In this document: positions 1 to 41,389 of the stretch, piece after piece
Layout of the letters: every line of letters begins with the position of its first letter
How positions within the stretch are numbered: the stretch's first letter is position 1
From: a virus
IMG/VR virus record: IMGVR_UViG_3300032316_000299
Span: 1-41,389 of that record
Length of the DNA stretch: 41,389 nucleotides
Strand: one strand, 5' to 3'
Program-made: the position numbers and the translations under genes
Notes under the pieces: model-generated
What the model was told of the DNA's origin: nothing
The model's input: only the letters and a program-made list of their open reading frames with translations
The model's database searches: none

Positions 1-123
1 AGACACTAGAACAAGCTCTGGCATTTCCAGCGAAACACTACAGACTAGAACAATCAAAACACCCACAAAAACCAAAAGTCATTGGGCCCTCACTCTCAGG
101 CAAATCTACAGCCCCATAGAGGA
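1..123. repeat. Direct terminal repeat, left copy (or circular-assembly overlap)
   Basis: These 123 bases recur identically at the right end of the window. The match stops exactly at the last base, so the molecule is either circular (unit length 41266) or has a short direct terminal repeat. The repeat lies in a non-coding leader, apart from the last codons of the small ORF beginning at 41102, whose stop falls at bases 7-9 of this copy. Confidence 0.95.
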
Positions 124-556
124 GAGATCCCCATAACAGCTACTACCCCACTAGGAATCCACAGACCCCCCTAGGATCGCGTTTAAACAGGTTTAACCCC
201 CCTAGGAATGGAAGGGGGTAGGGCTGGAACTGGAGTAAAAAGAGGGGGCCCACTCCCCCATTCCCAAATTTTCCACAAAAACTTTTTCGCCCACTACTCA
301 CAATGCAAATCAAACTTAAACCTATCACTTACAGAACTAGCTCTGGAAGCGGAAAAGTGCCAGTTTTACCGGGGTTATACAAGACTTTGCCAAACAGAAA
401 AGTAGTACTTGGAAGTCCCTGTATAAATTTTTTTAGCCAAAACTTTTTGAGGTTGCTAGAATGCGGCTGTTGGTTAAGCAGTGACGTATTCACAAGATGG
501 TCTACTGTCGGACTGGGGGTTCTTGGTCGCCAACAACTTTTATTGAAAGGCATAGT
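10..556. other. Non-coding leader before the structural operon
   Basis: About 550 bases hold no ORF that looks real. The region has C- and G-tracts, including a GGGGG...CCCCC potential hairpin near 245-260, three copies of ACCCC(A/C)CTAGGA, and two similar A/T-rich stretches near 269-292 and 427-454 that share AAAACTTTTT. It faces the packaging and structural genes, so it could hold a late promoter, a terminase recognition site or both. I could not place a convincing -35/-10 pair. Confidence 0.55.
145..207. repeat. Three 12-bp direct repeats ACCCC(A/C)CTAGGA
   Basis: Copies start at 145, 165 and 196. The second and third are identical over 12 bases and the first differs at one. Start-to-start spacings are 20 and 31 bases, close to two and three helical turns. 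Between copies two and three is a GTTTAAAC palindrome. The pattern suits a protein-binding array (regulator or terminase), but no binding partner can be named from sequence. Confidence 0.6.
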
Positions 557-1111
557 ATGGAATGGACACTTGCTCACCCGTTGCATGATGTTGATGACAT
601 TGTTGAGTTAGCTGATGTTGAGTATGGTGCGGAGGCTGATGGGATCTTGGAGAGGGACAGGAATGTGTTCCGTAAGAATGTGACCATTGCTGCTACTGTT
701 CAGTTGTTTGACAAGGGTCGTGAGTTCTTGGCTGTTTGTCGGACTAAGCCTGAATACAAAACGGTGGTGGTTGATGGATTTATTGACCACGAGTTAACTG
801 AGTCGAAGCTTCTTGCTTACTGTTGGTTTGACCGTGGTGGTTATACTACATACTCCAATAAGGAGATTAGTAATGCCAAGTTTCACCATGTTGATTTGAA
901 TCTTTCTGTAAGACAGAAGATTAAGTTAATCAATGAGATGATTGATCAACATATATTGTGGGCAAATAGTTGGGGTATTCCGATTATCTGTTCAACAAGT
1001 ATTCGTAAAGAGCATGATGGGTTTATGAAGATTCACAAGAAGCGTGGATTTACTGTTCATGGAAGCTATGCTTGGATAAAGACTGAAGACGGTCTGAAAG
1101 GTATCAAATGA
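557..1111 (+). CDS. GNAT-like (acetyltransferase-fold) phage protein
   Basis: A 184-residue protein at the head of the rightward structural operon. The ATG at 557 is chosen because AAAGG lies at the right distance upstream; an in-frame extension to 497 has no ribosome site. The second half resembles the GNAT fold: a strand-helix block around residues 109-150 (HHVDLNL, then a long helix), then HKKRGFTVHGSYAWIK near residues 160-176, like the last strand-helix-strand of acetyltransferases. Proteins of this kind sit near terminase genes in several podoviruses, sometimes as virion components. The acetyl acceptor, if any, is unknown. The stop overlaps the next start (ATGA), so the two genes are translationally coupled. 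Confidence 0.6.
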   Translation: MEWTLAHPLHDVDDIVELADVEYGAEADGILERDRNVFRKNVTIAATVQLFDKGREFLAVCRTKPEYKTVVVDGFIDHELTESKLLAYCWFDRGGYTTYSNKEISNAKFHHVDLNLSVRQKIKLINEMIDQHILWANSWGIPIICSTSIRKEHDGFMKIHKKRGFTVHGSYAWIKTEDGLKGIK

Positions 1112-1602
1112 AAATCCCAAAAGATGCTGATATTCTGTTTGGTGAGATAAGGCCAGAGGGTACGAATGTTACTGATGCTGATAAGCTTGCCCAGAAAAAA
1201 GAATATCTGGCAAGAAAAAGGGCTCAGAAAAAGGCAATGGCTTTGGCTACTGGTGAGAAGTTTCCTAAGGAATCAAAGACATCTGAAGCTCCTAGGAGTA
1301 AACTCAAATCGATTGTCAACAGGGTTACTGAGTACGGTGCTTTGTTCAACAAACTGAATGAGGAGAGGCTGGCAAAGGGTCTGCCTCCACTGAAGACAGC
1401 GATGGAGGTACTGATTGATGCGATGCAATCTGATGAAATTGATATCAAGGATAAAGCCCGTATTGCTGATAAGCTGGCTCCGTTTGAATCATCTCGTGCC
1501 CCAATCATTTCTATTGAGCATGTGAACAACGTGAATAAAGAGGAAGAGGTGTCTGCTGATGATGCCTTGGACGACTTCTTGACGGCTTTGCGTAAAGTGT
1601 GA
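1108..1602 (+). CDS. Candidate terminase small subunit
   Basis: A 164-residue, highly charged, mostly helical protein. The N-terminal third is Lys/Arg rich. Residues about 95-130 (KTAMEVLIDAM, then DIKDKARIADKLAPFESS) resemble the helical segment ending in an 'AxxLAPYE' turn that I associate with small terminase subunits, which recognise the packaging site and load the motor. Position supports this: it lies in the same operon as, and upstream of, the large subunit, though four small genes intervene. An acidic tail ends the protein. The alternative is an unrelated DNA-binding structural protein. No other gene here is a better candidate. Confidence 0.55.
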   Translation: MKIPKDADILFGEIRPEGTNVTDADKLAQKKEYLARKRAQKKAMALATGEKFPKESKTSEAPRSKLKSIVNRVTEYGALFNKLNEERLAKGLPPLKTAMEVLIDAMQSDEIDIKDKARIADKLAPFESSRAPIISIEHVNNVNKEEEVSADDALDDFLTALRKV

Positions 1603-1631
1603 TAATTCAGATACTTTCATGAAAGGTTAGT

Positions 1632-1898
1632 ATGTCCACTAATTTCCTGTACGCCCAATCGCCTAACCGCACGGGCAATGTCTCTAAGCACTGCCCAACC
1701 AAATCTGGCGGCTCTACCAATGTAACGGGCCCTAAGCACGGCGTGTCTGGCCCTACTGGTCAACAGGGCGCTCCTAAAGCTACTGGCAACATTGCTAGTC
1801 GCAACCAAAAAGTTCAGGTCAGCACCCATGCTGATTACTGTGGCTGCATCAAGAATGATGGCTACATGGATAAATCAACCAAAAACTACCTGGGGTAA
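1632..1898 (+). CDS. Small Gly/Thr-rich protein of unknown function
   Basis: 88 residues, preceded by AAAGG with good spacing. The protein is low in hydrophobic residues and rich in Gly, Thr, Ser, Asn and Pro. A CGC pair lies near the C-terminus (YCGCIKNDGYMDK). I do not recognise a family. Its place between the packaging genes, with the same strand and tight spacing to the next ORF, suggests a head or packaging accessory protein, but nothing in the sequence shows a specific activity. Confidence 0.6.
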   Translation: MSTNFLYAQSPNRTGNVSKHCPTKSGGSTNVTGPKHGVSGPTGQQGAPKATGNIASRNQKVQVSTHADYCGCIKNDGYMDKSTKNYLG

Positions 1899-1901
1899 AT
1901 C

Positions 1902-2132
1902 ATGTCTTACGGAAAAGTAATCTCTGGCGGCAAGCAAATGACCAATGGTCTGACCAAAGGCATCAACAACAAGCTGAAAAGCTTTGAAGAGAGCCACAAG
2001 AACTCCCTGGTTCTGGCTACTGCTGTTGGCAAAGCTTTCAACCAAAACCCTCTTTCTGACAACCACTTGAATAACATCAACGTGGCGGCAGCTAAGAAGT
2101 TCACCACGCCGAAGCTTCCAGCCAAGGTATGA
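1902..2132 (+). CDS. Small basic protein of unknown function
   Basis: 76 residues, Lys/Asn rich, beginning MSYGKVISGGKQM and ending PKLPAKV. It starts three bases after the previous stop and its own stop overlaps the next start as ATGA, so it belongs to one translationally coupled run. No signal peptide or membrane segment is visible. A basic, probably partly disordered protein in this position could be a packaging accessory, but I do not recognise it. Confidence 0.6.
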   Translation: MSYGKVISGGKQMTNGLTKGINNKLKSFEESHKNSLVLATAVGKAFNQNPLSDNHLNNINVAAAKKFTTPKLPAKV

Positions 2133-2392
2133 TTCCAAAAACGACCAAAGGCAAGGGCGCAAATTATCGCTCTACCGAAAAGGGTGCTGGCATGACAGCC
2201 AAAGGTCGTGCCGCATACAACAAGAAGACGGGGAGTAATTTGAAGGCCCCGGCTCCTAATCCAAAAACGAAAGCAGACGCTGGCCGCAAGGCTTCTTTCT
2301 GCGCTCGTATGTCTGGCATGCCGGGCCCGATGAAAGACGAAAAAGGTCGCCCAACTCGGAAGGCGGCATCTCTAAAGAATTGGAACTGTTAA
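2129..2392 (+). CDS. Small basic DUF6321-like phage protein
   Basis: 87 residues and very basic. The run KGKGANYRSTEKGAGMTAKG, and the later FCARMSGMPGPMKDEKGRP followed by a terminal KNWNC, match a small protein I recall from many environmental phages and annotated DUF6321. Its function is unknown. The start is fixed by the ATGA overlap with the preceding gene. High Lys/Arg content suggests nucleic-acid contact, but this is inference. Confidence 0.65.
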   Translation: MIPKTTKGKGANYRSTEKGAGMTAKGRAAYNKKTGSNLKAPAPNPKTKADAGRKASFCARMSGMPGPMKDEKGRPTRKAASLKNWNC

Positions 2393-2429
2393 GCAGTTTT
2401 GATAATCAGTAACTTAACCCAGGAATAGT

Positions 2430-3071
2430 ATGGCAACGTATGATATTGAAGCATTGAAGGCAGACCTCCCAACCGCCAAAGATCTTGCTCAGTTTGTCTA
2501 TGACAAGGTAGGCATCTCTTTGGACTTGGTTGGTAAGCCTAAAGAAGACCAGTACATGGTCGCTCGTAACGCCTTGGAAGGCAAGAAGGTTCCCACTGAT
2601 TTCCAGACGGACCTGAACCCTTACATTGACCGCAAAGAGTTGATCCCTGTTGACGAGAAGAAAAAGATTCCTCCTCGCTCAACAGATCTTCCCGATGAAG
2701 GCTCCCAGGTTCATTTCTTTGGTGCGACCAACATGCCTCACCCGACAGAACCTCAGTCTGACAAGAAGGTGCAAATCAATTTCCGCAAGTACGACAATGG
2801 CGTTATCACTTTTCAAGTGACTGGCCCTATTGAGCAGATTGCTGTTGGTGAACGGATTAACAAGTTTGGTCAAAAGCAGCCCGAGAAGTACTCTTGGCTT
2901 GACCCTCGGACAGAGGAGATCTTGCTGCGCCGACCTGATGGCACTTTCACTGAAAAGGGCCGTGGCTTGTATGCGTTCTGTATTGGCGAAAAAGGTGGCG
3001 GCATTTGGACTTTGATTGACCGCAACGTAATGAACATCGCTGAGAAGAACGTCACGAATCCGTGGGCGTAA
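2430..3071 (+). CDS. Conserved structural-region protein, unknown function
   Basis: 213 residues; AGGAATAGT precedes the ATG as a ribosome site. The N-terminus is a helical segment (residues 5-65); the middle is Pro-rich and the C-terminal half looks like beta strands with charged loops (VQINFRKYDNGVITFQVTGPIEQIA). No catalytic motif stands out. Its stop shares one base with the next ATG (TAATG), so it is coupled to the small gene that leads into terL. It is probably a structural or assembly protein by position only. Confidence 0.65.
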   Translation: MATYDIEALKADLPTAKDLAQFVYDKVGISLDLVGKPKEDQYMVARNALEGKKVPTDFQTDLNPYIDRKELIPVDEKKKIPPRSTDLPDEGSQVHFFGATNMPHPTEPQSDKKVQINFRKYDNGVITFQVTGPIEQIAVGERINKFGQKQPEKYSWLDPRTEEILLRRPDGTFTEKGRGLYAFCIGEKGGGIWTLIDRNVMNIAEKNVTNPWA

Positions 3072-3259
3072 TGGAAGATCATTCAACCATCTTCCGTCAG
3101 AAGTTGTCAGCCCAAGCAGAGGCTTGTGCAAGGAAAACATTAGAGTGGCTGCAAAAGGATCTTCAAGGAGATCGTGTATTGCAACCTGAAGATGTCTACT
3201 ACCTTGCTTCTGCTGCTGACCTCTTGCTGACCATGCGTGACGCATATGGCAAAAAGTGA
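3071..3259 (+). CDS. Small helical protein upstream of terL
   Basis: 62 residues, starting at the ATG that overlaps the previous stop (TAATG). It is predicted helical throughout, with alternating charged and hydrophobic residues (FRQKLSAQAEACARKTLEWLQKDL), and ends in AYGKK. It overlaps the large terminase start by 14 bases, which suggests coupled translation. A role as a packaging accessory is possible from position, but no family is recognised. Confidence 0.6.
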   Translation: MEDHSTIFRQKLSAQAEACARKTLEWLQKDLQGDRVLQPEDVYYLASAADLLLTMRDAYGKK

Positions 3260-4838
3260 AGCCAGTGATTACATACAGCCCATTTACAAAGATCGGGCGT
3301 TAAAACATCTTGTGAAGTTGGCTGGTGGTAAGGCTGCTATTAAGTACCTAGACGCTGACCAACTACGCAAGATGAAGGGGGCAAGGGATGTAATTGCCAA
3401 GGACATGCAGTTCAATACGTTGAAGTGGTTTCGGCCATTCAAGTATCAGACTGCATTCTTTGAGACTGGCGCCAACTACTCCCGCAGGGGAATGATTGCA
3501 GCCAACCGTTCTGGCAAAACAATCGCCTCTACCTACGAGACTGCTTACCACCTGACGGGCAGATACCCAAAGGGCTGGAAAGGCAAGAAGTGGGACAAAC
3601 CTATTATTGCGATGTGTTCTGGTGAATCCTGGGAACAGGTCGCCAAGACATTGCAAAGCAAACTGCTTGGATGTGATGACATCAAGCAATCCTACAAATT
3701 AGGAACAGGCTCTATACCGCTTGAATGTATTGACGATAAGTCATACAGAACGGATGGGGCTAACGTCCTGTCTATTGAAGTCTGGCATGAATCTGGTGGC
3801 AAATCAAAACTGTATTTCTCAAACTACACCCAACAAGTGCGTCACTTGCAGGGTTTTGAGCTTGACCTTGTCGTCTTGGATGAGCAACCACCAGACGAAG
3901 TGTTCTCGGAGCTTGTTGTCCGTACCGCACAGCGTAATGGACAGGTCATGTGTTCATTCACTCCGCTCAAGGGTATGTCAGGACTCGTTCGTAAGTTCTG
4001 GGACAAGATCGATGGCTACACCCATGTTCGAGTGACTTGGGACGACATCCCGTTTGAAAACGAGTGGGGTGAAAAGTTCTTTAGCCAACAAGAACGTGAT
4101 CAACTGTCCCGAGACTTTATGCCTTGGGAGCGTGACTGCCGAATCAAGGGCATTCCTTTGGTTGGCAAGGGTGTGGTGTTCCCAATCCTTAATTGGCCGA
4201 CATACAAGGCAACCGACATTGATTTGAAGAACGATCCTAAGCTCGAGCGCTTGATTTCGTTTGACTTGGGTATCCGAAACGATCCAACGGTGATTAGCTT
4301 CTTTTTCCGCAACCCTGTGGAAGAGGTTATTTACCTGCACCGACAGATCAAGATTCCTCAAGGGGAAACGCCTGATGAGTACGTCCATTATTTGATGGAC
4401 AGGGAATCTAAGGGACTTCCGATTGCTTTGCCACACGATGCAGCCCAGGCTGGGCGGTATACTTTGACGGAACAGTCTGTCCGTGAGGTGTTTGAAGACA
4501 ACTATGGCCTAAATTGCATTCCCGGTGCTATATTGAACCCAGTTAACGACCAAGGTAAGGTAACCAACCATAAGTCTTACGGAATCAATATAATGCGGAT
4601 GGGAATGGAACGTGGCACATTGATGATAAATGAGTCGTGTGTTGATTTTCTTGACGAAGCAAGGAACTACGCTATTGATGATGCTGGCAGGTTCAGTGAT
4701 CCTGACGATCATATTGACTCTGCCCGTATTGGCATCCTAGCGTTGATCCAAGGTCATGGGGAATCTACGGTCAGTCGGGCCAACACTTTTCAATACCGCC
4801 GTCCAACCCCTGTTGATGGCAAGGTGCAAAGGATTTAA
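3246..4838 (+). CDS. terL: Terminase large subunit (DNA-packaging ATPase/nuclease)
   Basis: A 530-residue motor protein that pumps DNA into the prohead and cuts it at the end of packaging. The Walker A motif AANRSGKT is at residues 85-92 and Walker B LVVLDE at 208-213, followed by FTPLKG as the coupling motif. The C-terminal RNase H-like nuclease begins with ISFDLGIRND (Asp340) and ends with a late acidic cluster, DDHIDSARIG, near residue 497. ATG 3246 is preferred over GTG 3237. The length is normal for podovirus large terminases. The portal gene follows after two bases. Confidence 0.95.
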   Translation: MAKSEASDYIQPIYKDRALKHLVKLAGGKAAIKYLDADQLRKMKGARDVIAKDMQFNTLKWFRPFKYQTAFFETGANYSRRGMIAANRSGKTIASTYETAYHLTGRYPKGWKGKKWDKPIIAMCSGESWEQVAKTLQSKLLGCDDIKQSYKLGTGSIPLECIDDKSYRTDGANVLSIEVWHESGGKSKLYFSNYTQQVRHLQGFELDLVVLDEQPPDEVFSELVVRTAQRNGQVMCSFTPLKGMSGLVRKFWDKIDGYTHVRVTWDDIPFENEWGEKFFSQQERDQLSRDFMPWERDCRIKGIPLVGKGVVFPILNWPTYKATDIDLKNDPKLERLISFDLGIRNDPTVISFFFRNPVEEVIYLHRQIKIPQGETPDEYVHYLMDRESKGLPIALPHDAAQAGRYTLTEQSVREVFEDNYGLNCIPGAILNPVNDQGKVTNHKSYGINIMRMGMERGTLMINESCVDFLDEARNYAIDDAGRFSDPDDHIDSARIGILALIQGHGESTVSRANTFQYRRPTPVDGKVQRI

Positions 4839-4840
4839 TC

Positions 4841-7003
4841 ATGCTGGATAAACAGAACATAATCGTTGAATACATCGAAGCACCTTCCGGTAACAAAGGA
4901 ATTGTTTTCCAAGTTGCACACGAGGTGTATTTGAAAATGGTGGATTACTTGCGATTGACGCAAGCAAAGAATACTTTTAACCGACTTTCTGATTATCATT
5001 ACCTAAATATTGCCGTTAGCAACTCTACTGAGCCAATCAGGGGCATTGATTACATCCATCCTGTTGTTACTCCAGGTGTTGATTACGCTACTGCCATCAT
5101 TACCAAGTGCCTGATGCCCAACGGCAAGGTTAACTTTGAGTTTGAACGGTTCAGTGAGATGGACAGTGCCCAAGCCAATCAGGCTACTGAGATGGTCAAG
5201 TATATGATCAACTCAAAGAATGATTCATATGCTTGTATCCGTGATTGGGCACAAGATTCATTGCTTCACAAGAACGGCATCATCATGGTGTCGCCTGTTC
5301 GTGAACCTATCACCCAATACAAAGAAGTTGAAGGCACACGGGATCAGTTGCGAGTCTTTGAGACTATGGCCGCTGAAAAAGGTCTGACAGTTAAGCGTCA
5401 AAACATGCGAAAGATTGACGTTGACCTTGAAACTGTTATGCAGGACATGATGAATCCTGATGACGAGCCTGGAACTGTGCAAGAAGAAGTGAACGAGGCT
5501 ATTTCGGCCAACACTGTGTACCGTGCCAAGTACAAGATGACAGGTTTCTCAACTTCTGTCCGTATCAAACACGTTGCCCAACACTACTTTGTGTGCAACC
5601 CCACAATTCCCAACATTCAAGATCAAGATTTTGTTGGCTTTTACGATCCAATGACTCTGCACGAGTGCAAAGCGCAGTTTCCTTACATTGACCTAGAAAA
5701 AATGGCTGAACACGCAGCCTATGGTCCTGCTGGAGCTTACCAAGCAGGTGCATTGGAAAACGACCTTGCTTTGCATGCCCGTGACTCCACTCCTGTTCCC
5801 GGTCAAGGTGTAATCGCATCTGCTGGTGCTGACAAGTTCAGCCGAGTCATCATGTTGACCACAGCATGGATTCGCAAAGACGTTGACAACGATGGAGAAG
5901 AGGAAATCGTTGAGGTTTGCTTCTCTGGCTCGTATGTTCTGTACGTCAAAGAGGTGGATTTCATCCCATTGGCGGCAATGTGCCCAAAACCCATCACTGG
6001 CAACTTCTTTGGTTACTCCCTTGCAGAGCGCCTTGTGCCTATGCAGGAATACGCCACATCAATTGCCCGTGCTGAGATGGCTTTTGCCATGCAGTCGTCT
6101 ACACCTCGCATTGGCGTAAACCCAGAGTTTATGGATGCCGAGGAGATCCAACGTGGCGTGTCTGCCATGTTTATCTTGGACCGTAAGTTTGACCCTGCCA
6201 AGCACATCTATGAGTTTGCACCAATGCAAGGCAACTTGGCTTATGTCCAATCGTCCATGCAGCGTTTTGAAGCTGACAAGATGGCAATGATTGGCATGAC
6301 AAGCCCCAACGATGTGTTGAACCCTGAAGTAATGAAGGACGGCAACTCGGGCTTTAAGCTGCAACTGGCTATGGGACCAAACCAGCTTATCCAAGACGAG
6401 ATGGTCAAGAACTGTGCCATTGGCTTGCGTGACATGATCTACATTGTCTGGAAAACATTGATCCAGTACTCTGACGATTACAACATTCAGCAGTTGGCAG
6501 GTGTTTGTGCCAAAGGGGCTCCATTTATGGATGCCATCTCAATGGAAAACTACGAATTCATTGACCGCAAGCTGATTAACATTGATTTGGCTCTTGGTTT
6601 TATGTCTGATGAGAACCGTTTGACCCGCCAACAATTGATTGGTCAGGCTCAACAGCAGTTTACCCAGGCCATGATGATGCTGGACCCAAGTGTTCCTGAA
6701 ATGTTTGTCAAACTGCGCCGACCTTTTGAAGATACTCTGCGTGTCTTGGGTGTTAAGGACGTTGATGCCTACTTGCCAACATTGGAAGAAGCTGCAAAGA
6801 TTATGCAAGCTCAAGCCGAGAAGGGTCCAAGCGCAGAACAGCAGAAACTTCAGTCTGAAACAGATTTGAACAAAGCCAAGATTGAAGACACAATGGCAAA
6901 CACTTACTTCACCCAGAAGAAGTCTGAGGATATTGACACAGACAACATGTTTGAGGCTTTGGCTGCTAAACGGGGTAAACTTACTTCAGTTCAAGTTGAT
7001 TAA
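4841..7003 (+). CDS. Portal protein (head-tail connector)
   Basis: 720 residues, placed directly after the large terminase and before the scaffold and capsid genes, the canonical portal position. It forms the dodecameric ring through which DNA enters and leaves the head. The sequence is of the large podovirus type: a mixed alpha/beta stem region, a long helical segment around residues 560-650, and a C-terminal coiled-coil 'barrel' region rich in Gln, Ala, Glu and Lys (QAQAEKGPSAEQQKLQSETD). There is no frameshift or internal stop. The family call rests on order, size and composition, not on a short diagnostic motif. Confidence 0.85.
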   Translation: MLDKQNIIVEYIEAPSGNKGIVFQVAHEVYLKMVDYLRLTQAKNTFNRLSDYHYLNIAVSNSTEPIRGIDYIHPVVTPGVDYATAIITKCLMPNGKVNFEFERFSEMDSAQANQATEMVKYMINSKNDSYACIRDWAQDSLLHKNGIIMVSPVREPITQYKEVEGTRDQLRVFETMAAEKGLTVKRQNMRKIDVDLETVMQDMMNPDDEPGTVQEEVNEAISANTVYRAKYKMTGFSTSVRIKHVAQHYFVCNPTIPNIQDQDFVGFYDPMTLHECKAQFPYIDLEKMAEHAAYGPAGAYQAGALENDLALHARDSTPVPGQGVIASAGADKFSRVIMLTTAWIRKDVDNDGEEEIVEVCFSGSYVLYVKEVDFIPLAAMCPKPITGNFFGYSLAERLVPMQEYATSIARAEMAFAMQSSTPRIGVNPEFMDAEEIQRGVSAMFILDRKFDPAKHIYEFAPMQGNLAYVQSSMQRFEADKMAMIGMTSPNDVLNPEVMKDGNSGFKLQLAMGPNQLIQDEMVKNCAIGLRDMIYIVWKTLIQYSDDYNIQQLAGVCAKGAPFMDAISMENYEFIDRKLINIDLALGFMSDENRLTRQQLIGQAQQQFTQAMMMLDPSVPEMFVKLRRPFEDTLRVLGVKDVDAYLPTLEEAAKIMQAQAEKGPSAEQQKLQSETDLNKAKIEDTMANTYFTQKKSEDIDTDNMFEALAAKRGKLTSVQVD

Positions 7004-7012
7004 GGTATTGCA

Positions 7013-7330
7013 ATGAAAAGCTTGGTATATAGAATTCGTGAGTATTTCAACAAGCGGACAAAATCCGCAGATTCAAGTAAAGGAGCCGATGTACATCGAA
7101 AAACTCTAGCTATTGAAAACGGGGAGTGCGCTTCCCGCCTCATTAAGAATGAGGATTTTGCACTGTTGTTCAACCTTTACAGGTTTAACTTACTGGAACG
7201 GTTAGAAGATTGTCGAACCGATCCAGAACGCATCGAAAATGCATTTAATGTTGCTGGAGTACGAGATTTCATCGGTTTTATTGAGAAAATCGAATATCTT
7301 GGAAAAGTGGCGCAGAAAACAAACACTTAA
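7013..7330 (+). CDS. Small head-region protein, unknown function
   Basis: 105 residues between the portal and scaffold genes. It is mainly helical and basic at the N-terminus (SLVYRIREYFNKRTKS), and ends with the stretch VRDFIGFIEKIEYLGKV. A gene of this size between portal and scaffold is common in podoviruses, where it is usually hypothetical. There is no membrane segment and no cysteine cluster. Confidence 0.65.
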   Translation: MKSLVYRIREYFNKRTKSADSSKGADVHRKTLAIENGECASRLIKNEDFALLFNLYRFNLLERLEDCRTDPERIENAFNVAGVRDFIGFIEKIEYLGKVAQKTNT

Positions 7331-7346
7331 CCAAAGAGAGTAAACT

Positions 7347-8462
7347 ATGTCAGACGTAATCACGCAAGTGACCGCCCCTGAGCAAACTGGTGTGGCGAAT
7401 CCCGCCGATGCTATCGCTGCAATGATTGCCGCTAACAAGCGTAACAATCCGCAACCCGATGGCAGTTCTCCACCACCAGCCGGACAAGAAAAGGCGCAAG
7501 CCCAATCCCCGGAGGCGGCTCCTGTTGAGGGGGTCGAACCTGAAGATGGCAGTTCAGTTGAGTCGGATGCCGCAGAGTCAGAAGTTGAAGCTGAGTCCTC
7601 CAATGGAGTAAACGAAGCAGTCGATTTCTTGGAGTTTGCGAAAGAGAATCCTGACGTAATGTTGAAGATTCCCAACAAGGACGCAGAAGGCGGCTTTGTA
7701 GAGTTAACAGCAGAACGTGCGGCTTCTATTCTGGGTCAAGGTAGTGCTATCCATGAAAATGCTCGTAAGCTTAAAGCTGAAAAAGCAGATTTTGAAGAGT
7801 ATGAATCGAAGCGCAAGAGTGAACTTGATGGTTTGCAGATAGGCTTGGAGTTGACAATCGTTCCGCAGTTGCAATCAGCTGCTGATGAACTGGTTACCAT
7901 CCAAGAATATAACCAGCAATGGTCGCAAATCTATCAAAACACGACTGATCCGACAGAACGGAGCCGTGCCGAAGCAGCAATGCGTCAAAACGCTCAGTTG
8001 ATTGAAGAGAAGTCGCAGTTTATTAGAGCGAATCGGCCTAAAGTTGAACAGTTCTATCAGCATCGGTCTGCAATGGTCCAAGAAACCTTGGAAAAAGCCA
8101 GACAGTCGTTTACTGACAAAGAGTTGAGCAACAAGGCTGTCTTTGGTGAGATTCGTGAGAAGCTTACTAAGGACTGGAAAGGTGCAAGCGGATCGTTTGT
8201 TCCTGGTGTGCCAAACATTGATTTGGTGTCCAGTGATGAATTTCTGCTGGGTCTGCTCCGGGATGGAATGAAGTTCCGGGAAGGGCCTAAGGTCAAGAAT
8301 GCTGGTGGATCTCTAGCTGCTGCTAGTCGATCAGTTGCCAAGGCCAAAACCGCTCCAGATAACGAGATGGAAAAACTTCAAAAGCAAGCTAAGTCTGGCG
8401 ATAAGAATGCAGCACGCGATCTTTTAGCAACCATGCTTGCAGCAAATAAACGCAAGCGTTAA
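7347..8462 (+). CDS. Capsid scaffold / assembly protein candidate
   Basis: 371 residues, directly before the major capsid gene. Residues 1-90 are Pro/Ala/Glu rich and probably disordered (SPEAAPVEGVEPEDGSSVE); the rest is a long helical, coiled-coil-like region full of Glu, Lys and Gln (HENARKLKAEKADFEEYESK). The C-terminus is basic (LAANKRKR). An acidic, helical protein with a short basic tail just upstream of the coat gene is the classic profile of scaffolds such as T7 gp9, whose C-terminus contacts the coat. A protease role is not indicated, as no catalytic motif is seen. Confidence 0.75.
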   Translation: MSDVITQVTAPEQTGVANPADAIAAMIAANKRNNPQPDGSSPPPAGQEKAQAQSPEAAPVEGVEPEDGSSVESDAAESEVEAESSNGVNEAVDFLEFAKENPDVMLKIPNKDAEGGFVELTAERAASILGQGSAIHENARKLKAEKADFEEYESKRKSELDGLQIGLELTIVPQLQSAADELVTIQEYNQQWSQIYQNTTDPTERSRAEAAMRQNAQLIEEKSQFIRANRPKVEQFYQHRSAMVQETLEKARQSFTDKELSNKAVFGEIREKLTKDWKGASGSFVPGVPNIDLVSSDEFLLGLLRDGMKFREGPKVKNAGGSLAAASRSVAKAKTAPDNEMEKLQKQAKSGDKNAARDLLATMLAANKRKR

Positions 8463-8476
8463 TCAGGAGTTTCCTC

Positions 8477-9634
8477 ATGGCTACTATCACCAGTGCAAAC
8501 CTCGGTAACGGCAACGGCTCGTATACCACCGACATCGTGGTCAAAGACCTCGACATGACTGTCTCTAACTATGTTAAAGACCGTACCCCCCTGACCAACA
8601 TGGCTATGTCCAAGAAGCGCAAAGTCAATTCGACTCTGCACATCTGGCCTGTTGACTTCTATCGCACCCCAGCCTTGAACGCCAAGCTGGAAGGCGCTGC
8701 TGTTGCTGCTTCTAATGCAGAAAACAACACCCGTGCCAACTGCGGTAACTACACACAGATCTTTACCACCGTCATTGGTGCTACAGGTACTGCCCGTGCT
8801 GTTGAGCAAGCTGGTGGCGATCCACAAGCCTACCAAGAAGTCAAGCAATTGACTGAGATCATGTTTGACGTTGAACTTCAGATGGTTCGTGCCGATGGCG
8901 CTTCTATCAAGTACTCCGGCCAAGCTGCTACTCAAGGTGCATCGCCTAACAACGGTCGCCGCTTTGGTTCGCTGTATTCGTTTGCTGGCACACGTTCCGG
9001 TAACGAGACAGACGGCACTGCTGTTCTGAACTTGGCTACCAGCGATGGTAACGATGTGACTTCTGCCACTGCAACCAACCAGCCTTTCAACGGCCTGTTG
9101 TCCAATGCTGGCCTGGGTTACTTCACTTTCGCAAGTGGCGTGACCTTGCAGCAATTCAGCCCCTTCCTGTACAAGCAGTTGGTTACCACCGCTGAACAGC
9201 GCTTCAATGCCAAGATTACTAACATGGTTGTTCCCACTTCCATGCGTACACACATCTCGGACATGATGCCTACCAGCCGTACCATCAACCGTTTTAACCC
9301 TGCCGACAAGGGTGACACGATTGGTACTTACGAAGGTGACTTCAACTACACCTACCAGATCGATGACTCTTGGGTTATGGACTCCACAGGCGCAGACAAC
9401 ACTTCTGCCCTGTTCCTGAACCCTGATGTTATCCAGTGGGGTAGCTTGCGTGAACTGGGTCCAAACAACGAAGTGTTCAGTTCTGCTGACGCTTCTTTGG
9501 ACCAGTACATCATGGAAGGTACACTGATTGTTCGTAACCCAGCAGGTGTTGCTGTGTTGGCTAACATCAGTCCAACTGGTGCAGCTGTGACGGCTCCTCG
9601 TCCAGCAGCTCAGTGCCAGCGTTATTTGGCCTAA
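8477..9634 (+). CDS. Major capsid protein (DUF5309 / SU10-type)
   Basis: 385 residues; AGGAG precedes the ATG, as expected for a highly expressed gene. The pattern PLTNMAMSKKRKVNSTLHIWPVD, TRANCGNYTQIF, and GTARAVEQAGGDPQAYQ is the one I associate with DUF5309 (HK97-fold coat proteins like that of phage SU10). It assembles as pentamers and hexamers into the head shell. A strong intrinsic terminator five bases after the stop separates it from the next gene. No delta-domain protease signal is evident. Confidence 0.9.
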   Translation: MATITSANLGNGNGSYTTDIVVKDLDMTVSNYVKDRTPLTNMAMSKKRKVNSTLHIWPVDFYRTPALNAKLEGAAVAASNAENNTRANCGNYTQIFTTVIGATGTARAVEQAGGDPQAYQEVKQLTEIMFDVELQMVRADGASIKYSGQAATQGASPNNGRRFGSLYSFAGTRSGNETDGTAVLNLATSDGNDVTSATATNQPFNGLLSNAGLGYFTFASGVTLQQFSPFLYKQLVTTAEQRFNAKITNMVVPTSMRTHISDMMPTSRTINRFNPADKGDTIGTYEGDFNYTYQIDDSWVMDSTGADNTSALFLNPDVIQWGSLRELGPNNEVFSSADASLDQYIMEGTLIVRNPAGVAVLANISPTGAAVTAPRPAAQCQRYLA

Positions 9635-9639
9635 TCTCA

Positions 9640-9666
9640 GGGGGGCTAATAACCCCCCGTTTTTTT
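9640..9666 (+). terminator. Intrinsic terminator after the major capsid gene
   Basis: A GGGGGG stem (9640-9645), seven-base loop and CCCCCC (9653-9658) are followed by G and seven T. It lies just after the coat stop. Since the same-strand gene series continues, it probably acts as a partial terminator that makes coat mRNA more abundant, as after T7 gene 10. Confidence 0.9.
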
Positions 9667-9688
9667 AACCGTTTTAAAGGAAAAAATC

Positions 9689-10495
9689 ATGCCATCAATG
9701 TCTTGGAAACAATACAACTCTTCTTTTGTGTCAGATGTTAATACTGGTGATATTACTGGCGTTCTTGGTACTCAAGGGCAAGTCCAATATTTCCCACGTA
9801 TTTTGAGCACATCTGGTATTCCAGTAATGGTTGCTAACACTGGTACTATTGCAACTAACGGTACTGTTACTTTAGGTACTGCTTTGCCAACAACATACGC
9901 TGCTGCGTTTGTTTACTTTCCAGCCTCGGCTGTATCTGGTGACGCAACTGGCGGTATCTACTATGTTGTGTTTTCTAGCACAACTGTAGGTGTTGTTTAT
10001 GCTGGTAAATACGGTGTTGCTAACGGTGTTGGTTCTGTTGCGTTTACTCCAGTAATCCCATCGGGTACGCTGACTGCTGTTACGGGTTCTAACAGTTCTT
10101 TCACTGGTTCTACCACTGAAACTACTTTGATTAACGTAACAGTTCCTGCTGGTGATATTGGTAACAATGGTCAAATTATTGTTACTGCAAACTGGGCTTG
10201 CAACAACTCTGCTGGTGCTAAAGCTGGCGCTGTTTACTTGGGTGGTTCTGCTGTTGGTACTTCATCTTCATACACAACTTCTACTGGTGGCAGTTCTATG
10301 AACTCCATCCGTAATCGTGGTGTTTTGAACGTGCAGACTAGCCAGTTGATTGGTGGTGCAGCCACTGGTGCTTCTGTTTACACTGCAATTGATACATCCA
10401 CTGACAAGTCAGTTACTATCACTGGTGATTTGGCTACAGCAACGGATTACATCATTCTTGAAGGCTTCACAGTTCAACTGTTGCCTAAAGACTAA
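9689..10495 (+). CDS. Candidate head decoration / fibre protein
   Basis: 268 residues, Gly/Thr/Val/Ser rich and almost wholly predicted beta structure. Starts at 9689 (MPSMSW) or 9698 are both possible; AAAGG favours 9689. The second half (residues 130-268) reads like a trimeric jelly-roll or receptor-like domain (TTLINVTVPAGDIGNNGQIIV; YIILEGFTVQLLPKD). It follows the coat gene and its terminator and precedes the connector genes, so a head-surface protein is most likely; a fibre is the alternative. Hairpin-bounded on both sides, it may have its own expression level. Confidence 0.6.
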   Translation: MPSMSWKQYNSSFVSDVNTGDITGVLGTQGQVQYFPRILSTSGIPVMVANTGTIATNGTVTLGTALPTTYAAAFVYFPASAVSGDATGGIYYVVFSSTTVGVVYAGKYGVANGVGSVAFTPVIPSGTLTAVTGSNSSFTGSTTETTLINVTVPAGDIGNNGQIIVTANWACNNSAGAKAGAVYLGGSAVGTSSSYTTSTGGSSMNSIRNRGVLNVQTSQLIGGAATGASVYTAIDTSTDKSVTITGDLATATDYIILEGFTVQLLPKD

Positions 10496-10514
10496 TTTAT
10501 CAAATAAATTACTG

Positions 10515-10539
10515 AAAGAGCTTTGCAAAAGGCTCTTTT
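10515..10539 (+). terminator. Terminator-like hairpin
   Basis: AAAGAGC (10515-10521) pairs with GCTCTTT (10532-10538) around a ten-base loop, followed by only one more T and then G. It lies between two same-strand genes, so it could be a weak terminator or an mRNA 3'-end stabiliser for the preceding beta-rich gene. Confidence 0.55.
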
Positions 10540-10553
10540 GGTAAGGAGTTTGT

Positions 10554-11060
10554 ATGGCATTAAATATGAATGATGATGATGTAAAGATCAACGAGGAATA
10601 CTACTCAAAGGGTATTCTTGAAGCTGGTGTTGACGGTGTATTCCGTCATAACGACAAACTTTTTAATGAGGTCAAGTCTGGCACTTGGTCGCAGACATTC
10701 AAGACCGACAATATTGACTACAAAGTCGGTGCTGTTAACGGCAATCGATACGTCCAATATGAACAAAAGAACGTAGAGAACGTCAAAGAGTTTTGCAAGC
10801 AACAGCGTGAGTTTTACAAGATCCACGGTACTGACAATCCATTCTTTGCTGGCACTGCTCACATGATGCAGCTGCCTAAATGCTTTGCTCACGAAATCAG
10901 TTCCAAGTGGTTTAACAACCGTCCTTGGGAGTTAATTAAGCAAGACAAAAAAGACAAGATTTTGTTTTACGCTATTGTGAATGAACACTACAGCGATTTC
11001 GTCTGCCACCCTAGCGGAAAAATCCCACTGCCCTATAATCCGGCTGTACCTACGAAATAA
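10554..11060 (+). CDS. Conserved head-tail region protein, unknown function
   Basis: 168 residues with a strong ribosome site (AAGGAG). It begins MALNMNDDDVKINEEYYSKG, has mixed alpha/beta content, and is rich in aromatic residues and Lys. The gene lies between the head-surface candidate and the adaptor, eight bases before the latter. No motif is recognised; a structural or assembly role is inferred from position. Confidence 0.65.
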   Translation: MALNMNDDDVKINEEYYSKGILEAGVDGVFRHNDKLFNEVKSGTWSQTFKTDNIDYKVGAVNGNRYVQYEQKNVENVKEFCKQQREFYKIHGTDNPFFAGTAHMMQLPKCFAHEISSKWFNNRPWELIKQDKKDKILFYAIVNEHYSDFVCHPSGKIPLPYNPAVPTK

Positions 11061-11068
11061 GGTGAAAA

Positions 11069-12058
11069 ATGGCGGCTCTGTTTATTCAATCTGGAAACGC
11101 TTTAGTAAGCCGAGTTGCCAACTGGGTCGGTGCAGTCCCTAGCCCTTTGACTGTCACCCTGACTAACTCAACAGGCGGCTACTATCCCATCCTCACCCTT
11201 TCTGCCAATCCAGCAGCGCAGTTGATGCCTGGAGACTTCATTGGGCCCAGCACCATGCTGCCCTACACGGTGGTTATTTCGGTCAGTGGTACGCAGGTCA
11301 TTGTGTGTGATCCTGATAGCGTATGGGCCAACACGACTTACCCGGCAACCATTCTCAAGTTGCCATCACAGTCTTCAATGGAAATTCTCACCTGCATTCA
11401 AAACGCCGAAATGGCTATGCGAGTGATTGAGCTACCTGCTCTGCGTAGTGACCCCTACAACCCATTGACCCCTTCTGTTCTGATTACAGATGCTCAAGGC
11501 ATGGCAGATATTCCCACTGACATGAACTGGCCTATTCTGTTTTTCCAAGAGTCACAACCATCTAATCAACCTGCCTATGGGAATAGCCTTGGCCCTTGGA
11601 TTGTGTATGACCGTGTTGGTGACCGTGAGATCATTCGCCGCAGAATGATTGACCAGTTGTATATACGGCCATTTGGTGTGCCAAGGGTTATCCGGGCTTC
11701 ATTTTCTGAAGTTGGTGGCCGCTATGTGTTTACGCCAAACCCTGGCAGTAACGTCATCATCAAAGCGTATTACCAAAGGTCATACAGGTTGTTGTTCTCT
11801 CCAACAAATGACGCTTCTGATCCCATTGTGCAAAATAATGACCTGTTGCTTTCATTTCCTGAAGGCTATCTGTACAGCACCTTGTCTGCGTACTACGACA
11901 AGAACAAAAACACCGATGAAGCTCAGAAATGGAAGGCCCGTTTTGATGACGCTTATGGTTTAATTGCAGATCAGAATTTCAAAGATAAATGGCGAGGCGG
12001 TGATCAGCATCTGACTTCCGAGTTTCAACCTCGGAACTACCGTTACAGCTTCAAGTAA
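11069..12058 (+). CDS. Head-tail adaptor / tail tube A-like protein
   Basis: 329 residues. The C-terminal part (about residues 260-315) has LSFPEGYLYSTLSAYYDKN then DEAQKWKARFDDAYGLIADQNF, the helical pattern I recognise from podovirus adaptors (T7 gp11-like / P22 gp4-like), in which a pair of helices docks onto the portal. The N-terminal half is beta rich and carries a short insertion domain (residues 15-95). It probably joins the portal to the nozzle. The order capsid, adaptor, fibres, nozzle fits; only the exact family is uncertain. Confidence 0.75.
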   Translation: MAALFIQSGNALVSRVANWVGAVPSPLTVTLTNSTGGYYPILTLSANPAAQLMPGDFIGPSTMLPYTVVISVSGTQVIVCDPDSVWANTTYPATILKLPSQSSMEILTCIQNAEMAMRVIELPALRSDPYNPLTPSVLITDAQGMADIPTDMNWPILFFQESQPSNQPAYGNSLGPWIVYDRVGDREIIRRRMIDQLYIRPFGVPRVIRASFSEVGGRYVFTPNPGSNVIIKAYYQRSYRLLFSPTNDASDPIVQNNDLLLSFPEGYLYSTLSAYYDKNKNTDEAQKWKARFDDAYGLIADQNFKDKWRGGDQHLTSEFQPRNYRYSFK

Positions 12059-12067
12059 GGAAAGAAT

Positions 12068-14485
12068 ATGGCAACCGGAAATTTGTTTGGCACTGGCGGT
12101 GAATCTAATAGCCTGTACGGCAATTCTTTGTCTTCTGGGCAAATTCTGCCCAATTCTTTTATTTACTTTGAGTGGTTTATCTTTAGAACCTCTTCCGCTC
12201 AACCAGCAACGCCAACTGGTGGCTCATGGAACTTCCTGACCAATGTAGGCACAGCCCCAACAGGCTGGACAAGCTTTATTACAGGCGTTCCCTTGGATAG
12301 CGTGTGGTTTTCTATTGCTTTTGTTGATTCACGCAGCCCAACCAACATTGTCTGGTCTGAACCAGGATTGATTTCTGCCACTACGTCTATTTATGCAACA
12401 GCATATGCCGACACATTCACTGGCGATGGAATTGATACAACTTGGACATTGACTCAAGATCCAGTTGTGGTCAACAACCTTGATGTAAGCATTAACGGTG
12501 TTACCCAGGTTCCTGTCGTTGATTACACGGTTTCTGGCACAACATTCACAACTACTACCCCTGCCCCACTTGGCTCGGTCATTCTTGTTAAGTATCGACA
12601 AGCCCTGCCAAACTCTTATTTTGGTACAGCAAACAATGTTGGCTACACGCCTCCGTTTACTAACTCTGTGGCAACCAACGTAGAGGCTAAACTAGCCCAA
12701 ACTATTAGCGTGCAAGATTTTGGCGCTGTTGGTGACGGCATTGCAGATGACGCTGCTGCGATTCTTGCGGCTTTTAACTATTCTCGGTCTGTTGGTGGCT
12801 GTGGGGTTAGTTTTCCCAAAGCCACTTATCTGATCAGCCACGGTTTTAACGTGCCTACAAACACAACTGTTTACTTAAATGGTTCAACCATTAAAGCAAC
12901 GACTACGTTTTCGCAAGGCACAATCCCAACCTACGGTGCAATCTCTATGTTTGAGGTTAGCCACCGCACGCCATTTTTAACCGACCCCGCAATTGAGAAC
13001 ATTTCGTTTATTGGTGACGGCGCAATCTTGGATGGCCGCAGAGATGAACAAACTGGGTCGCCTGCTGGTTATGACGGCATCCTGTTTGAGACAAGCGACA
13101 CGCCTCAACAAGCTGACTTTGGCAAGATCAAAAACATCTTGGTGAGCGACATCACAATTGACCGTGCTGGTTATGACGGCTTTTATGTTGGTGGTGTTGA
13201 TGACATGGAAGTTCGCAACGTCAAGACGTTTTTCTCTCCACGCATCGGCATTGTGGTTGTTGGTGGCACAAACATTCGATTTATTGATTGTGAGTCTAGC
13301 TTTACCATTGGCGACAACCCCGGATCTCCAACTCCAGGCCCAGGCAACAGCGGTGATGGATTCTGGAACGAGCCAAATAACACTTGGCAGACCATAGACG
13401 TTAAGTATTTAAACTGCTACGCATCTAAAAACTACCAGTCTGGATTCAAGCCGTACAACGCTGGTGCAGATGCAACTTTGTCCATTGAGTTGATTGCCTG
13501 TAAGGGTTTTGATAATTGCTGGGACGAAGTGACGGGTACTCGCATATCTTCACCAGCCGAAGCAAACTTCCGTGTTTTCTTAAACGACACCGCAAGTGCA
13601 TTGGCTTACATTTTGTTTAAAGACTGCGTTAGCCAAACATCTGAACGCAGTGGTTTTAGCCTTCAGCGTGGTGCTGCAAGCGGCTCTGGGTATCGTCAGC
13701 GCATTATTGTTGACAACCTTGTGGTCATGGACTGCAACCGCAGCAACACCGATGGGGCGAACCGCAGCCCAATCTACATTCCCACCACTGCTGCCACAAC
13801 GTATCCTTTGATTGTATTTAATGCGCCTATTGTCATCTCGACTTTTAACAACACTCTCGGTTACGGTATTGCTGTTGACGATCCAACTGGCGTGTTTATT
13901 AACAACCCGATTTTTGCGGGAGTGTTTAGTCAACAGATGTTCATTTCGGGTACTTTTCCTGGATCACGTACTACATCTAACGTCCCTAACTTTTTTCTGG
14001 ACCCTAACGCTGATCAGTCTCCTACTGGCATTTCTGGTGATACAACTCAGTTTTACAAGCCAATTCGTTTAGCTTCTTTTGATCAAACAGCGCAACCTTC
14101 TGTCGGGAATTTATTTGCTAATGAATTGTCTGTTTGGCAAACCGATGACAATCAATTTGTCGGTATGTTTAAGCGTGATGATTCTTCATCCTTGCAGTAT
14201 CTAAATTTTAGAAACGCACAAAGGTTGCGTGGTGTTTTGAATCTTTCGGCATCTTCTGCGAACATATCTGCACAAAGTGTCGAAACTCACACTTTGACGG
14301 TTACTGGTGCTGTTGTTGGCGCTTACGTTGAGGTGTCTATGAACGTGGCACTCAACAACGCCCTAATCCTTCAAGCACAAGTATCAGCAACTAACACTGT
14401 CACCGTTAACATTCACAACCCATCAAGCGGAACAATTAGCCGTGCGGCTGGTTTTGTCACGGTCAATGTCTTATCTTCAGACTAA
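12068..14485 (+). CDS. Tailspike with pectate-lyase-like beta-helix
   Basis: 805 residues. Residues 1-110 form a virion-anchoring part; 115-185 is a small beta module (FTGDGIDTTWTLTQDPVVV...DYTVSGTTFT) common near the base of phage fibres. At about 213 starts VQDFGAVGDGIADDAAAI, the hallmark entry to right-handed parallel beta-helix enzymes that cleave or bind polysaccharide. The helix runs to about residue 620 and a beta-rich trimerisation/receptor part ends the protein. It likely degrades capsule or O-antigen. The catalytic residues cannot be assigned from sequence. Confidence 0.85.
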   Translation: MATGNLFGTGGESNSLYGNSLSSGQILPNSFIYFEWFIFRTSSAQPATPTGGSWNFLTNVGTAPTGWTSFITGVPLDSVWFSIAFVDSRSPTNIVWSEPGLISATTSIYATAYADTFTGDGIDTTWTLTQDPVVVNNLDVSINGVTQVPVVDYTVSGTTFTTTTPAPLGSVILVKYRQALPNSYFGTANNVGYTPPFTNSVATNVEAKLAQTISVQDFGAVGDGIADDAAAILAAFNYSRSVGGCGVSFPKATYLISHGFNVPTNTTVYLNGSTIKATTTFSQGTIPTYGAISMFEVSHRTPFLTDPAIENISFIGDGAILDGRRDEQTGSPAGYDGILFETSDTPQQADFGKIKNILVSDITIDRAGYDGFYVGGVDDMEVRNVKTFFSPRIGIVVVGGTNIRFIDCESSFTIGDNPGSPTPGPGNSGDGFWNEPNNTWQTIDVKYLNCYASKNYQSGFKPYNAGADATLSIELIACKGFDNCWDEVTGTRISSPAEANFRVFLNDTASALAYILFKDCVSQTSERSGFSLQRGAASGSGYRQRIIVDNLVVMDCNRSNTDGANRSPIYIPTTAATTYPLIVFNAPIVISTFNNTLGYGIAVDDPTGVFINNPIFAGVFSQQMFISGTFPGSRTTSNVPNFFLDPNADQSPTGISGDTTQFYKPIRLASFDQTAQPSVGNLFANELSVWQTDDNQFVGMFKRDDSSSLQYLNFRNAQRLRGVLNLSASSANISAQSVETHTLTVTGAVVGAYVEVSMNVALNNALILQAQVSATNTVTVNIHNPSSGTISRAAGFVTVNVLSSD

Positions 14486-14494
14486 GGAATAATT

Positions 14495-15304
14495 ATGGCA
14501 GACACAAAAATCTCTGCGCTGACCAGCGCAACAGTGCCACTGGCAGGTACGGAAGTATTGCCAATTGTTCAAGGTGGGACTACCGTTAAAGTACCTGTTT
14601 CTGACTTGACCGCAGGTCGTGCAATTGCTGCTTCAGCCGCAACAATTACTGGCGCAACTACCGCAGTTTCGTTGACGCTGGCAAACACTGGTGGTGGAAC
14701 AAACGCCACTTTTGCGGTTACTGAAAACACGGGTGTTACGCTTAACTTGAACGAAGGTGCAACTGCCCGTCAGTTGATTATTCAACAAGGCGGCGTTGAA
14801 ACTTGGCGGTTTAATGCGTCTGGTAATTTTGCGGCAGCAGATGGCAAAGGCATCGACTTTTCTGCCACCGCTGGCACTGGCACAAGCGAGTTGTTGGCTG
14901 ACTATGAGGAAGGTACTTGGACGCCTGTCGTTGCTGGCTCCACCATTGCAGGCACTTATGAGTTGTCGAGTTCTAACGCCACATACACAAAAATTGGCCG
15001 ACAAGTTACTTTAATTTGTTATCTAAGGTTCGCAGCTATTATTACAGGTCTTGGTGCGGGGTCATTAACAATCACAGGATTGCCGTTTGCAAAAACAAGC
15101 GGCCCATATCCCATTGGGCAAGTCTTGTTTGATGGTGTTGATTGGACTGCTGGCGCAAATCTTTGCTGCTCTTTTGGCACAGTAAGCGTTGGTTCAACCA
15201 TATTTTTTGAACAAACTAACGACAATGCAGGCTCGTCAGGAGTTCAAATTACTGGTGTGTCTGCCAACGACTACATTTTCTTTACTATCTCGTATTGGGC
15301 ATAA
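14495..15304 (+). CDS. Tail fibre protein
   Basis: 269 residues, Thr/Gly/Ala rich. The N-terminus MADTKISALTSATVPLAGTE with PIVQGGTTVKVPVSDL is a repeat type I know from phage fibres. Near residue 130, ELLADYEEGTWTPVVAG starts a beta-rich C-terminal domain that occurs at the tips of many phage fibres. It lies between two beta-helix spikes and probably forms part of the same receptor-binding assembly. There is no chaperone or autocleavage motif. Confidence 0.75.
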   Translation: MADTKISALTSATVPLAGTEVLPIVQGGTTVKVPVSDLTAGRAIAASAATITGATTAVSLTLANTGGGTNATFAVTENTGVTLNLNEGATARQLIIQQGGVETWRFNASGNFAAADGKGIDFSATAGTGTSELLADYEEGTWTPVVAGSTIAGTYELSSSNATYTKIGRQVTLICYLRFAAIITGLGAGSLTITGLPFAKTSGPYPIGQVLFDGVDWTAGANLCCSFGTVSVGSTIFFEQTNDNAGSSGVQITGVSANDYIFFTISYWA

Positions 15305-15307
15305 ATC

Positions 15308-16726
15308 ATGGCGCTTACAAAAGCAACCTACAGCATGATTCTTGGTGCGCCAATCAATGTTCTTGATTATGGTGCAGTAGGAAATGGAACAACCAACGAC
15401 ACCGCTGCAATCGTTGCTGCTATTGCTGCTTGTCAAGCGGCATCTCAAAGCAGTTTGTATTTTCCCAAGGGCATCTATCGAATTGAAAGCACCATAGCAC
15501 TTGGCGCTGGATCTACTCGCGGCATCACATTTCTAGGTGAACCCGCTGCCCCACAGCAAGGCTCTGACCGCCCAGCAGTAACAATTCGCTGGCATGGTGG
15601 CTCTGCGGCCATGTTTAACATTCAGTTCACATATTTTAGTTTTCGCAACATTGCGTTTGAAAACTTTACCACCGCTACAGATGTGTTTTTGCTCACTGAT
15701 GCAATGCACATGGTTCTGGACAATTGCTCTTTTGTTTTAGGTAACGGAACTACTCGATTTTCTCGGTCAGTTTTGCACGCTGATGGTAATGAGTTTGGAT
15801 ATTCTGTTGTTCAAAACTGCACAATTCAAAATCCAGCACCTCGCTTCTTGGACATTGACGGGGCTACAGGCAACGGCATCACGCCAGTTTTGTTCTACAA
15901 CAACGTGATTGAGAGCAACGCTGCTGGCGCACATACAGTCGTGTACGTCAAGAATGAAGGCATCGACATTCTGACGTTTGAGGGCAACACCATCAACGGG
16001 CAAGCAAACGCTCAGTTGACTTTGGTAGATACAACTGATACCCCATTGTCTGAAACCATCACAGTGTTGAACGTCTACGACAACGAGTTTGATCTGGTAT
16101 CGAATACCGCAACAAACAGATTGTTTAGATTAACAAATGTGCCTAACATAAACATGTGGGGTAATCAATGGCAATGTGGTGGCACGCCAACTGCTGTTGT
16201 TAATCTTGTAAACAGTGTAGTAACTCAGTTTTCAGGAAATTACGTTAGTTCTCTTGGGGGCCCATTTTTTAATGCTGATGCTACTTCCCGAGTGTACGCT
16301 GGCGCAAATAACTTTTTTGTCGCTAACACACAAGGTATAGTAAACGACAACGCTGTTGAATCTGGAATGATCCAGATGACTTACGGGGCTACTGTAACAA
16401 TTCTTGGTCAAAAAGGTGTTGGCACTGGGCACACTGTTTTCCGAGTTGATGTTAGCAACACTGCTGGTTTTACGTTAACATTTGAACACCCTGGCATTGG
16501 CGGTCAAGGTTATTTTGTTCGTGGTCAAGTGCTGTCTGTTCAAGTTAGAAACACATCTGGCGGGGTTATTCCATCTATCACATTGGCTGGTGGTGCAACT
16601 TACTGGAGTTTGTCTGGTGGTGCTTTCCCAATTCCTGCTGATGGCAACAGCCGCACGGTTACGTTTGTGTGGTCTGGCAGCAAACTTGTTGAAATTAGCC
16701 GCACTGCGGCAGACGTTCCAAACTAA
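15308..16726 (+). CDS. Second tailspike, beta-helix (pectate-lyase-like)
   Basis: 472 residues. INVLDYGAVGNGTTNDTAAI occurs at about 16-36, so the beta-helix begins almost at the N-terminus, with none of the long anchor seen in the first spike. Asn/Gly/Ile-rich coils follow up to residue 370, then a beta C-terminal domain (TVTILGQKGVGTGHTVFRVDV; VTFVWSGSKLVEISR). The short N-terminus suggests that it docks on another fibre, perhaps the neighbouring 14495 gene product, rather than directly on the tail. Its stop is followed by a hairpin-rich gap. Confidence 0.85.
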   Translation: MALTKATYSMILGAPINVLDYGAVGNGTTNDTAAIVAAIAACQAASQSSLYFPKGIYRIESTIALGAGSTRGITFLGEPAAPQQGSDRPAVTIRWHGGSAAMFNIQFTYFSFRNIAFENFTTATDVFLLTDAMHMVLDNCSFVLGNGTTRFSRSVLHADGNEFGYSVVQNCTIQNPAPRFLDIDGATGNGITPVLFYNNVIESNAAGAHTVVYVKNEGIDILTFEGNTINGQANAQLTLVDTTDTPLSETITVLNVYDNEFDLVSNTATNRLFRLTNVPNINMWGNQWQCGGTPTAVVNLVNSVVTQFSGNYVSSLGGPFFNADATSRVYAGANNFFVANTQGIVNDNAVESGMIQMTYGATVTILGQKGVGTGHTVFRVDVSNTAGFTLTFEHPGIGGQGYFVRGQVLSVQVRNTSGGVIPSITLAGGATYWSLSGGAFPIPADGNSRTVTFVWSGSKLVEISRTAADVPN

Positions 16727-16731
16727 CCGTA

Positions 16732-16793
16732 CTGGTGCGGCCCACCAGCCTTAATGCCTGACTGGATAGTCAGGATGGAAACAAGGAAATGAT
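16732..16793 (+). ncRNA. Tandem hairpins in the leader of the 16794 gene
   Basis: Two stems occupy the 67-base gap. CTGGTG/CACCAG (16732-16748) has loop cggcc; CCTGACT/AGTCAGG (16757-16774) has loop GGAT. Neither is followed by a T-tract, so they are poor terminators. GGA occurs in the second loop, again just after it, and in ACAAGGA, the ribosome site of the next gene. This arrangement resembles CsrA/RsmA targets but is unproven. Confidence 0.5.
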
Positions 16794-17054
16794 ATGTTAG
16801 AAAAAGTTATCTCTGTTGACTTGATTGAAGTCATTGAAAACGGCTCAATCCAAGTCCGCACCAAGACTGCCATCAAAGAAGATGGCGTTGAAATCAGCAG
16901 CAAGTTCTACCGCCACGTTGTCGCTCCCGGTGATGATTACAGCGCCGAGGATGCTCGGGTGCAAGCCATCTGTGCGGCTGTTCACACTGCTGACGTTGTG
17001 GCTGCATACAAAGCTGCCCAAGCCAAGATTGCACAGCCAGCGATTGCAGAATGA
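16794..17054 (+). CDS. Small tail-region protein, unknown function
   Basis: 86 residues with ribosome site AAGGAAATGAT. The N-terminal half is beta (VISVDLIEVIENGSIQVRTKTAI) and the C-terminal half helical and Ala rich. I recall such proteins downstream of tail fibre genes in other phages, without known function. It overlaps the holin-like gene by four bases (ATGA). Its leader has strong hairpins, which suggests regulated translation. Confidence 0.7.
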   Translation: MLEKVISVDLIEVIENGSIQVRTKTAIKEDGVEISSKFYRHVVAPGDDYSAEDARVQAICAAVHTADVVAAYKAAQAKIAQPAIAE

Positions 17055-17257
17055 ACACCGCTGCTATAAAGCATCGATTAAAAAGCAAGACCTACTGGGT
17101 AGCCCTAGTGGGTGCTTTGTTGACCGTCCTTGAGGCCAATAGCGGCTTTATTGGACAGTTTATGCCAGCTCAGTATCAGCCTTACATTGTTATGATTTGG
17201 CCTGTATTGATGCTAGTTCTTCGTGAACTAACCACCAGCGCTTTGTCGGACAAGTAA
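17051..17257 (+). CDS. Small two-TM membrane protein, holin-like
   Basis: 68 residues with a basic N-terminus (KHRLKSKTYW), a hydrophobic helix at about 14-32, a short polar loop and a second helix at about 43-60, then a charged tail. This is the layout of class II holins or holin-like membrane proteins. It is far from the lysozyme gene, which has a better holin candidate next to it, so this may be an accessory holin, an antiholin or a membrane-anchored ejection factor. Confidence 0.55.
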   Translation: MNTAAIKHRLKSKTYWVALVGALLTVLEANSGFIGQFMPAQYQPYIVMIWPVLMLVLRELTTSALSDK

Positions 17258-17267
17258 GGATTAAATC

Positions 17268-17555
17268 ATGGCTCAAACAACCGTTTTAGCAGCTGGTGAT
17301 ACAGCAGCAAACTCTACCGACATCACAGTAAACTCTGGCTCAAACGTGACCATCAGTCTCTTTTGTTCGGTCAGGCTACCACTGTCCACTTCTTTGGATA
17401 TCTTTCTGAAGACTCCCGGTGGTACGGTGACGCAAGTTGGCGACTTGAACGTGTCAACACCTACTGTTTCAATCTACAGCCCAGGTGTTTATTACGTTGC
17501 TCGTCCAGTAACCAGTAACCCCGGCGTTAATGTCGGTGTATCTGTGGACTCTTGA
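17268..17555 (+). CDS. Small beta-rich structural protein
   Basis: 95 residues with no cysteine cluster or membrane helix. Alternating Thr/Val/Ser patterns (TDITVNSGSNVTISLF; VTQVGDLNVSTPTVSIYSPG) suggest a beta sandwich. Its place between the tailspikes and the nozzle suggests a tail or fibre accessory. Function unknown. Confidence 0.65.
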   Translation: MAQTTVLAAGDTAANSTDITVNSGSNVTISLFCSVRLPLSTSLDIFLKTPGGTVTQVGDLNVSTPTVSIYSPGVYYVARPVTSNPGVNVGVSVDS

Positions 17556-17557
17556 TC

Positions 17558-17710
17558 ATGCTCACTGTTGTACAGCCAATAACCAACCCTATTGTCTTGT
17601 CTATTTTTGACGGCAATAGGCCAACTCCAGACATGAGTCAAAGCAATCTGGAGCTTGAGGATGGTTACAACTTGCTTCAAGAAGATAGCGGCCTGATTTT
17701 GTTGGAGTAA
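17558..17710 (+). CDS. 50-residue protein of unknown function
   Basis: An ATG two bases after the previous stop opens a 50-codon frame: MLTVVQPITNPIVLSIFDGN... ending DGYNLLQEDSGLILLE, a motif pattern (LEDGYNLLQEDG-like) I have seen in phage tail proteins. The tight spacing supports translation by reinitiation. It could be a degraded or split tail domain. Confidence 0.5.
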   Translation: MLTVVQPITNPIVLSIFDGNRPTPDMSQSNLELEDGYNLLQEDSGLILLE

Positions 17711-17762
17711 TAACCAGTTTCAGGGACAATGCTTACATTTATGGCAACTTGGACGTTTAACT

Positions 17763-19388
17763 ATGGCTGACTACACAAAACTACGAACTCCATTTGCTAG
17801 TATGTCGTTTACTCCTGATGTCCCAAGCAATGCTTTGGGTCCAAATGAGTACAACTCTGGCCGTAATGTGGAAACGGATGTTCGTGGTGTCAAGAAGATT
17901 GATGGCGAACAAAAGATTCTGTCATTAATTCCGCATTTTCCCATCTTTATGGAAGGCGGTTTTCGTGCCAATAATCAGTTTGTATATATCGTAGCTACAC
18001 GAGACTCAGCAAACGCTGGCCGTTGGTACATGTTGACAAACAATTCAATTGTTAACATCACCCCCGGATACGCAGCAAACAACAACGTCACCATTGCTGG
18101 TTACACAGACGCCATTCACATCACAACCTCATGGGTTGGTGAGGTTTTCTTTATTAATGACAGCCTTGGTTCGCCAATGTATTTCTTGCCTAGTCGCACA
18201 GAAATTAGTCGTTACGACACTGCTCCTGACAATTACTTGTGGAACTACGATATTGGCGTAACCAATACTGCGGCTGGTTTCATGCGAAACTTTTGCTCAC
18301 CAAACGTGGGTAACATCTTGATTGCAGGTAACCTGACCAAAACCTCTGGATCTACGGTAACCAACTTCAGTACAACCATTCGTTGGTCACAGGCCTTTGT
18401 TGGTACTGGTGTTCCTGCTACTTGGCTTCCTACATTGTCCAACGTAGCTAACGAGCAAGAAGTGCCAGTTCGTGGTCCATTGATTGACGGGTTTTTCTTG
18501 GGTAGCAACTTCTACGTTTGCTCATACTGGGACACTGTTGTTCTGTCTCCTATTGCTTACCAGTCAACAACAACACCTGTGTTTGGTGTTCGTTTGTTTA
18601 ACCAGGGTAGGGGTTTGCTGAACAACAACTGCTGGAAAAACACTGACGAGAATGTGTACGGAGTTGATGCTCGAGACATCTGGGTTTTTGACGGTACAAG
18701 CTTTAATTCTTTGGGTAACCAAAAGGTCAAGGATTTCTTTTTTAGCAGTTTGAGTAGCTTGTACTCTGACCGTGTGTTTATGGTCAACAACACTCAGAAG
18801 TACCAGATTGAGATTTACTACCCTGATACAACCTCTACAGGGTGGTGCAACAAGATGTTGTCCTACCGCTATGACTTACAGATTTGGAACGCTCCTAAGG
18901 ACATCCAAAACGCTTGCATGGGTGCTGAAGGTCCTGTGTTTGTTGGCAATGACTTCAAATACGTTTCACGTTGCGTGACATACGCTCCAGCAGGTCAAAA
19001 TAACCAGCAATTGATACAGACTGGTATCGGCAACTCCTTTGCCAACAATGCGCCAATTCCTGCTTTGTTTGAGCGGAATAACGTGGTGTTGCAGACAGAA
19101 AAAGGCCCTGTTCCTTATTCAAGCAAGGTCTACATTCACCGTGCTTTGCCTGAAGTGGCTGGTTCTGGAGAGTTGAGGATTACTGTTGGTGGTGCTAACT
19201 CTACTGCTCAAAGCCCAACGTATGGTCAAACAGGCAGAATGGACATTGTTACTGACAACCCCTGGGTGACAACTCAGCAAAATGCTGTTCGTACCGTGTC
19301 GTTGAAGGTTGAATCAAATGATGCAACAGACACTTGGAATGCAACAGCAATGAACTGGCAAGCAACCATTGTTGAGGATGCCTTCTAA
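17763..19388 (+). CDS. Tail nozzle / tail tube B-like protein
   Basis: 541 residues, almost all beta. It starts MADYTKLRTPFASMSFTPDVP and contains the repeated 'FFINDS', 'NFYVCSYWDTVV' and 'DIWVFDGTSF' beta-propeller-like pattern typical of podovirus tail nozzles (T7 gp12-like, P22 gp10-like). It would form the hexameric tail tip below the adaptor. The size is between the P22 and T7 proteins. Its stop shares one base with the next start (TAATG), coupling it to the long fibre. Confidence 0.75.
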   Translation: MADYTKLRTPFASMSFTPDVPSNALGPNEYNSGRNVETDVRGVKKIDGEQKILSLIPHFPIFMEGGFRANNQFVYIVATRDSANAGRWYMLTNNSIVNITPGYAANNNVTIAGYTDAIHITTSWVGEVFFINDSLGSPMYFLPSRTEISRYDTAPDNYLWNYDIGVTNTAAGFMRNFCSPNVGNILIAGNLTKTSGSTVTNFSTTIRWSQAFVGTGVPATWLPTLSNVANEQEVPVRGPLIDGFFLGSNFYVCSYWDTVVLSPIAYQSTTTPVFGVRLFNQGRGLLNNNCWKNTDENVYGVDARDIWVFDGTSFNSLGNQKVKDFFFSSLSSLYSDRVFMVNNTQKYQIEIYYPDTTSTGWCNKMLSYRYDLQIWNAPKDIQNACMGAEGPVFVGNDFKYVSRCVTYAPAGQNNQQLIQTGIGNSFANNAPIPALFERNNVVLQTEKGPVPYSSKVYIHRALPEVAGSGELRITVGGANSTAQSPTYGQTGRMDIVTDNPWVTTQQNAVRTVSLKVESNDATDTWNATAMNWQATIVEDAF

Positions 19389-21217
19389 TGCCATTCTCAG
19401 TATCATCAAAGCCGACTAACGAGGAGTTGTCAGAAGCAGTTAATTACTTGCTTTCCAACTTCTCTCAGACGATGGCTATCAATACCAACACGGGGACCAT
19501 TTCTACAGCAAGTTATGGAATTGTCAGTTACTTGTACAAGTTTCTGCAAATCAGATACGCAGACAGCTTTAACGGTCAGGTCAACTTCAGTAATTCGCCA
19601 ACAAACCGACTGTATTACGGCATCAGAAACGATGACAGTGGCGTTGAGTCTTTGAACTCAGCAGATTATTTGTGGTTGCCAGTAACGGGTGGTTTTGGTA
19701 CTACCAAGTTTGTTTGGTATGCAACTACTGGTGGTCGACAGATTGAGTTATTTATTGGCTCAATCCCACCCAGTGTTAACTTCTTTCAAGATAACGGCAG
19801 TGCCATTGATCTGGATTTGCTGACTATTGCTGCTGAGAACATAACAACACCTAGTGTTATTGATTACTCATTTGAGATACAAGCATTAGAGCAAGCAATT
19901 GGATCAATCCCACAGCCTCAATTGGGGACAATGGCTCCTCAGAATGCAGAGAATGTTGCTATTACTGGTGGAGCTATTAACAATACTCCTATTGGCGCTA
20001 CAACAGCTTCTACTGGTAGTTTTAGTTCTTTAATTCTTGGCAGTCCATTAGCAGTTACTTATGGCGGTACAGGTGTTAGTACTGCTACGGCTAACTATGT
20101 ATTTGCTGGACCAGTATCTGGTGGTGCGGCTGCTCCTACATTCAGAGCTTTAGTGGTTGCTGACATTCCCGCCCTGCCTTATGGCACTGGTAATGTTGTT
20201 GGCCCTGCCAGTGCCACAGATAATGCCGTTGCTAGGTTTGATACAACAACTGGAAAGTTGATTCAAAACTCTGTAGTCACAATTAGCGACACAGGCGCGA
20301 CTACAGGTGTTACAACATTAGGTGCTTCTACTAGCGTTACTACACCTATAGTTCAAGCATCAAACTCTGCTGGTTTATCGCTTAAAAATGCGTCAGGCAC
20401 AACCCAAATGAGTGTTGGTGCTGGCGGTGGCGATAATATGTCTGTCAATGTTTCTACTAACTTAAATGGTACAAATGCACAAATAGACATTAGTCCTACT
20501 GGCACTGGTCATGTGCATATAAAGCCTACTGGTACTGGTTCGGTTGAAGTTGCTCCTACTAATGTAGGAACAATTGACAATATGACTATTGGGGCTACAA
20601 CTCCTAAAAACGCAAGTTTTGTAGATTTAAGCGTAACTGGCACAACTAGCTTTGATGGCGCACAAGGTACAAGCGGTCAAGTTTTAACATCCGCAGGTAC
20701 AGGTAATACGCCTACTTGGACAACCCCAACAACAGGGACTGTTACAAGCGTATCTGTGGTGTCTGCCAATGGCCTTGCAGGTACTGTGGCAAATTCCACT
20801 ACTACTCCTGCCATTACCCTTACAACAAGCATTACAGGGCTTTTAAAAGGCAATGGAACGGCAATATCTGCCGCTACTGCCAATACAGATTACATGGGTG
20901 TTGCCGCACCTGTTACAAAGACTGCTGACTTTACTGTTGCCAATGGCGAAATTTGGTACATCAACAATAAGTCTGGTTCTACTTGCACAGTGACCTTACC
21001 TGCCGCCTCTTCATGGACAGGTCGGTCATTGACCTTTAAAAATATGCAAACTCAGACGCTTGTGTCAGCTTCCAGTAATGTTGTGCCAATTGACAGCACA
21101 ACTGCGGGTACAGCCATCCTATTGGGAGTTATTGGTAATTGGGCGACAATGGTGTCTGACGGCACTAATTGGGTAATCATGCAAGCCGCATCCAATAACA
21201 ATTTGTTGCTTGAATAA
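19388..21217 (+). CDS. Large tail fibre with repetitive shaft
   Basis: 609 residues. Residues 1-170 form a phage-anchoring domain that follows directly on the nozzle gene. Residues 185-470 are Thr/Gly/Ser/Ala-rich shaft repeats (ISPTGTGHVHIKPTGTG; GSVEVAPTNVGTIDNM). The C-terminus (TADFTVANGEIWYINNKSG... to NWVIMQAASNN) is a compact beta domain probably at the tip. It likely makes reversible contact with the cell surface. No reverse transcriptase or template repeat is present, so diversity-generating retroelement control is not indicated. Confidence 0.8.
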   Translation: MPFSVSSKPTNEELSEAVNYLLSNFSQTMAINTNTGTISTASYGIVSYLYKFLQIRYADSFNGQVNFSNSPTNRLYYGIRNDDSGVESLNSADYLWLPVTGGFGTTKFVWYATTGGRQIELFIGSIPPSVNFFQDNGSAIDLDLLTIAAENITTPSVIDYSFEIQALEQAIGSIPQPQLGTMAPQNAENVAITGGAINNTPIGATTASTGSFSSLILGSPLAVTYGGTGVSTATANYVFAGPVSGGAAAPTFRALVVADIPALPYGTGNVVGPASATDNAVARFDTTTGKLIQNSVVTISDTGATTGVTTLGASTSVTTPIVQASNSAGLSLKNASGTTQMSVGAGGGDNMSVNVSTNLNGTNAQIDISPTGTGHVHIKPTGTGSVEVAPTNVGTIDNMTIGATTPKNASFVDLSVTGTTSFDGAQGTSGQVLTSAGTGNTPTWTTPTTGTVTSVSVVSANGLAGTVANSTTTPAITLTTSITGLLKGNGTAISAATANTDYMGVAAPVTKTADFTVANGEIWYINNKSGSTCTVTLPAASSWTGRSLTFKNMQTQTLVSASSNVVPIDSTTAGTAILLGVIGNWATMVSDGTNWVIMQAASNNNLLLE

Positions 21218-21226
21218 GGAGTCGTA

Positions 21227-21565
21227 ATGACAACAACAGTAAAAGTTTTAATTCCTGCAAAGAATGCAGAGAATGCACAGACAACTCAATACACAGTTAG
21301 TTCTGGCGTAACCACCATTATTGATAAGTTCACAGCGACAAACTACAGCGCCTCTGCTGCTTCTTTGTCTGTCAACTTGGTCACTGCTGCTGGTACTGCT
21401 GGTAACAGTAACTTGATTACCAAAACAAAGACATTGCAGCCTGGGGAGGTTTATACCTTTCCTGAGATTGTTGGTCAGGCTTTGTCTGCAAATGACTTTA
21501 TTTCTACTTTGGCTAGTGCTGCCACCAGTATCAACATCCGGTCTTCTGGCCGTGAACTTACTTAA
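21227..21565 (+). CDS. Small beta-sandwich tail protein
   Basis: 112 residues, beta rich: TQYTVSSGVTTIIDKFTATNYS, then LQPGEVYTFPEIVGQAL. The pattern of a regularly spaced hydrophobic sandwich with a GEVYTF turn resembles small structural proteins found near phage fibres. It follows the large fibre gene by nine bases and has an AAGGAG ribosome site. Exact function unknown. Confidence 0.65.
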   Translation: MTTTVKVLIPAKNAENAQTTQYTVSSGVTTIIDKFTATNYSASAASLSVNLVTAAGTAGNSNLITKTKTLQPGEVYTFPEIVGQALSANDFISTLASAATSINIRSSGRELT

Positions 21566-21574
21566 AGGTTAATT

Positions 21575-21874
21575 ATGGGAATGTTTTCTCCATCAATTGC
21601 CAACAATCCGACTTCTGAAAATAGCGGAAAAGGCAGTCAGCCTACAGTGGCTCCTACCAGTCAAATAGCCCAGCCTGACATGCAGTTCCCGGCTACCCAA
21701 GGCAAGGGCGGGGTGTCTACCAATTCTGCTACATCTGGTCAAGCTCAGATGGGTGATCCTGCTCTTATGCAGAACCAACAGTTTCAGCAACAGCGCAGGT
21801 TTCCAAATACTATTCAATCGTGGGACAATGCGAATATTCAACCTCAGACTCAATCTGGGAAAGGTAAAGGCTAA
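21575..21874 (+). CDS. Gln/Pro/Ser-rich protein of unknown function
   Basis: 99 residues, low in hydrophobic residues and probably disordered: GKGSQPTVAPTSQIAQPD, MQNQQFQQQRRFPN and a terminal SGKGKG. It opens the run of ejection-type genes. Intrinsically disordered small proteins are frequent among virion DNA-ejection factors, but the role here is inference from position. Confidence 0.6.
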   Translation: MGMFSPSIANNPTSENSGKGSQPTVAPTSQIAQPDMQFPATQGKGGVSTNSATSGQAQMGDPALMQNQQFQQQRRFPNTIQSWDNANIQPQTQSGKGKG

Positions 21875-21877
21875 ATC

Positions 21878-22582
21878 ATGGGTGGTGGAAAAGGTAGTTC
21901 CCAATCGGCTCCAGTTGTAACGGAAGAGCAAAAAGCTCTATTACGGGCACAAACTGGCTTTCTTACTGAAACAGCTTTGCCAACATACCAAAAGACAATT
22001 GGTATGGCTGGTGATGTTTATGGTCAGGTAAACCCAGCTATTAACCGAACAGCCCAGACTGCAATGGATGTTGCGGGTCGTGCAGGTTCTTTGCAAGAAG
22101 CTGGTGGATCTCAAGCCTATGTGCAGGGTATGCAAGGTCTAACCAATTTGTTTAGCCCTGAGTACAAGGAACAGCAAATCCAAGCATCGTTGCAACCAGC
22201 CCGTGAAGAAATTCGTGAGCAAGTTGGCGCACAAAACGCTATGTTTGGTGGTGCTGGTGGTGGTAGCGGTACTCGTGCATTGTTGGCTCGTGAGAACCTG
22301 AAGCAGCTTGGTGAACAGCGCATGGGTACTGTTGTTGCTCAAACCTCCGCAGGTATTGAGGGTCAACGTCAACGTGCTTCTGAGTCTTTGCTGGGTGCTG
22401 GTGAGCGTGGGTTGTCTTCTGCTCAACAGTCTGCTGCAAGCCGTATTGGATTTGCTGGTGCGCCACAAGATGCATTGGCAAAATATGCCTCCATCATCTA
22501 CGGCACTCCACAAGCATCTACTACCCCAAGCTTCCAAGGAACTCAGGGTCAGCGTACAAGCAGCAAGGGCTTTGGCTTCTAA
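21878..22582 (+). CDS. Ejection / internal virion protein candidate
   Basis: 234 residues, Ala/Gly/Gln rich and helical. A Gly-rich N-terminus (MGGGKGSSQSAP) precedes helices from residue 15 to 100, then AMFGGAGGGSGTRALLAREN, a glycine hinge I associate with phage DNA-injection proteins, then amphipathic helices and a Ser/Thr/Gly tail. It likely leaves the virion with the DNA and helps cross the cell envelope. The assignment rests on composition and its place after the tail genes. Confidence 0.65.
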   Translation: MGGGKGSSQSAPVVTEEQKALLRAQTGFLTETALPTYQKTIGMAGDVYGQVNPAINRTAQTAMDVAGRAGSLQEAGGSQAYVQGMQGLTNLFSPEYKEQQIQASLQPAREEIREQVGAQNAMFGGAGGGSGTRALLARENLKQLGEQRMGTVVAQTSAGIEGQRQRASESLLGAGERGLSSAQQSAASRIGFAGAPQDALAKYASIIYGTPQASTTPSFQGTQGQRTSSKGFGF

Positions 22583-22591
22583 GGAAACATC

Positions 22592-23134
22592 ATGGCAACA
22601 GGAATTACACCTTTTGGCGAAAGCTTTGGAGATCCTCGCAGGTACATGGGCCAGAGTCCATTGGCTGAAGTTGGTAAAGCAATTAAAACTGGCTTGATTG
22701 GTTATGGCATTCAAGAGTCAGGTTTAGAAAAGTGGCTTAATGAAAAAGGCATGAACAGAAACAAGCAGGGGGGCTATGAATACAAAGCTCCTGCTGGTGC
22801 TGTTGCTCCTACTGGTGCTGCTACTGGCGCTGTTGTGCCTCCTCAAATGCAAGCTGCACCAATGATGCCTGTATCTCCTGCTGCTCCTGCTGGCGCTCCT
22901 GCTCCTGTTTCTGAAGAAATGCCATCCGATATTGGAGAGCAAATCTTAAATGGAACATGGACTGGTGTGCCTTCTGTACCCGCTGGACCTATCAGTGTAA
23001 TGAACCCAACTGATTTCAATCCATTGGCTCCTGATGAAAGCAATCAAGTTGCTATGTCTCCAGATGCTTACAAAAATGTTCCGGGATACGGCAAACTGAA
23101 AAAGGTTGGCGAGAAATTAATGGGAATGGGATAA
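22592..23134 (+). CDS. Ala/Pro-rich virion protein candidate
   Basis: 180 residues. The first 60 are ordered and basic (FGDPRRYMGQSPLAEVGKAIKTG); residues 65-115 are an Ala/Pro linker (APAGAVAPTGAATGA; PAAPAGAPAPVSEE), and the C-terminus is ordered and basic again (YGKLKKVGEKLMGMG). The linker resembles those of the 24705 gene product, so both may belong to one ejection apparatus. No enzyme motif is visible. Confidence 0.6.
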   Translation: MATGITPFGESFGDPRRYMGQSPLAEVGKAIKTGLIGYGIQESGLEKWLNEKGMNRNKQGGYEYKAPAGAVAPTGAATGAVVPPQMQAAPMMPVSPAAPAGAPAPVSEEMPSDIGEQILNGTWTGVPSVPAGPISVMNPTDFNPLAPDESNQVAMSPDAYKNVPGYGKLKKVGEKLMGMG

Positions 23135-23139
23135 ACATC

Positions 23140-24705
23140 ATGCAAGAACTTATGCAGCCTCAACCCGCTACAGTGCAAAACCCAAATGCAATTGCTGATG
23201 CTGCAATTGAAAACAGGGATGTACAAGGTCTGACTCAAATTGCCAAAGACACAATTGGAACTCCCGCCTCTGAAGTTGCAATGCGTCTTGCTAAAACAAT
23301 TGAAAAAGGCGCTGCTGACTTCAATAAGTTAGTTTCTCCAATTGAAAAAGCTGGAGGCGTGAACACTCCTGAAGGCCGTGTTCAAGTTGCTACGACCTTT
23401 CAAACTGTTGCTGACAATCCTCAATGGGGCACAGCCCTGTTGAAGTATGTCATGGGCGACAAAATGGGTGCTGTTAAACAAGTAACTGGTGGTGACATTA
23501 CCAAAAAAATCAGTTACGACAACAACGGCAATCAAATTGAAGAAACGCACAATGCCCTTGGTGAGGCGCTGTCTTATTTTGATCCACAGCTTAAACGCAA
23601 CCTGACAAAAGAAGAGTACGCACAGCGTGTTGGTGGTATTTCTTCTTGGGAAAATACACTCAAGGGAAAAACAGACGCTTTAACTCGTGCAAAAAGCTCA
23701 GAACTTTTTGTCAAAGAAGAAGAGCAAGCCAACAACTGGTATCAATTGCTGCAAGGTCAAAAACCTTTACTGCAAGAAAACTACAACGTGCTTCAAAAGT
23801 TTAAGACTGACCTTGATCCCAAGCTGTACAACCAAATTATTGGCTCTGTCAGTCAGTCTATGGGACAAGCAAGTTCTCAATCAAGCAGCAAAAGCGCATT
23901 GAACCAATTAACTGATGCTCTTGCCCGTGGTGAATCTGTAAAAGTTGATGACAGAATTGCCAGTGCATTGCGTTTGAACCCTAAATTGATTGGCACTTCT
24001 TTAGAAGTCAAAGGCGATCAGTTGGTCAGCAAGGACAATAGTTTCAAAGTTGATGCCAGCAAGCTTAAATCTTTGCAAGAGACAGACACCATTGGCTCTG
24101 AAAATTCAAAAAATGCTGCTCAAACAATGGCAAGTATTTCTGAAGCAGAACGTCTTGGGAAACTAAATCCTGTTGCTGCTCAACAATTACGCCGTGTAAT
24201 TGAAAACAGTCAGCGTATGGGTACTGAACTGTCACAAGCAACCGATAAGTTTGGTCGGCCATCTTTTATTTCTTTGCCAACATCTGCCTCTTTTATTGAT
24301 AAACAAGCCCAGACATTGGCACAGACTCTAACTGGATTGCAGAATGCAGACCAGATGGAGAACTACATCAAATATCGCCGTAACGCCGTTGATGGTCACA
24401 CCCGTACCAACACTGTTCCATTGCCTGGACAGATTGGTACAAATTACACATTGCAGCCTTTGTCCAAAGAGATCCGTAAGTTTTATGCGGATGAAATTAG
24501 CAAAGTAATGAACCAAGAGTTCACTGCAAGACGCACTCCATCTGATACGGCAATTGATGTTAGGTTTCCACAGCAAGAAGCAGCGCCAGCAGCGCCAGCA
24601 GCACAACCTGCAAGACCATCTGCTCCTGTTGCACCGCCTCAAGCGCAACCAAAACCAAAAGCCAGACCATCTTTGGCTGATCTTAAAAAACAAGCTGGAG
24701 GTTAA
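23140..24705 (+). CDS. Large internal virion / ejection protein
   Basis: 521 residues, strongly helical with long Gln/Lys/Ala-rich heptad-like runs, for example around residues 150-250. The last 45 residues are Pro/Ala rich (PQQEAAPAAPAAQPARPS) and then basic. There is no lytic-transglycosylase or protease signature. Size and placement match ejection proteins that form the trans-envelope conduit in podoviruses. The stop overlaps the next ATG (TAATG). Confidence 0.65.
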   Translation: MQELMQPQPATVQNPNAIADAAIENRDVQGLTQIAKDTIGTPASEVAMRLAKTIEKGAADFNKLVSPIEKAGGVNTPEGRVQVATTFQTVADNPQWGTALLKYVMGDKMGAVKQVTGGDITKKISYDNNGNQIEETHNALGEALSYFDPQLKRNLTKEEYAQRVGGISSWENTLKGKTDALTRAKSSELFVKEEEQANNWYQLLQGQKPLLQENYNVLQKFKTDLDPKLYNQIIGSVSQSMGQASSQSSSKSALNQLTDALARGESVKVDDRIASALRLNPKLIGTSLEVKGDQLVSKDNSFKVDASKLKSLQETDTIGSENSKNAAQTMASISEAERLGKLNPVAAQQLRRVIENSQRMGTELSQATDKFGRPSFISLPTSASFIDKQAQTLAQTLTGLQNADQMENYIKYRRNAVDGHTRTNTVPLPGQIGTNYTLQPLSKEIRKFYADEISKVMNQEFTARRTPSDTAIDVRFPQQEAAPAAPAAQPARPSAPVAPPQAQPKPKARPSLADLKKQAGG

Positions 24706-26171
24706 TGATGGCTGAATTTAATGAAGCTAAATTTCGCTCTGCTGCCAAGGCTGCTGGGTACTCTGATGAAGAGATTAATGCAGAACTGAAGGGTCCTGCA
24801 CCTGCTGGCGCAGCTCCTGCACCTGCTATGGATGACACGTTTGCTGAATCTACTCGTAAATTGCGTGAAGAGTATGACAAGAAAGTAAAGCAAGCCACAA
24901 CCACAGAGTTAAACATTGGCGACCAAACTTTTAACATTCCAACTTTTTTTACTTCTCCAGCAGGAATCGTAACTGCTGCCAGTGCAGGTATTGGTTTGGC
25001 AAGCACTTTGTATGGTGCTGGTGTTGTTGCTCCCAAGGTTTACCAATCAATCAAGGATCGTTGGTTAACCAAGACTCCAGAGATTGACCGAACAATTGAT
25101 ATTCCGTTTGAGGCTACTCCATCTCCAACACCAAATGCAAGCCCAACTCCTCTACAGCAAACTAACCTGACCCCTCAAGAGGTTCAAAATCGTGCTGATC
25201 GTTTGAAGGCTGCACAGCCTGTAGCACCAGTAGCACCTACTGCTGCTCCTGTAGACATGGCTCCACCTGTTGCTTCACCTATGGCTCCTGTAGCACCCGA
25301 TGCTCCTGTTGCAACTCCTTTCAGTGCAGCCCCTGCTGGCGCTCCCGCTCCAACACCTAGCGCACAACCAGGATCTCCTGCAACTAGCGTTGTTGTTGAC
25401 ACGGTTAAAGAGCTTATGGATGAAGCTCCTGCACAACCTCCTGTGGCTGCACAGCCTCGTGCGGCTGCTCCACAACCTGTTGCACCTCCTAAAGAACTGC
25501 TTACAGGCACTGGTAAACCTGCATTTGCTGGTCAGGGTCCAGAAGCTGCCTTGAACAAAAAGGGTGAGCCAAAGTTTAAGACTGAATATGCATCTGTAGA
25601 TGCTGTTCCTCGTGGTTATGCTTTTGTTCCCGGCGCTCAATACATTGACACACCCCGTCAAAACATTGGTCAAGCTGAATACACCAAGGCATATATCAAT
25701 AGCCCCTTTCCTTTAACAAACGAGCTTGCTATTGAGCAATCAAAGGAGATCAACAAAATGTTGGGGAGGGCTACTCGTGCTGAAATGATTGCTGCTGGTT
25801 TGCCTCCTGCTGAGATTACTCCCGGCATTACCAAGAAAACCTCTGCTGGTACAAAGCCTGTAAAAGTTGCTGGTACTCTTGGTGCTTTGATTGCCATCCC
25901 GGATCTTGCAAAAGCAGAAACTCCCGGTCAACGAGCTATGGCAGGGGCTAACTTGCTTGAAGCCATCCTGCCCCCAGGATTTATGATGTCCGGTGCTGGA
26001 GAGGGTTCTACGCTGTCTCCAGAACAACTTAGATACCAGCAAAATGCTATGCTATTGGGAAGCCCTTACGCTCAGTCACCACAAGCTGTAAAACTGCGTC
26101 AAGAGCAGGAATACATTCGCAAGGTTGGTGCTGGTCGTGGTATCGCTCCTCCATCCGCTTACCAGAGATAA
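24705..26171 (+). CDS. Ala/Pro-rich ejection protein candidate with hydrophobic segment
   Basis: 488 residues; ATGATG gives two adjacent starts and GGAGG precedes them. A hydrophobic stretch at about residues 82-110 (PAGIVTAASAGIGLASTLYG) could insert in a membrane. Residues 130-265 are a long Pro/Ala/Thr/Val linker (PVAPVAPTAAPVDMAPPV). The C-terminal part is ordered and includes KVAGTLGALIAIPDLAKAE. A membrane-active protein with a flexible linker, next to two other virion proteins, suits DNA ejection. Confidence 0.6.
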   Translation: MMAEFNEAKFRSAAKAAGYSDEEINAELKGPAPAGAAPAPAMDDTFAESTRKLREEYDKKVKQATTTELNIGDQTFNIPTFFTSPAGIVTAASAGIGLASTLYGAGVVAPKVYQSIKDRWLTKTPEIDRTIDIPFEATPSPTPNASPTPLQQTNLTPQEVQNRADRLKAAQPVAPVAPTAAPVDMAPPVASPMAPVAPDAPVATPFSAAPAGAPAPTPSAQPGSPATSVVVDTVKELMDEAPAQPPVAAQPRAAAPQPVAPPKELLTGTGKPAFAGQGPEAALNKKGEPKFKTEYASVDAVPRGYAFVPGAQYIDTPRQNIGQAEYTKAYINSPFPLTNELAIEQSKEINKMLGRATRAEMIAAGLPPAEITPGITKKTSAGTKPVKVAGTLGALIAIPDLAKAETPGQRAMAGANLLEAILPPGFMMSGAGEGSTLSPEQLRYQQNAMLLGSPYAQSPQAVKLRQEQEYIRKVGAGRGIAPPSAYQR

Positions 26172-26173
26172 TC

Positions 26174-26407
26174 ATGGAAAAAGAAGTATCCCATGCAGAG
26201 ATATACGCTCGACTTATCTTGGTTGAAGAGAAAGTTGACCGTATTGATCACAACACACAAGGTGTGGTTGCAGCATTTCAAGCAGCATCTGGTGCTTTTC
26301 TAGTCCTTGAGACACTCGGTAAGCTTGCAAAGCCAATCATCTACATTGGCGGTTTGTGTACTGTTGCTGCTATTTACTGGCAAGCAGTTAAAGATCAATT
26401 CAAATGA
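26174..26407 (+). CDS. Small membrane protein with N-terminal coiled coil
   Basis: 77 residues. An amphipathic helix (HAEIYARLILVEEKVDRIDH) precedes one or two hydrophobic helices (about 36-50 and 53-70) and a basic end. The layout is like haemolysin XhlA-type proteins or holin accessories, in which a cytoplasmic coiled coil is joined to a membrane anchor. It opens a cassette of five membrane proteins ahead of the lysozyme. Stop and next start overlap as ATGA. Confidence 0.6.
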   Translation: MEKEVSHAEIYARLILVEEKVDRIDHNTQGVVAAFQAASGAFLVLETLGKLAKPIIYIGGLCTVAAIYWQAVKDQFK

Positions 26408-26502
26408 AAGACTGGACCGTTAGCTTTATTGCTGCGGTCATGGTGGTTGCTTTGATAATTTGGTGTGCATTTATACTAATCCCGTTTTTTAGGAGCCCGT
26501 AA
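26404..26502 (+). CDS. 32-residue single-TM peptide
   Basis: Start MKDWTVSFIAAVMVVALIIW: a hydrophobic helix from about residue 7 to 29 with a short polar N-terminus and the tail FFRSP. It overlaps both neighbours (ATGA at the front, TAATG at the end), strong support for being a real coupled micro-gene. It may modulate the holin or membrane proteins beside it. Confidence 0.6.
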   Translation: MKDWTVSFIAAVMVVALIIWCAFILIPFFRSP

Positions 26503-26948
26503 TGCTTGCCGAACTTGCTGCTGCTAATGCGGCCTTTGCAGTAATAAAAGGCGCGTTGGCAAATGGCAAGGAACTGTCTGCACTTGGCTCTCGAGTGTTT
26601 GATTATTTTGACAACAAAGCAGTGATTCAAGAGAGGGCCACCAAGAAGGGTGGCGGCTCCGACATAGAAGAATTCATGGCGCTGGAGCAACTGAACGCTC
26701 AAGAAGTAGAACTGCGTGAGAGGATGGTCTACGCTGGCAGACCAGGGATGTGGGGCGATTGGCAGAAGTTCCAAGCAGCTGCTGCCCGTAGACGCAGGGA
26801 AGCCAAGGAAGAAGCCGCTAGAGAAGCAAAGAGGCGGCAGCAACAGCTTGAGGACATGGCTGAGTACATAGCCATCGGATTGGGAGTAATCGTCCTTGCT
26901 GGCCTTTTGGTGGGCGGTATCGTTCTTTACATGAAGCATCTGAGATGA
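26502..26948 (+). CDS. Coiled-coil protein with C-terminal membrane anchor
   Basis: 148 residues. It starts MLAELAAANAAFAVIKGALANGK; a conserved-looking middle (GSDIEEFMALEQLNAQEVELRERM...GRPGMWGDWQKFQ) is followed by a highly charged helix rich in Arg, Glu and Ala (residues 85-115) and a terminal hydrophobic helix at about 120-143. I recall proteins of this form in marine and freshwater phages, of unknown function. A spanin-like or virion role is conceivable but not shown. It is coupled by ATGA to the next gene. Confidence 0.65.
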   Translation: MLAELAAANAAFAVIKGALANGKELSALGSRVFDYFDNKAVIQERATKKGGGSDIEEFMALEQLNAQEVELRERMVYAGRPGMWGDWQKFQAAAARRRREAKEEAAREAKRRQQQLEDMAEYIAIGLGVIVLAGLLVGGIVLYMKHLR

Positions 26949-27553
26949 GCGATAAACCAGCATCCATCGTTGACAAGGTGCTGACCTATGTAGACAGCCC
27001 GTTCAAGCTGTTTGCCATCCTTGTGATGGGCGTGGTGGCTTTTACGGGGTACTTTCTGTGGCAGAACCAAGAGTTCATGTTTGATGCGTATAAGGAATCC
27101 AAGAAGCTGCCCGAGATCAACACAACACGAGCCGATGATGCCAGTTTAATGCTGCTCAAAAAGACGGGGGCTACTGTTGTGGCGGTGTTTAAGGTAAATC
27201 CTTTGTTTAACAGTCGTGTGCTGTATCGGGCATACACCAAGGATGGCAGGGACAAAACGATTGAAGACATCGATGTAGGACTGTTCTCTCAAAACACATC
27301 CAACAACTCAGATGTGGTCAAGTTGATGACCAACGAAATACCCTGCGGAGAATACCGTTACGCTCAGTCTGAGGTGGGCCTGTGGTACTTGGAGAAGGGC
27401 GTGACGTTTACTTGCCGGGTCAGCGTACCGCCAGACTCGCATCGGTTTGTTGGACAGGTCACGGTCGGGTGGGCAGAACCACCGACAGACATTCAACAAG
27501 TAAAATTCATGCTGGAGATCGCCAGCGCAATGTTGACCAAAAGGGGTAATTGA
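26945..27553 (+). CDS. Membrane-anchored protein with periplasmic domain
   Basis: 202 residues. After 20 polar residues a hydrophobic helix (about 20-41, LFAILVMGVVAFTGYFLW) anchors it; the remaining 160 residues form a soluble alpha/beta domain with two cysteines (IPCGEYRY, FTCRVSVPP) that could make a disulfide in the periplasm. The position inside the lysis cassette suggests a role in envelope disruption or superinfection control. No Rz/Rz1 lipobox was seen. Confidence 0.6.
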   Translation: MSDKPASIVDKVLTYVDSPFKLFAILVMGVVAFTGYFLWQNQEFMFDAYKESKKLPEINTTRADDASLMLLKKTGATVVAVFKVNPLFNSRVLYRAYTKDGRDKTIEDIDVGLFSQNTSNNSDVVKLMTNEIPCGEYRYAQSEVGLWYLEKGVTFTCRVSVPPDSHRFVGQVTVGWAEPPTDIQQVKFMLEIASAMLTKRGN

Positions 27554-28056
27554 TGCTTTCACTATTCTCAACACTTGGGGGTCTGTTGATCTCCGGCCTT
27601 CCTAAACTGCTGGAGTACTTTCAAAACAAGGCTGACCAAAAGCACGAACTGGCATTAGCGCAGATGCAGACCGAACGTGAGTTGAAAATGGCTACTGCTG
27701 GTTTTGCTGCTCAATTAAAGATTGAAGAGGTCCGAACCGATCAGATCCAGATGCAGACTGATGCCCAGATGACTGAGGCGGCTCTTGCCCATGATGAGAA
27801 GGTGCTTGAGAAAGCCAGTAAATGGGTTGCCAACTATGTCGGCACTGTTCGCCCTACTGTTACCTACATCTTTGTTCTTGAGTTGGTTTTAATCAATGCT
27901 TTTATGGCTTGGTACTTGTGGAATCACCCAGGCTTGATTACCAGTATCGATGATGTCATCAAGTATGCAGATCTGATCTTTAGTGCTGACGAAATGGCAA
28001 TGCTGGGGGGAATTATTGGGTTTTGGTTTGGCTCTCGTGGCTGGAGCAAGAAGTGA
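27553..28056 (+). CDS. Holin candidate (3-TM, gene-transfer-release type)
   Basis: 167 residues, start at the ATG overlapping the previous TGA. A hydrophobic N-terminus (LFSTLGGLLISGLPKLL) is followed by a long charged helix (residues 22-95), then VRPTVTYIFVLELVLINAFMAWYL as a membrane helix and LGGIIGFWFGSRGWSKK as the last. The 'G-x-W-F-G-S-R' ending is what I associate with the family named holin of 3TMs for gene-transfer release. It is directly followed, with a GTGA overlap, by the lysozyme, so it likely opens the inner membrane for it. Confidence 0.75.
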   Translation: MLSLFSTLGGLLISGLPKLLEYFQNKADQKHELALAQMQTERELKMATAGFAAQLKIEEVRTDQIQMQTDAQMTEAALAHDEKVLEKASKWVANYVGTVRPTVTYIFVLELVLINAFMAWYLWNHPGLITSIDDVIKYADLIFSADEMAMLGGIIGFWFGSRGWSKK

Positions 28057-28571
28057 AGTTGAGCAAGGCAGGTGAAGAACTGATGCACAGGTACGAAGGG
28101 TTTAGAAATAAGCCCTACCTGTGCCCTGCTCACATCTGGACGATTGGTTACGGTCATGTTCTTTACCAAGAACAGATCAGGTTGCCAATGGTACGGCCTG
28201 AAGGCAAGACCAAGGCCGACATTCCCATGATCCGTAGCGAGTTTCCGCTAAAACCGGAGGACAACCGTGTTTGGACAAAAGAAGAAATCAACGAACTATT
28301 CCGCATTGATGTTGCGAATTTTGAACGTGGTGTTTTACGACTTGTTCCCGGCTGTGCTGGCCGTCAAGGCAGCTTTGACGCTTTGGTCAGCTTTGCCTTC
28401 AATGCTGGATTAGGCAACCTCCAACGCTCCACTATCCGCATAAAGGCTAATAGAGGCGATTGGGAGGGTGCTGCTGAGGCTTTTATGTCTTGGACCAAGG
28501 GTGGTGGCCGAGTACTGCCAGGACTCGTTAAACGCCGTGTTTCTGAGAAGGCTTTGTTTCTAGCTGAATAA
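28053..28571 (+). CDS. Endolysin, GH24 lysozyme (E-C-T type)
   Basis: 172 residues from GTG 28053, chosen because GGAG lies upstream and the codon overlaps the holin stop (GTGA). RYEGFRNKPYL places the catalytic Glu at residue 15; LCPAHIWTIGYGHV gives Cys at the position of T4 Asp20 and the catalytic Thr. The E-C-T triad is known from P21/P1-type lysozymes. FNAGLGNLQRST and KGGGRVLPGLVKRR are further family landmarks. No signal-anchor is present, so export should depend on a holin. The 3' end overlaps the convergent DUF3310 gene by 44 bases. Confidence 0.92.
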   Translation: MKLSKAGEELMHRYEGFRNKPYLCPAHIWTIGYGHVLYQEQIRLPMVRPEGKTKADIPMIRSEFPLKPEDNRVWTKEEINELFRIDVANFERGVLRLVPGCAGRQGSFDALVSFAFNAGLGNLQRSTIRIKANRGDWEGAAEAFMSWTKGGGRVLPGLVKRRVSEKALFLAE

Positions 28572-28842
28572 GCAACTCAAGGTAGTGGATGGCTTTTCGC
28601 AGATCAGCCTCTCCACCCTTGTCTCGCCATCTGGTCACGTACTTGACTACGTTGCCTTCACAAAAGCCTAGATCATTTGCATGGATGTAGACAATGGGCT
28701 GGATGCCTTTGTCTTTGTAGTGATTGCCAGATTCTTGTTTATCAAGGGCAGATACATGAACAGTTTGTTGTTTGCTAATACGCATACCGCAATGCCCAAG
28801 GTTCACACAATGAACTGGATTTTCACAATTGCCACAAATCAT
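28528..28842 (-). CDS. DUF3310 protein with N-terminal zinc-binding cysteines
   Basis: 104 residues; GGAG precedes the ATG. Residues 39-92 match DUF3310, a phage nucleotide-kinase-associated domain (HYKDKGIQPIVYIHAND, GNVVKYVTRWRDKGG, DLRKAIHYLELL). The first 20 residues hold CGNC, HC and HC, which could bind zinc; this is an addition to the basic domain. It is the last gene of the leftward operon, and its start shares a base with the mazG-like stop. Its molecular role is unknown. Confidence 0.85.
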   Translation of the reverse strand: MICGNCENPVHCVNLGHCGMRISKQQTVHVSALDKQESGNHYKDKGIQPIVYIHANDLGFCEGNVVKYVTRWRDKGGEADLRKAIHYLELLIQLETKPSQKHGV

Positions 28843-29159
28843 TACGACTCCTTAACAAAAACGCCAGCCTTATTCATGTAGCCTTTGCGTGGCTCTATGA
28901 CTTTGTAAGCGTTATAAAAGCATTGACGCAAGTCTAGGTCACACAACACACCTACGTTGACCAGGGTGACCATCACATCACCAATAGCATCAGCAATCTC
29001 TTCTTTGTCATTGTTGGCAATAGCAACCAGTAGCTCACAAGCTTCTTCAACTGTTTTGCTGGCTTGGCCTAATGCTGTACCGTTCTCATAGATTCCACGA
29101 TCTTGTGCCCACTGCATAACCAAGAACTCGGTCATTTGAAAAGATTGTGTTTCTTTCAT
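28842..29159 (-). CDS. MazG-like nucleotide pyrophosphohydrolase
   Basis: 105 residues, all-alpha. EEACE (38-42) and EEIADAIGD (53-61) form the Mg-binding EExxE...ExxD pattern of the MazG/all-alpha NTP pyrophosphatase superfamily, which hydrolyses NTPs or (p)ppGpp-like nucleotides. Phage copies may clean the dNTP pool or damp starvation signalling. The substrate cannot be read. It is followed by the DUF3310 gene (TAATG) and preceded by a long hairpin at 29193-29233. Confidence 0.85.
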   Translation of the reverse strand: MKETQSFQMTEFLVMQWAQDRGIYENGTALGQASKTVEEACELLVAIANNDKEEIADAIGDVMVTLVNVGVLCDLDLRQCFYNAYKVIEPRKGYMNKAGVFVKES

Positions 29160-29192
29160 TGAATTATCCTTTTTCAGATATTAAAAGATATT

Positions 29193-29233
29193 TAAGAAGT
29201 TAGTGAGTTGCGATAACTTCACTAACTTACTTA
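29193..29233 (-). promoter_or_regulatory. Long stem-loop in the leader of the mazG-like gene
   Basis: Arms TAAG+AAGTTAGTGAGTT (29193-29209) and AACTTCACTAACTT+CTTA (29215-29233) form about 17 base pairs with two one-base bulges around loop gcgat. It lies in a 165-base gap between the SSB-like and mazG-like genes. The leftward transcript continues with AAATATCTTTT, not a clean T-tract, so attenuation or RNase processing is as likely as termination. Confidence 0.7.
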
Positions 29234-29324
29234 TAAGTTGGCCTACTCGCTGCGTCTGACTTTCCAGAGATCATCCTGCACTGCCTAGAACAATGACTCA
29301 TCAGCATCCGCTTTCGGCCAAAAA

Positions 29325-29576
29325 TCAGAAGTCTAGGTCGTCAAAGTCTTGAGGTTTGGCTTTTGGGGTTGGTTGGCTGGATTGACGTACCTGCTCTTTA
29401 GGACGCACTGACAGACTGATAAAGCCTGTTCCTGCTTTGCTTTGCTTTTTCCAGCCAGAGATCCAGTATTCAGTTCCATCAATGTTAATGGAACCGCTCA
29501 TGTCGGGGTGCTTTTCTTCTGTTTTCTTGTCGTTTTTGAACAAGGAACCACGATTAGTATTATCAAATTCAGCCAT
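29325..29576 (-). CDS. SSB-like small protein with acidic C-terminal tip
   Basis: 83 residues: MAEFDNTNRGSLFKNDKKTE, then GSINIDGTEYWISGWKKQS and FISLSVRPKE, a short beta-rich unit of about 50 residues, then a Gln/Pro/Lys linker and the tail DFDDLDF. Single-strand DNA-binding proteins end in an acidic peptide with terminal Phe that recruits partners (E. coli SSB, T7 gp2.5). The beta unit is too short for a full OB fold, so a truncated or divergent one is inferred. Its place after the ERF gene supports a role in recombination. AAAGG precedes the ATG. Confidence 0.65.
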   Translation of the reverse strand: MAEFDNTNRGSLFKNDKKTEEKHPDMSGSINIDGTEYWISGWKKQSKAGTGFISLSVRPKEQVRQSSQPTPKAKPQDFDDLDF

Positions 29577-29579
29577 TAT

Positions 29580-30215
29580 TTAACCTTTTGCATTTTTGAG
29601 TGCAGAACGCACGGTGGAAGACATTTGGTTTGCCAGCCAAACACGTTGATCTGGCTCCAATGCCTGTTCGTCAATCATGGCAAGAGCTTCTTTAGCCTTA
29701 CCCTGGTCAACCAACTCTGTTGTTCCTGCTGCCAAATCAGTCAGGAAGTCTTTTATTTCTTGAGAAAGCTCGTCACCAATTCCACCACGGGGTGTGACTA
29801 CCGGAGCAGCACCTTTCTTTTTGACCCCCTCCTCTGTTAATTTTGGAGAAGAGTCCAAGGCATCGTGTTCAACGATCTCAAGCGCTGCAACCCACAAATA
29901 GCGTCTAAGGTAGGTCTGTACTGCCCCAAGGTTTTGGACCTCGTGACAGCCCTTTAAAGCCGCTGTAGACATGGGTGAAGAGATGGTGATCACCTCTTCT
30001 GGCTTTTCCACATTGATGATTCGCATATCAGCATATTCTTTGCTAAAGCTGATAATGCTTGTCAGGCCAACTTCATCAAAGATATTTAAAGCAGGAATAA
30101 TGAAATCACCAAGCTCAAAATACTTGTAGTTGGCAAATTTGTTGTGGCCTGATTTTTTCAGTTCAACGCTGTGAAACTTATGCCGAGCATCATTTAATTT
30201 TTGGTAGATGTTCAT
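29580..30215 (-). CDS. erf: ERF-family single-strand annealing recombinase
   Basis: 211 residues. NKFANYKYFELGDFIIPALN with a downstream EVGLTSII, then GAVQTYLRRYLWVAALEIVEHDALD (about residues 95-120) is the ERF/Sak signature. The family anneals complementary single strands, for circularisation or recombination-dependent replication. The C-terminal third is a Lys/Glu-rich helical tail. It is coupled to the upstream gene (TAATG) and followed by the SSB-like gene, its probable partner. RusA at 34384 could resolve the products. Confidence 0.9.
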   Translation of the reverse strand: MNIYQKLNDARHKFHSVELKKSGHNKFANYKYFELGDFIIPALNIFDEVGLTSIISFSKEYADMRIINVEKPEEVITISSPMSTAALKGCHEVQNLGAVQTYLRRYLWVAALEIVEHDALDSSPKLTEEGVKKKGAAPVVTPRGGIGDELSQEIKDFLTDLAAGTTELVDQGKAKEALAMIDEQALEPDQRVWLANQMSSTVRSALKNAKG

Positions 30216-30454
30216 TAGTTGCTTCCGTAAATTAGGTCGTATTCTTCTTGCACAATTTGTGTTTGTGTTGCGTCATCAAAATCTTGGAACTCCAAGAAGT
30301 GGGATTCTTTACAGCACGACAGCTTGTGACCCTTAGGCTCCATGCAGTATGGGCAATAAAAAACACCGATGAGGTTTTCTTTAGCTTCTTCCAAAAATGT
30401 CTTCATATATTCCTCTTCCATTTGCACTGTTTGGTAAAACTGTTCTTGGCTCAT
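30215..30454 (-). CDS. Small zinc-binding protein
   Basis: 79 residues from the ATG at 30454, which overlaps the previous stop (ATGA) and has AGGGA upstream. YCPYCMEPKGHKLSCC provides a CxxC and a CC pair that could bind one zinc ion. The N-terminal half is a charged helix (EEEYMKTFLEEAKENL). Function unknown; the position suggests an early or recombination accessory. Confidence 0.7.
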   Translation of the reverse strand: MSQEQFYQTVQMEEEYMKTFLEEAKENLIGVFYCPYCMEPKGHKLSCCKESHFLEFQDFDDATQTQIVQEEYDLIYGSN

Positions 30455-30663
30455 GCTTCCCTCGCTTGCAGCATGGCGTCTGCATACGAATATGCCCACG
30501 ATGCCGTGGTACGAGCATCGTCTTGGACAACGGGCGAGGTGAGCATAAGTTGCGCCATCGCCTTGGCTGCAAAGTAGTCACGCAAGGTCATACCTTGTTC
30601 AGTGATGTGAGATACACCTGCTGGTGCGGGAAATGCTGGCCCACCTGTGTTTGTATTGCTCAT
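30451..30663 (-). CDS. Small conserved phage protein
   Basis: 70 residues: GGPAFPAPAGV, then GMTLRDYFAAKAMAQLM and SWAYSYADAMLQAREA. This arrangement (a GGPAFP start followed by 'GMTLRDYFAAKAM') is very common in tailed phages of proteobacteria, with no known function. Four-base ATGA overlaps occur at both ends, so the gene is part of a coupled leftward string. Confidence 0.8.
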   Translation of the reverse strand: MSNTNTGGPAFPAPAGVSHITEQGMTLRDYFAAKAMAQLMLTSPVVQDDARTTASWAYSYADAMLQAREA

Positions 30664-30815
30664 AATTTACGAGTCACTGGTTTGGCAAGAAGCCATTTGT
30701 CACCTAAGTAACGGATTGATTTAATCCATTCCCGGCAGTTGTGTCGTTGTGTGTGTGCTGGCACACCGTTAACACAATACATTTGACGGACCTTAACAAG
30801 GGCTTGTGTGTTCAT
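30660..30815 (-). CDS. 51-residue basic protein
   Basis: Reads MNTQALVKVRQMYCVNGVPA and ends KWLLAKPVTRKL, with ATGA overlaps to both neighbours. Two Cys and two His residues are scattered without a clear finger. Its high Arg/Lys content is compatible with nucleic-acid binding. The double coupling is the main evidence that it is translated. Confidence 0.65.
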   Translation of the reverse strand: MNTQALVKVRQMYCVNGVPAHTQRHNCREWIKSIRYLGDKWLLAKPVTRKL

Positions 30816-31093
30816 GCTGTGTACTCCAGTGCTTGCAGCTTGCTGATCTTTTCGTTGATTGTGTTTACCGTTTTTTGGTAATCAGCCATAACTTTTTGCT
30901 TTTGCTTTTCCAAGGCAGCAACCTTTTGTGCCCGTGGATCATAGTTTTCAGGAACATCGATCTCGACTTGCTGTTGACCAACGTAAGAGCGTTGTTCATC
31001 GTCATCTATCTTGAATGGGAAGACGGAAAATTTGCCTTTTTCTTCCCAAGAATATTGTTCGTAGTAAACGTGGACGGTGGCTTTGAGTTTCAT
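30812..31093 (-). CDS. Coiled-coil protein heading the leftward operon
   Basis: 93 residues from ATG 31093, selected because AGGACTTCAA precedes it; an extension to 31165 lacks a ribosome site. The N-terminal half is beta-like (LKATVHVYYEQYSWEEKGKF) and residues 55-90 are a clear coiled coil (KVAALEKQKQKVMADYQKTV). It is the first gene after the palindrome at 31163-31180. Function unknown. Confidence 0.7.
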   Translation of the reverse strand: MKLKATVHVYYEQYSWEEKGKFSVFPFKIDDDEQRSYVGQQQVEIDVPENYDPRAQKVAALEKQKQKVMADYQKTVNTINEKISKLQALEYTA

Positions 31094-31162
31094 TTGAAGT
31101 CCTATTAAATTCACTGCGTTGTTGCAGTGAGATGAAATGTACATGCCTTTTTTAGACAAAAA

Positions 31163-31180
31163 CATAGGGGTTTTCCCTAG
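31163..31180 (-). promoter_or_regulatory. Palindromic operator candidate, copy A
   Basis: CATAGG-N7-CCTAG, with TAGGG/CCCTA as inverted arms, lies between the divergent genes at 31093 (leftward) and 31215 (rightward). The same CATAGG-N7-CCTA unit, followed on the minus strand by TTTTTGT, occurs at 41086-41104 in front of the other leftward operon. A shared regulator-binding site is the simplest reading. Confidence 0.6.
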
Positions 31181-31204
31181 TTGTTTCTTGTTTATTTTTT
31201 GTTA

Positions 31205-31221
31205 GGCTCACTCTATGAGCC
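31205..31221 (+). promoter_or_regulatory. Hairpin over the start codon of the 31215 gene
   Basis: GGCTCA (31205-31210) pairs with TGAGCC (31216-31221) around CTCTA, placing the ATG inside the stem. A TTGTTT...TAGGCT pair (31181-31186 and 31203-31208, 16 bases apart) could be a promoter, which would make the message nearly leaderless. Either an operator or translational control is possible. Confidence 0.4.
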
Positions 31222-31409
31222 ACCTAGACAACATTGAAGAAACCCTGGCATACGACATGATCGTACTTGCCACCGATAGACTGTCCCAGTACCTTGATGA
31301 GGACGATTGGGACGCAGCCATCATTGGTGCTTTAATTAGGGCAACAGAAATTGCAAGCAAAAGAAAGGTGAAATCAATACATGAAATCTACGAAACTAAG
31401 CCCCTTTGA
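31215..31409 (+). CDS. First gene of the rightward early region, unknown
   Basis: 64 residues, helical and acidic in the middle: LDNIEETLAYDMIVLATDRL, DEDDWDAAIIGALIRATEIA, then a basic stretch KRKVKS. No ribosome site is visible upstream of the ATG, and a hairpin covers the start. The gene overlaps the next frame by 29 bases. It could be a small regulator given its place at the divergent control region, but no DNA-binding fold is recognised. Confidence 0.55.
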   Translation: MSHLDNIEETLAYDMIVLATDRLSQYLDEDDWDAAIIGALIRATEIASKRKVKSIHEIYETKPL

Positions 31410-31539
31410 TTGGGCAACAAATAAGGCAACTTTGTTTACTAAGACTGAAAAGTCAAGCATGAACAACCTTGCTGTTGTCAAAACACTGGAACGCAAAACC
31501 CTCAACTTTTACTCAAAGGCAAAACTCAATGCGAAATGA
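31381..31539 (+). CDS. 52-residue basic protein
   Basis: Starts MKSTKLSPFDWATNKATLF and is rich in Lys, Thr and Asn. It overlaps both the preceding and the following gene. An AGGTG element is somewhat far upstream. No motif is recognised. The overlap chain is the main support. Confidence 0.45.
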   Translation: MKSTKLSPFDWATNKATLFTKTEKSSMNNLAVVKTLERKTLNFYSKAKLNAK

Positions 31540-31687
31540 CTTCCAATACAATGCCCCCCGTGCTGGTCTGATGCCAGAACCTGATGGCTCTTACATTGTT
31601 GACCAACAAAAAGCAGCCTTGCTGGATTCTTACTACCAGAGGAAACAAGAAGAGCGGTCCATGCTTGATGATGACGATGAGTTCTGA
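31529..31687 (+). CDS. Small acidic-tailed protein
   Basis: 52 residues from ATG 31529, with AAAGG upstream. It begins MRNDFQYNAPRAGLMPEPDG and ends QKQEERSMLDDDDEF-like, an acidic tail with final Phe similar in type to SSB tips. The start 20 codons upstream is ignored because no ribosome site supports it. Function unknown. Confidence 0.55.
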   Translation: MRNDFQYNAPRAGLMPEPDGSYIVDQQKAALLDSYYQRKQEERSMLDDDDEF

Positions 31688-31689
31688 CA

Positions 31690-31890
31690 ATGTCTAAGGG
31701 TTCAGCACCAAGACCCTTTGAGGTCAACCACCAAACATTTGCCAACAACTTTGATGCCATCTTTCGCAAGAAGTTTAGATGCCCTGTCTGTGGTTCTGAC
31801 AGTGGCCGTGAGAGGCAATTCAATGACTACGATAAAGTAGAGTCTTACAAGAAATGTGATTCTTGCAACTTTATATGGGACAGAACATGA
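31690..31890 (+). CDS. Small zinc-ribbon protein
   Basis: 66 residues with CPVC at about 31-34 and CDSC at about 56-59, a classic four-cysteine zinc ribbon. Residues 1-28 form a basic, helical N-terminus (SKGSAPRPFEVNHQTFANNF). Such proteins may bind DNA, RNA or RNA polymerase. It is coupled by ATGA to the next gene. Confidence 0.75.
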   Translation: MSKGSAPRPFEVNHQTFANNFDAIFRKKFRCPVCGSDSGRERQFNDYDKVESYKKCDSCNFIWDRT

Positions 31891-32039
31891 AACAAGGTCT
31901 ATATGCCAACATTCACGCCAAGCGTGAGCGTATTGAAGCTGGGTCTAAAGAGAAGATGCGTAAGCCTGGAAGCAAGGGCGCACCATCTGCTGCTGACTTT
32001 AAGAAGTCTGAGAAGACTGCCAAGAAGTTTAAAAAGTAG
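31887..32039 (+). CDS. Small Lys-rich conserved phage protein
   Basis: 50 residues: MKQGLYANIHAKRERIEAGS followed by KEKMRKPGSKGAPSAADFKK. This 'GLYANIHAKRxRIxxGSxEKMRKPGxKGAP' pattern is frequent in phages from many environments, with unknown function. It overlaps the zinc-ribbon stop (ATGA) and ends just before the promoter-like box at 32042. Confidence 0.75.
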   Translation: MKQGLYANIHAKRERIEAGSKEKMRKPGSKGAPSAADFKKSEKTAKKFKK

Positions 32040-32041
32040 GT

Positions 32042-32047
32042 TATAGT
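32042..32047 (+). promoter_or_regulatory. -10 promoter box candidate (TATAGT)
   Basis: TATAGT differs from the sigma-70 -10 consensus at one base and would start transcription near 32053-32054, right at the 5' end of the folded leader. No good -35 is present at 17 bases; CTGCCA at 19 bases is the nearest. An activator, or the alpha-CTD-like protein made downstream, might compensate, but this is speculation. Confidence 0.45.
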
Positions 32048-32051
32048 GTTT

Positions 32052-32128
32052 GAAACCCGGCTAGGCAGAGAGTAGCTACTCTGTCGAAAAGTGAACCTCC
32101 CACCTGCCGCAGTTTCTTTTGGAGGGTT
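32052..32128 (+). ncRNA. Pseudoknotted leader RNA candidate upstream of the initiator gene
   Basis: P1: GAAAC (32052-56) with GTTTC (32112-116), and CGGC (32058-61) with GCCG (32106-109). Inside it P2: GGCAGAG (32064-70) with CTCTGTC (32079-85), loop of eight. The single-stranded AACCTCC (32094-100) within P1 can pair with GGAGGGTT (32121-128) downstream, forming a pseudoknot (one bulged G). The ribosome site GAGGAT follows at 32131. The layout resembles a riboswitch or autoregulatory leader; the ligand or protein is unknown. Confidence 0.6.
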
Positions 32129-32142
32129 GCGAGGATGCTTCA

Positions 32143-32811
32143 ATGCACTACTACCAGCACCATATTGGCGATTTCATTCGTGACACCTCCCGTTTGACCG
32201 ACACCCAATGTATGGCGTATTTGCGCCTTATCTGGATGTACTATCAAACTCAAACCCCACTGTTAAACGACCCTGAAGGTTTGGCTTTTCAAGTGGGGGC
32301 AAATGATCAAGATGTACGTCTGATCCTCAAGCATTACTTTGAAGTTGACGGTGATTTGTACCGTCATAAGCGTTGCGACAAAGAGATTGCTCTGTTTAAA
32401 GAGAAGTCAGAAAAAGCAGCAAAGAGTGCGAACGCACGTTGGAGTAATGCAAGCGCTATGCGAACGCATACCGAACGCATTGCGAACGAACGTGTTTTGG
32501 ATGCTAACCAAGAACCAATAACCAAGAACCAAATAAAGAAAGCAACTACCGTTGCTGCGCCTGAAGGCGTGTCTCCAGAAATCTGGGATTCTTTTGTTCA
32601 GCATAGGAAGTCCAAGAAGGCTCCAATTACGCCGTTGGTTATGGGCTTTCTTGAAGAACAGGCAAAGCTTGCTGGATGGACTTTGGAAAACGCATTGAAA
32701 GAAACTTGTGTCCGTGGATGGCAGTCTTTCAAAGCTGAGTGGGTTGCCAAGAAGCATGAACCACAAAACCAGTTGACAGCAGCAGAGCGGCTGAAGAGGA
32801 TGGCAGGATGA
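32143..32811 (+). CDS. DUF1376 replication-initiator-like protein
   Basis: 222 residues; ATG 32143 is preceded by GAGGAT. Residues 1-85 (HYYQHHIGDFIRDTSRLTDT, then AYLRLIWMYYQT) match DUF1376/YdaU, a winged-helix-type domain seen in phage replication proteins. A linker from about residue 95 to 135 is encoded by the iterons at 32427-32490 and the A-rich repeats. The C-terminal part (GFLEEQAKLAGWTLENALKE, GWQSFKAEW) is the usual helical domain of lambda-O-like or DnaT-like proteins. It probably melts the origin and loads the helicase encoded just downstream. The stop overlaps the next start (ATGA). Confidence 0.85.
   Translation: MHYYQHHIGDFIRDTSRLTDTQCMAYLRLIWMYYQTQTPLLNDPEGLAFQVGANDQDVRLILKHYFEVDGDLYRHKRCDKEIALFKEKSEKAAKSANARWSNASAMRTHTERIANERVLDANQEPITKNQIKKATTVAAPEGVSPEIWDSFVQHRKSKKAPITPLVMGFLEEQAKLAGWTLENALKETCVRGWQSFKAEWVAKKHEPQNQLTAAERLKRMAG
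32427..32490. repeat. Four iterons (TGCGAACGCA) inside the initiator gene
   Basis: TGCGAACGCA at 32427 and 32459 is exact; CCGAACGCAT at 32471 and TGCGAACGAA at 32481 are variants. TGCG and CGCA arms make each site nearly palindromic. In lambda, four iterons lie inside gene O, which encodes the protein that binds them. Placement in the linker-coding part of the DUF1376 gene matches that design. Confidence 0.65.
32506..32534. repeat. A-rich tandem repeat beside the iterons (possible DNA-unwinding element)
   Basis: AACCAAGAACCAAT (32506-32519) is followed immediately by AACCAAGAACCAAAT (32520-32534). The A-rich, strand-biased tract lies 16 bases after the last iteron, as the unwinding element does in lambda ori. 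It also encodes a Lys/Gln/Asn linker, so a purely coding reason is possible. Confidence 0.55.
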
Positions 32812-33143
32812 TTGGCCATCAACCCCTGATCAAAATGAGGATGTCTGGAGTAGCACCCCAGTACATCTCCATTGAAGACCATCTTTCCTTGAATGCCCAT
32901 GAATGGCATGAGTGGGATGACTCCCCAACCATCTGCATAGCAAAAGACGACCTGCACAACATGGACTTTCGGTTCGTTGTTGGCCTTACCGTTTTTCTGT
33001 CAAGCTTTGATGAACGAAGAGCAAAGGCTGTTCACCAGAAGTTGATTGATGCCAAAGCAAGGGTAATCACCAGTTGTGTGTTGCTTCTTGGTCAACCACA
33101 CTCCAGGCAGACCGGATGGTCAGAAATCTACATTGGGAAATGA
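32808..33143 (+). CDS. Conserved protein between initiator and helicase
   Basis: 111 residues of mixed alpha/beta content: ISIEDHLSLNAHEWHEWDDS, then RFVVGLTVFLSSFDERRAKA and VITSCVLLLGQP. It is joined to the initiator gene by ATGA and followed after one base by the helicase ATG. This position is often taken by a helicase loader or cofactor, but no motif of the DnaC/lambda-P type is visible, and it is too short for an ATPase. Unknown function. Confidence 0.65.
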   Translation: MIGHQPLIKMRMSGVAPQYISIEDHLSLNAHEWHEWDDSPTICIAKDDLHNMDFRFVVGLTVFLSSFDERRAKAVHQKLIDAKARVITSCVLLLGQPHSRQTGWSEIYIGK

Positions 33144-33144
33144 A

Positions 33145-34128
33145 ATGGCAATAGTACTAACCCCAGACACAATCGACTTCACCAAGTATCTGAAAGAAAC
33201 CGACAACCAAACCAAGGTCAAGAAGGCTTCAGACTACATTGATTACATCAAAGCAAGGTTGAGGACCAAGAAGGACCAGAAAGTTTCCTACCTTCCTTGG
33301 GACCACACCAAGGAAAACTTTGAGTTTCGCAAAGGTGAGGTAACCCTTTGGTCAGGACAAAACGGTCACGGTAAATCCCTGATGACCTCCCAAGTTGCCC
33401 TCTCACTGATAGGCCAGGGTGAAAAGGTCTGCATTGCTTCTTTTGAGATGAAGCCATCAGTCACCCTACAGCGTATGGCAAGGATGTGGATTGGGTGTAA
33501 CCCTTTCATGCCTGAGTTCCAGGGTGACAGGGGTATTGAAGCCTTAGACGACATGTACGACCAGTTCGGCCATTGGACGGATGGAACTATGTGGCTGTAC
33601 GACCAGATGGGAACGGCCAATGCTGAGACTGTCATCGGTATGGTTCGGTACTGTGCAAAGGAACTGGGTATCTCCCACATCTTTGTTGACAACCTTGCCA
33701 AATGCGTTAAGGGTGAAGACGATTACAACGGTCAAAAGGTCTTTGTTGATGAGTTGACCAGTGTGGCTCGTGACTACGATGTCCACATCCACCTTGTCCA
33801 CCATCTCAAGAAACCCGCCAATGAGTACGCCATGCCTGACAAGCATGACAACAAAGGCTCGGGTGCTATCACCGATCAAGTTGATAACGTCATGTTGGTT
33901 TGGCGTAACAAGTCAAAAGAGGACGACATCAAGACTGAAGGCAGCTTTGCAAAGTCTGCTGAAGACCCTGACCACTACCTGCTATGCCGTAAGCAACGGA
34001 ACTACGAAGGCTCAGTTGAGGGTGAACCGACCATCAAGCTTTGGTTTCATAGGGATGCCCAGCAGTACATTGGTCAACCCAAGGACAGGCCAATGTGGTT
34101 TGTTAACTACCCCCATGTGGCTACATGA
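33145..34128 (+). CDS. Replicative DNA helicase, DnaB-type C-terminal domain
   Basis: 327 residues: a RecA-fold motor without the DnaB N-terminal domain. Walker A GQNGHGKS is at 71-78, Walker B HIFVDN near 178-183, HLVHHLKKP as the sensor motif, KGSGAITDQVDNVMLVWR as the 'SGAIEQDAD'-like DnaB signature, and LLCRKQRNYEG as the arginine-finger region. ATG 33145 is preferred over an upstream start at 33076 because it follows the previous stop by one base. It unwinds DNA at the fork, with host polymerase presumably following. No primase domain is fused. Confidence 0.92.
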   Translation: MAIVLTPDTIDFTKYLKETDNQTKVKKASDYIDYIKARLRTKKDQKVSYLPWDHTKENFEFRKGEVTLWSGQNGHGKSLMTSQVALSLIGQGEKVCIASFEMKPSVTLQRMARMWIGCNPFMPEFQGDRGIEALDDMYDQFGHWTDGTMWLYDQMGTANAETVIGMVRYCAKELGISHIFVDNLAKCVKGEDDYNGQKVFVDELTSVARDYDVHIHLVHHLKKPANEYAMPDKHDNKGSGAITDQVDNVMLVWRNKSKEDDIKTEGSFAKSAEDPDHYLLCRKQRNYEGSVEGEPTIKLWFHRDAQQYIGQPKDRPMWFVNYPHVAT

Positions 34129-34301
34129 ATTCTCAAGACGAGATTGGCAGAGCAAGAGAGATCTGGAGAACTCACGAAACCTTGAAAGACAAAGAAAACA
34201 CTCTAAAGTTGATCAAGGGTTCAGTGAAATGGTATGGCAATGATGGCGTTAGACGAATACACGCCTATTTCAAAGAATTTATGGAAGGAAAACGAGAATG
34301 A
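34125..34301 (+). CDS. 58-residue charged protein
   Basis: Starts at ATG 34125, overlapping the helicase stop as ATGA. It is nearly all helix and charged: SQDEIGRAREIWRTHETLKD, then ENTLKLIKGSVKWYGNDGVR and FKEFMEGKRE. It could be an accessory to the helicase, given the coupling. It overlaps the next mini-gene by four bases. No family recognised. Confidence 0.6.
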   Translation: MNSQDEIGRAREIWRTHETLKDKENTLKLIKGSVKWYGNDGVRRIHAYFKEFMEGKRE

Positions 34302-34390
34302 AAAAAGTACTATGGCCTTTCCCTGTTCGTAACGGTCAACCCGTTAAGCCTGAGGAAATCCCGTTCAAGACGGAGCCAGCACCATGGTGA
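34298..34390 (+). CDS. 30-residue micro-protein before rusA
   Basis: Starts MKKVLWPFPVRNGQPVKPEE and ends TEPAPW. It overlaps the previous stop (ATGA) and the rusA start. Short peptides in such chains may mainly serve to keep ribosomes flowing into rusA. Confidence 0.5.
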   Translation: MKKVLWPFPVRNGQPVKPEEIPFKTEPAPW

Positions 34391-34812
34391 TGCACATAAC
34401 CTTCAAGGTGGAAGCCACTCCTGTAGGAAAAGGCAGACCCAAGTTTGCCAGGAGAGGCAACTTTGTCTCAACCTACACCCCAACCAAGACCCGAGACTAC
34501 GAGGACTTGATTAAGGATGCTGCCAAACAAGCAATGGGAACCAACGAACCCTTAAAAACGCCTGTAGCAGCTTATATCTACATCACAGTACCTATCCCTC
34601 AGTCCTACTCAAAGAAGCGCTCTAAGGCCTGTTTAGAGGGCTTGGAGAGGCCATGCAAGAAGCCAGACATCGACAACATCTTAAAAGCCTACTTAGATGC
34701 CATGAATGGGATCGTTTATGACGATGACACCCAGGTTGTTTCCTTGCACAGCACAAAGGTGTATGGGACGGTGGGTTTGGTTGAGGTGTTGGTCAAAGAA
34801 GACATGGACTAA
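34384..34812 (+). CDS. rusA: RusA-family Holliday junction resolvase
   Basis: 142 residues (or 140 if the next ATG at 34390 is used). The GRPKFARRGNFVSTYTP region is the DNA-binding face; KKPDIDNILKAYLDAM gives Asp95 and Asp97, and VYDDDTQV the third acidic cluster (113-115), the metal-binding triad of RusA. It cuts four-way junctions and so completes the ERF/SSB-like recombination pathway and prepares DNA for packaging. The length is close to the family norm of about 120. Confidence 0.92.
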   Translation: MVMHITFKVEATPVGKGRPKFARRGNFVSTYTPTKTRDYEDLIKDAAKQAMGTNEPLKTPVAAYIYITVPIPQSYSKKRSKACLEGLERPCKKPDIDNILKAYLDAMNGIVYDDDTQVVSLHSTKVYGTVGLVEVLVKEDMD

Positions 34813-34884
34813 GGGTAAGTCCCTATACAACATCAAGTGAATCAAGTGCAGAATTGGTTTTCCAATCAACAAATGGAGTCTGAA

Positions 34885-35088
34885 ATGGAACTGAACGGAA
34901 AAAAGATTGATGTTGCAAGCTTGTCTGTAGAGGGTGTTGATCCTAGTGACTACCCTGACTTTTGTGATGCTTACCTTATTGGTGGGTTGTTCATGGATGG
35001 GACAGAGCTAACTGATGACGAAATGAATGATCTGAACGACAAGTACGGTGATGTCGTTAACGAAATGGCTTTTAACTCATTGCATTGA
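34885..35088 (+). CDS. Small acidic protein
   Basis: 67 residues from ATG 34885, with GGAG six bases upstream; an upstream GTG at 34837 lacks such a site. MELNGKKIDVASLSVEGVDP precedes DYPDFCDAYLIGGLFMDGTE and an acidic end. The 'GVDPSDYPDFCDAYI' pattern appears in other phages as a hypothetical protein. A DNA-mimic role is possible for such an acidic protein but not shown. Confidence 0.65.
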   Translation: MELNGKKIDVASLSVEGVDPSDYPDFCDAYLIGGLFMDGTELTDDEMNDLNDKYGDVVNEMAFNSLH

Positions 35089-35098
35089 TAGGTAAAAA

Positions 35099-35191
35099 AT
35101 GAATAACTGCCCTCACAACTGGGAGCCCGTTGAAGGCCAACCGATTTATAAGTGTGCCCGATGCGGTGCTTTTCTGAGGATCATCAAATGA
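35099..35191 (+). CDS. 30-residue zinc-ribbon micro-protein
   Basis: MNNCPHNWEPVEGQPIYKCA then RCGAFLRIIK. One CxH pair and one CxxC form the minimal ligands of a tiny zinc ribbon. The gene has GGTAAAAA upstream and an ATGA overlap downstream, which supports translation. Confidence 0.6.
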   Translation: MNNCPHNWEPVEGQPIYKCARCGAFLRIIK

Positions 35192-35343
35192 CACAAGCCC
35201 AAAAAGTATTTGAAGCCTTGATGCGCTCTAAAGGGCACACCAACTTTGACATGAACAAGCATGGCAAGTACAGCGTTCCATCACTCCAAACCCGTTGGTC
35301 GTATTTCCAACTGGGCTGGGAAATGAAGGCGGTGACACCATGA
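35188..35343 (+). CDS. 51-residue conserved phage protein
   Basis: MTQAQKVFEALMRSKGHTNF, then MNKHGKYSVPSLQTRWSYFQ and LGWEMKAVTP. The 'TRWxYFxLGWEMR' ending is a pattern common in small proteins from phages of Gram-negative bacteria. It overlaps its neighbours by four bases on both sides (ATGA). Confidence 0.7.
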   Translation: MTQAQKVFEALMRSKGHTNFDMNKHGKYSVPSLQTRWSYFQLGWEMKAVTP

Positions 35344-35480
35344 ACCCTTATTTGTTTGCAAGCTGTCTTGCATTGTCTGTAATTGCTGGGTTTGGTCACT
35401 CATTTCTTACGCCGAGTTTGCTGGTCTTTGTTTTGTGTACTGTCGCAATTTGCGATGCAATAAAGGAAGGACAGCCATGA
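35340..35480 (+). CDS. 46-residue membrane protein
   Basis: MNPYLFASCLALSVIAGFGH, then SFLTPSLLVFVLCTVAICDA and IKEGQP. Two hydrophobic stretches (about 3-20 and 25-40) could be two short helices. It overlaps both flanking genes. A role in early modification of the host membrane is possible but not shown. Confidence 0.6.
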   Translation: MNPYLFASCLALSVIAGFGHSFLTPSLLVFVLCTVAICDAIKEGQP

Positions 35481-35842
35481 CACACACAAAAGAAGAAGCA
35501 TTGAAGCTGGCGCTGGAGGCGTTGGAGGGGGTTTTAGATGATTCCCACAAAGTGTTGGAAGCGTCTATTTCAGGCGGTTTGTACGAGGTTGTTCAATGTA
35601 GAGACGCCATCACCGCCATCAAGCAAGCCCTTGCAGCACCTGTGCCATGTTGCGGCAAATACGAAACTTGCACTCAGGCTTGCACACCTCGCGGGAAATT
35701 TCTTGGGGCGCGTGAAGCCGCAGCACAGCGGCAATGGGTAGGCTTGACGGATGAGCAGATTAAAGCGATAGACGAAATGGCGCTGACAAAAAATATGGCA
35801 ATAGCAATGACGATGGCAACGGTCAAGGAGAAGAACACATGA
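35477..35842 (+). CDS. Phage protein with Cys cluster and QWVGLTDEQI tail motif
   Basis: 121 residues. ALKLALEALEGVLDD and AITAIKQALAA form a helical N-terminal module; PCCGKYETCTQACTP holds four cysteines; then QRQWVGLTDEQIKAIDEMAL. This three-part layout recurs in phages of Burkholderiales-like hosts as a hypothetical protein. It ends in VKEKNT with a ribosome site duplicated in the gene after next. Confidence 0.7.
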   Translation: MTHTKEEALKLALEALEGVLDDSHKVLEASISGGLYEVVQCRDAITAIKQALAAPVPCCGKYETCTQACTPRGKFLGAREAAAQRQWVGLTDEQIKAIDEMALTKNMAIAMTMATVKEKNT

Positions 35843-35991
35843 AACAGGTCAAACTTTTTGTTGGAGTTGATGACTACGAAGTTGGTCTGATGTTTACATG
35901 GAATGAATCTGAAAAAGCATGGGTTTGCAAGATGGACGATGACTTTATGCAAGAACTAGGTCCATTGTCTGTTGATGAGGAGATGAAATGA
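35839..35991 (+). CDS. 50-residue acidic protein
   Basis: MKQVKLFVGVDDYEVGLMFT, then WNESEKAWVCKMDDDFMQEL, ending PLSVDEEMK. It appears to be a small beta-rich acidic protein. ATGA overlaps link it to both neighbours and AAGGAG precedes the start. Confidence 0.6.
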   Translation: MKQVKLFVGVDDYEVGLMFTWNESEKAWVCKMDDDFMQELGPLSVDEEMK

Positions 35992-36080
35992 TTCGTGATT
36001 TTGGCCTGATTATGTTGGGTATAGCAATTCAAATATTTTCCGCATGGCTTGTCGCCAAACTCAAGGAGAAGAACACATGA
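35988..36080 (+). CDS. 30-residue single-TM peptide
   Basis: MIRDFGLIMLGIAIQIFSAW then LVAKLKEKNT. One hydrophobic helix (about 5-24) and a basic C-terminus. The last six codons plus the following start repeat those at the end of the 35477 gene. It is coupled at both ends. Confidence 0.55.
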   Translation: MIRDFGLIMLGIAIQIFSAWLVAKLKEKNT

Positions 36081-36265
36081 AAAAAGAAATTAAAGCATGG
36101 GCTATTAAGTTGAGAAAACGCAATTTTTACCAAAACACTGATAACCACCCCTTTATTTACTCAACAAAAAACCATGCGTCAAACGTAGCAATGCGAATGA
36201 GAATTTGGGAAGAGATAAATGCAGAGCCAGTTCGAGTCAGAGTACGTATAGAAGAAATTGTATGA
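36077..36265 (+). CDS. Small basic protein
   Basis: 62 residues: MKKEIKAWAIKLRKRNFYQN, then FIYSTKNHASNVAMRMRIWE and a tail rich in Arg and Val. It has AAGGAG upstream and ATGA coupling on both sides. The pattern is of a compact beta/alpha/beta unit that could bind nucleic acid. No family known. Confidence 0.6.
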   Translation: MKKEIKAWAIKLRKRNFYQNTDNHPFIYSTKNHASNVAMRMRIWEEINAEPVRVRVRIEEIV

Positions 36266-36738
36266 AAAAGAAAAGCAAATACAAACCCCGTGGTGTCCGT
36301 TACGATAATTTATCGTGGATCGTTGCTGGGTTTAAAAAGGTAGGAACTTTACCTACTGCTGGTGTTGCTCTTAAGCTTAAAAACCATGAAGCTTTAGATT
36401 CAATTCTTACAGGCCAAGGAACAAAATCACATGTAGATGTATTGATTGCTGCTGTCAACATGAGTGAAGCATTTATTCGTGTAAGAGATGAGTTAGGCAA
36501 GGATTGGGCAGAAGAGATCAGAGCAGCCCAGGATGCTATTTACACAATGGGTAGACGAGGCTTTGAGAGAAACAGCTTTGTGTTTACTGGACCAGAGATG
36601 ACTGCTGTAAAACTAGTGATGGATCTGCATGATGCCCAACTAGACGATTGTTTCGTAAGAGAGATGGAACAAGCACTGTTCATTGTTGAGGAAGAGATCA
36701 GAATGAAGAAAGCCAGACCAATAGTGGAGATGGCGTAA
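36262..36738 (+). CDS. Conserved phage protein of unknown function
   Basis: 158 residues, mostly helical. A basic start (MKKKSKYKPRGVRYDNLSWI) is followed by LKLKNHEALDSILTGQGTKS, AAVNMSEAFIRVRDELGKDW and a final FTGPEMTAVKLVMDLHDAQL. I recall this arrangement in phages of Burkholderiales as a hypothetical protein. The early position and basic N-terminus suggest host takeover or transcriptional control, but no catalytic or DNA-binding motif is recognised. Confidence 0.7.
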   Translation: MKKKSKYKPRGVRYDNLSWIVAGFKKVGTLPTAGVALKLKNHEALDSILTGQGTKSHVDVLIAAVNMSEAFIRVRDELGKDWAEEIRAAQDAIYTMGRRGFERNSFVFTGPEMTAVKLVMDLHDAQLDDCFVREMEQALFIVEEEIRMKKARPIVEMA

Positions 36739-37013
36739 TGGAGTTTGATAACCCTTTTGAATACAAGAAACCAGAGTGGCTGGTACTTGAGGAGCGTGAG
36801 AAGCGTAGAGAGGCTAGGGCAAAGCGCCTTGGAAGAACTATTGGCAACTGGGGAGGAAGGCGTAAAGGGGCCGGAAAGAAGCGAGAACGCCCATATGACG
36901 CAAAGGTGTACATCAACCATACCAGGATGCAATACCTGCTCCTGATGGACTTAGGTGAAGGTGACCTGAGTGCTGGTGTACAGAAATTAATTGATCAAAA
37001 ATTGGAATCGTAA
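36738..37013 (+). CDS. AT-hook-like / ribbon-helix-helix-like DNA-binding candidate
   Basis: 91 residues. A charged helix (EEREKRREARAKRLGR) leads to NWGGRRKGAGKKRERP, a minor-groove-binding GGRRxGAG(R/K)K motif common in phage and transposon regulators. The C-terminal YDAKVYINHTRMQYLLLMDL, then GDLSAGVQKLIDQ, resembles the strand-helix-helix of small RHH proteins. Start overlaps the previous stop (TAATG); stop overlaps the alpha-CTD-like gene. It may bind operator sites such as those at 31163 and 41086. Confidence 0.6.
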   Translation: MEFDNPFEYKKPEWLVLEEREKRREARAKRLGRTIGNWGGRRKGAGKKRERPYDAKVYINHTRMQYLLLMDLGEGDLSAGVQKLIDQKLES

Positions 37014-37399
37014 TGAATAAAACAGAAATGCTAGACCACTTTGCCTTGTACGCAATGCAAGCACAAGTTGAAAAAATGGGCGTCACAAACCCTTTTGCTG
37101 TTGCTCAAAGTTCGTATCGAATGGCCGCAGAAATGTTAGAGCATCGTGACCGTATTTTGCAAGAATGGCAAAAAGAACAAGAGACTCAACATCGACATAA
37201 GGCATCTGATTTACATGAATTAGAACTGCCAGTCAGGTATCACAGATGTTTAATATCAGAAGATATTTTGATGAAGCGTGATTTATCCAATTGGACTGAA
37301 CATCAAATAAGAAAAATACCAAACTTAGGTGTCAAGGGATTGCAATTTCTTAAATATGCAATGGCTGTACATGAATTGAAATTTAAAGGACAAGAATGA
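37013..37399 (+). CDS. RNA polymerase alpha-CTD-like protein
   Basis: 128 residues. Residues 67-122 align without gaps to the C-terminal domain of bacterial RNA polymerase alpha: LPVRYHRCL (Arg75 at the place of E. coli Arg265), then DL, TE, K, and IPNLGVKGL (Asn104, Gly106, Lys108 at Asn294, Gly296, Lys298). The spacing Arg75 to Gly106 is 31, as in alpha. Alpha-CTD binds UP elements and activators. Residues 1-60 are a separate helical segment. It could titrate activators or tether polymerase to phage promoters; alternatively it is simply a helix-hairpin-helix DNA-binding protein. Confidence 0.7.
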   Translation: MNKTEMLDHFALYAMQAQVEKMGVTNPFAVAQSSYRMAAEMLEHRDRILQEWQKEQETQHRHKASDLHELELPVRYHRCLISEDILMKRDLSNWTEHQIRKIPNLGVKGLQFLKYAMAVHELKFKGQE

Positions 37400-37866
37400 A
37401 TGTTTTGCCTTTAACTCTTGCAGACGCAAATGCTTTTGTTACTTTGCATCATAGGCACAATAAAAAAGTGCAGGGTCATAAATTTAGTATCGGTGCAGTT
37501 GAAGAAGACAATCTTGTTGGTGTAGCAATAGTTGGTAGACCTGTATCAAGATATTTGGATGATGGTTTAACAATGGAAATTACAAGATTAACTGTGCTTG
37601 ACGATTCCCCTAAAAATACTTGTTCATTTCTTTATAGATGTGCTTGGCGTATATGGTCTGCAATGGGTGGGCAAAGAATAATTACATATACAACAGAGTC
37701 GGAAACAGGATCATCACTCAAAGGTGCAGGTTTTAAAGTTGTTGCTAAGTCGCCTTCTTGGAAAGAAGGCACTGGATGGACAACTAGAAGCAATCGAGTC
37801 TGGCAACCTGTGCATTCAGAAGGAAAAGTTCGTTGGCAAATTGATAAAGGACAAAGCAATGCTTGA
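37396..37866 (+). CDS. XF1762-family GNAT-like protein
   Basis: 156 residues: PLTLADANAFVTLHHRHNKK, GHKFSIGAVEEDNLVGVAIV, then EITRLTVLDDSPKNTCSFLY and RIITYTTESETGSSLKGAGF. This matches XF1762-like phage proteins, a GNAT-fold group; the TRL strand and the NTCSFLYR loop occupy the acetyl-CoA site. The substrate is unknown. It is the second GNAT-type protein in the genome (the other is at 557). It overlaps neighbours by four and eight bases. Confidence 0.85.
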   Translation: MNVLPLTLADANAFVTLHHRHNKKVQGHKFSIGAVEEDNLVGVAIVGRPVSRYLDDGLTMEITRLTVLDDSPKNTCSFLYRCAWRIWSAMGGQRIITYTTESETGSSLKGAGFKVVAKSPSWKEGTGWTTRSNRVWQPVHSEGKVRWQIDKGQSNA

Positions 37867-38026
37867 ACAAAGAAAAGACGCTCCCGGCAATCCACCATAT
37901 TGGGTTTGTACCAAATGCAACTGGGCTTTTCCTGTGTTGCGAGAAGCCACCAGCCACCAATGTGGAACAGAAGAAAAAGCACTTCCAGCTTATGTAAGTT
38001 ACTCAAGGAAAAGCAATGGACATTGA
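37859..38026 (+). CDS. Small zinc-finger-like protein
   Basis: 55 residues from ATG 37859 with AAAGGA upstream. VCTKCNWAFPV and TSHQCGTEE give CxxC and HxC ligands for a single C2HC-type site. It overlaps the XF1762 gene by eight bases and the next gene by eleven. Function unknown. Confidence 0.65.
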   Translation: MLEQRKDAPGNPPYWVCTKCNWAFPVLREATSHQCGTEEKALPAYVSYSRKSNGH

Positions 38027-38339
38027 CCCAAACAAATGCGTGGCATACATCATGGAAAACGCCCCTAAATTTGCAAAAGCAAAAGCAGAACGGGTGTTCA
38101 TTGAAAACTATCTGAGGACGGTCAAGAGCCGTTTGATGAACTTGGAAGCAGGTACGCTAGGCAATAAAGAAGCTTATGCTTATGCTCACCCTGATTACGA
38201 GCTACAGTTGAAGGGATTAAAAGCAGCAACTGAAGAGGAAGAGGCTTTGAAGTTCATGCTGGTAGCTGCCCAGATGCGGTTTGACACTTGGAAAACCCAA
38301 GAGTATTCCAAACGCCAAGAACTTAAAAACCTGCCATGA
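38016..38339 (+). CDS. Helical conserved phage protein
   Basis: 107 residues, wholly helical with a coiled-coil appearance: YIMENAPKFAKAKAERVFIE, YLRTVKSRLMNLEAG, and LKAATEEEEALKFMLVAAQM. This pattern (an 'AYIxxNAPxxAxAKAxRxxxE' start) occurs next to YbcO-like nucleases in other phages. It may be a partner of the nuclease, coupled here by ATGA. Confidence 0.7.
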   Translation: MDIDPNKCVAYIMENAPKFAKAKAERVFIENYLRTVKSRLMNLEAGTLGNKEAYAYAHPDYELQLKGLKAATEEEEALKFMLVAAQMRFDTWKTQEYSKRQELKNLP

Positions 38340-38632
38340 GCAAGATCAGGAAGAGTGCAAGGGGTGAGGATTGCACAATCAATCTTCCTGGAATCTGCAA
38401 CTACAACCCCGAAACAGTGGTGTGGTGTCACAGTAATCGATACGAGCATGGCAAGGGAATGGGTTTAAAAGCCAAAGACGAGCATGGGGCATATGGGTGT
38501 AGTGAATGTCATGCCACATATGACAGACAAAGAAAACGCCCAGAAACCCTGTCCTTGGAGAATGTTGAAGATGCTTTTACAATGGCAATGACGAAATCTA
38601 GGCAGATTTTGAAAGACAAGGGTTTGATATGA
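38336..38632 (+). CDS. YbcO-like nuclease (DUF1364)
   Basis: 98 residues. Cys13, Cys21, Cys31-His32 and Cys55/Cys58-His59 follow the DUF1364 pattern (CxxNxPGxC, VVWCHSNR, GMGLKAKDEHGAYGCSECH). E. coli YbcO of prophage DLP12 is the named relative, regarded as an HNH-like, metal-dependent nuclease. It probably acts on branched or single-stranded DNA in recombination along with RusA and ERF. Start overlaps the previous stop as ATGA; its stop overlaps the next start. Confidence 0.85.
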   Translation: MSKIRKSARGEDCTINLPGICNYNPETVVWCHSNRYEHGKGMGLKAKDEHGAYGCSECHATYDRQRKRPETLSLENVEDAFTMAMTKSRQILKDKGLI

Positions 38633-38991
38633 ATAAAGAAGTCGGTGAGTTTGTTTTGACGTTGTTCCATGCAGCAACCAATACCCATTTGCTTCACCTG
38701 CGGAGTAAGAGCTTTGCAGAGCATCAAGCACTGGGCACTTTCTACCAAGAACTGCCTGGGCTGGTTGATGTGGTTGCTGAGTCAATCCAAGGCTTGTACG
38801 AGGAGTTGATCGACTACCCTGTTGATTACTACCCACCAATGGAAGATGCACTGGACGAGTTGAGAGCATTAAAGGACTATGTCAAAGATGAACGGGCAGA
38901 GCTACCGCAAGACAGTGAGATCCAAAACAGTATTGATGCCATTGCCGACCTGATTGACTCGACCATTTACAAACTTAAATTCCTGAAGTGA
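38629..38991 (+). CDS. Dps/ferritin-like protein (DUF5856-like)
   Basis: 120 residues. HLLHLRSKSFAEHQALGTFY, then GLVDVVAESIQGLYEEL. His20, His32, Asp47 and Glu51 have the spacing 12-15-4, as I recall for E. coli Dps ferroxidase ligands His51, His63, Asp78 and Glu82. Dps oxidises iron and coats DNA. The protein is shorter than Dps, lacks the long N-terminal tail, and ends in a helix after IQNSIDAIADLID. It could guard phage DNA against peroxide, sequester iron or compact DNA. It is the last gene before a strong terminator. Confidence 0.75.
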   Translation: MNKEVGEFVLTLFHAATNTHLLHLRSKSFAEHQALGTFYQELPGLVDVVAESIQGLYEELIDYPVDYYPPMEDALDELRALKDYVKDERAELPQDSEIQNSIDAIADLIDSTIYKLKFLK

Positions 38992-39013
38992 TTTCCTTGA
39001 GAGTGAGAACTTT

Positions 39014-39039
39014 GACCTCCGAAAGGAGGTCTTTTTTTT
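39014..39039 (+). terminator. Strong intrinsic terminator of the rightward early region
   Basis: GACCTCC (39014-39020), loop GAAA, GGAGGTC (39025-39031), followed by eight T. The stem is perfect with a GNRA tetraloop. It ends the long run of rightward genes from 31215. Confidence 0.95.
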
Positions 39040-39178
39040 GGACAAAAAGCTGTGGAAAATTTGAGTTTTTACTGCCAGACAAAAACAGAGGTCTAAAAAA
39101 ATTGAGGGGGGGGGTCTTTTTATTTCTACAGAAATTTGGTCGTCAGAAGCGCTCGAGAGGGGTCAGCGAGGGGGGCAA

Positions 39179-39198
39179 CTAGGGGTAAACCCCCATAG
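39179..39198. promoter_or_regulatory. Palindromic operator-like site, copy C
   Basis: CTAGGGG-TAAA-CCCC with an extra C and ATAG. It shares the TAGGG(T)AAAC core with copies A (31163) and B (41086) but lies in a gene-free region. The last half, AACCCCCATAGA, recurs at 39336-39347. Confidence 0.45.
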
Positions 39199-39365
39199 AT
39201 TTGGGCAAATCGCATAAAACGGGCAGGAATGCCCCTAGCACCATTCATGCACTATGGATAGCTGCAACCCCGGAAAGTGCCTCAAAAGCCCGTTAAATGG
39301 GTTTTATGCATGGTTTTTAATGGTGTCAGACAGTCAACCCCCATAGAAAAAAGCAAGCAAGCAAA

Positions 39366-39427
39366 ACCCAGTAAGCAAGGCAAAGCACCCAGCAAGCGAC
39401 AAGCAAACCCAGCACCCAGGCAAGCCA
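39366..39427. repeat. ACCCAG-based imperfect 20-21 bp tandem repeats
   Basis: ACCCAG occurs at 39366, 39387, 39407 and 39414. The first three start 21 and 20 bases apart and are followed by AAGC-type spacers, as in iterons. The flanks (39351-39500) are rich in AAGC/CAAAGC. A second replication origin or a protein-binding array is possible. Confidence 0.5.
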
Positions 39428-39502
39428 AAAACAATAGGCAAAGCTTCGCCCTAGTGCAAAGCACTAAAAAAGCAAAGCAAGCCCCTAATGGCAAGCCAAA
39501 AG

Positions 39503-39522
39503 CAAAAAAGCCCCTAAGGGCT
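39503..39522 (-). terminator. Intrinsic terminator of the leftward right-end operon
   Basis: Read leftward: AGCCC, loop TTAG, GGGCT and then TTTTTT (stem 39509-39513 with 39518-39522; tract 39504-39509). It follows the last small ORF at 39526 by three bases, so the operon from 41001 ends here. Confidence 0.85.
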
Positions 39523-39525
39523 AAT

Positions 39526-39606
39526 TTAGCGTTTCGATTTTTGCCTTAACTCTTCAGTAAGTAAGACAAGCTTCGCACGGGCGATAAGGGCCAAAAGTTT
39601 AGTCAT
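39526..39606 (-). CDS. 26-residue micro-ORF at the operon end
   Basis: MTKLLALIARAKLVLLTEEL then RQKSKR. The ATG overlaps the end of the upstream gene, giving coupling like that of its neighbours, and the stop sits directly before the terminator. A short hydrophobic helix with a basic end. Translation is plausible but not proven. Confidence 0.35.
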   Translation of the reverse strand: MTKLLALIARAKLVLLTEELRQKSKR

Positions 39607-39745
39607 AAGTCACCCAATCAATAGGATCAAATTGTTCGTAAAAAAAATAGCATTTAGCTTCAAGGGTTGACCAACCATAAAAATGGATCAAATGGTTAAC
39701 CCGGTCTATTGCTTCGCCTGGGAATTGTTCGTTTGATGTTTTCAT
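39599..39745 (-). CDS. 48-residue protein of unknown function
   Basis: MKTSNEQFPGEAIDRVNHLI, then HFYGWSTLEAKCYFFYEQFD and a final WVTYD. It overlaps the stop of the GP88-like gene as ATGA. The gene is small, aromatic rich and acidic. No motif recognised. Confidence 0.6.
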   Translation of the reverse strand: MKTSNEQFPGEAIDRVNHLIHFYGWSTLEAKCYFFYEQFDPIDWVTYD

Positions 39746-40389
39746 GCCGACACCAATCGGATAACTTTTCCCATTTTCTTACCATGTGCTGGGTAAGCAA
39801 TAAGGGGAATTGACTTATCCCAGCATGCACGACAGCCGGAACAATTCCCCCCGTTGGCGTATGCTTCGCACAACTTCACGCCTTCAGAAGCTTTAAAGCT
39901 TTCAGGATCCGGCCCAATTACCGAACCATGAAGACCGGGGATATATTCACCGACAACGCTATCAGAAGAGAATCGAACCATTACATTGGACAAGCTTTGC
40001 ATTTCACGCAATACAAGGGCGAATTTAGGGAATTTGTGCATGCGAGTAGGTAACCAATGGTTACACCATGGTGTCCGGATCATTACCTCTAGCATTTTCT
40101 CCGCTAAACCCAGAGAATACATGTCACCAGAATCAAACCAACGAAAATATCGGTCTTGATCCAATTCATTAACCATTTCATCAACCCATTCGAGCCGTTG
40201 CCAGTCTTCACGGTTTGACAATCGGGGGGCTTTTACATTGGGGTAATTGTAGTTACCCGTTGTTGCATAACAACCCTTGCATGCATCAACTAATACACCA
40301 GGGCTTGCAAGTGATCCGGGGCAAGTATCCAAGGCCTGAAGAGACCATGAACGAGCATTAAGCTTTGAAGTATTTGAGATTTTGATCAT
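39742..40389 (-). CDS. GP88-family cysteine-rich protein
   Basis: 215 residues. TCPGSLASPG, ACKGCYATTGNYNYPNV (Cys37, Cys40), FRWFDSGDMYS (85-92), RTPWCNHWLPTR, and late CSGCRACW (183-190). The arrangement matches phage 'gene product 88' proteins. CxxCY, the GD motif and a CxxCxxC cluster suggest Fe-S or zinc centres; similarity in layout to radical SAM-like phage proteins (Gp37/Gp68, DUF5131) has been noted by eye only. The CxxxCxxC of classical radical SAM enzymes is not present in clean form. Weak ribosome site; coupled to the next small gene. Confidence 0.75.
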   Translation of the reverse strand: MIKISNTSKLNARSWSLQALDTCPGSLASPGVLVDACKGCYATTGNYNYPNVKAPRLSNREDWQRLEWVDEMVNELDQDRYFRWFDSGDMYSLGLAEKMLEVMIRTPWCNHWLPTRMHKFPKFALVLREMQSLSNVMVRFSSDSVVGEYIPGLHGSVIGPDPESFKASEGVKLCEAYANGGNCSGCRACWDKSIPLIAYPAHGKKMGKVIRLVSA

Positions 40390-40419
40390 TTTGAATTTCT
40401 TGAATATATTGAATGGGGT

Positions 40420-40719
40420 TTATTTGATATTCAATTGTTGACGTAACAATGAATTAATGCCATTGACTAAAGAATCCAAGTCTTTAGCCCATTGATTAAC
40501 GCCCCCTGAATAGTCTTTCAAGTGTTTAGCGGTTCGGTACATATAACCCAGTGATCCACATGGTTCAGTGTTTACATAAACAATAGCGTTATCACGGGAA
40601 ATAAAGCCACTACACCCCCGCTTGTCACCGTTAACACTGATATTTTTTAGTGCTACTGAATGAGTAGACAAGAAACGATTTTTGAGTTTAGTTGAAAGAA
40701 TTAGCATTTTAGGCCTCAT
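40420..40719 (-). CDS. Small protein of unknown function
   Basis: 99 residues. ATG 40719 overlaps the previous stop (ATGA); ATG 40707 has GAGG in front and is an equal alternative. It starts MRPKMLILSTKLKNRFLSTH, then VNGDKRGCSGFISRDNAIVY, VNTEPCGSLGYMYRTAKHLK and a helical tail. The middle looks like a compact beta domain with two Cys. Function unknown. Confidence 0.65.
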   Translation of the reverse strand: MRPKMLILSTKLKNRFLSTHSVALKNISVNGDKRGCSGFISRDNAIVYVNTEPCGSLGYMYRTAKHLKDYSGGVNQWAKDLDSLVNGINSLLRQQLNIK

Positions 40720-40811
40720 TTAGTTAATACATCAAAATATTCAAGGGCAAACCCAGCAAGGATCAACCCCAGCACAATGGCTGTCAAAACGTCTTTGAGC
40801 TTGTCATTCAT
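40716..40811 (-). CDS. 31-residue single-TM peptide
   Basis: MNDKLKDVLTAIVLGLILAG then FALEYFDVLTK. One membrane helix (about 7-25). It overlaps its upstream neighbour by eight bases and the downstream start by four, so it is likely translated. Confidence 0.6.
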   Translation of the reverse strand: MNDKLKDVLTAIVLGLILAGFALEYFDVLTK

Positions 40812-41001
40812 GGATATCCCCTGAGTAGGCGTTTTCCGCTTCCATTGACAGCGCTGTCAAGGTTTGCTTGTCAAGAATGCCCGAAACGTCAACACCATCA
40901 AAGTAGACAGCCATTAGACGGTCTAACCATGATGGACAGTCAAGGTCAAGTACTACAGTGACAATGCCGCCGTTCAAGGTTGTTTGGTATTCATGTTCCA
41001 T
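40804..41001 (-). CDS. First gene of the right-end leftward operon
   Basis: 65 residues, acidic: MEHEYQTTLNGGIVTVVLDL, PSWLDRLMAVYFDGVDVSGI, LTALSMEAENAYSG. AAAGG precedes the ATG. The N-terminal half is a beta hairpin, the rest helical. It is transcribed from the palindrome region at 41086. Function unknown. Confidence 0.65.
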   Translation of the reverse strand: MEHEYQTTLNGGIVTVVLDLDCPSWLDRLMAVYFDGVDVSGILDKQTLTALSMEAENAYSGDIHE

Positions 41002-41070
41002 TGTTTGCCTTTAGGTTTCGTTAGTTGCAAAGCCCCAGACATTGCGTCTAGGTGTATCAATTTTAGGGGC

Positions 41071-41076
41071 TGTCAA
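41071..41076 (-). promoter_or_regulatory. TTGACA (-35-like) element for the leftward operon
   Basis: On the minus strand a perfect TTGACA lies ten bases downstream of operator copy B. No convincing -10 box follows at 16-18 bases, so the promoter may need a regulator or be inactive. Start of the first gene is 70 bases further on. Confidence 0.3.
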
Positions 41077-41085
41077 CACAAAAAC

Positions 41086-41104
41086 CATAGGTGTTTACCC
41101 TATG
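41086..41104. promoter_or_regulatory. Palindromic operator candidate, copy B
   Basis: CATAGG-N7-CCTATG is a perfect inverted repeat. Read leftward it is followed by GTTTTTGT, as at copy A. It sits between the leftward operon (start 41001) and the rightward ORF whose ATG forms the last three bases of the repeat. Confidence 0.65.
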
Positions 41105-41275
41105 TCTGACACTATTTCACTTGAAATGTTTAATCAAGTGCATATAAGCACAATGCATAAGGGAAGGGTCTTTATAAGTTTGGGTGATAGTTGCCTTCCA
41201 AAGCTCAAAACGAAAAGAAAAACAAGGAAATCTAAGCAATGGTTTAGCTCTTCACCAGAGGGAAGAAGACACTAG
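41102..41275 (+). CDS. Small basic ORF crossing the genome junction
   Basis: 57 residues from the ATG that lies inside palindrome B: MSDTISLEMFNQVHISTMHK, GRVFISLGDSCLPKL, then KTKRKTRKSKQWF and EGRRH. The C-terminus is strongly basic. The stop lies nine bases into the terminal repeat, so the frame is intact on the circular form. There is no ribosome site upstream, so it would have to be leaderless. A DNA-binding autoregulator is one idea; a chance frame is the other. Confidence 0.35.
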   Translation: MSDTISLEMFNQVHISTMHKGRVFISLGDSCLPKLKTKRKTRKSKQWFSSSPEGRRH

Positions 41276-41389
41276 AACAAGCTCTGGCATTTCCAGCGAA
41301 ACACTACAGACTAGAACAATCAAAACACCCACAAAAACCAAAAGTCATTGGGCCCTCACTCTCAGGCAAATCTACAGCCCCATAGAGGA
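41267..41389. repeat. Direct terminal repeat, right copy
   Basis: Identical to bases 1-123 over its full length, ending at the window end. Confidence 0.95.

Follow-up and report, generated by a model that had tools for sequence, protein, structure and literature searches.

The leader of the DUF1376 gene in the viral DNA analysed here contains a genuine pseudoknot, as judged by comparison with related RNAs: a three-way junction carries a hairpin loop, L3, that pairs with a first downstream target, T1. Both this structure and its pairing with T1 are almost certainly correct. A second target, T2, coincides with the Shine-Dalgarno sequence, and translational control by the leader is likely. We consider that the leader is probably a translational switch between T1 and T2, perhaps with an additional action in trans.

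The window, by which we mean the whole stretch of DNA analysed, comprises positions 1 to 41,389 (one strand) of the IMG/VR virus record IMGVR_UViG_3300032316_000299. A PHROGs search with 20 of its 53 ORFs identified terminase, portal, major head, tail spike, Erf-like annealing and primosomal proteins, and Pfam identified DUF1376, DnaB/AAA helicase and RusA. A Mom-like DNA modification protein is encoded at 37396-37866 (phrog_1384, E 1.3e-35). As no tyrosine integrase (PF00589) was found in the record, which may be a fragment, we find no support for lysogenic immunity in this phage; control of replication by dose would be compatible with either lifestyle.

Fold of the leader RNA

The leader fills a gap of 103 bases (32040-32142): a small ORF stops at 32039, and DUF1376 begins at 32143. 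Over some 135 bases, the DNA of this ORF (31890-32026) shares 73-77% identity with hypothetical genes from Synechococcus and Prochlorococcus phages. All sequence segments named in the first-pass annotation are present at their places, and the gap has the length given there; TATAGT, described as ending seven bases before the first stem, is in fact four bases from GAAAC. The features of the leader are as follows.

32042..32047, + strand: -10 box TATAGT (sequence; family-wide TANNNT position test)
32051..32116, + strand: structured RNA, three-way junction P1/P2/P3 (covariance model R1, 73.3 bits, E 1e-16; int-alpA match; covariation)
32052..32061, + strand: P1 5' strand, GAAAC 32052-32056, then CGGC 32058-32061 (sequence; covariation helices 1 and 2)
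32064..32085, + strand: P2 hairpin, GGCAGAG 32064-32070 and CTCTGTC 32079-32085 (sequence; covariation helix 3)
32086..32090, + strand: conserved junction strand GAAAA (base conservation in alignment A1)
32091..32103, + strand: P3 hairpin GTG-AACCTCC-CAC, GTG 32091-32093 and CAC 32101-32103 (L3/T1 permutation tests; covariation helix 4)
32094..32100, + strand: L3, the P3 loop AACCTCC, specificity loop (L3/T1 permutation tests)
32106..32116, + strand: P1 3' strand, GCCG 32106-32109, then GTTTC 32112-32116 (sequence; covariation)
32121..32128, + strand: T1, first L3 target and pseudoknot partner, GGAGGGTT (duplex energy; permutation tests)
32131..32134, + strand: T2, weaker second L3 target, the Shine-Dalgarno GAGG (duplex energy; family-wide enrichment)
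32143..32811, + strand: DUF1376 gene, replication initiation/primosomal protein (PF07120, 69.5 bits; PHROGs primosomal protein and replication initiation O-like)

In the window leader the three stems are connected by UA, GAAAA and CU. T1 is located 20 bases downstream of L3, just 3' of the closing stem, and the Shine-Dalgarno sequence 8 bases 5' of the ATG. The pseudoknot between AACCTCC and GGAGGGTT had been recognized from the window alone; its pairing and fold are backed by comparison, but the duplex is not one continuous helix, consisting of 5 pairs, a bulged G and 2 further pairs. Likewise, P1, P2 and the L3-T1 contact were drawn correctly, whereas P3, T2 at the Shine-Dalgarno sequence and the kinship with int-alpA RNA were overlooked. 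The predicted duplex energies are -9.4 kcal/mol for L3/T1 and -5.9 kcal/mol for L3/T2, the latter with just 4 pairs, and T2 is not clearly enclosed by a hairpin in the window. Folding energy was dropped as evidence for the fold, since the value for the window leader is not significant (MFE -36.4 vs -33.6 +/- 3.7 in shuffles, z -0.77; 43 of 200 shuffles were as good).

R1 was built from the window and 33 leaders of DUF1376 relatives (34 sequences), and the window's own score of 73.3 bits is therefore not independent of the model. In alignment A1 the junction bases G36, A37 and A38 are invariant and A39 and A40 are conserved at 90% or above. Across 96 aligned R1 matches from 95 sources, covariation in P1-P3 was 0.438, compared with 0.112 +/- 0.008 in shuffled alignments and at most 0.080 with the partners slid, the latter control offsetting part of the bias towards these stems that comes from fitting the alignment to R1. 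In the same 96 sequences, 88.6% of the P1-P3 cells were paired (63.3% shuffled), with 376 both-sided changes (112.8 shuffled), and pairing reached 94.9% in helix 3 (P2) and 99.0% in helix 4 (P3). Compensatory changes in homologous leaders, the absence of which the first-pass annotation had named as refuting its proposal, are found in P1-P3, and also in L3-T1 as described below. Two loci, L056 and L059, have identical loops and targets and wholly unlike P2 hairpins, as if P2 had been swapped as a block.

BLAST with the window leader returned no match in the phage collection, and Rfam at its curated threshold gave none in the whole window. Records of cultured phages, among them Shewanella phage X14 and Vibrio phages, match related leaders. 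The Rfam comparison that had been suggested nevertheless proved informative in E-value mode: within 31950-32250, int-alpA RNA (RF02996) matched 32054-32126 with 26.1 bits (E 0.0016). Because this score is under the curated cut-off of 35.8, we regard the window RNA as a diverged relative of int-alpA and not as a filed member. Among 20 sampled relatives compared with Rfam, 7 pass the int-alpA cut-off and 3 (L012, L020, L031) have a different leader.

Pairing of L3 with T1 and T2

T1 is absent from R1, and the test of L3/T1 pairing is therefore independent of the model. As a measure of specificity we used ungapped Watson-Crick runs of the apical loop, comparing each loop on its own target with permuted targets. 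These runs replaced whole-loop duplex energies, which the conserved P3 stem and large internal loops confounded; the distributions for own and foreign pairs were not separate, and many own pairs had poor ranks. The mean L3/T1 run was 5.67 vs 3.56 permuted in the DUF1376 leaders (12 loop types, 0/20000 permutations), 5.9 vs 3.7 after viral and genome matches had been added (31 loop types, 0/20000), and 5.45 vs 3.51 with int-alpA genome loci included (38 loop types drawn from 205 parsed leaders of 209; 0/10000). Runs of at least 5 pairs were present in 29 of the 31 loop types, compared with 13.4% of mismatched combinations, and in 33 of the 38, compared with 10.2%. Over the 38 loop types T1 starts 15-27 bases past P3, with a standard deviation of 2.6 nt vs 6.2 for mismatched matches. 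Between the window and L003, the protein of which is 78% identical, CCTCC/GGAGG is replaced by CTCCC/GGGAG, that is, by two double changes. Related RNAs keep the match of L3 and T1 despite changes of their letters.

For T2, the mean run was 4.83 vs 3.91 permuted in the DUF1376 leaders (12 loop types, 18/20000), a set that includes short leaders in which the stretch taken for T2 ran into T1; it was 4.29 vs 3.04 for 31 loop types (0/20000) and 4.37 vs 3.21 for 38 (0/10000). At least 5 pairs were formed in 16 of the 38 loop types, compared with 8.4% of mismatched combinations, and the T1 duplex outdoes the T2 duplex in 27 of 34. Across the family the second target is thus clear, but it is not strong in every member and is weak in the window. 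That T2 is the Shine-Dalgarno sequence itself agrees with the earlier proposal of a ribosome site placed to be masked or exposed by the fold. In 50 of 72 non-redundant leaders the Shine-Dalgarno sequence lies inside a hairpin of at least 5 pairs, compared with 23.4 expected from mononucleotide shuffles; by group, this holds for 8/12 DUF1376, 20/30 viral and 13/15 genome leaders, and for 9/15 of the founder int-alpA group, hardly above the 6.6 expected there. At L323, L341, L345 and other chromosomal int-alpA loci, it is found in the loop of a GC-rich hairpin, for example GCACT-TGAAGG-GGTGC.

The suggestion that the transcript begins just downstream of the -10 box is borne out by a TANNNT motif at a fixed spot upstream of the RNA across the family. 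Of 117 non-redundant leaders, 29 have the motif ending 4 nt upstream (mean per position 3.64), and 70 have it ending 1-9 nt upstream, compared with 26.3 in shuffled upstream regions. This position-specific test was used in place of a count of the TATAAT consensus, which gave only 28/75 vs 16.7 expected. A simple sigma-70 scan of the + strand found no full promoter at the leader. At the other end, the bases after P1 are T-rich family-wide (0.44-0.51 at the first five positions), although not in every member. A terminator scan of the window found none, and a short trans-acting form is therefore not evident there.

Distribution and downstream genes

DUF1376 relatives were represented by the best 80 of 437 IMG/VR stretches encoding them. 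R1 at E<=0.1 matched 62 of these best 80 loci as well as the window, many by construction because their leaders built the model; the conservation in related phages on which the first-pass annotation had staked its proposal is thereby observed. The RNA is directly upstream of the gene in 61 of the 62 loci and 266 bases away in L004. Among the 18 of the 80 loci without a match at this threshold, five have another structured leader and L021 has just 27 bases upstream. The other leader (L012, L020, L026, L031 and L058), within the 115 bases before the DUF1376 start, contains CTTGGCGG..., AAGCCCTAGAC..., ...CCGCCAA... and ...CTAGGGCTTTTTTT in the order a-b-a'-b' of a pseudoknot, with a terminator-like end and with paired changes in L031 and L058; an Rfam scan of the L020 copy gave no credible match.

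Loose pattern scans of IMG/VR and of a genome collection each yielded at least 80 loci. At E<=0.1, R1 matched 78 of the 80 viral loci listed (81 matches) and 37 of the 80 genome loci listed (38 matches); at E<=1 the latter gave 47 matches, likely including chance ones. From 128 R1 matches among the listed loci we kept the 106 with at least 25 bits. Within this set, 24 precede a protein called DUF1376-like by sequence motif and 4 have no called ORF. Pfam was applied to 75 of the 78 remaining downstream proteins, the start codons of which were assigned by a simple rule, not correctly in every case. Among the matches listed, it identified HNH_3 (8), DUF1376 (5), Phage_integrase (4), AP2 (4), DUF559 (3), YhcG_C, DUF927, NUMOD4, NUMOD3 and HNH (2 each), and Phage_pRha and Dam (1 each), with 32 families in total and many proteins without any. 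By this comparison, DUF1376 replication genes are one setting of the module; in others it stands before genes for HNH/homing nucleases, integrases or DUF927 proteins. The earlier suggestion of autoregulation by the product of the DUF1376 gene is rejected as a general account, because these unrelated genes carry the same leader.

At the genome level, int-alpA RNA scores above its cut-off in 6/6 genomes behind the chosen loci and in 0/14 control genomes, as well as in 37/200 genomes of one family and 14/149 of another. The Brocadiia genome of L276 (G005) has eight int-alpA matches, 7 of them above the cut-off and three on one contig. Where a record carries two RNAs, their loops differ in 3/4 cases (L141, L143, L150); they are identical in L276, where one of the two RNAs precedes a YhcG-type nuclease gene.

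Proposed switch and relation to known RNAs

On this model, the 5' end of the DUF1376 transcript would fold at once into the three-way junction and present a P3 loop complementary to two successive downstream targets. Pairing of L3 with T1 would close the pseudoknot, whereas pairing with T2 would cover the Shine-Dalgarno sequence; as the two are mutually exclusive, we propose that the leader is a translational switch. We infer that the gene would be on while L3 is held by T1, leaving the start site free, and off once L3 moves to T2 and blocks translation. Short RNA copies lacking T1, produced by early termination or processing, could in addition bind T2 of other transcripts and repress them in trans, so that the replication gene may come under copy-number or immunity control of the kind exerted by P1 C4 and P4 CI RNA.

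An unlikely but serious alternative is that the RNA acts mainly in trans, as a C4- or P4 CI-style antisense immunity RNA that is released as a small RNA and pairs with T1/T2 of incoming or extra copies. Rfam types int-alpA as an sRNA, the loop sequences vary widely around an invariant core, the order of RNA and target is that of P1 C4, and two RNAs of one record mostly carry differing loops. However, T1 is held at a nearly fixed distance in cis, which would be needless for a trans target and suits a cis fold; the window lacks a detectable terminator, and one L141 loop fits the other RNA's target as well as its own. Very unlikely is a leader that works as a riboswitch or by binding a protein, with a small molecule or host protein at the invariant junction shifting L3 between T1 and T2. 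Invariant junction bases and two exclusive pairings, one of them at the Shine-Dalgarno sequence, would suit such a device, but the genes that follow are those of mobile elements and replication rather than of metabolism, and no Rfam riboswitch family matched the window at the curated threshold or 31950-32250 in E-value mode.

Replication of IncI-alpha plasmids is controlled at repZ by an antisense RNA from the opposite strand together with a coupled leader peptide. Judging by their titles, two papers by Asano and Mizobuchi describe a pseudoknot switch for repZ. A leader of this type, in which the pseudoknot activates translation and an opposite-strand antisense RNA competes for the loop, would explain a pseudoknot just upstream of a replication initiator start; it is highly improbable here, as it leaves the T2 copies unexplained, the RNA precedes many non-replication genes, and no Rfam repZ family matches 31950-32250 at E<=10. 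Chance complementarity in an ordinary 5' UTR, with which the unremarkable folding energy would agree, is negligible in view of the conservation and compensatory changes that already refute it.

Beyond the translational switch itself, we advance only tentatively, and with the balance somewhat against it, a portable module of about 110-130 bases (promoter, junction RNA, T1 and T2/Shine-Dalgarno) in phages and mobile elements of many bacterial phyla, the re-programmable loop-target code of which would give each element self-recognition control over dangerous genes. If so, it could serve copy-number or superinfection control of replication initiators, homing nucleases and integrases. In any case, the repeated, covarying targets offer a compact loop-target code through which RNA-based immunity or copy control of phages can be studied.

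In a review, the T4 gene 32 pseudoknot is described as possibly the sole viral example used in translational autoregulation (PMC3014915). Like it, the window leader has a 5' pseudoknot that may govern translation of a phage replication gene; in the part of the review concerned, the T4 pseudoknot is bound by the gene's own protein and no T1/T2 repeat is described (PMC3014915). The phage homing endonuclease genes mobE and I-TevI are covered there as having a hairpin over the ribosome site, a simple structure that differs from the window leader in having no junction RNA (PMC3014915). IsrK RNA of Gifsy-1 (RF01394), also a phage leader RNA, exists in two lengths, and its short form pairs with the long transcript, according to the section concerned of PMC4825925; unlike the switch proposed here, it activates in trans, and it has no Rfam match in the window.

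The P4 replication genes are kept off by P4 CI RNA, which acts through termination at a pair of complementary sites (in the relevant section of PMC4825925). By acting at the ribosome site, c4 RNA prevents translation of ant, and it is the basis of P1/P7 heteroimmunity (in the relevant section of a review, PMC12197685). As in P1 C4 (RF01695), the RNA lies in the leader of its target mRNA, with one target just past the RNA and a second near the ribosome site; in the P1 record annotation, C4 RNA is followed 3 bases later by target a2, and target b2 lies 10 bases ahead of the icd start codon. The window loop likewise matches targets lying around the ribosome site of the gene that follows, with just 4 pairs at T2, and CCTGCC at the 3' end of P1 C4 counts as a further likeness. 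Membership of C4 is nevertheless rejected: the C4 model has different stems (one long outer stem, two inner hairpins and an unpaired strand after the second) and no match in 31950-32250 at E<=10, and R1 has none in P1, P4 or N15 at E<=10, where the C4 model scores 68.8-78.8; the leader RNA is therefore not a C4 member.

Int-alpA RNA is closer. Its alignment with the window is full-length (1-71), with CUAG, GAAAAG, ACCU and CCUG and with equal length and 3' tail, and the single model R1 finds RNAs of both types. In contrast to the window leader, the Rfam int-alpA model shows no pairing for the T1 part of the tail and stops short of T2, and the RNA is named for a place beside integrase and alpA, whereas the window RNA is upstream of DUF1376 in a record without PF00589. 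The E. coli copy, which shows this name-giving setting, has an integrase on one side and a hypothetical gene on the other, beyond which lie HTH, AntA/AntB, Icd-like and DUF927 genes. Our literature search found a presence table only and no functional description of int-alpA RNA. Many of its chromosomal members show the T1/T2 plan, and RNAs of this type precede replication initiators, nucleases and integrases beyond the int/alpA context; the repeated, covarying targets thus give int-alpA RNA a testable mechanism.

Follow-up and report, generated by a model that had tools for sequence, protein, structure and literature searches.

A two-domain early phage protein carrying a homologue of the RNA polymerase alpha C-terminal domain

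Introduction

The C-terminal domain of the RNA polymerase alpha subunit (alpha-CTD) is usually seen as a component of RNA polymerase that phage proteins target. A sequence of 41,389 nucleotides from an aquatic phage (IMG/VR record IMGVR_UViG_3300032316_000299; the window) encodes a small protein that itself resembles this domain. A first-pass annotation, made from the sequence alone, described it as a phage-encoded mimic that could redirect host polymerase, compete for activators, or serve as a DNA-binding adaptor fused to a novel helical domain. Is the resemblance genuine, and would such a protein act on the host polymerase or use an alpha-CTD for another purpose?

Results

Homology of the C-terminal half to alpha-CTD

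The gene (37013-37399, + strand) encodes a two-domain protein of 128 amino acids from an ATG start, and its frame shares TAATG with the gene upstream and ATGA with the one downstream. Pfam family RNA_pol_A_CTD (PF03118) matches residues 54-111 (E = 8.9e-10; 38.6 bits against a cut-off of 23.8), is the sole family matching the protein at E ≤ 10, and occurs once across the whole window; no other helix-hairpin-helix family scored better. The same family exceeded its cut-off in 20 of 20 records of relatives tested. All 33 matches obtained with phmmer against the PDB were RNA polymerase alpha, and a profile of 20 relatives recovered alpha-CTD at E-values down to 4.7e-11, the only other matches being to a flagellar coiling protein (E ≥ 0.4). 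Matches to PHROGs were weak throughout and lay mostly over the N-terminal domain region.

An AlphaFold2 model built on a 20-sequence alignment reached a pLDDT of 92-94 in the C-terminal half, which superposes on alpha-CTD: the best Foldseek matches in the PDB were alpha subunits or isolated alpha-CTDs (e.g., 1lb2_B), and the match to 8y5t_A2 gave a TM-score of 0.85 over the target at an rmsd of 1.4. Identity to alpha-CTD in the Foldseek alignments is moderate, at about 30-40% over 60 residues. Residues 67-122 align with E. coli alpha-CTD without a gap at an offset of 190, and the residue pairs listed by the first-pass annotation were all correct. The alpha-CTD domain, as delimited by PF03118, by the fold and by the per-site comparison with 45 RpoA domains given below, spans residues 63-128 (37199-37396, + strand) and includes the helix-hairpin-helix motif IPNLGxKG. 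The alpha-NTD needed for assembly into RNA polymerase is absent from this 128-residue protein, in which residues 1-62 match a phage family instead. We regard it as near certain that the protein is a true homologue of RNA polymerase alpha-CTD.

The N-terminal helical domain

The predicted helices of the N-terminal half span residues 3-22 and 27-63. A tblastn search with this half alone gave no match. A consensus sequence was used as bait only, and homology was tested with the natural proteins that it retrieved. Residues 6-47 (37028-37153, + strand) proved homologous to a family of small early phage proteins that includes D3 orf38, PAJU2 ORF035, Sf101_0033 and members in BUCT711, CobraSix and other phages, with the core RDYFAAKAMQ...AYxxADAMLKAR. 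The hhalign probability was 96.4% (E = 1.4e-9), against 6% for the best of 40 column shuffles. A profile of the natural stand-alone proteins found the domain by hmmsearch in all relatives examined, at E-values of about 1e-7 to 1e-4 in most, 4.7e-6 in the window fusion and 0.012 in the weakest. The stand-alone proteins tested matched no Pfam family. The helical domain, which had been proposed to be novel, thus belongs to a widespread family. Sequence and predicted structure together establish a two-domain early protein, comprising a small helical domain, one long predicted helix and an alpha-CTD-homologous domain.

The family also has a stand-alone copy in the window (GGPAFP...RDYFAAKAM...ADAMLQARE; 30454-30666, - strand; hmmsearch E = 2.1e-24), an open frame directly upstream of the erf unit. 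The window genome therefore holds both the fusion and a stand-alone paralogue. A GGPAFP-like motif occurs in most, not all, stand-alone members and is absent from the alpha-CTD fusion. In BUCT711 the stand-alone gene lies directly upstream of a PD-(D/E)XK nuclease gene and RecT; it is found with Gam, RecT and exonuclease genes in CobraSix, with Erf in Tbat2_3, and with a "recombination protein" and an anti-RecBCD gene in Sf101.

One related contig (L005, 5978-6673) combines residues 43-128, the alpha-CTD half, with a different early-protein N-terminus (LALEALEEI...TWVGLNEED), either as a natural fusion or through an assembly error. Provided that the contig is correctly assembled, this joining suggests that the two halves are exchangeable.

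DNA-, sigma- and activator-facing positions

We compared 23 distinct phage sequences with 45 distinct RpoA domains, the latter mostly from one phylum, site by site. In the rrnB P1 complex, R265 and N294 of alpha enter the minor groove, and K291 and K298 contact the backbone (PMC7822876). The equivalents of R265, N294 and K298 (R75, N104 and K108) are invariant in all 23 phage sequences, and position 101, which corresponds to 291 of alpha, is K or R in every one. The codon of the invariant Arg75 lies at 37235-37237 (+ strand), and those of Asn104-Leu-Gly-Val-Lys108, equivalent to N294, G296 and K298 and invariant at 104, 106 and 108, lie at 37322-37336 (+ strand).

Two further residues of the DNA face differ, in agreement with the first-pass annotation. 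N268, which matters for both DNA binding and activation through UP elements in E. coli (PMC11434276), is replaced by R in 91% of the phage sequences, including the window protein (R78), and is N in the others; the position of S299 is G in all (G109 in the window protein). Both residues are invariant in the 45 RpoA domains compared, and neither is required by PF03118. Since these two DNA-binding residues of E. coli alpha are replaced, mostly by R and by G, respectively, affinity and specificity may differ. The position of E302 is mostly F in the phage family.

The mean net charge of the phage domain is +2.4, versus 0 in E. coli. At the positions taken to face sigma, D258 is changed to K, H or Q and E261 to D or N, with variation within the phage family. 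At those likewise taken to face activators, V287 and L290 are changed to R and G315 to K. The D259 position is acidic throughout, and T285, E286 and E288 are mostly retained. W94, R100, K88 and K123 are new invariant residues of the phage family and point to a changed role. This surface pattern fits a domain that may have been retained for DNA binding and freed from RNA polymerase contacts, with the caution that the residues of the hairpin are also under structural constraint. The acidic residue at 259 and the mostly kept 285, 286 and 288 positions leave room for contacts related to RNA polymerase.

Relatives in phages and bacteria

Homologues in other phages, the search for which had been proposed at the outset, were found. 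Scans of IMG/VR yielded about 30 related loci, most of them sharing 63-88% identity with the window protein; L048, L057, L075, L083 and L085 came in addition from a motif scan. The best match in BFVD was A0A6J5MNY7, a 128-residue protein of an uncultured Caudovirales phage, which is 55% identical over its full length and so belongs to the same protein family; UniProt names it automatically "RNA polymerase, alpha subunit, C-terminal". As such automatically named homologues exist, proteins of this kind are already familiar to annotation pipelines. Our literature search found no paper on the function of a phage alpha-CTD protein, and no published function, domain analysis or context for the automatically annotated phage copies.

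Named phages gave only weak alpha-CTD matches to the window protein, and the last 11.4 kb of the window has no close DNA relatives among them. PF03118 matches Goe8_c00050 (E = 4.3e-22) and Morrill gp24 (E = 4.5e-11), and its match to Reynauld gp63 is weak and below the cut-off. Goe8_c00050 (L040, 1959-2591) is a 210-residue "RNA polymerase subunit alpha" of Bacillus phage Goe8, with an N-terminal part of 140 residues that belongs to no clear family. Searches of viral contigs returned no relatives of Morrill gp24 and, for Goe8_c00050, Goe8 itself only.

Alignment patterns revealed no prophage copies in bacterial genome contigs. A search of 398 genomes from the E. coli phylum, run without a positive control, gave no copies of the alpha-CTD-like gene at E ≤ 1e-12. 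Of these genomes, 21 (G110, G186 and others) contain multiple PF03118 matches, up to five per genome; several of the matches lie in full-length RpoA-like frames and represent extra alpha subunits.

Genomic neighbourhood and mobility

The alpha-CTD-like gene lies directly behind the gene of a small basic protein with a GGRRKGAGKK stretch (36738-37013, + strand), which matches no Pfam family and is weakly similar to phrog_7830. Their stop and start codons overlap within a tight same-strand run. An ATGA overlap leads into a Mom-like DNA modification gene (37396-37866, + strand; phrog_1384, E = 1.3e-35; PF25680 just below cut-off). Two further downstream genes of the run encode a 107-residue conserved protein and a YbcO/HNH nuclease (38016-38632, + strand), and a RusA-like Holliday junction resolvase lies upstream in it (34384-34812, + strand; phrog_140, E = 3.9e-45). 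The gene of an Erf-like single-strand annealing protein (29580-30215, - strand; phrog_155, E = 1.9e-23) is 6.8 kb from the alpha-CTD-like gene, on the opposite strand. No YqaJ exonuclease was found in the window. Among the window proteins compared with PHROGs, most of the large ones included, none is an RNA polymerase, in line with the earlier observation that no phage RNA polymerase gene is evident.

Two side observations concern the same run. One is a small zinc-ribbon-like protein (37724-38026), whose frame and the end of the Mom-like gene overlap. In L008-L010 the zinc-ribbon frame begins within the last bases of the alpha-CTD-like gene, an arrangement suggestive of insertion or loss of Mom between the two. 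The other is a protein at the end of the run (38629-38991), which matches DUF5856 and a PHROG annotated as "starvation-inducible transcriptional regulator" (E = 7.6e-25).

Across relatives, the gene is most often found in a recombination operon. The order annealase, alpha-CTD-like gene, YqaJ exonuclease occurs in 14 of 25 distinct relatives, a count that includes the L032-type and L085, where contig ends leave one side only visible, and the genes overlap by 1-4 bases in most cases. The annealase is ERF in some relatives and Sak in others, and Pfam confirms representatives of ERF, Sak and YqaJ. The remaining 11 relatives have other contexts. The main one, which includes the window, runs from RusA through the small basic protein, the alpha-CTD-like protein, an optional Mom-like protein, the zinc-ribbon protein and the 107-residue protein to HNH/YbcO; of the two main contexts, this is the only one in which the small basic protein adjoins the alpha-CTD-like gene. 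The Mom-like gene occupies the same place in L012, L005 and L075 and is absent from it in L008-L010. In L015, the ERF gene adjoins the YqaJ gene directly, and the alpha-CTD-like gene is found some 1.5 kb farther downstream, on the same strand. In L004, a repeat protein rich in alanine, arginine and aspartate (AAWDAARDAAR...; 6265-6861) is encoded upstream of the annealase unit.

A tree of the relatives forces at least three changes of annealase/exonuclease context. MW202484, the nearest named phage (81% TerL), has no match for the alpha-CTD-like gene. The GC content of this gene is 0.367, and that of the Mom-like gene is 0.386, versus 0.457 for the window. Given the lack of a copy in MW202484, the low GC content and the varied contexts, the gene is best read as an early, dispensable cassette that is repeatedly, though not always, tied to recombination genes.

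Discussion

The conserved DNA face makes it very probable that the alpha-CTD-like protein binds DNA. Arg75 and Asn104 would enter the minor groove and Lys/Arg101 and Lys108 would contact the backbone, just as their counterparts do in alpha. The protein would stay out of RNA polymerase because it has no alpha-NTD and its sigma and activator faces are rewritten. With moderate confidence, we propose that the N-terminal domain associates with itself or with a phage partner, and that the protein recruits this partner to DNA, serving as an accessory factor to the early recombination/replication module formed by the annealase and, where present, YqaJ.

An accessory DNA-binding factor of the recombination or early module is the best single reading of the sequence data, to which we assign a probability of roughly 0.5. 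An alpha-CTD joined to a common phage domain, often amid recombination genes, more likely represents a DNA-binding tool put to new use than a stand-in for the polymerase. RecT, Erf, Gam or exonuclease genes accompany homologues of the N-terminal domain in early operons, and one homologue lies beside erf in the window. Against this, the window gene itself is away from erf and without YqaJ, the relatives in other contexts are many (11 of 25), and sites between recombination genes might merely tolerate insertions. A more specific proposal, which we find quite improbable, is that the alpha-CTD acts as a loading factor that ties the annealase-exonuclease pair to DNA also used by the polymerase (for example, DNA that is A/T-rich or upstream of promoters), steering recombination to or from transcribed regions.

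The main rival, and the leading idea of the first-pass annotation, is a transcription factor derived from alpha-CTD that, early in infection, would redirect or weaken transcription of the host by sitting on A/T-rich upstream DNA or by touching sigma region 4 or activators. True homology, the retained R265, N294 and K298 equivalents and the universally acidic 259 position speak for it, as does Goe8_c00050, a second phage protein with an alpha-CTD, whose gene stands among small genes right where its genome begins. Moreover, alpha-CTD is a known phage target: T4 Alt and ModA modify Arg265 of alpha (PMC2988021), Rac causes removal of alpha-CTD, and P2 Ogr binds alpha (PMC7552054). However, positions 258, 261, 287, 290 and 315 are changed, several to basic residues, the N268 needed for UP-element use (PMC11434276) is mostly R, and the genomic association is with recombination genes rather than regulators. 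We consider this explanation doubtful. The mimic first proposed is thus not favoured, the DNA face being kept, the sigma and activator faces rewritten and the commonest neighbourhood a recombination operon, not transcription control; of the options originally offered, the DNA-binding adaptor survives best.

The gene might also be a mobile early accessory gene with another job, such as counter-defence or host inhibition, that acquired its DNA-binding domain from alpha-CTD by happenstance and uses the recombination site as an insertion hot spot. Its absence from the nearest named phage, its low GC content, its many contexts (including that beside Mom-like and zinc-ribbon genes) and the location of N-domain relatives in early regions rich in such genes are consistent with this. 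Yet, across deep branches, the gene is found in this one slot, tightly overlapping its neighbours, with either of two annealase families, which makes this account distinctly unlikely. Chance resemblance, or descent from a different helix-hairpin-helix family, is barely credible despite the moderate identity and the differences at N268 and S299, since PF03118 was the only family found and exceeded its cut-off in every member tested, the PDB profile matches were essentially all RNA polymerase alpha, and the fold superposes.

Phage homologues of alpha-CTD are not themselves new, as they are already in UniProt. What the present analysis adds is that alpha-CTD recurs in phages as a free, predicted DNA-binding module fused to a widespread early phage domain, for which the database name "RNA polymerase, alpha subunit, C-terminal" is misleading. 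If the protein binds the annealase or exonuclease, this would provide a first functional handle on the early-domain family and a case of a transcription domain reused in recombination.

Compared with the alpha-CTD of RNA polymerase (PF03118; E. coli RpoA 250-329), the phage protein has the same fold and the same R265, N294, G296, K298 and basic residue at 291, but it is more basic, lacks an alpha-NTD and has rewritten sigma and activator faces. In Goe8_c00050, Morrill gp24 (Microbacterium phage) and proteins of Rhodococcus phages, the alpha-CTD is likewise C-terminal in a small phage protein, whereas the N-terminal parts are unrelated to that of the window protein and the neighbourhoods are different; other phage entries automatically annotated "RNA polymerase, alpha subunit, C-terminal" have mainly the alpha-CTD half in common with it. 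Proteins of the D3 orf38, PAJU2 ORF035 and Sf101_0033 type are homologous to residues 6-47 and are encoded in early operons, several near recombination genes, but most start with the GGPAFP-like motif and they carry no alpha-CTD. Finally, in modules of an ERF or Sak annealase and a YqaJ exonuclease, the alpha-CTD-like gene fills the slot between both in the 14 distinct relatives described above; the slot is not obligatory, as the pair occurs without the gene between (L015) and the gene occurs without YqaJ, as in the window.
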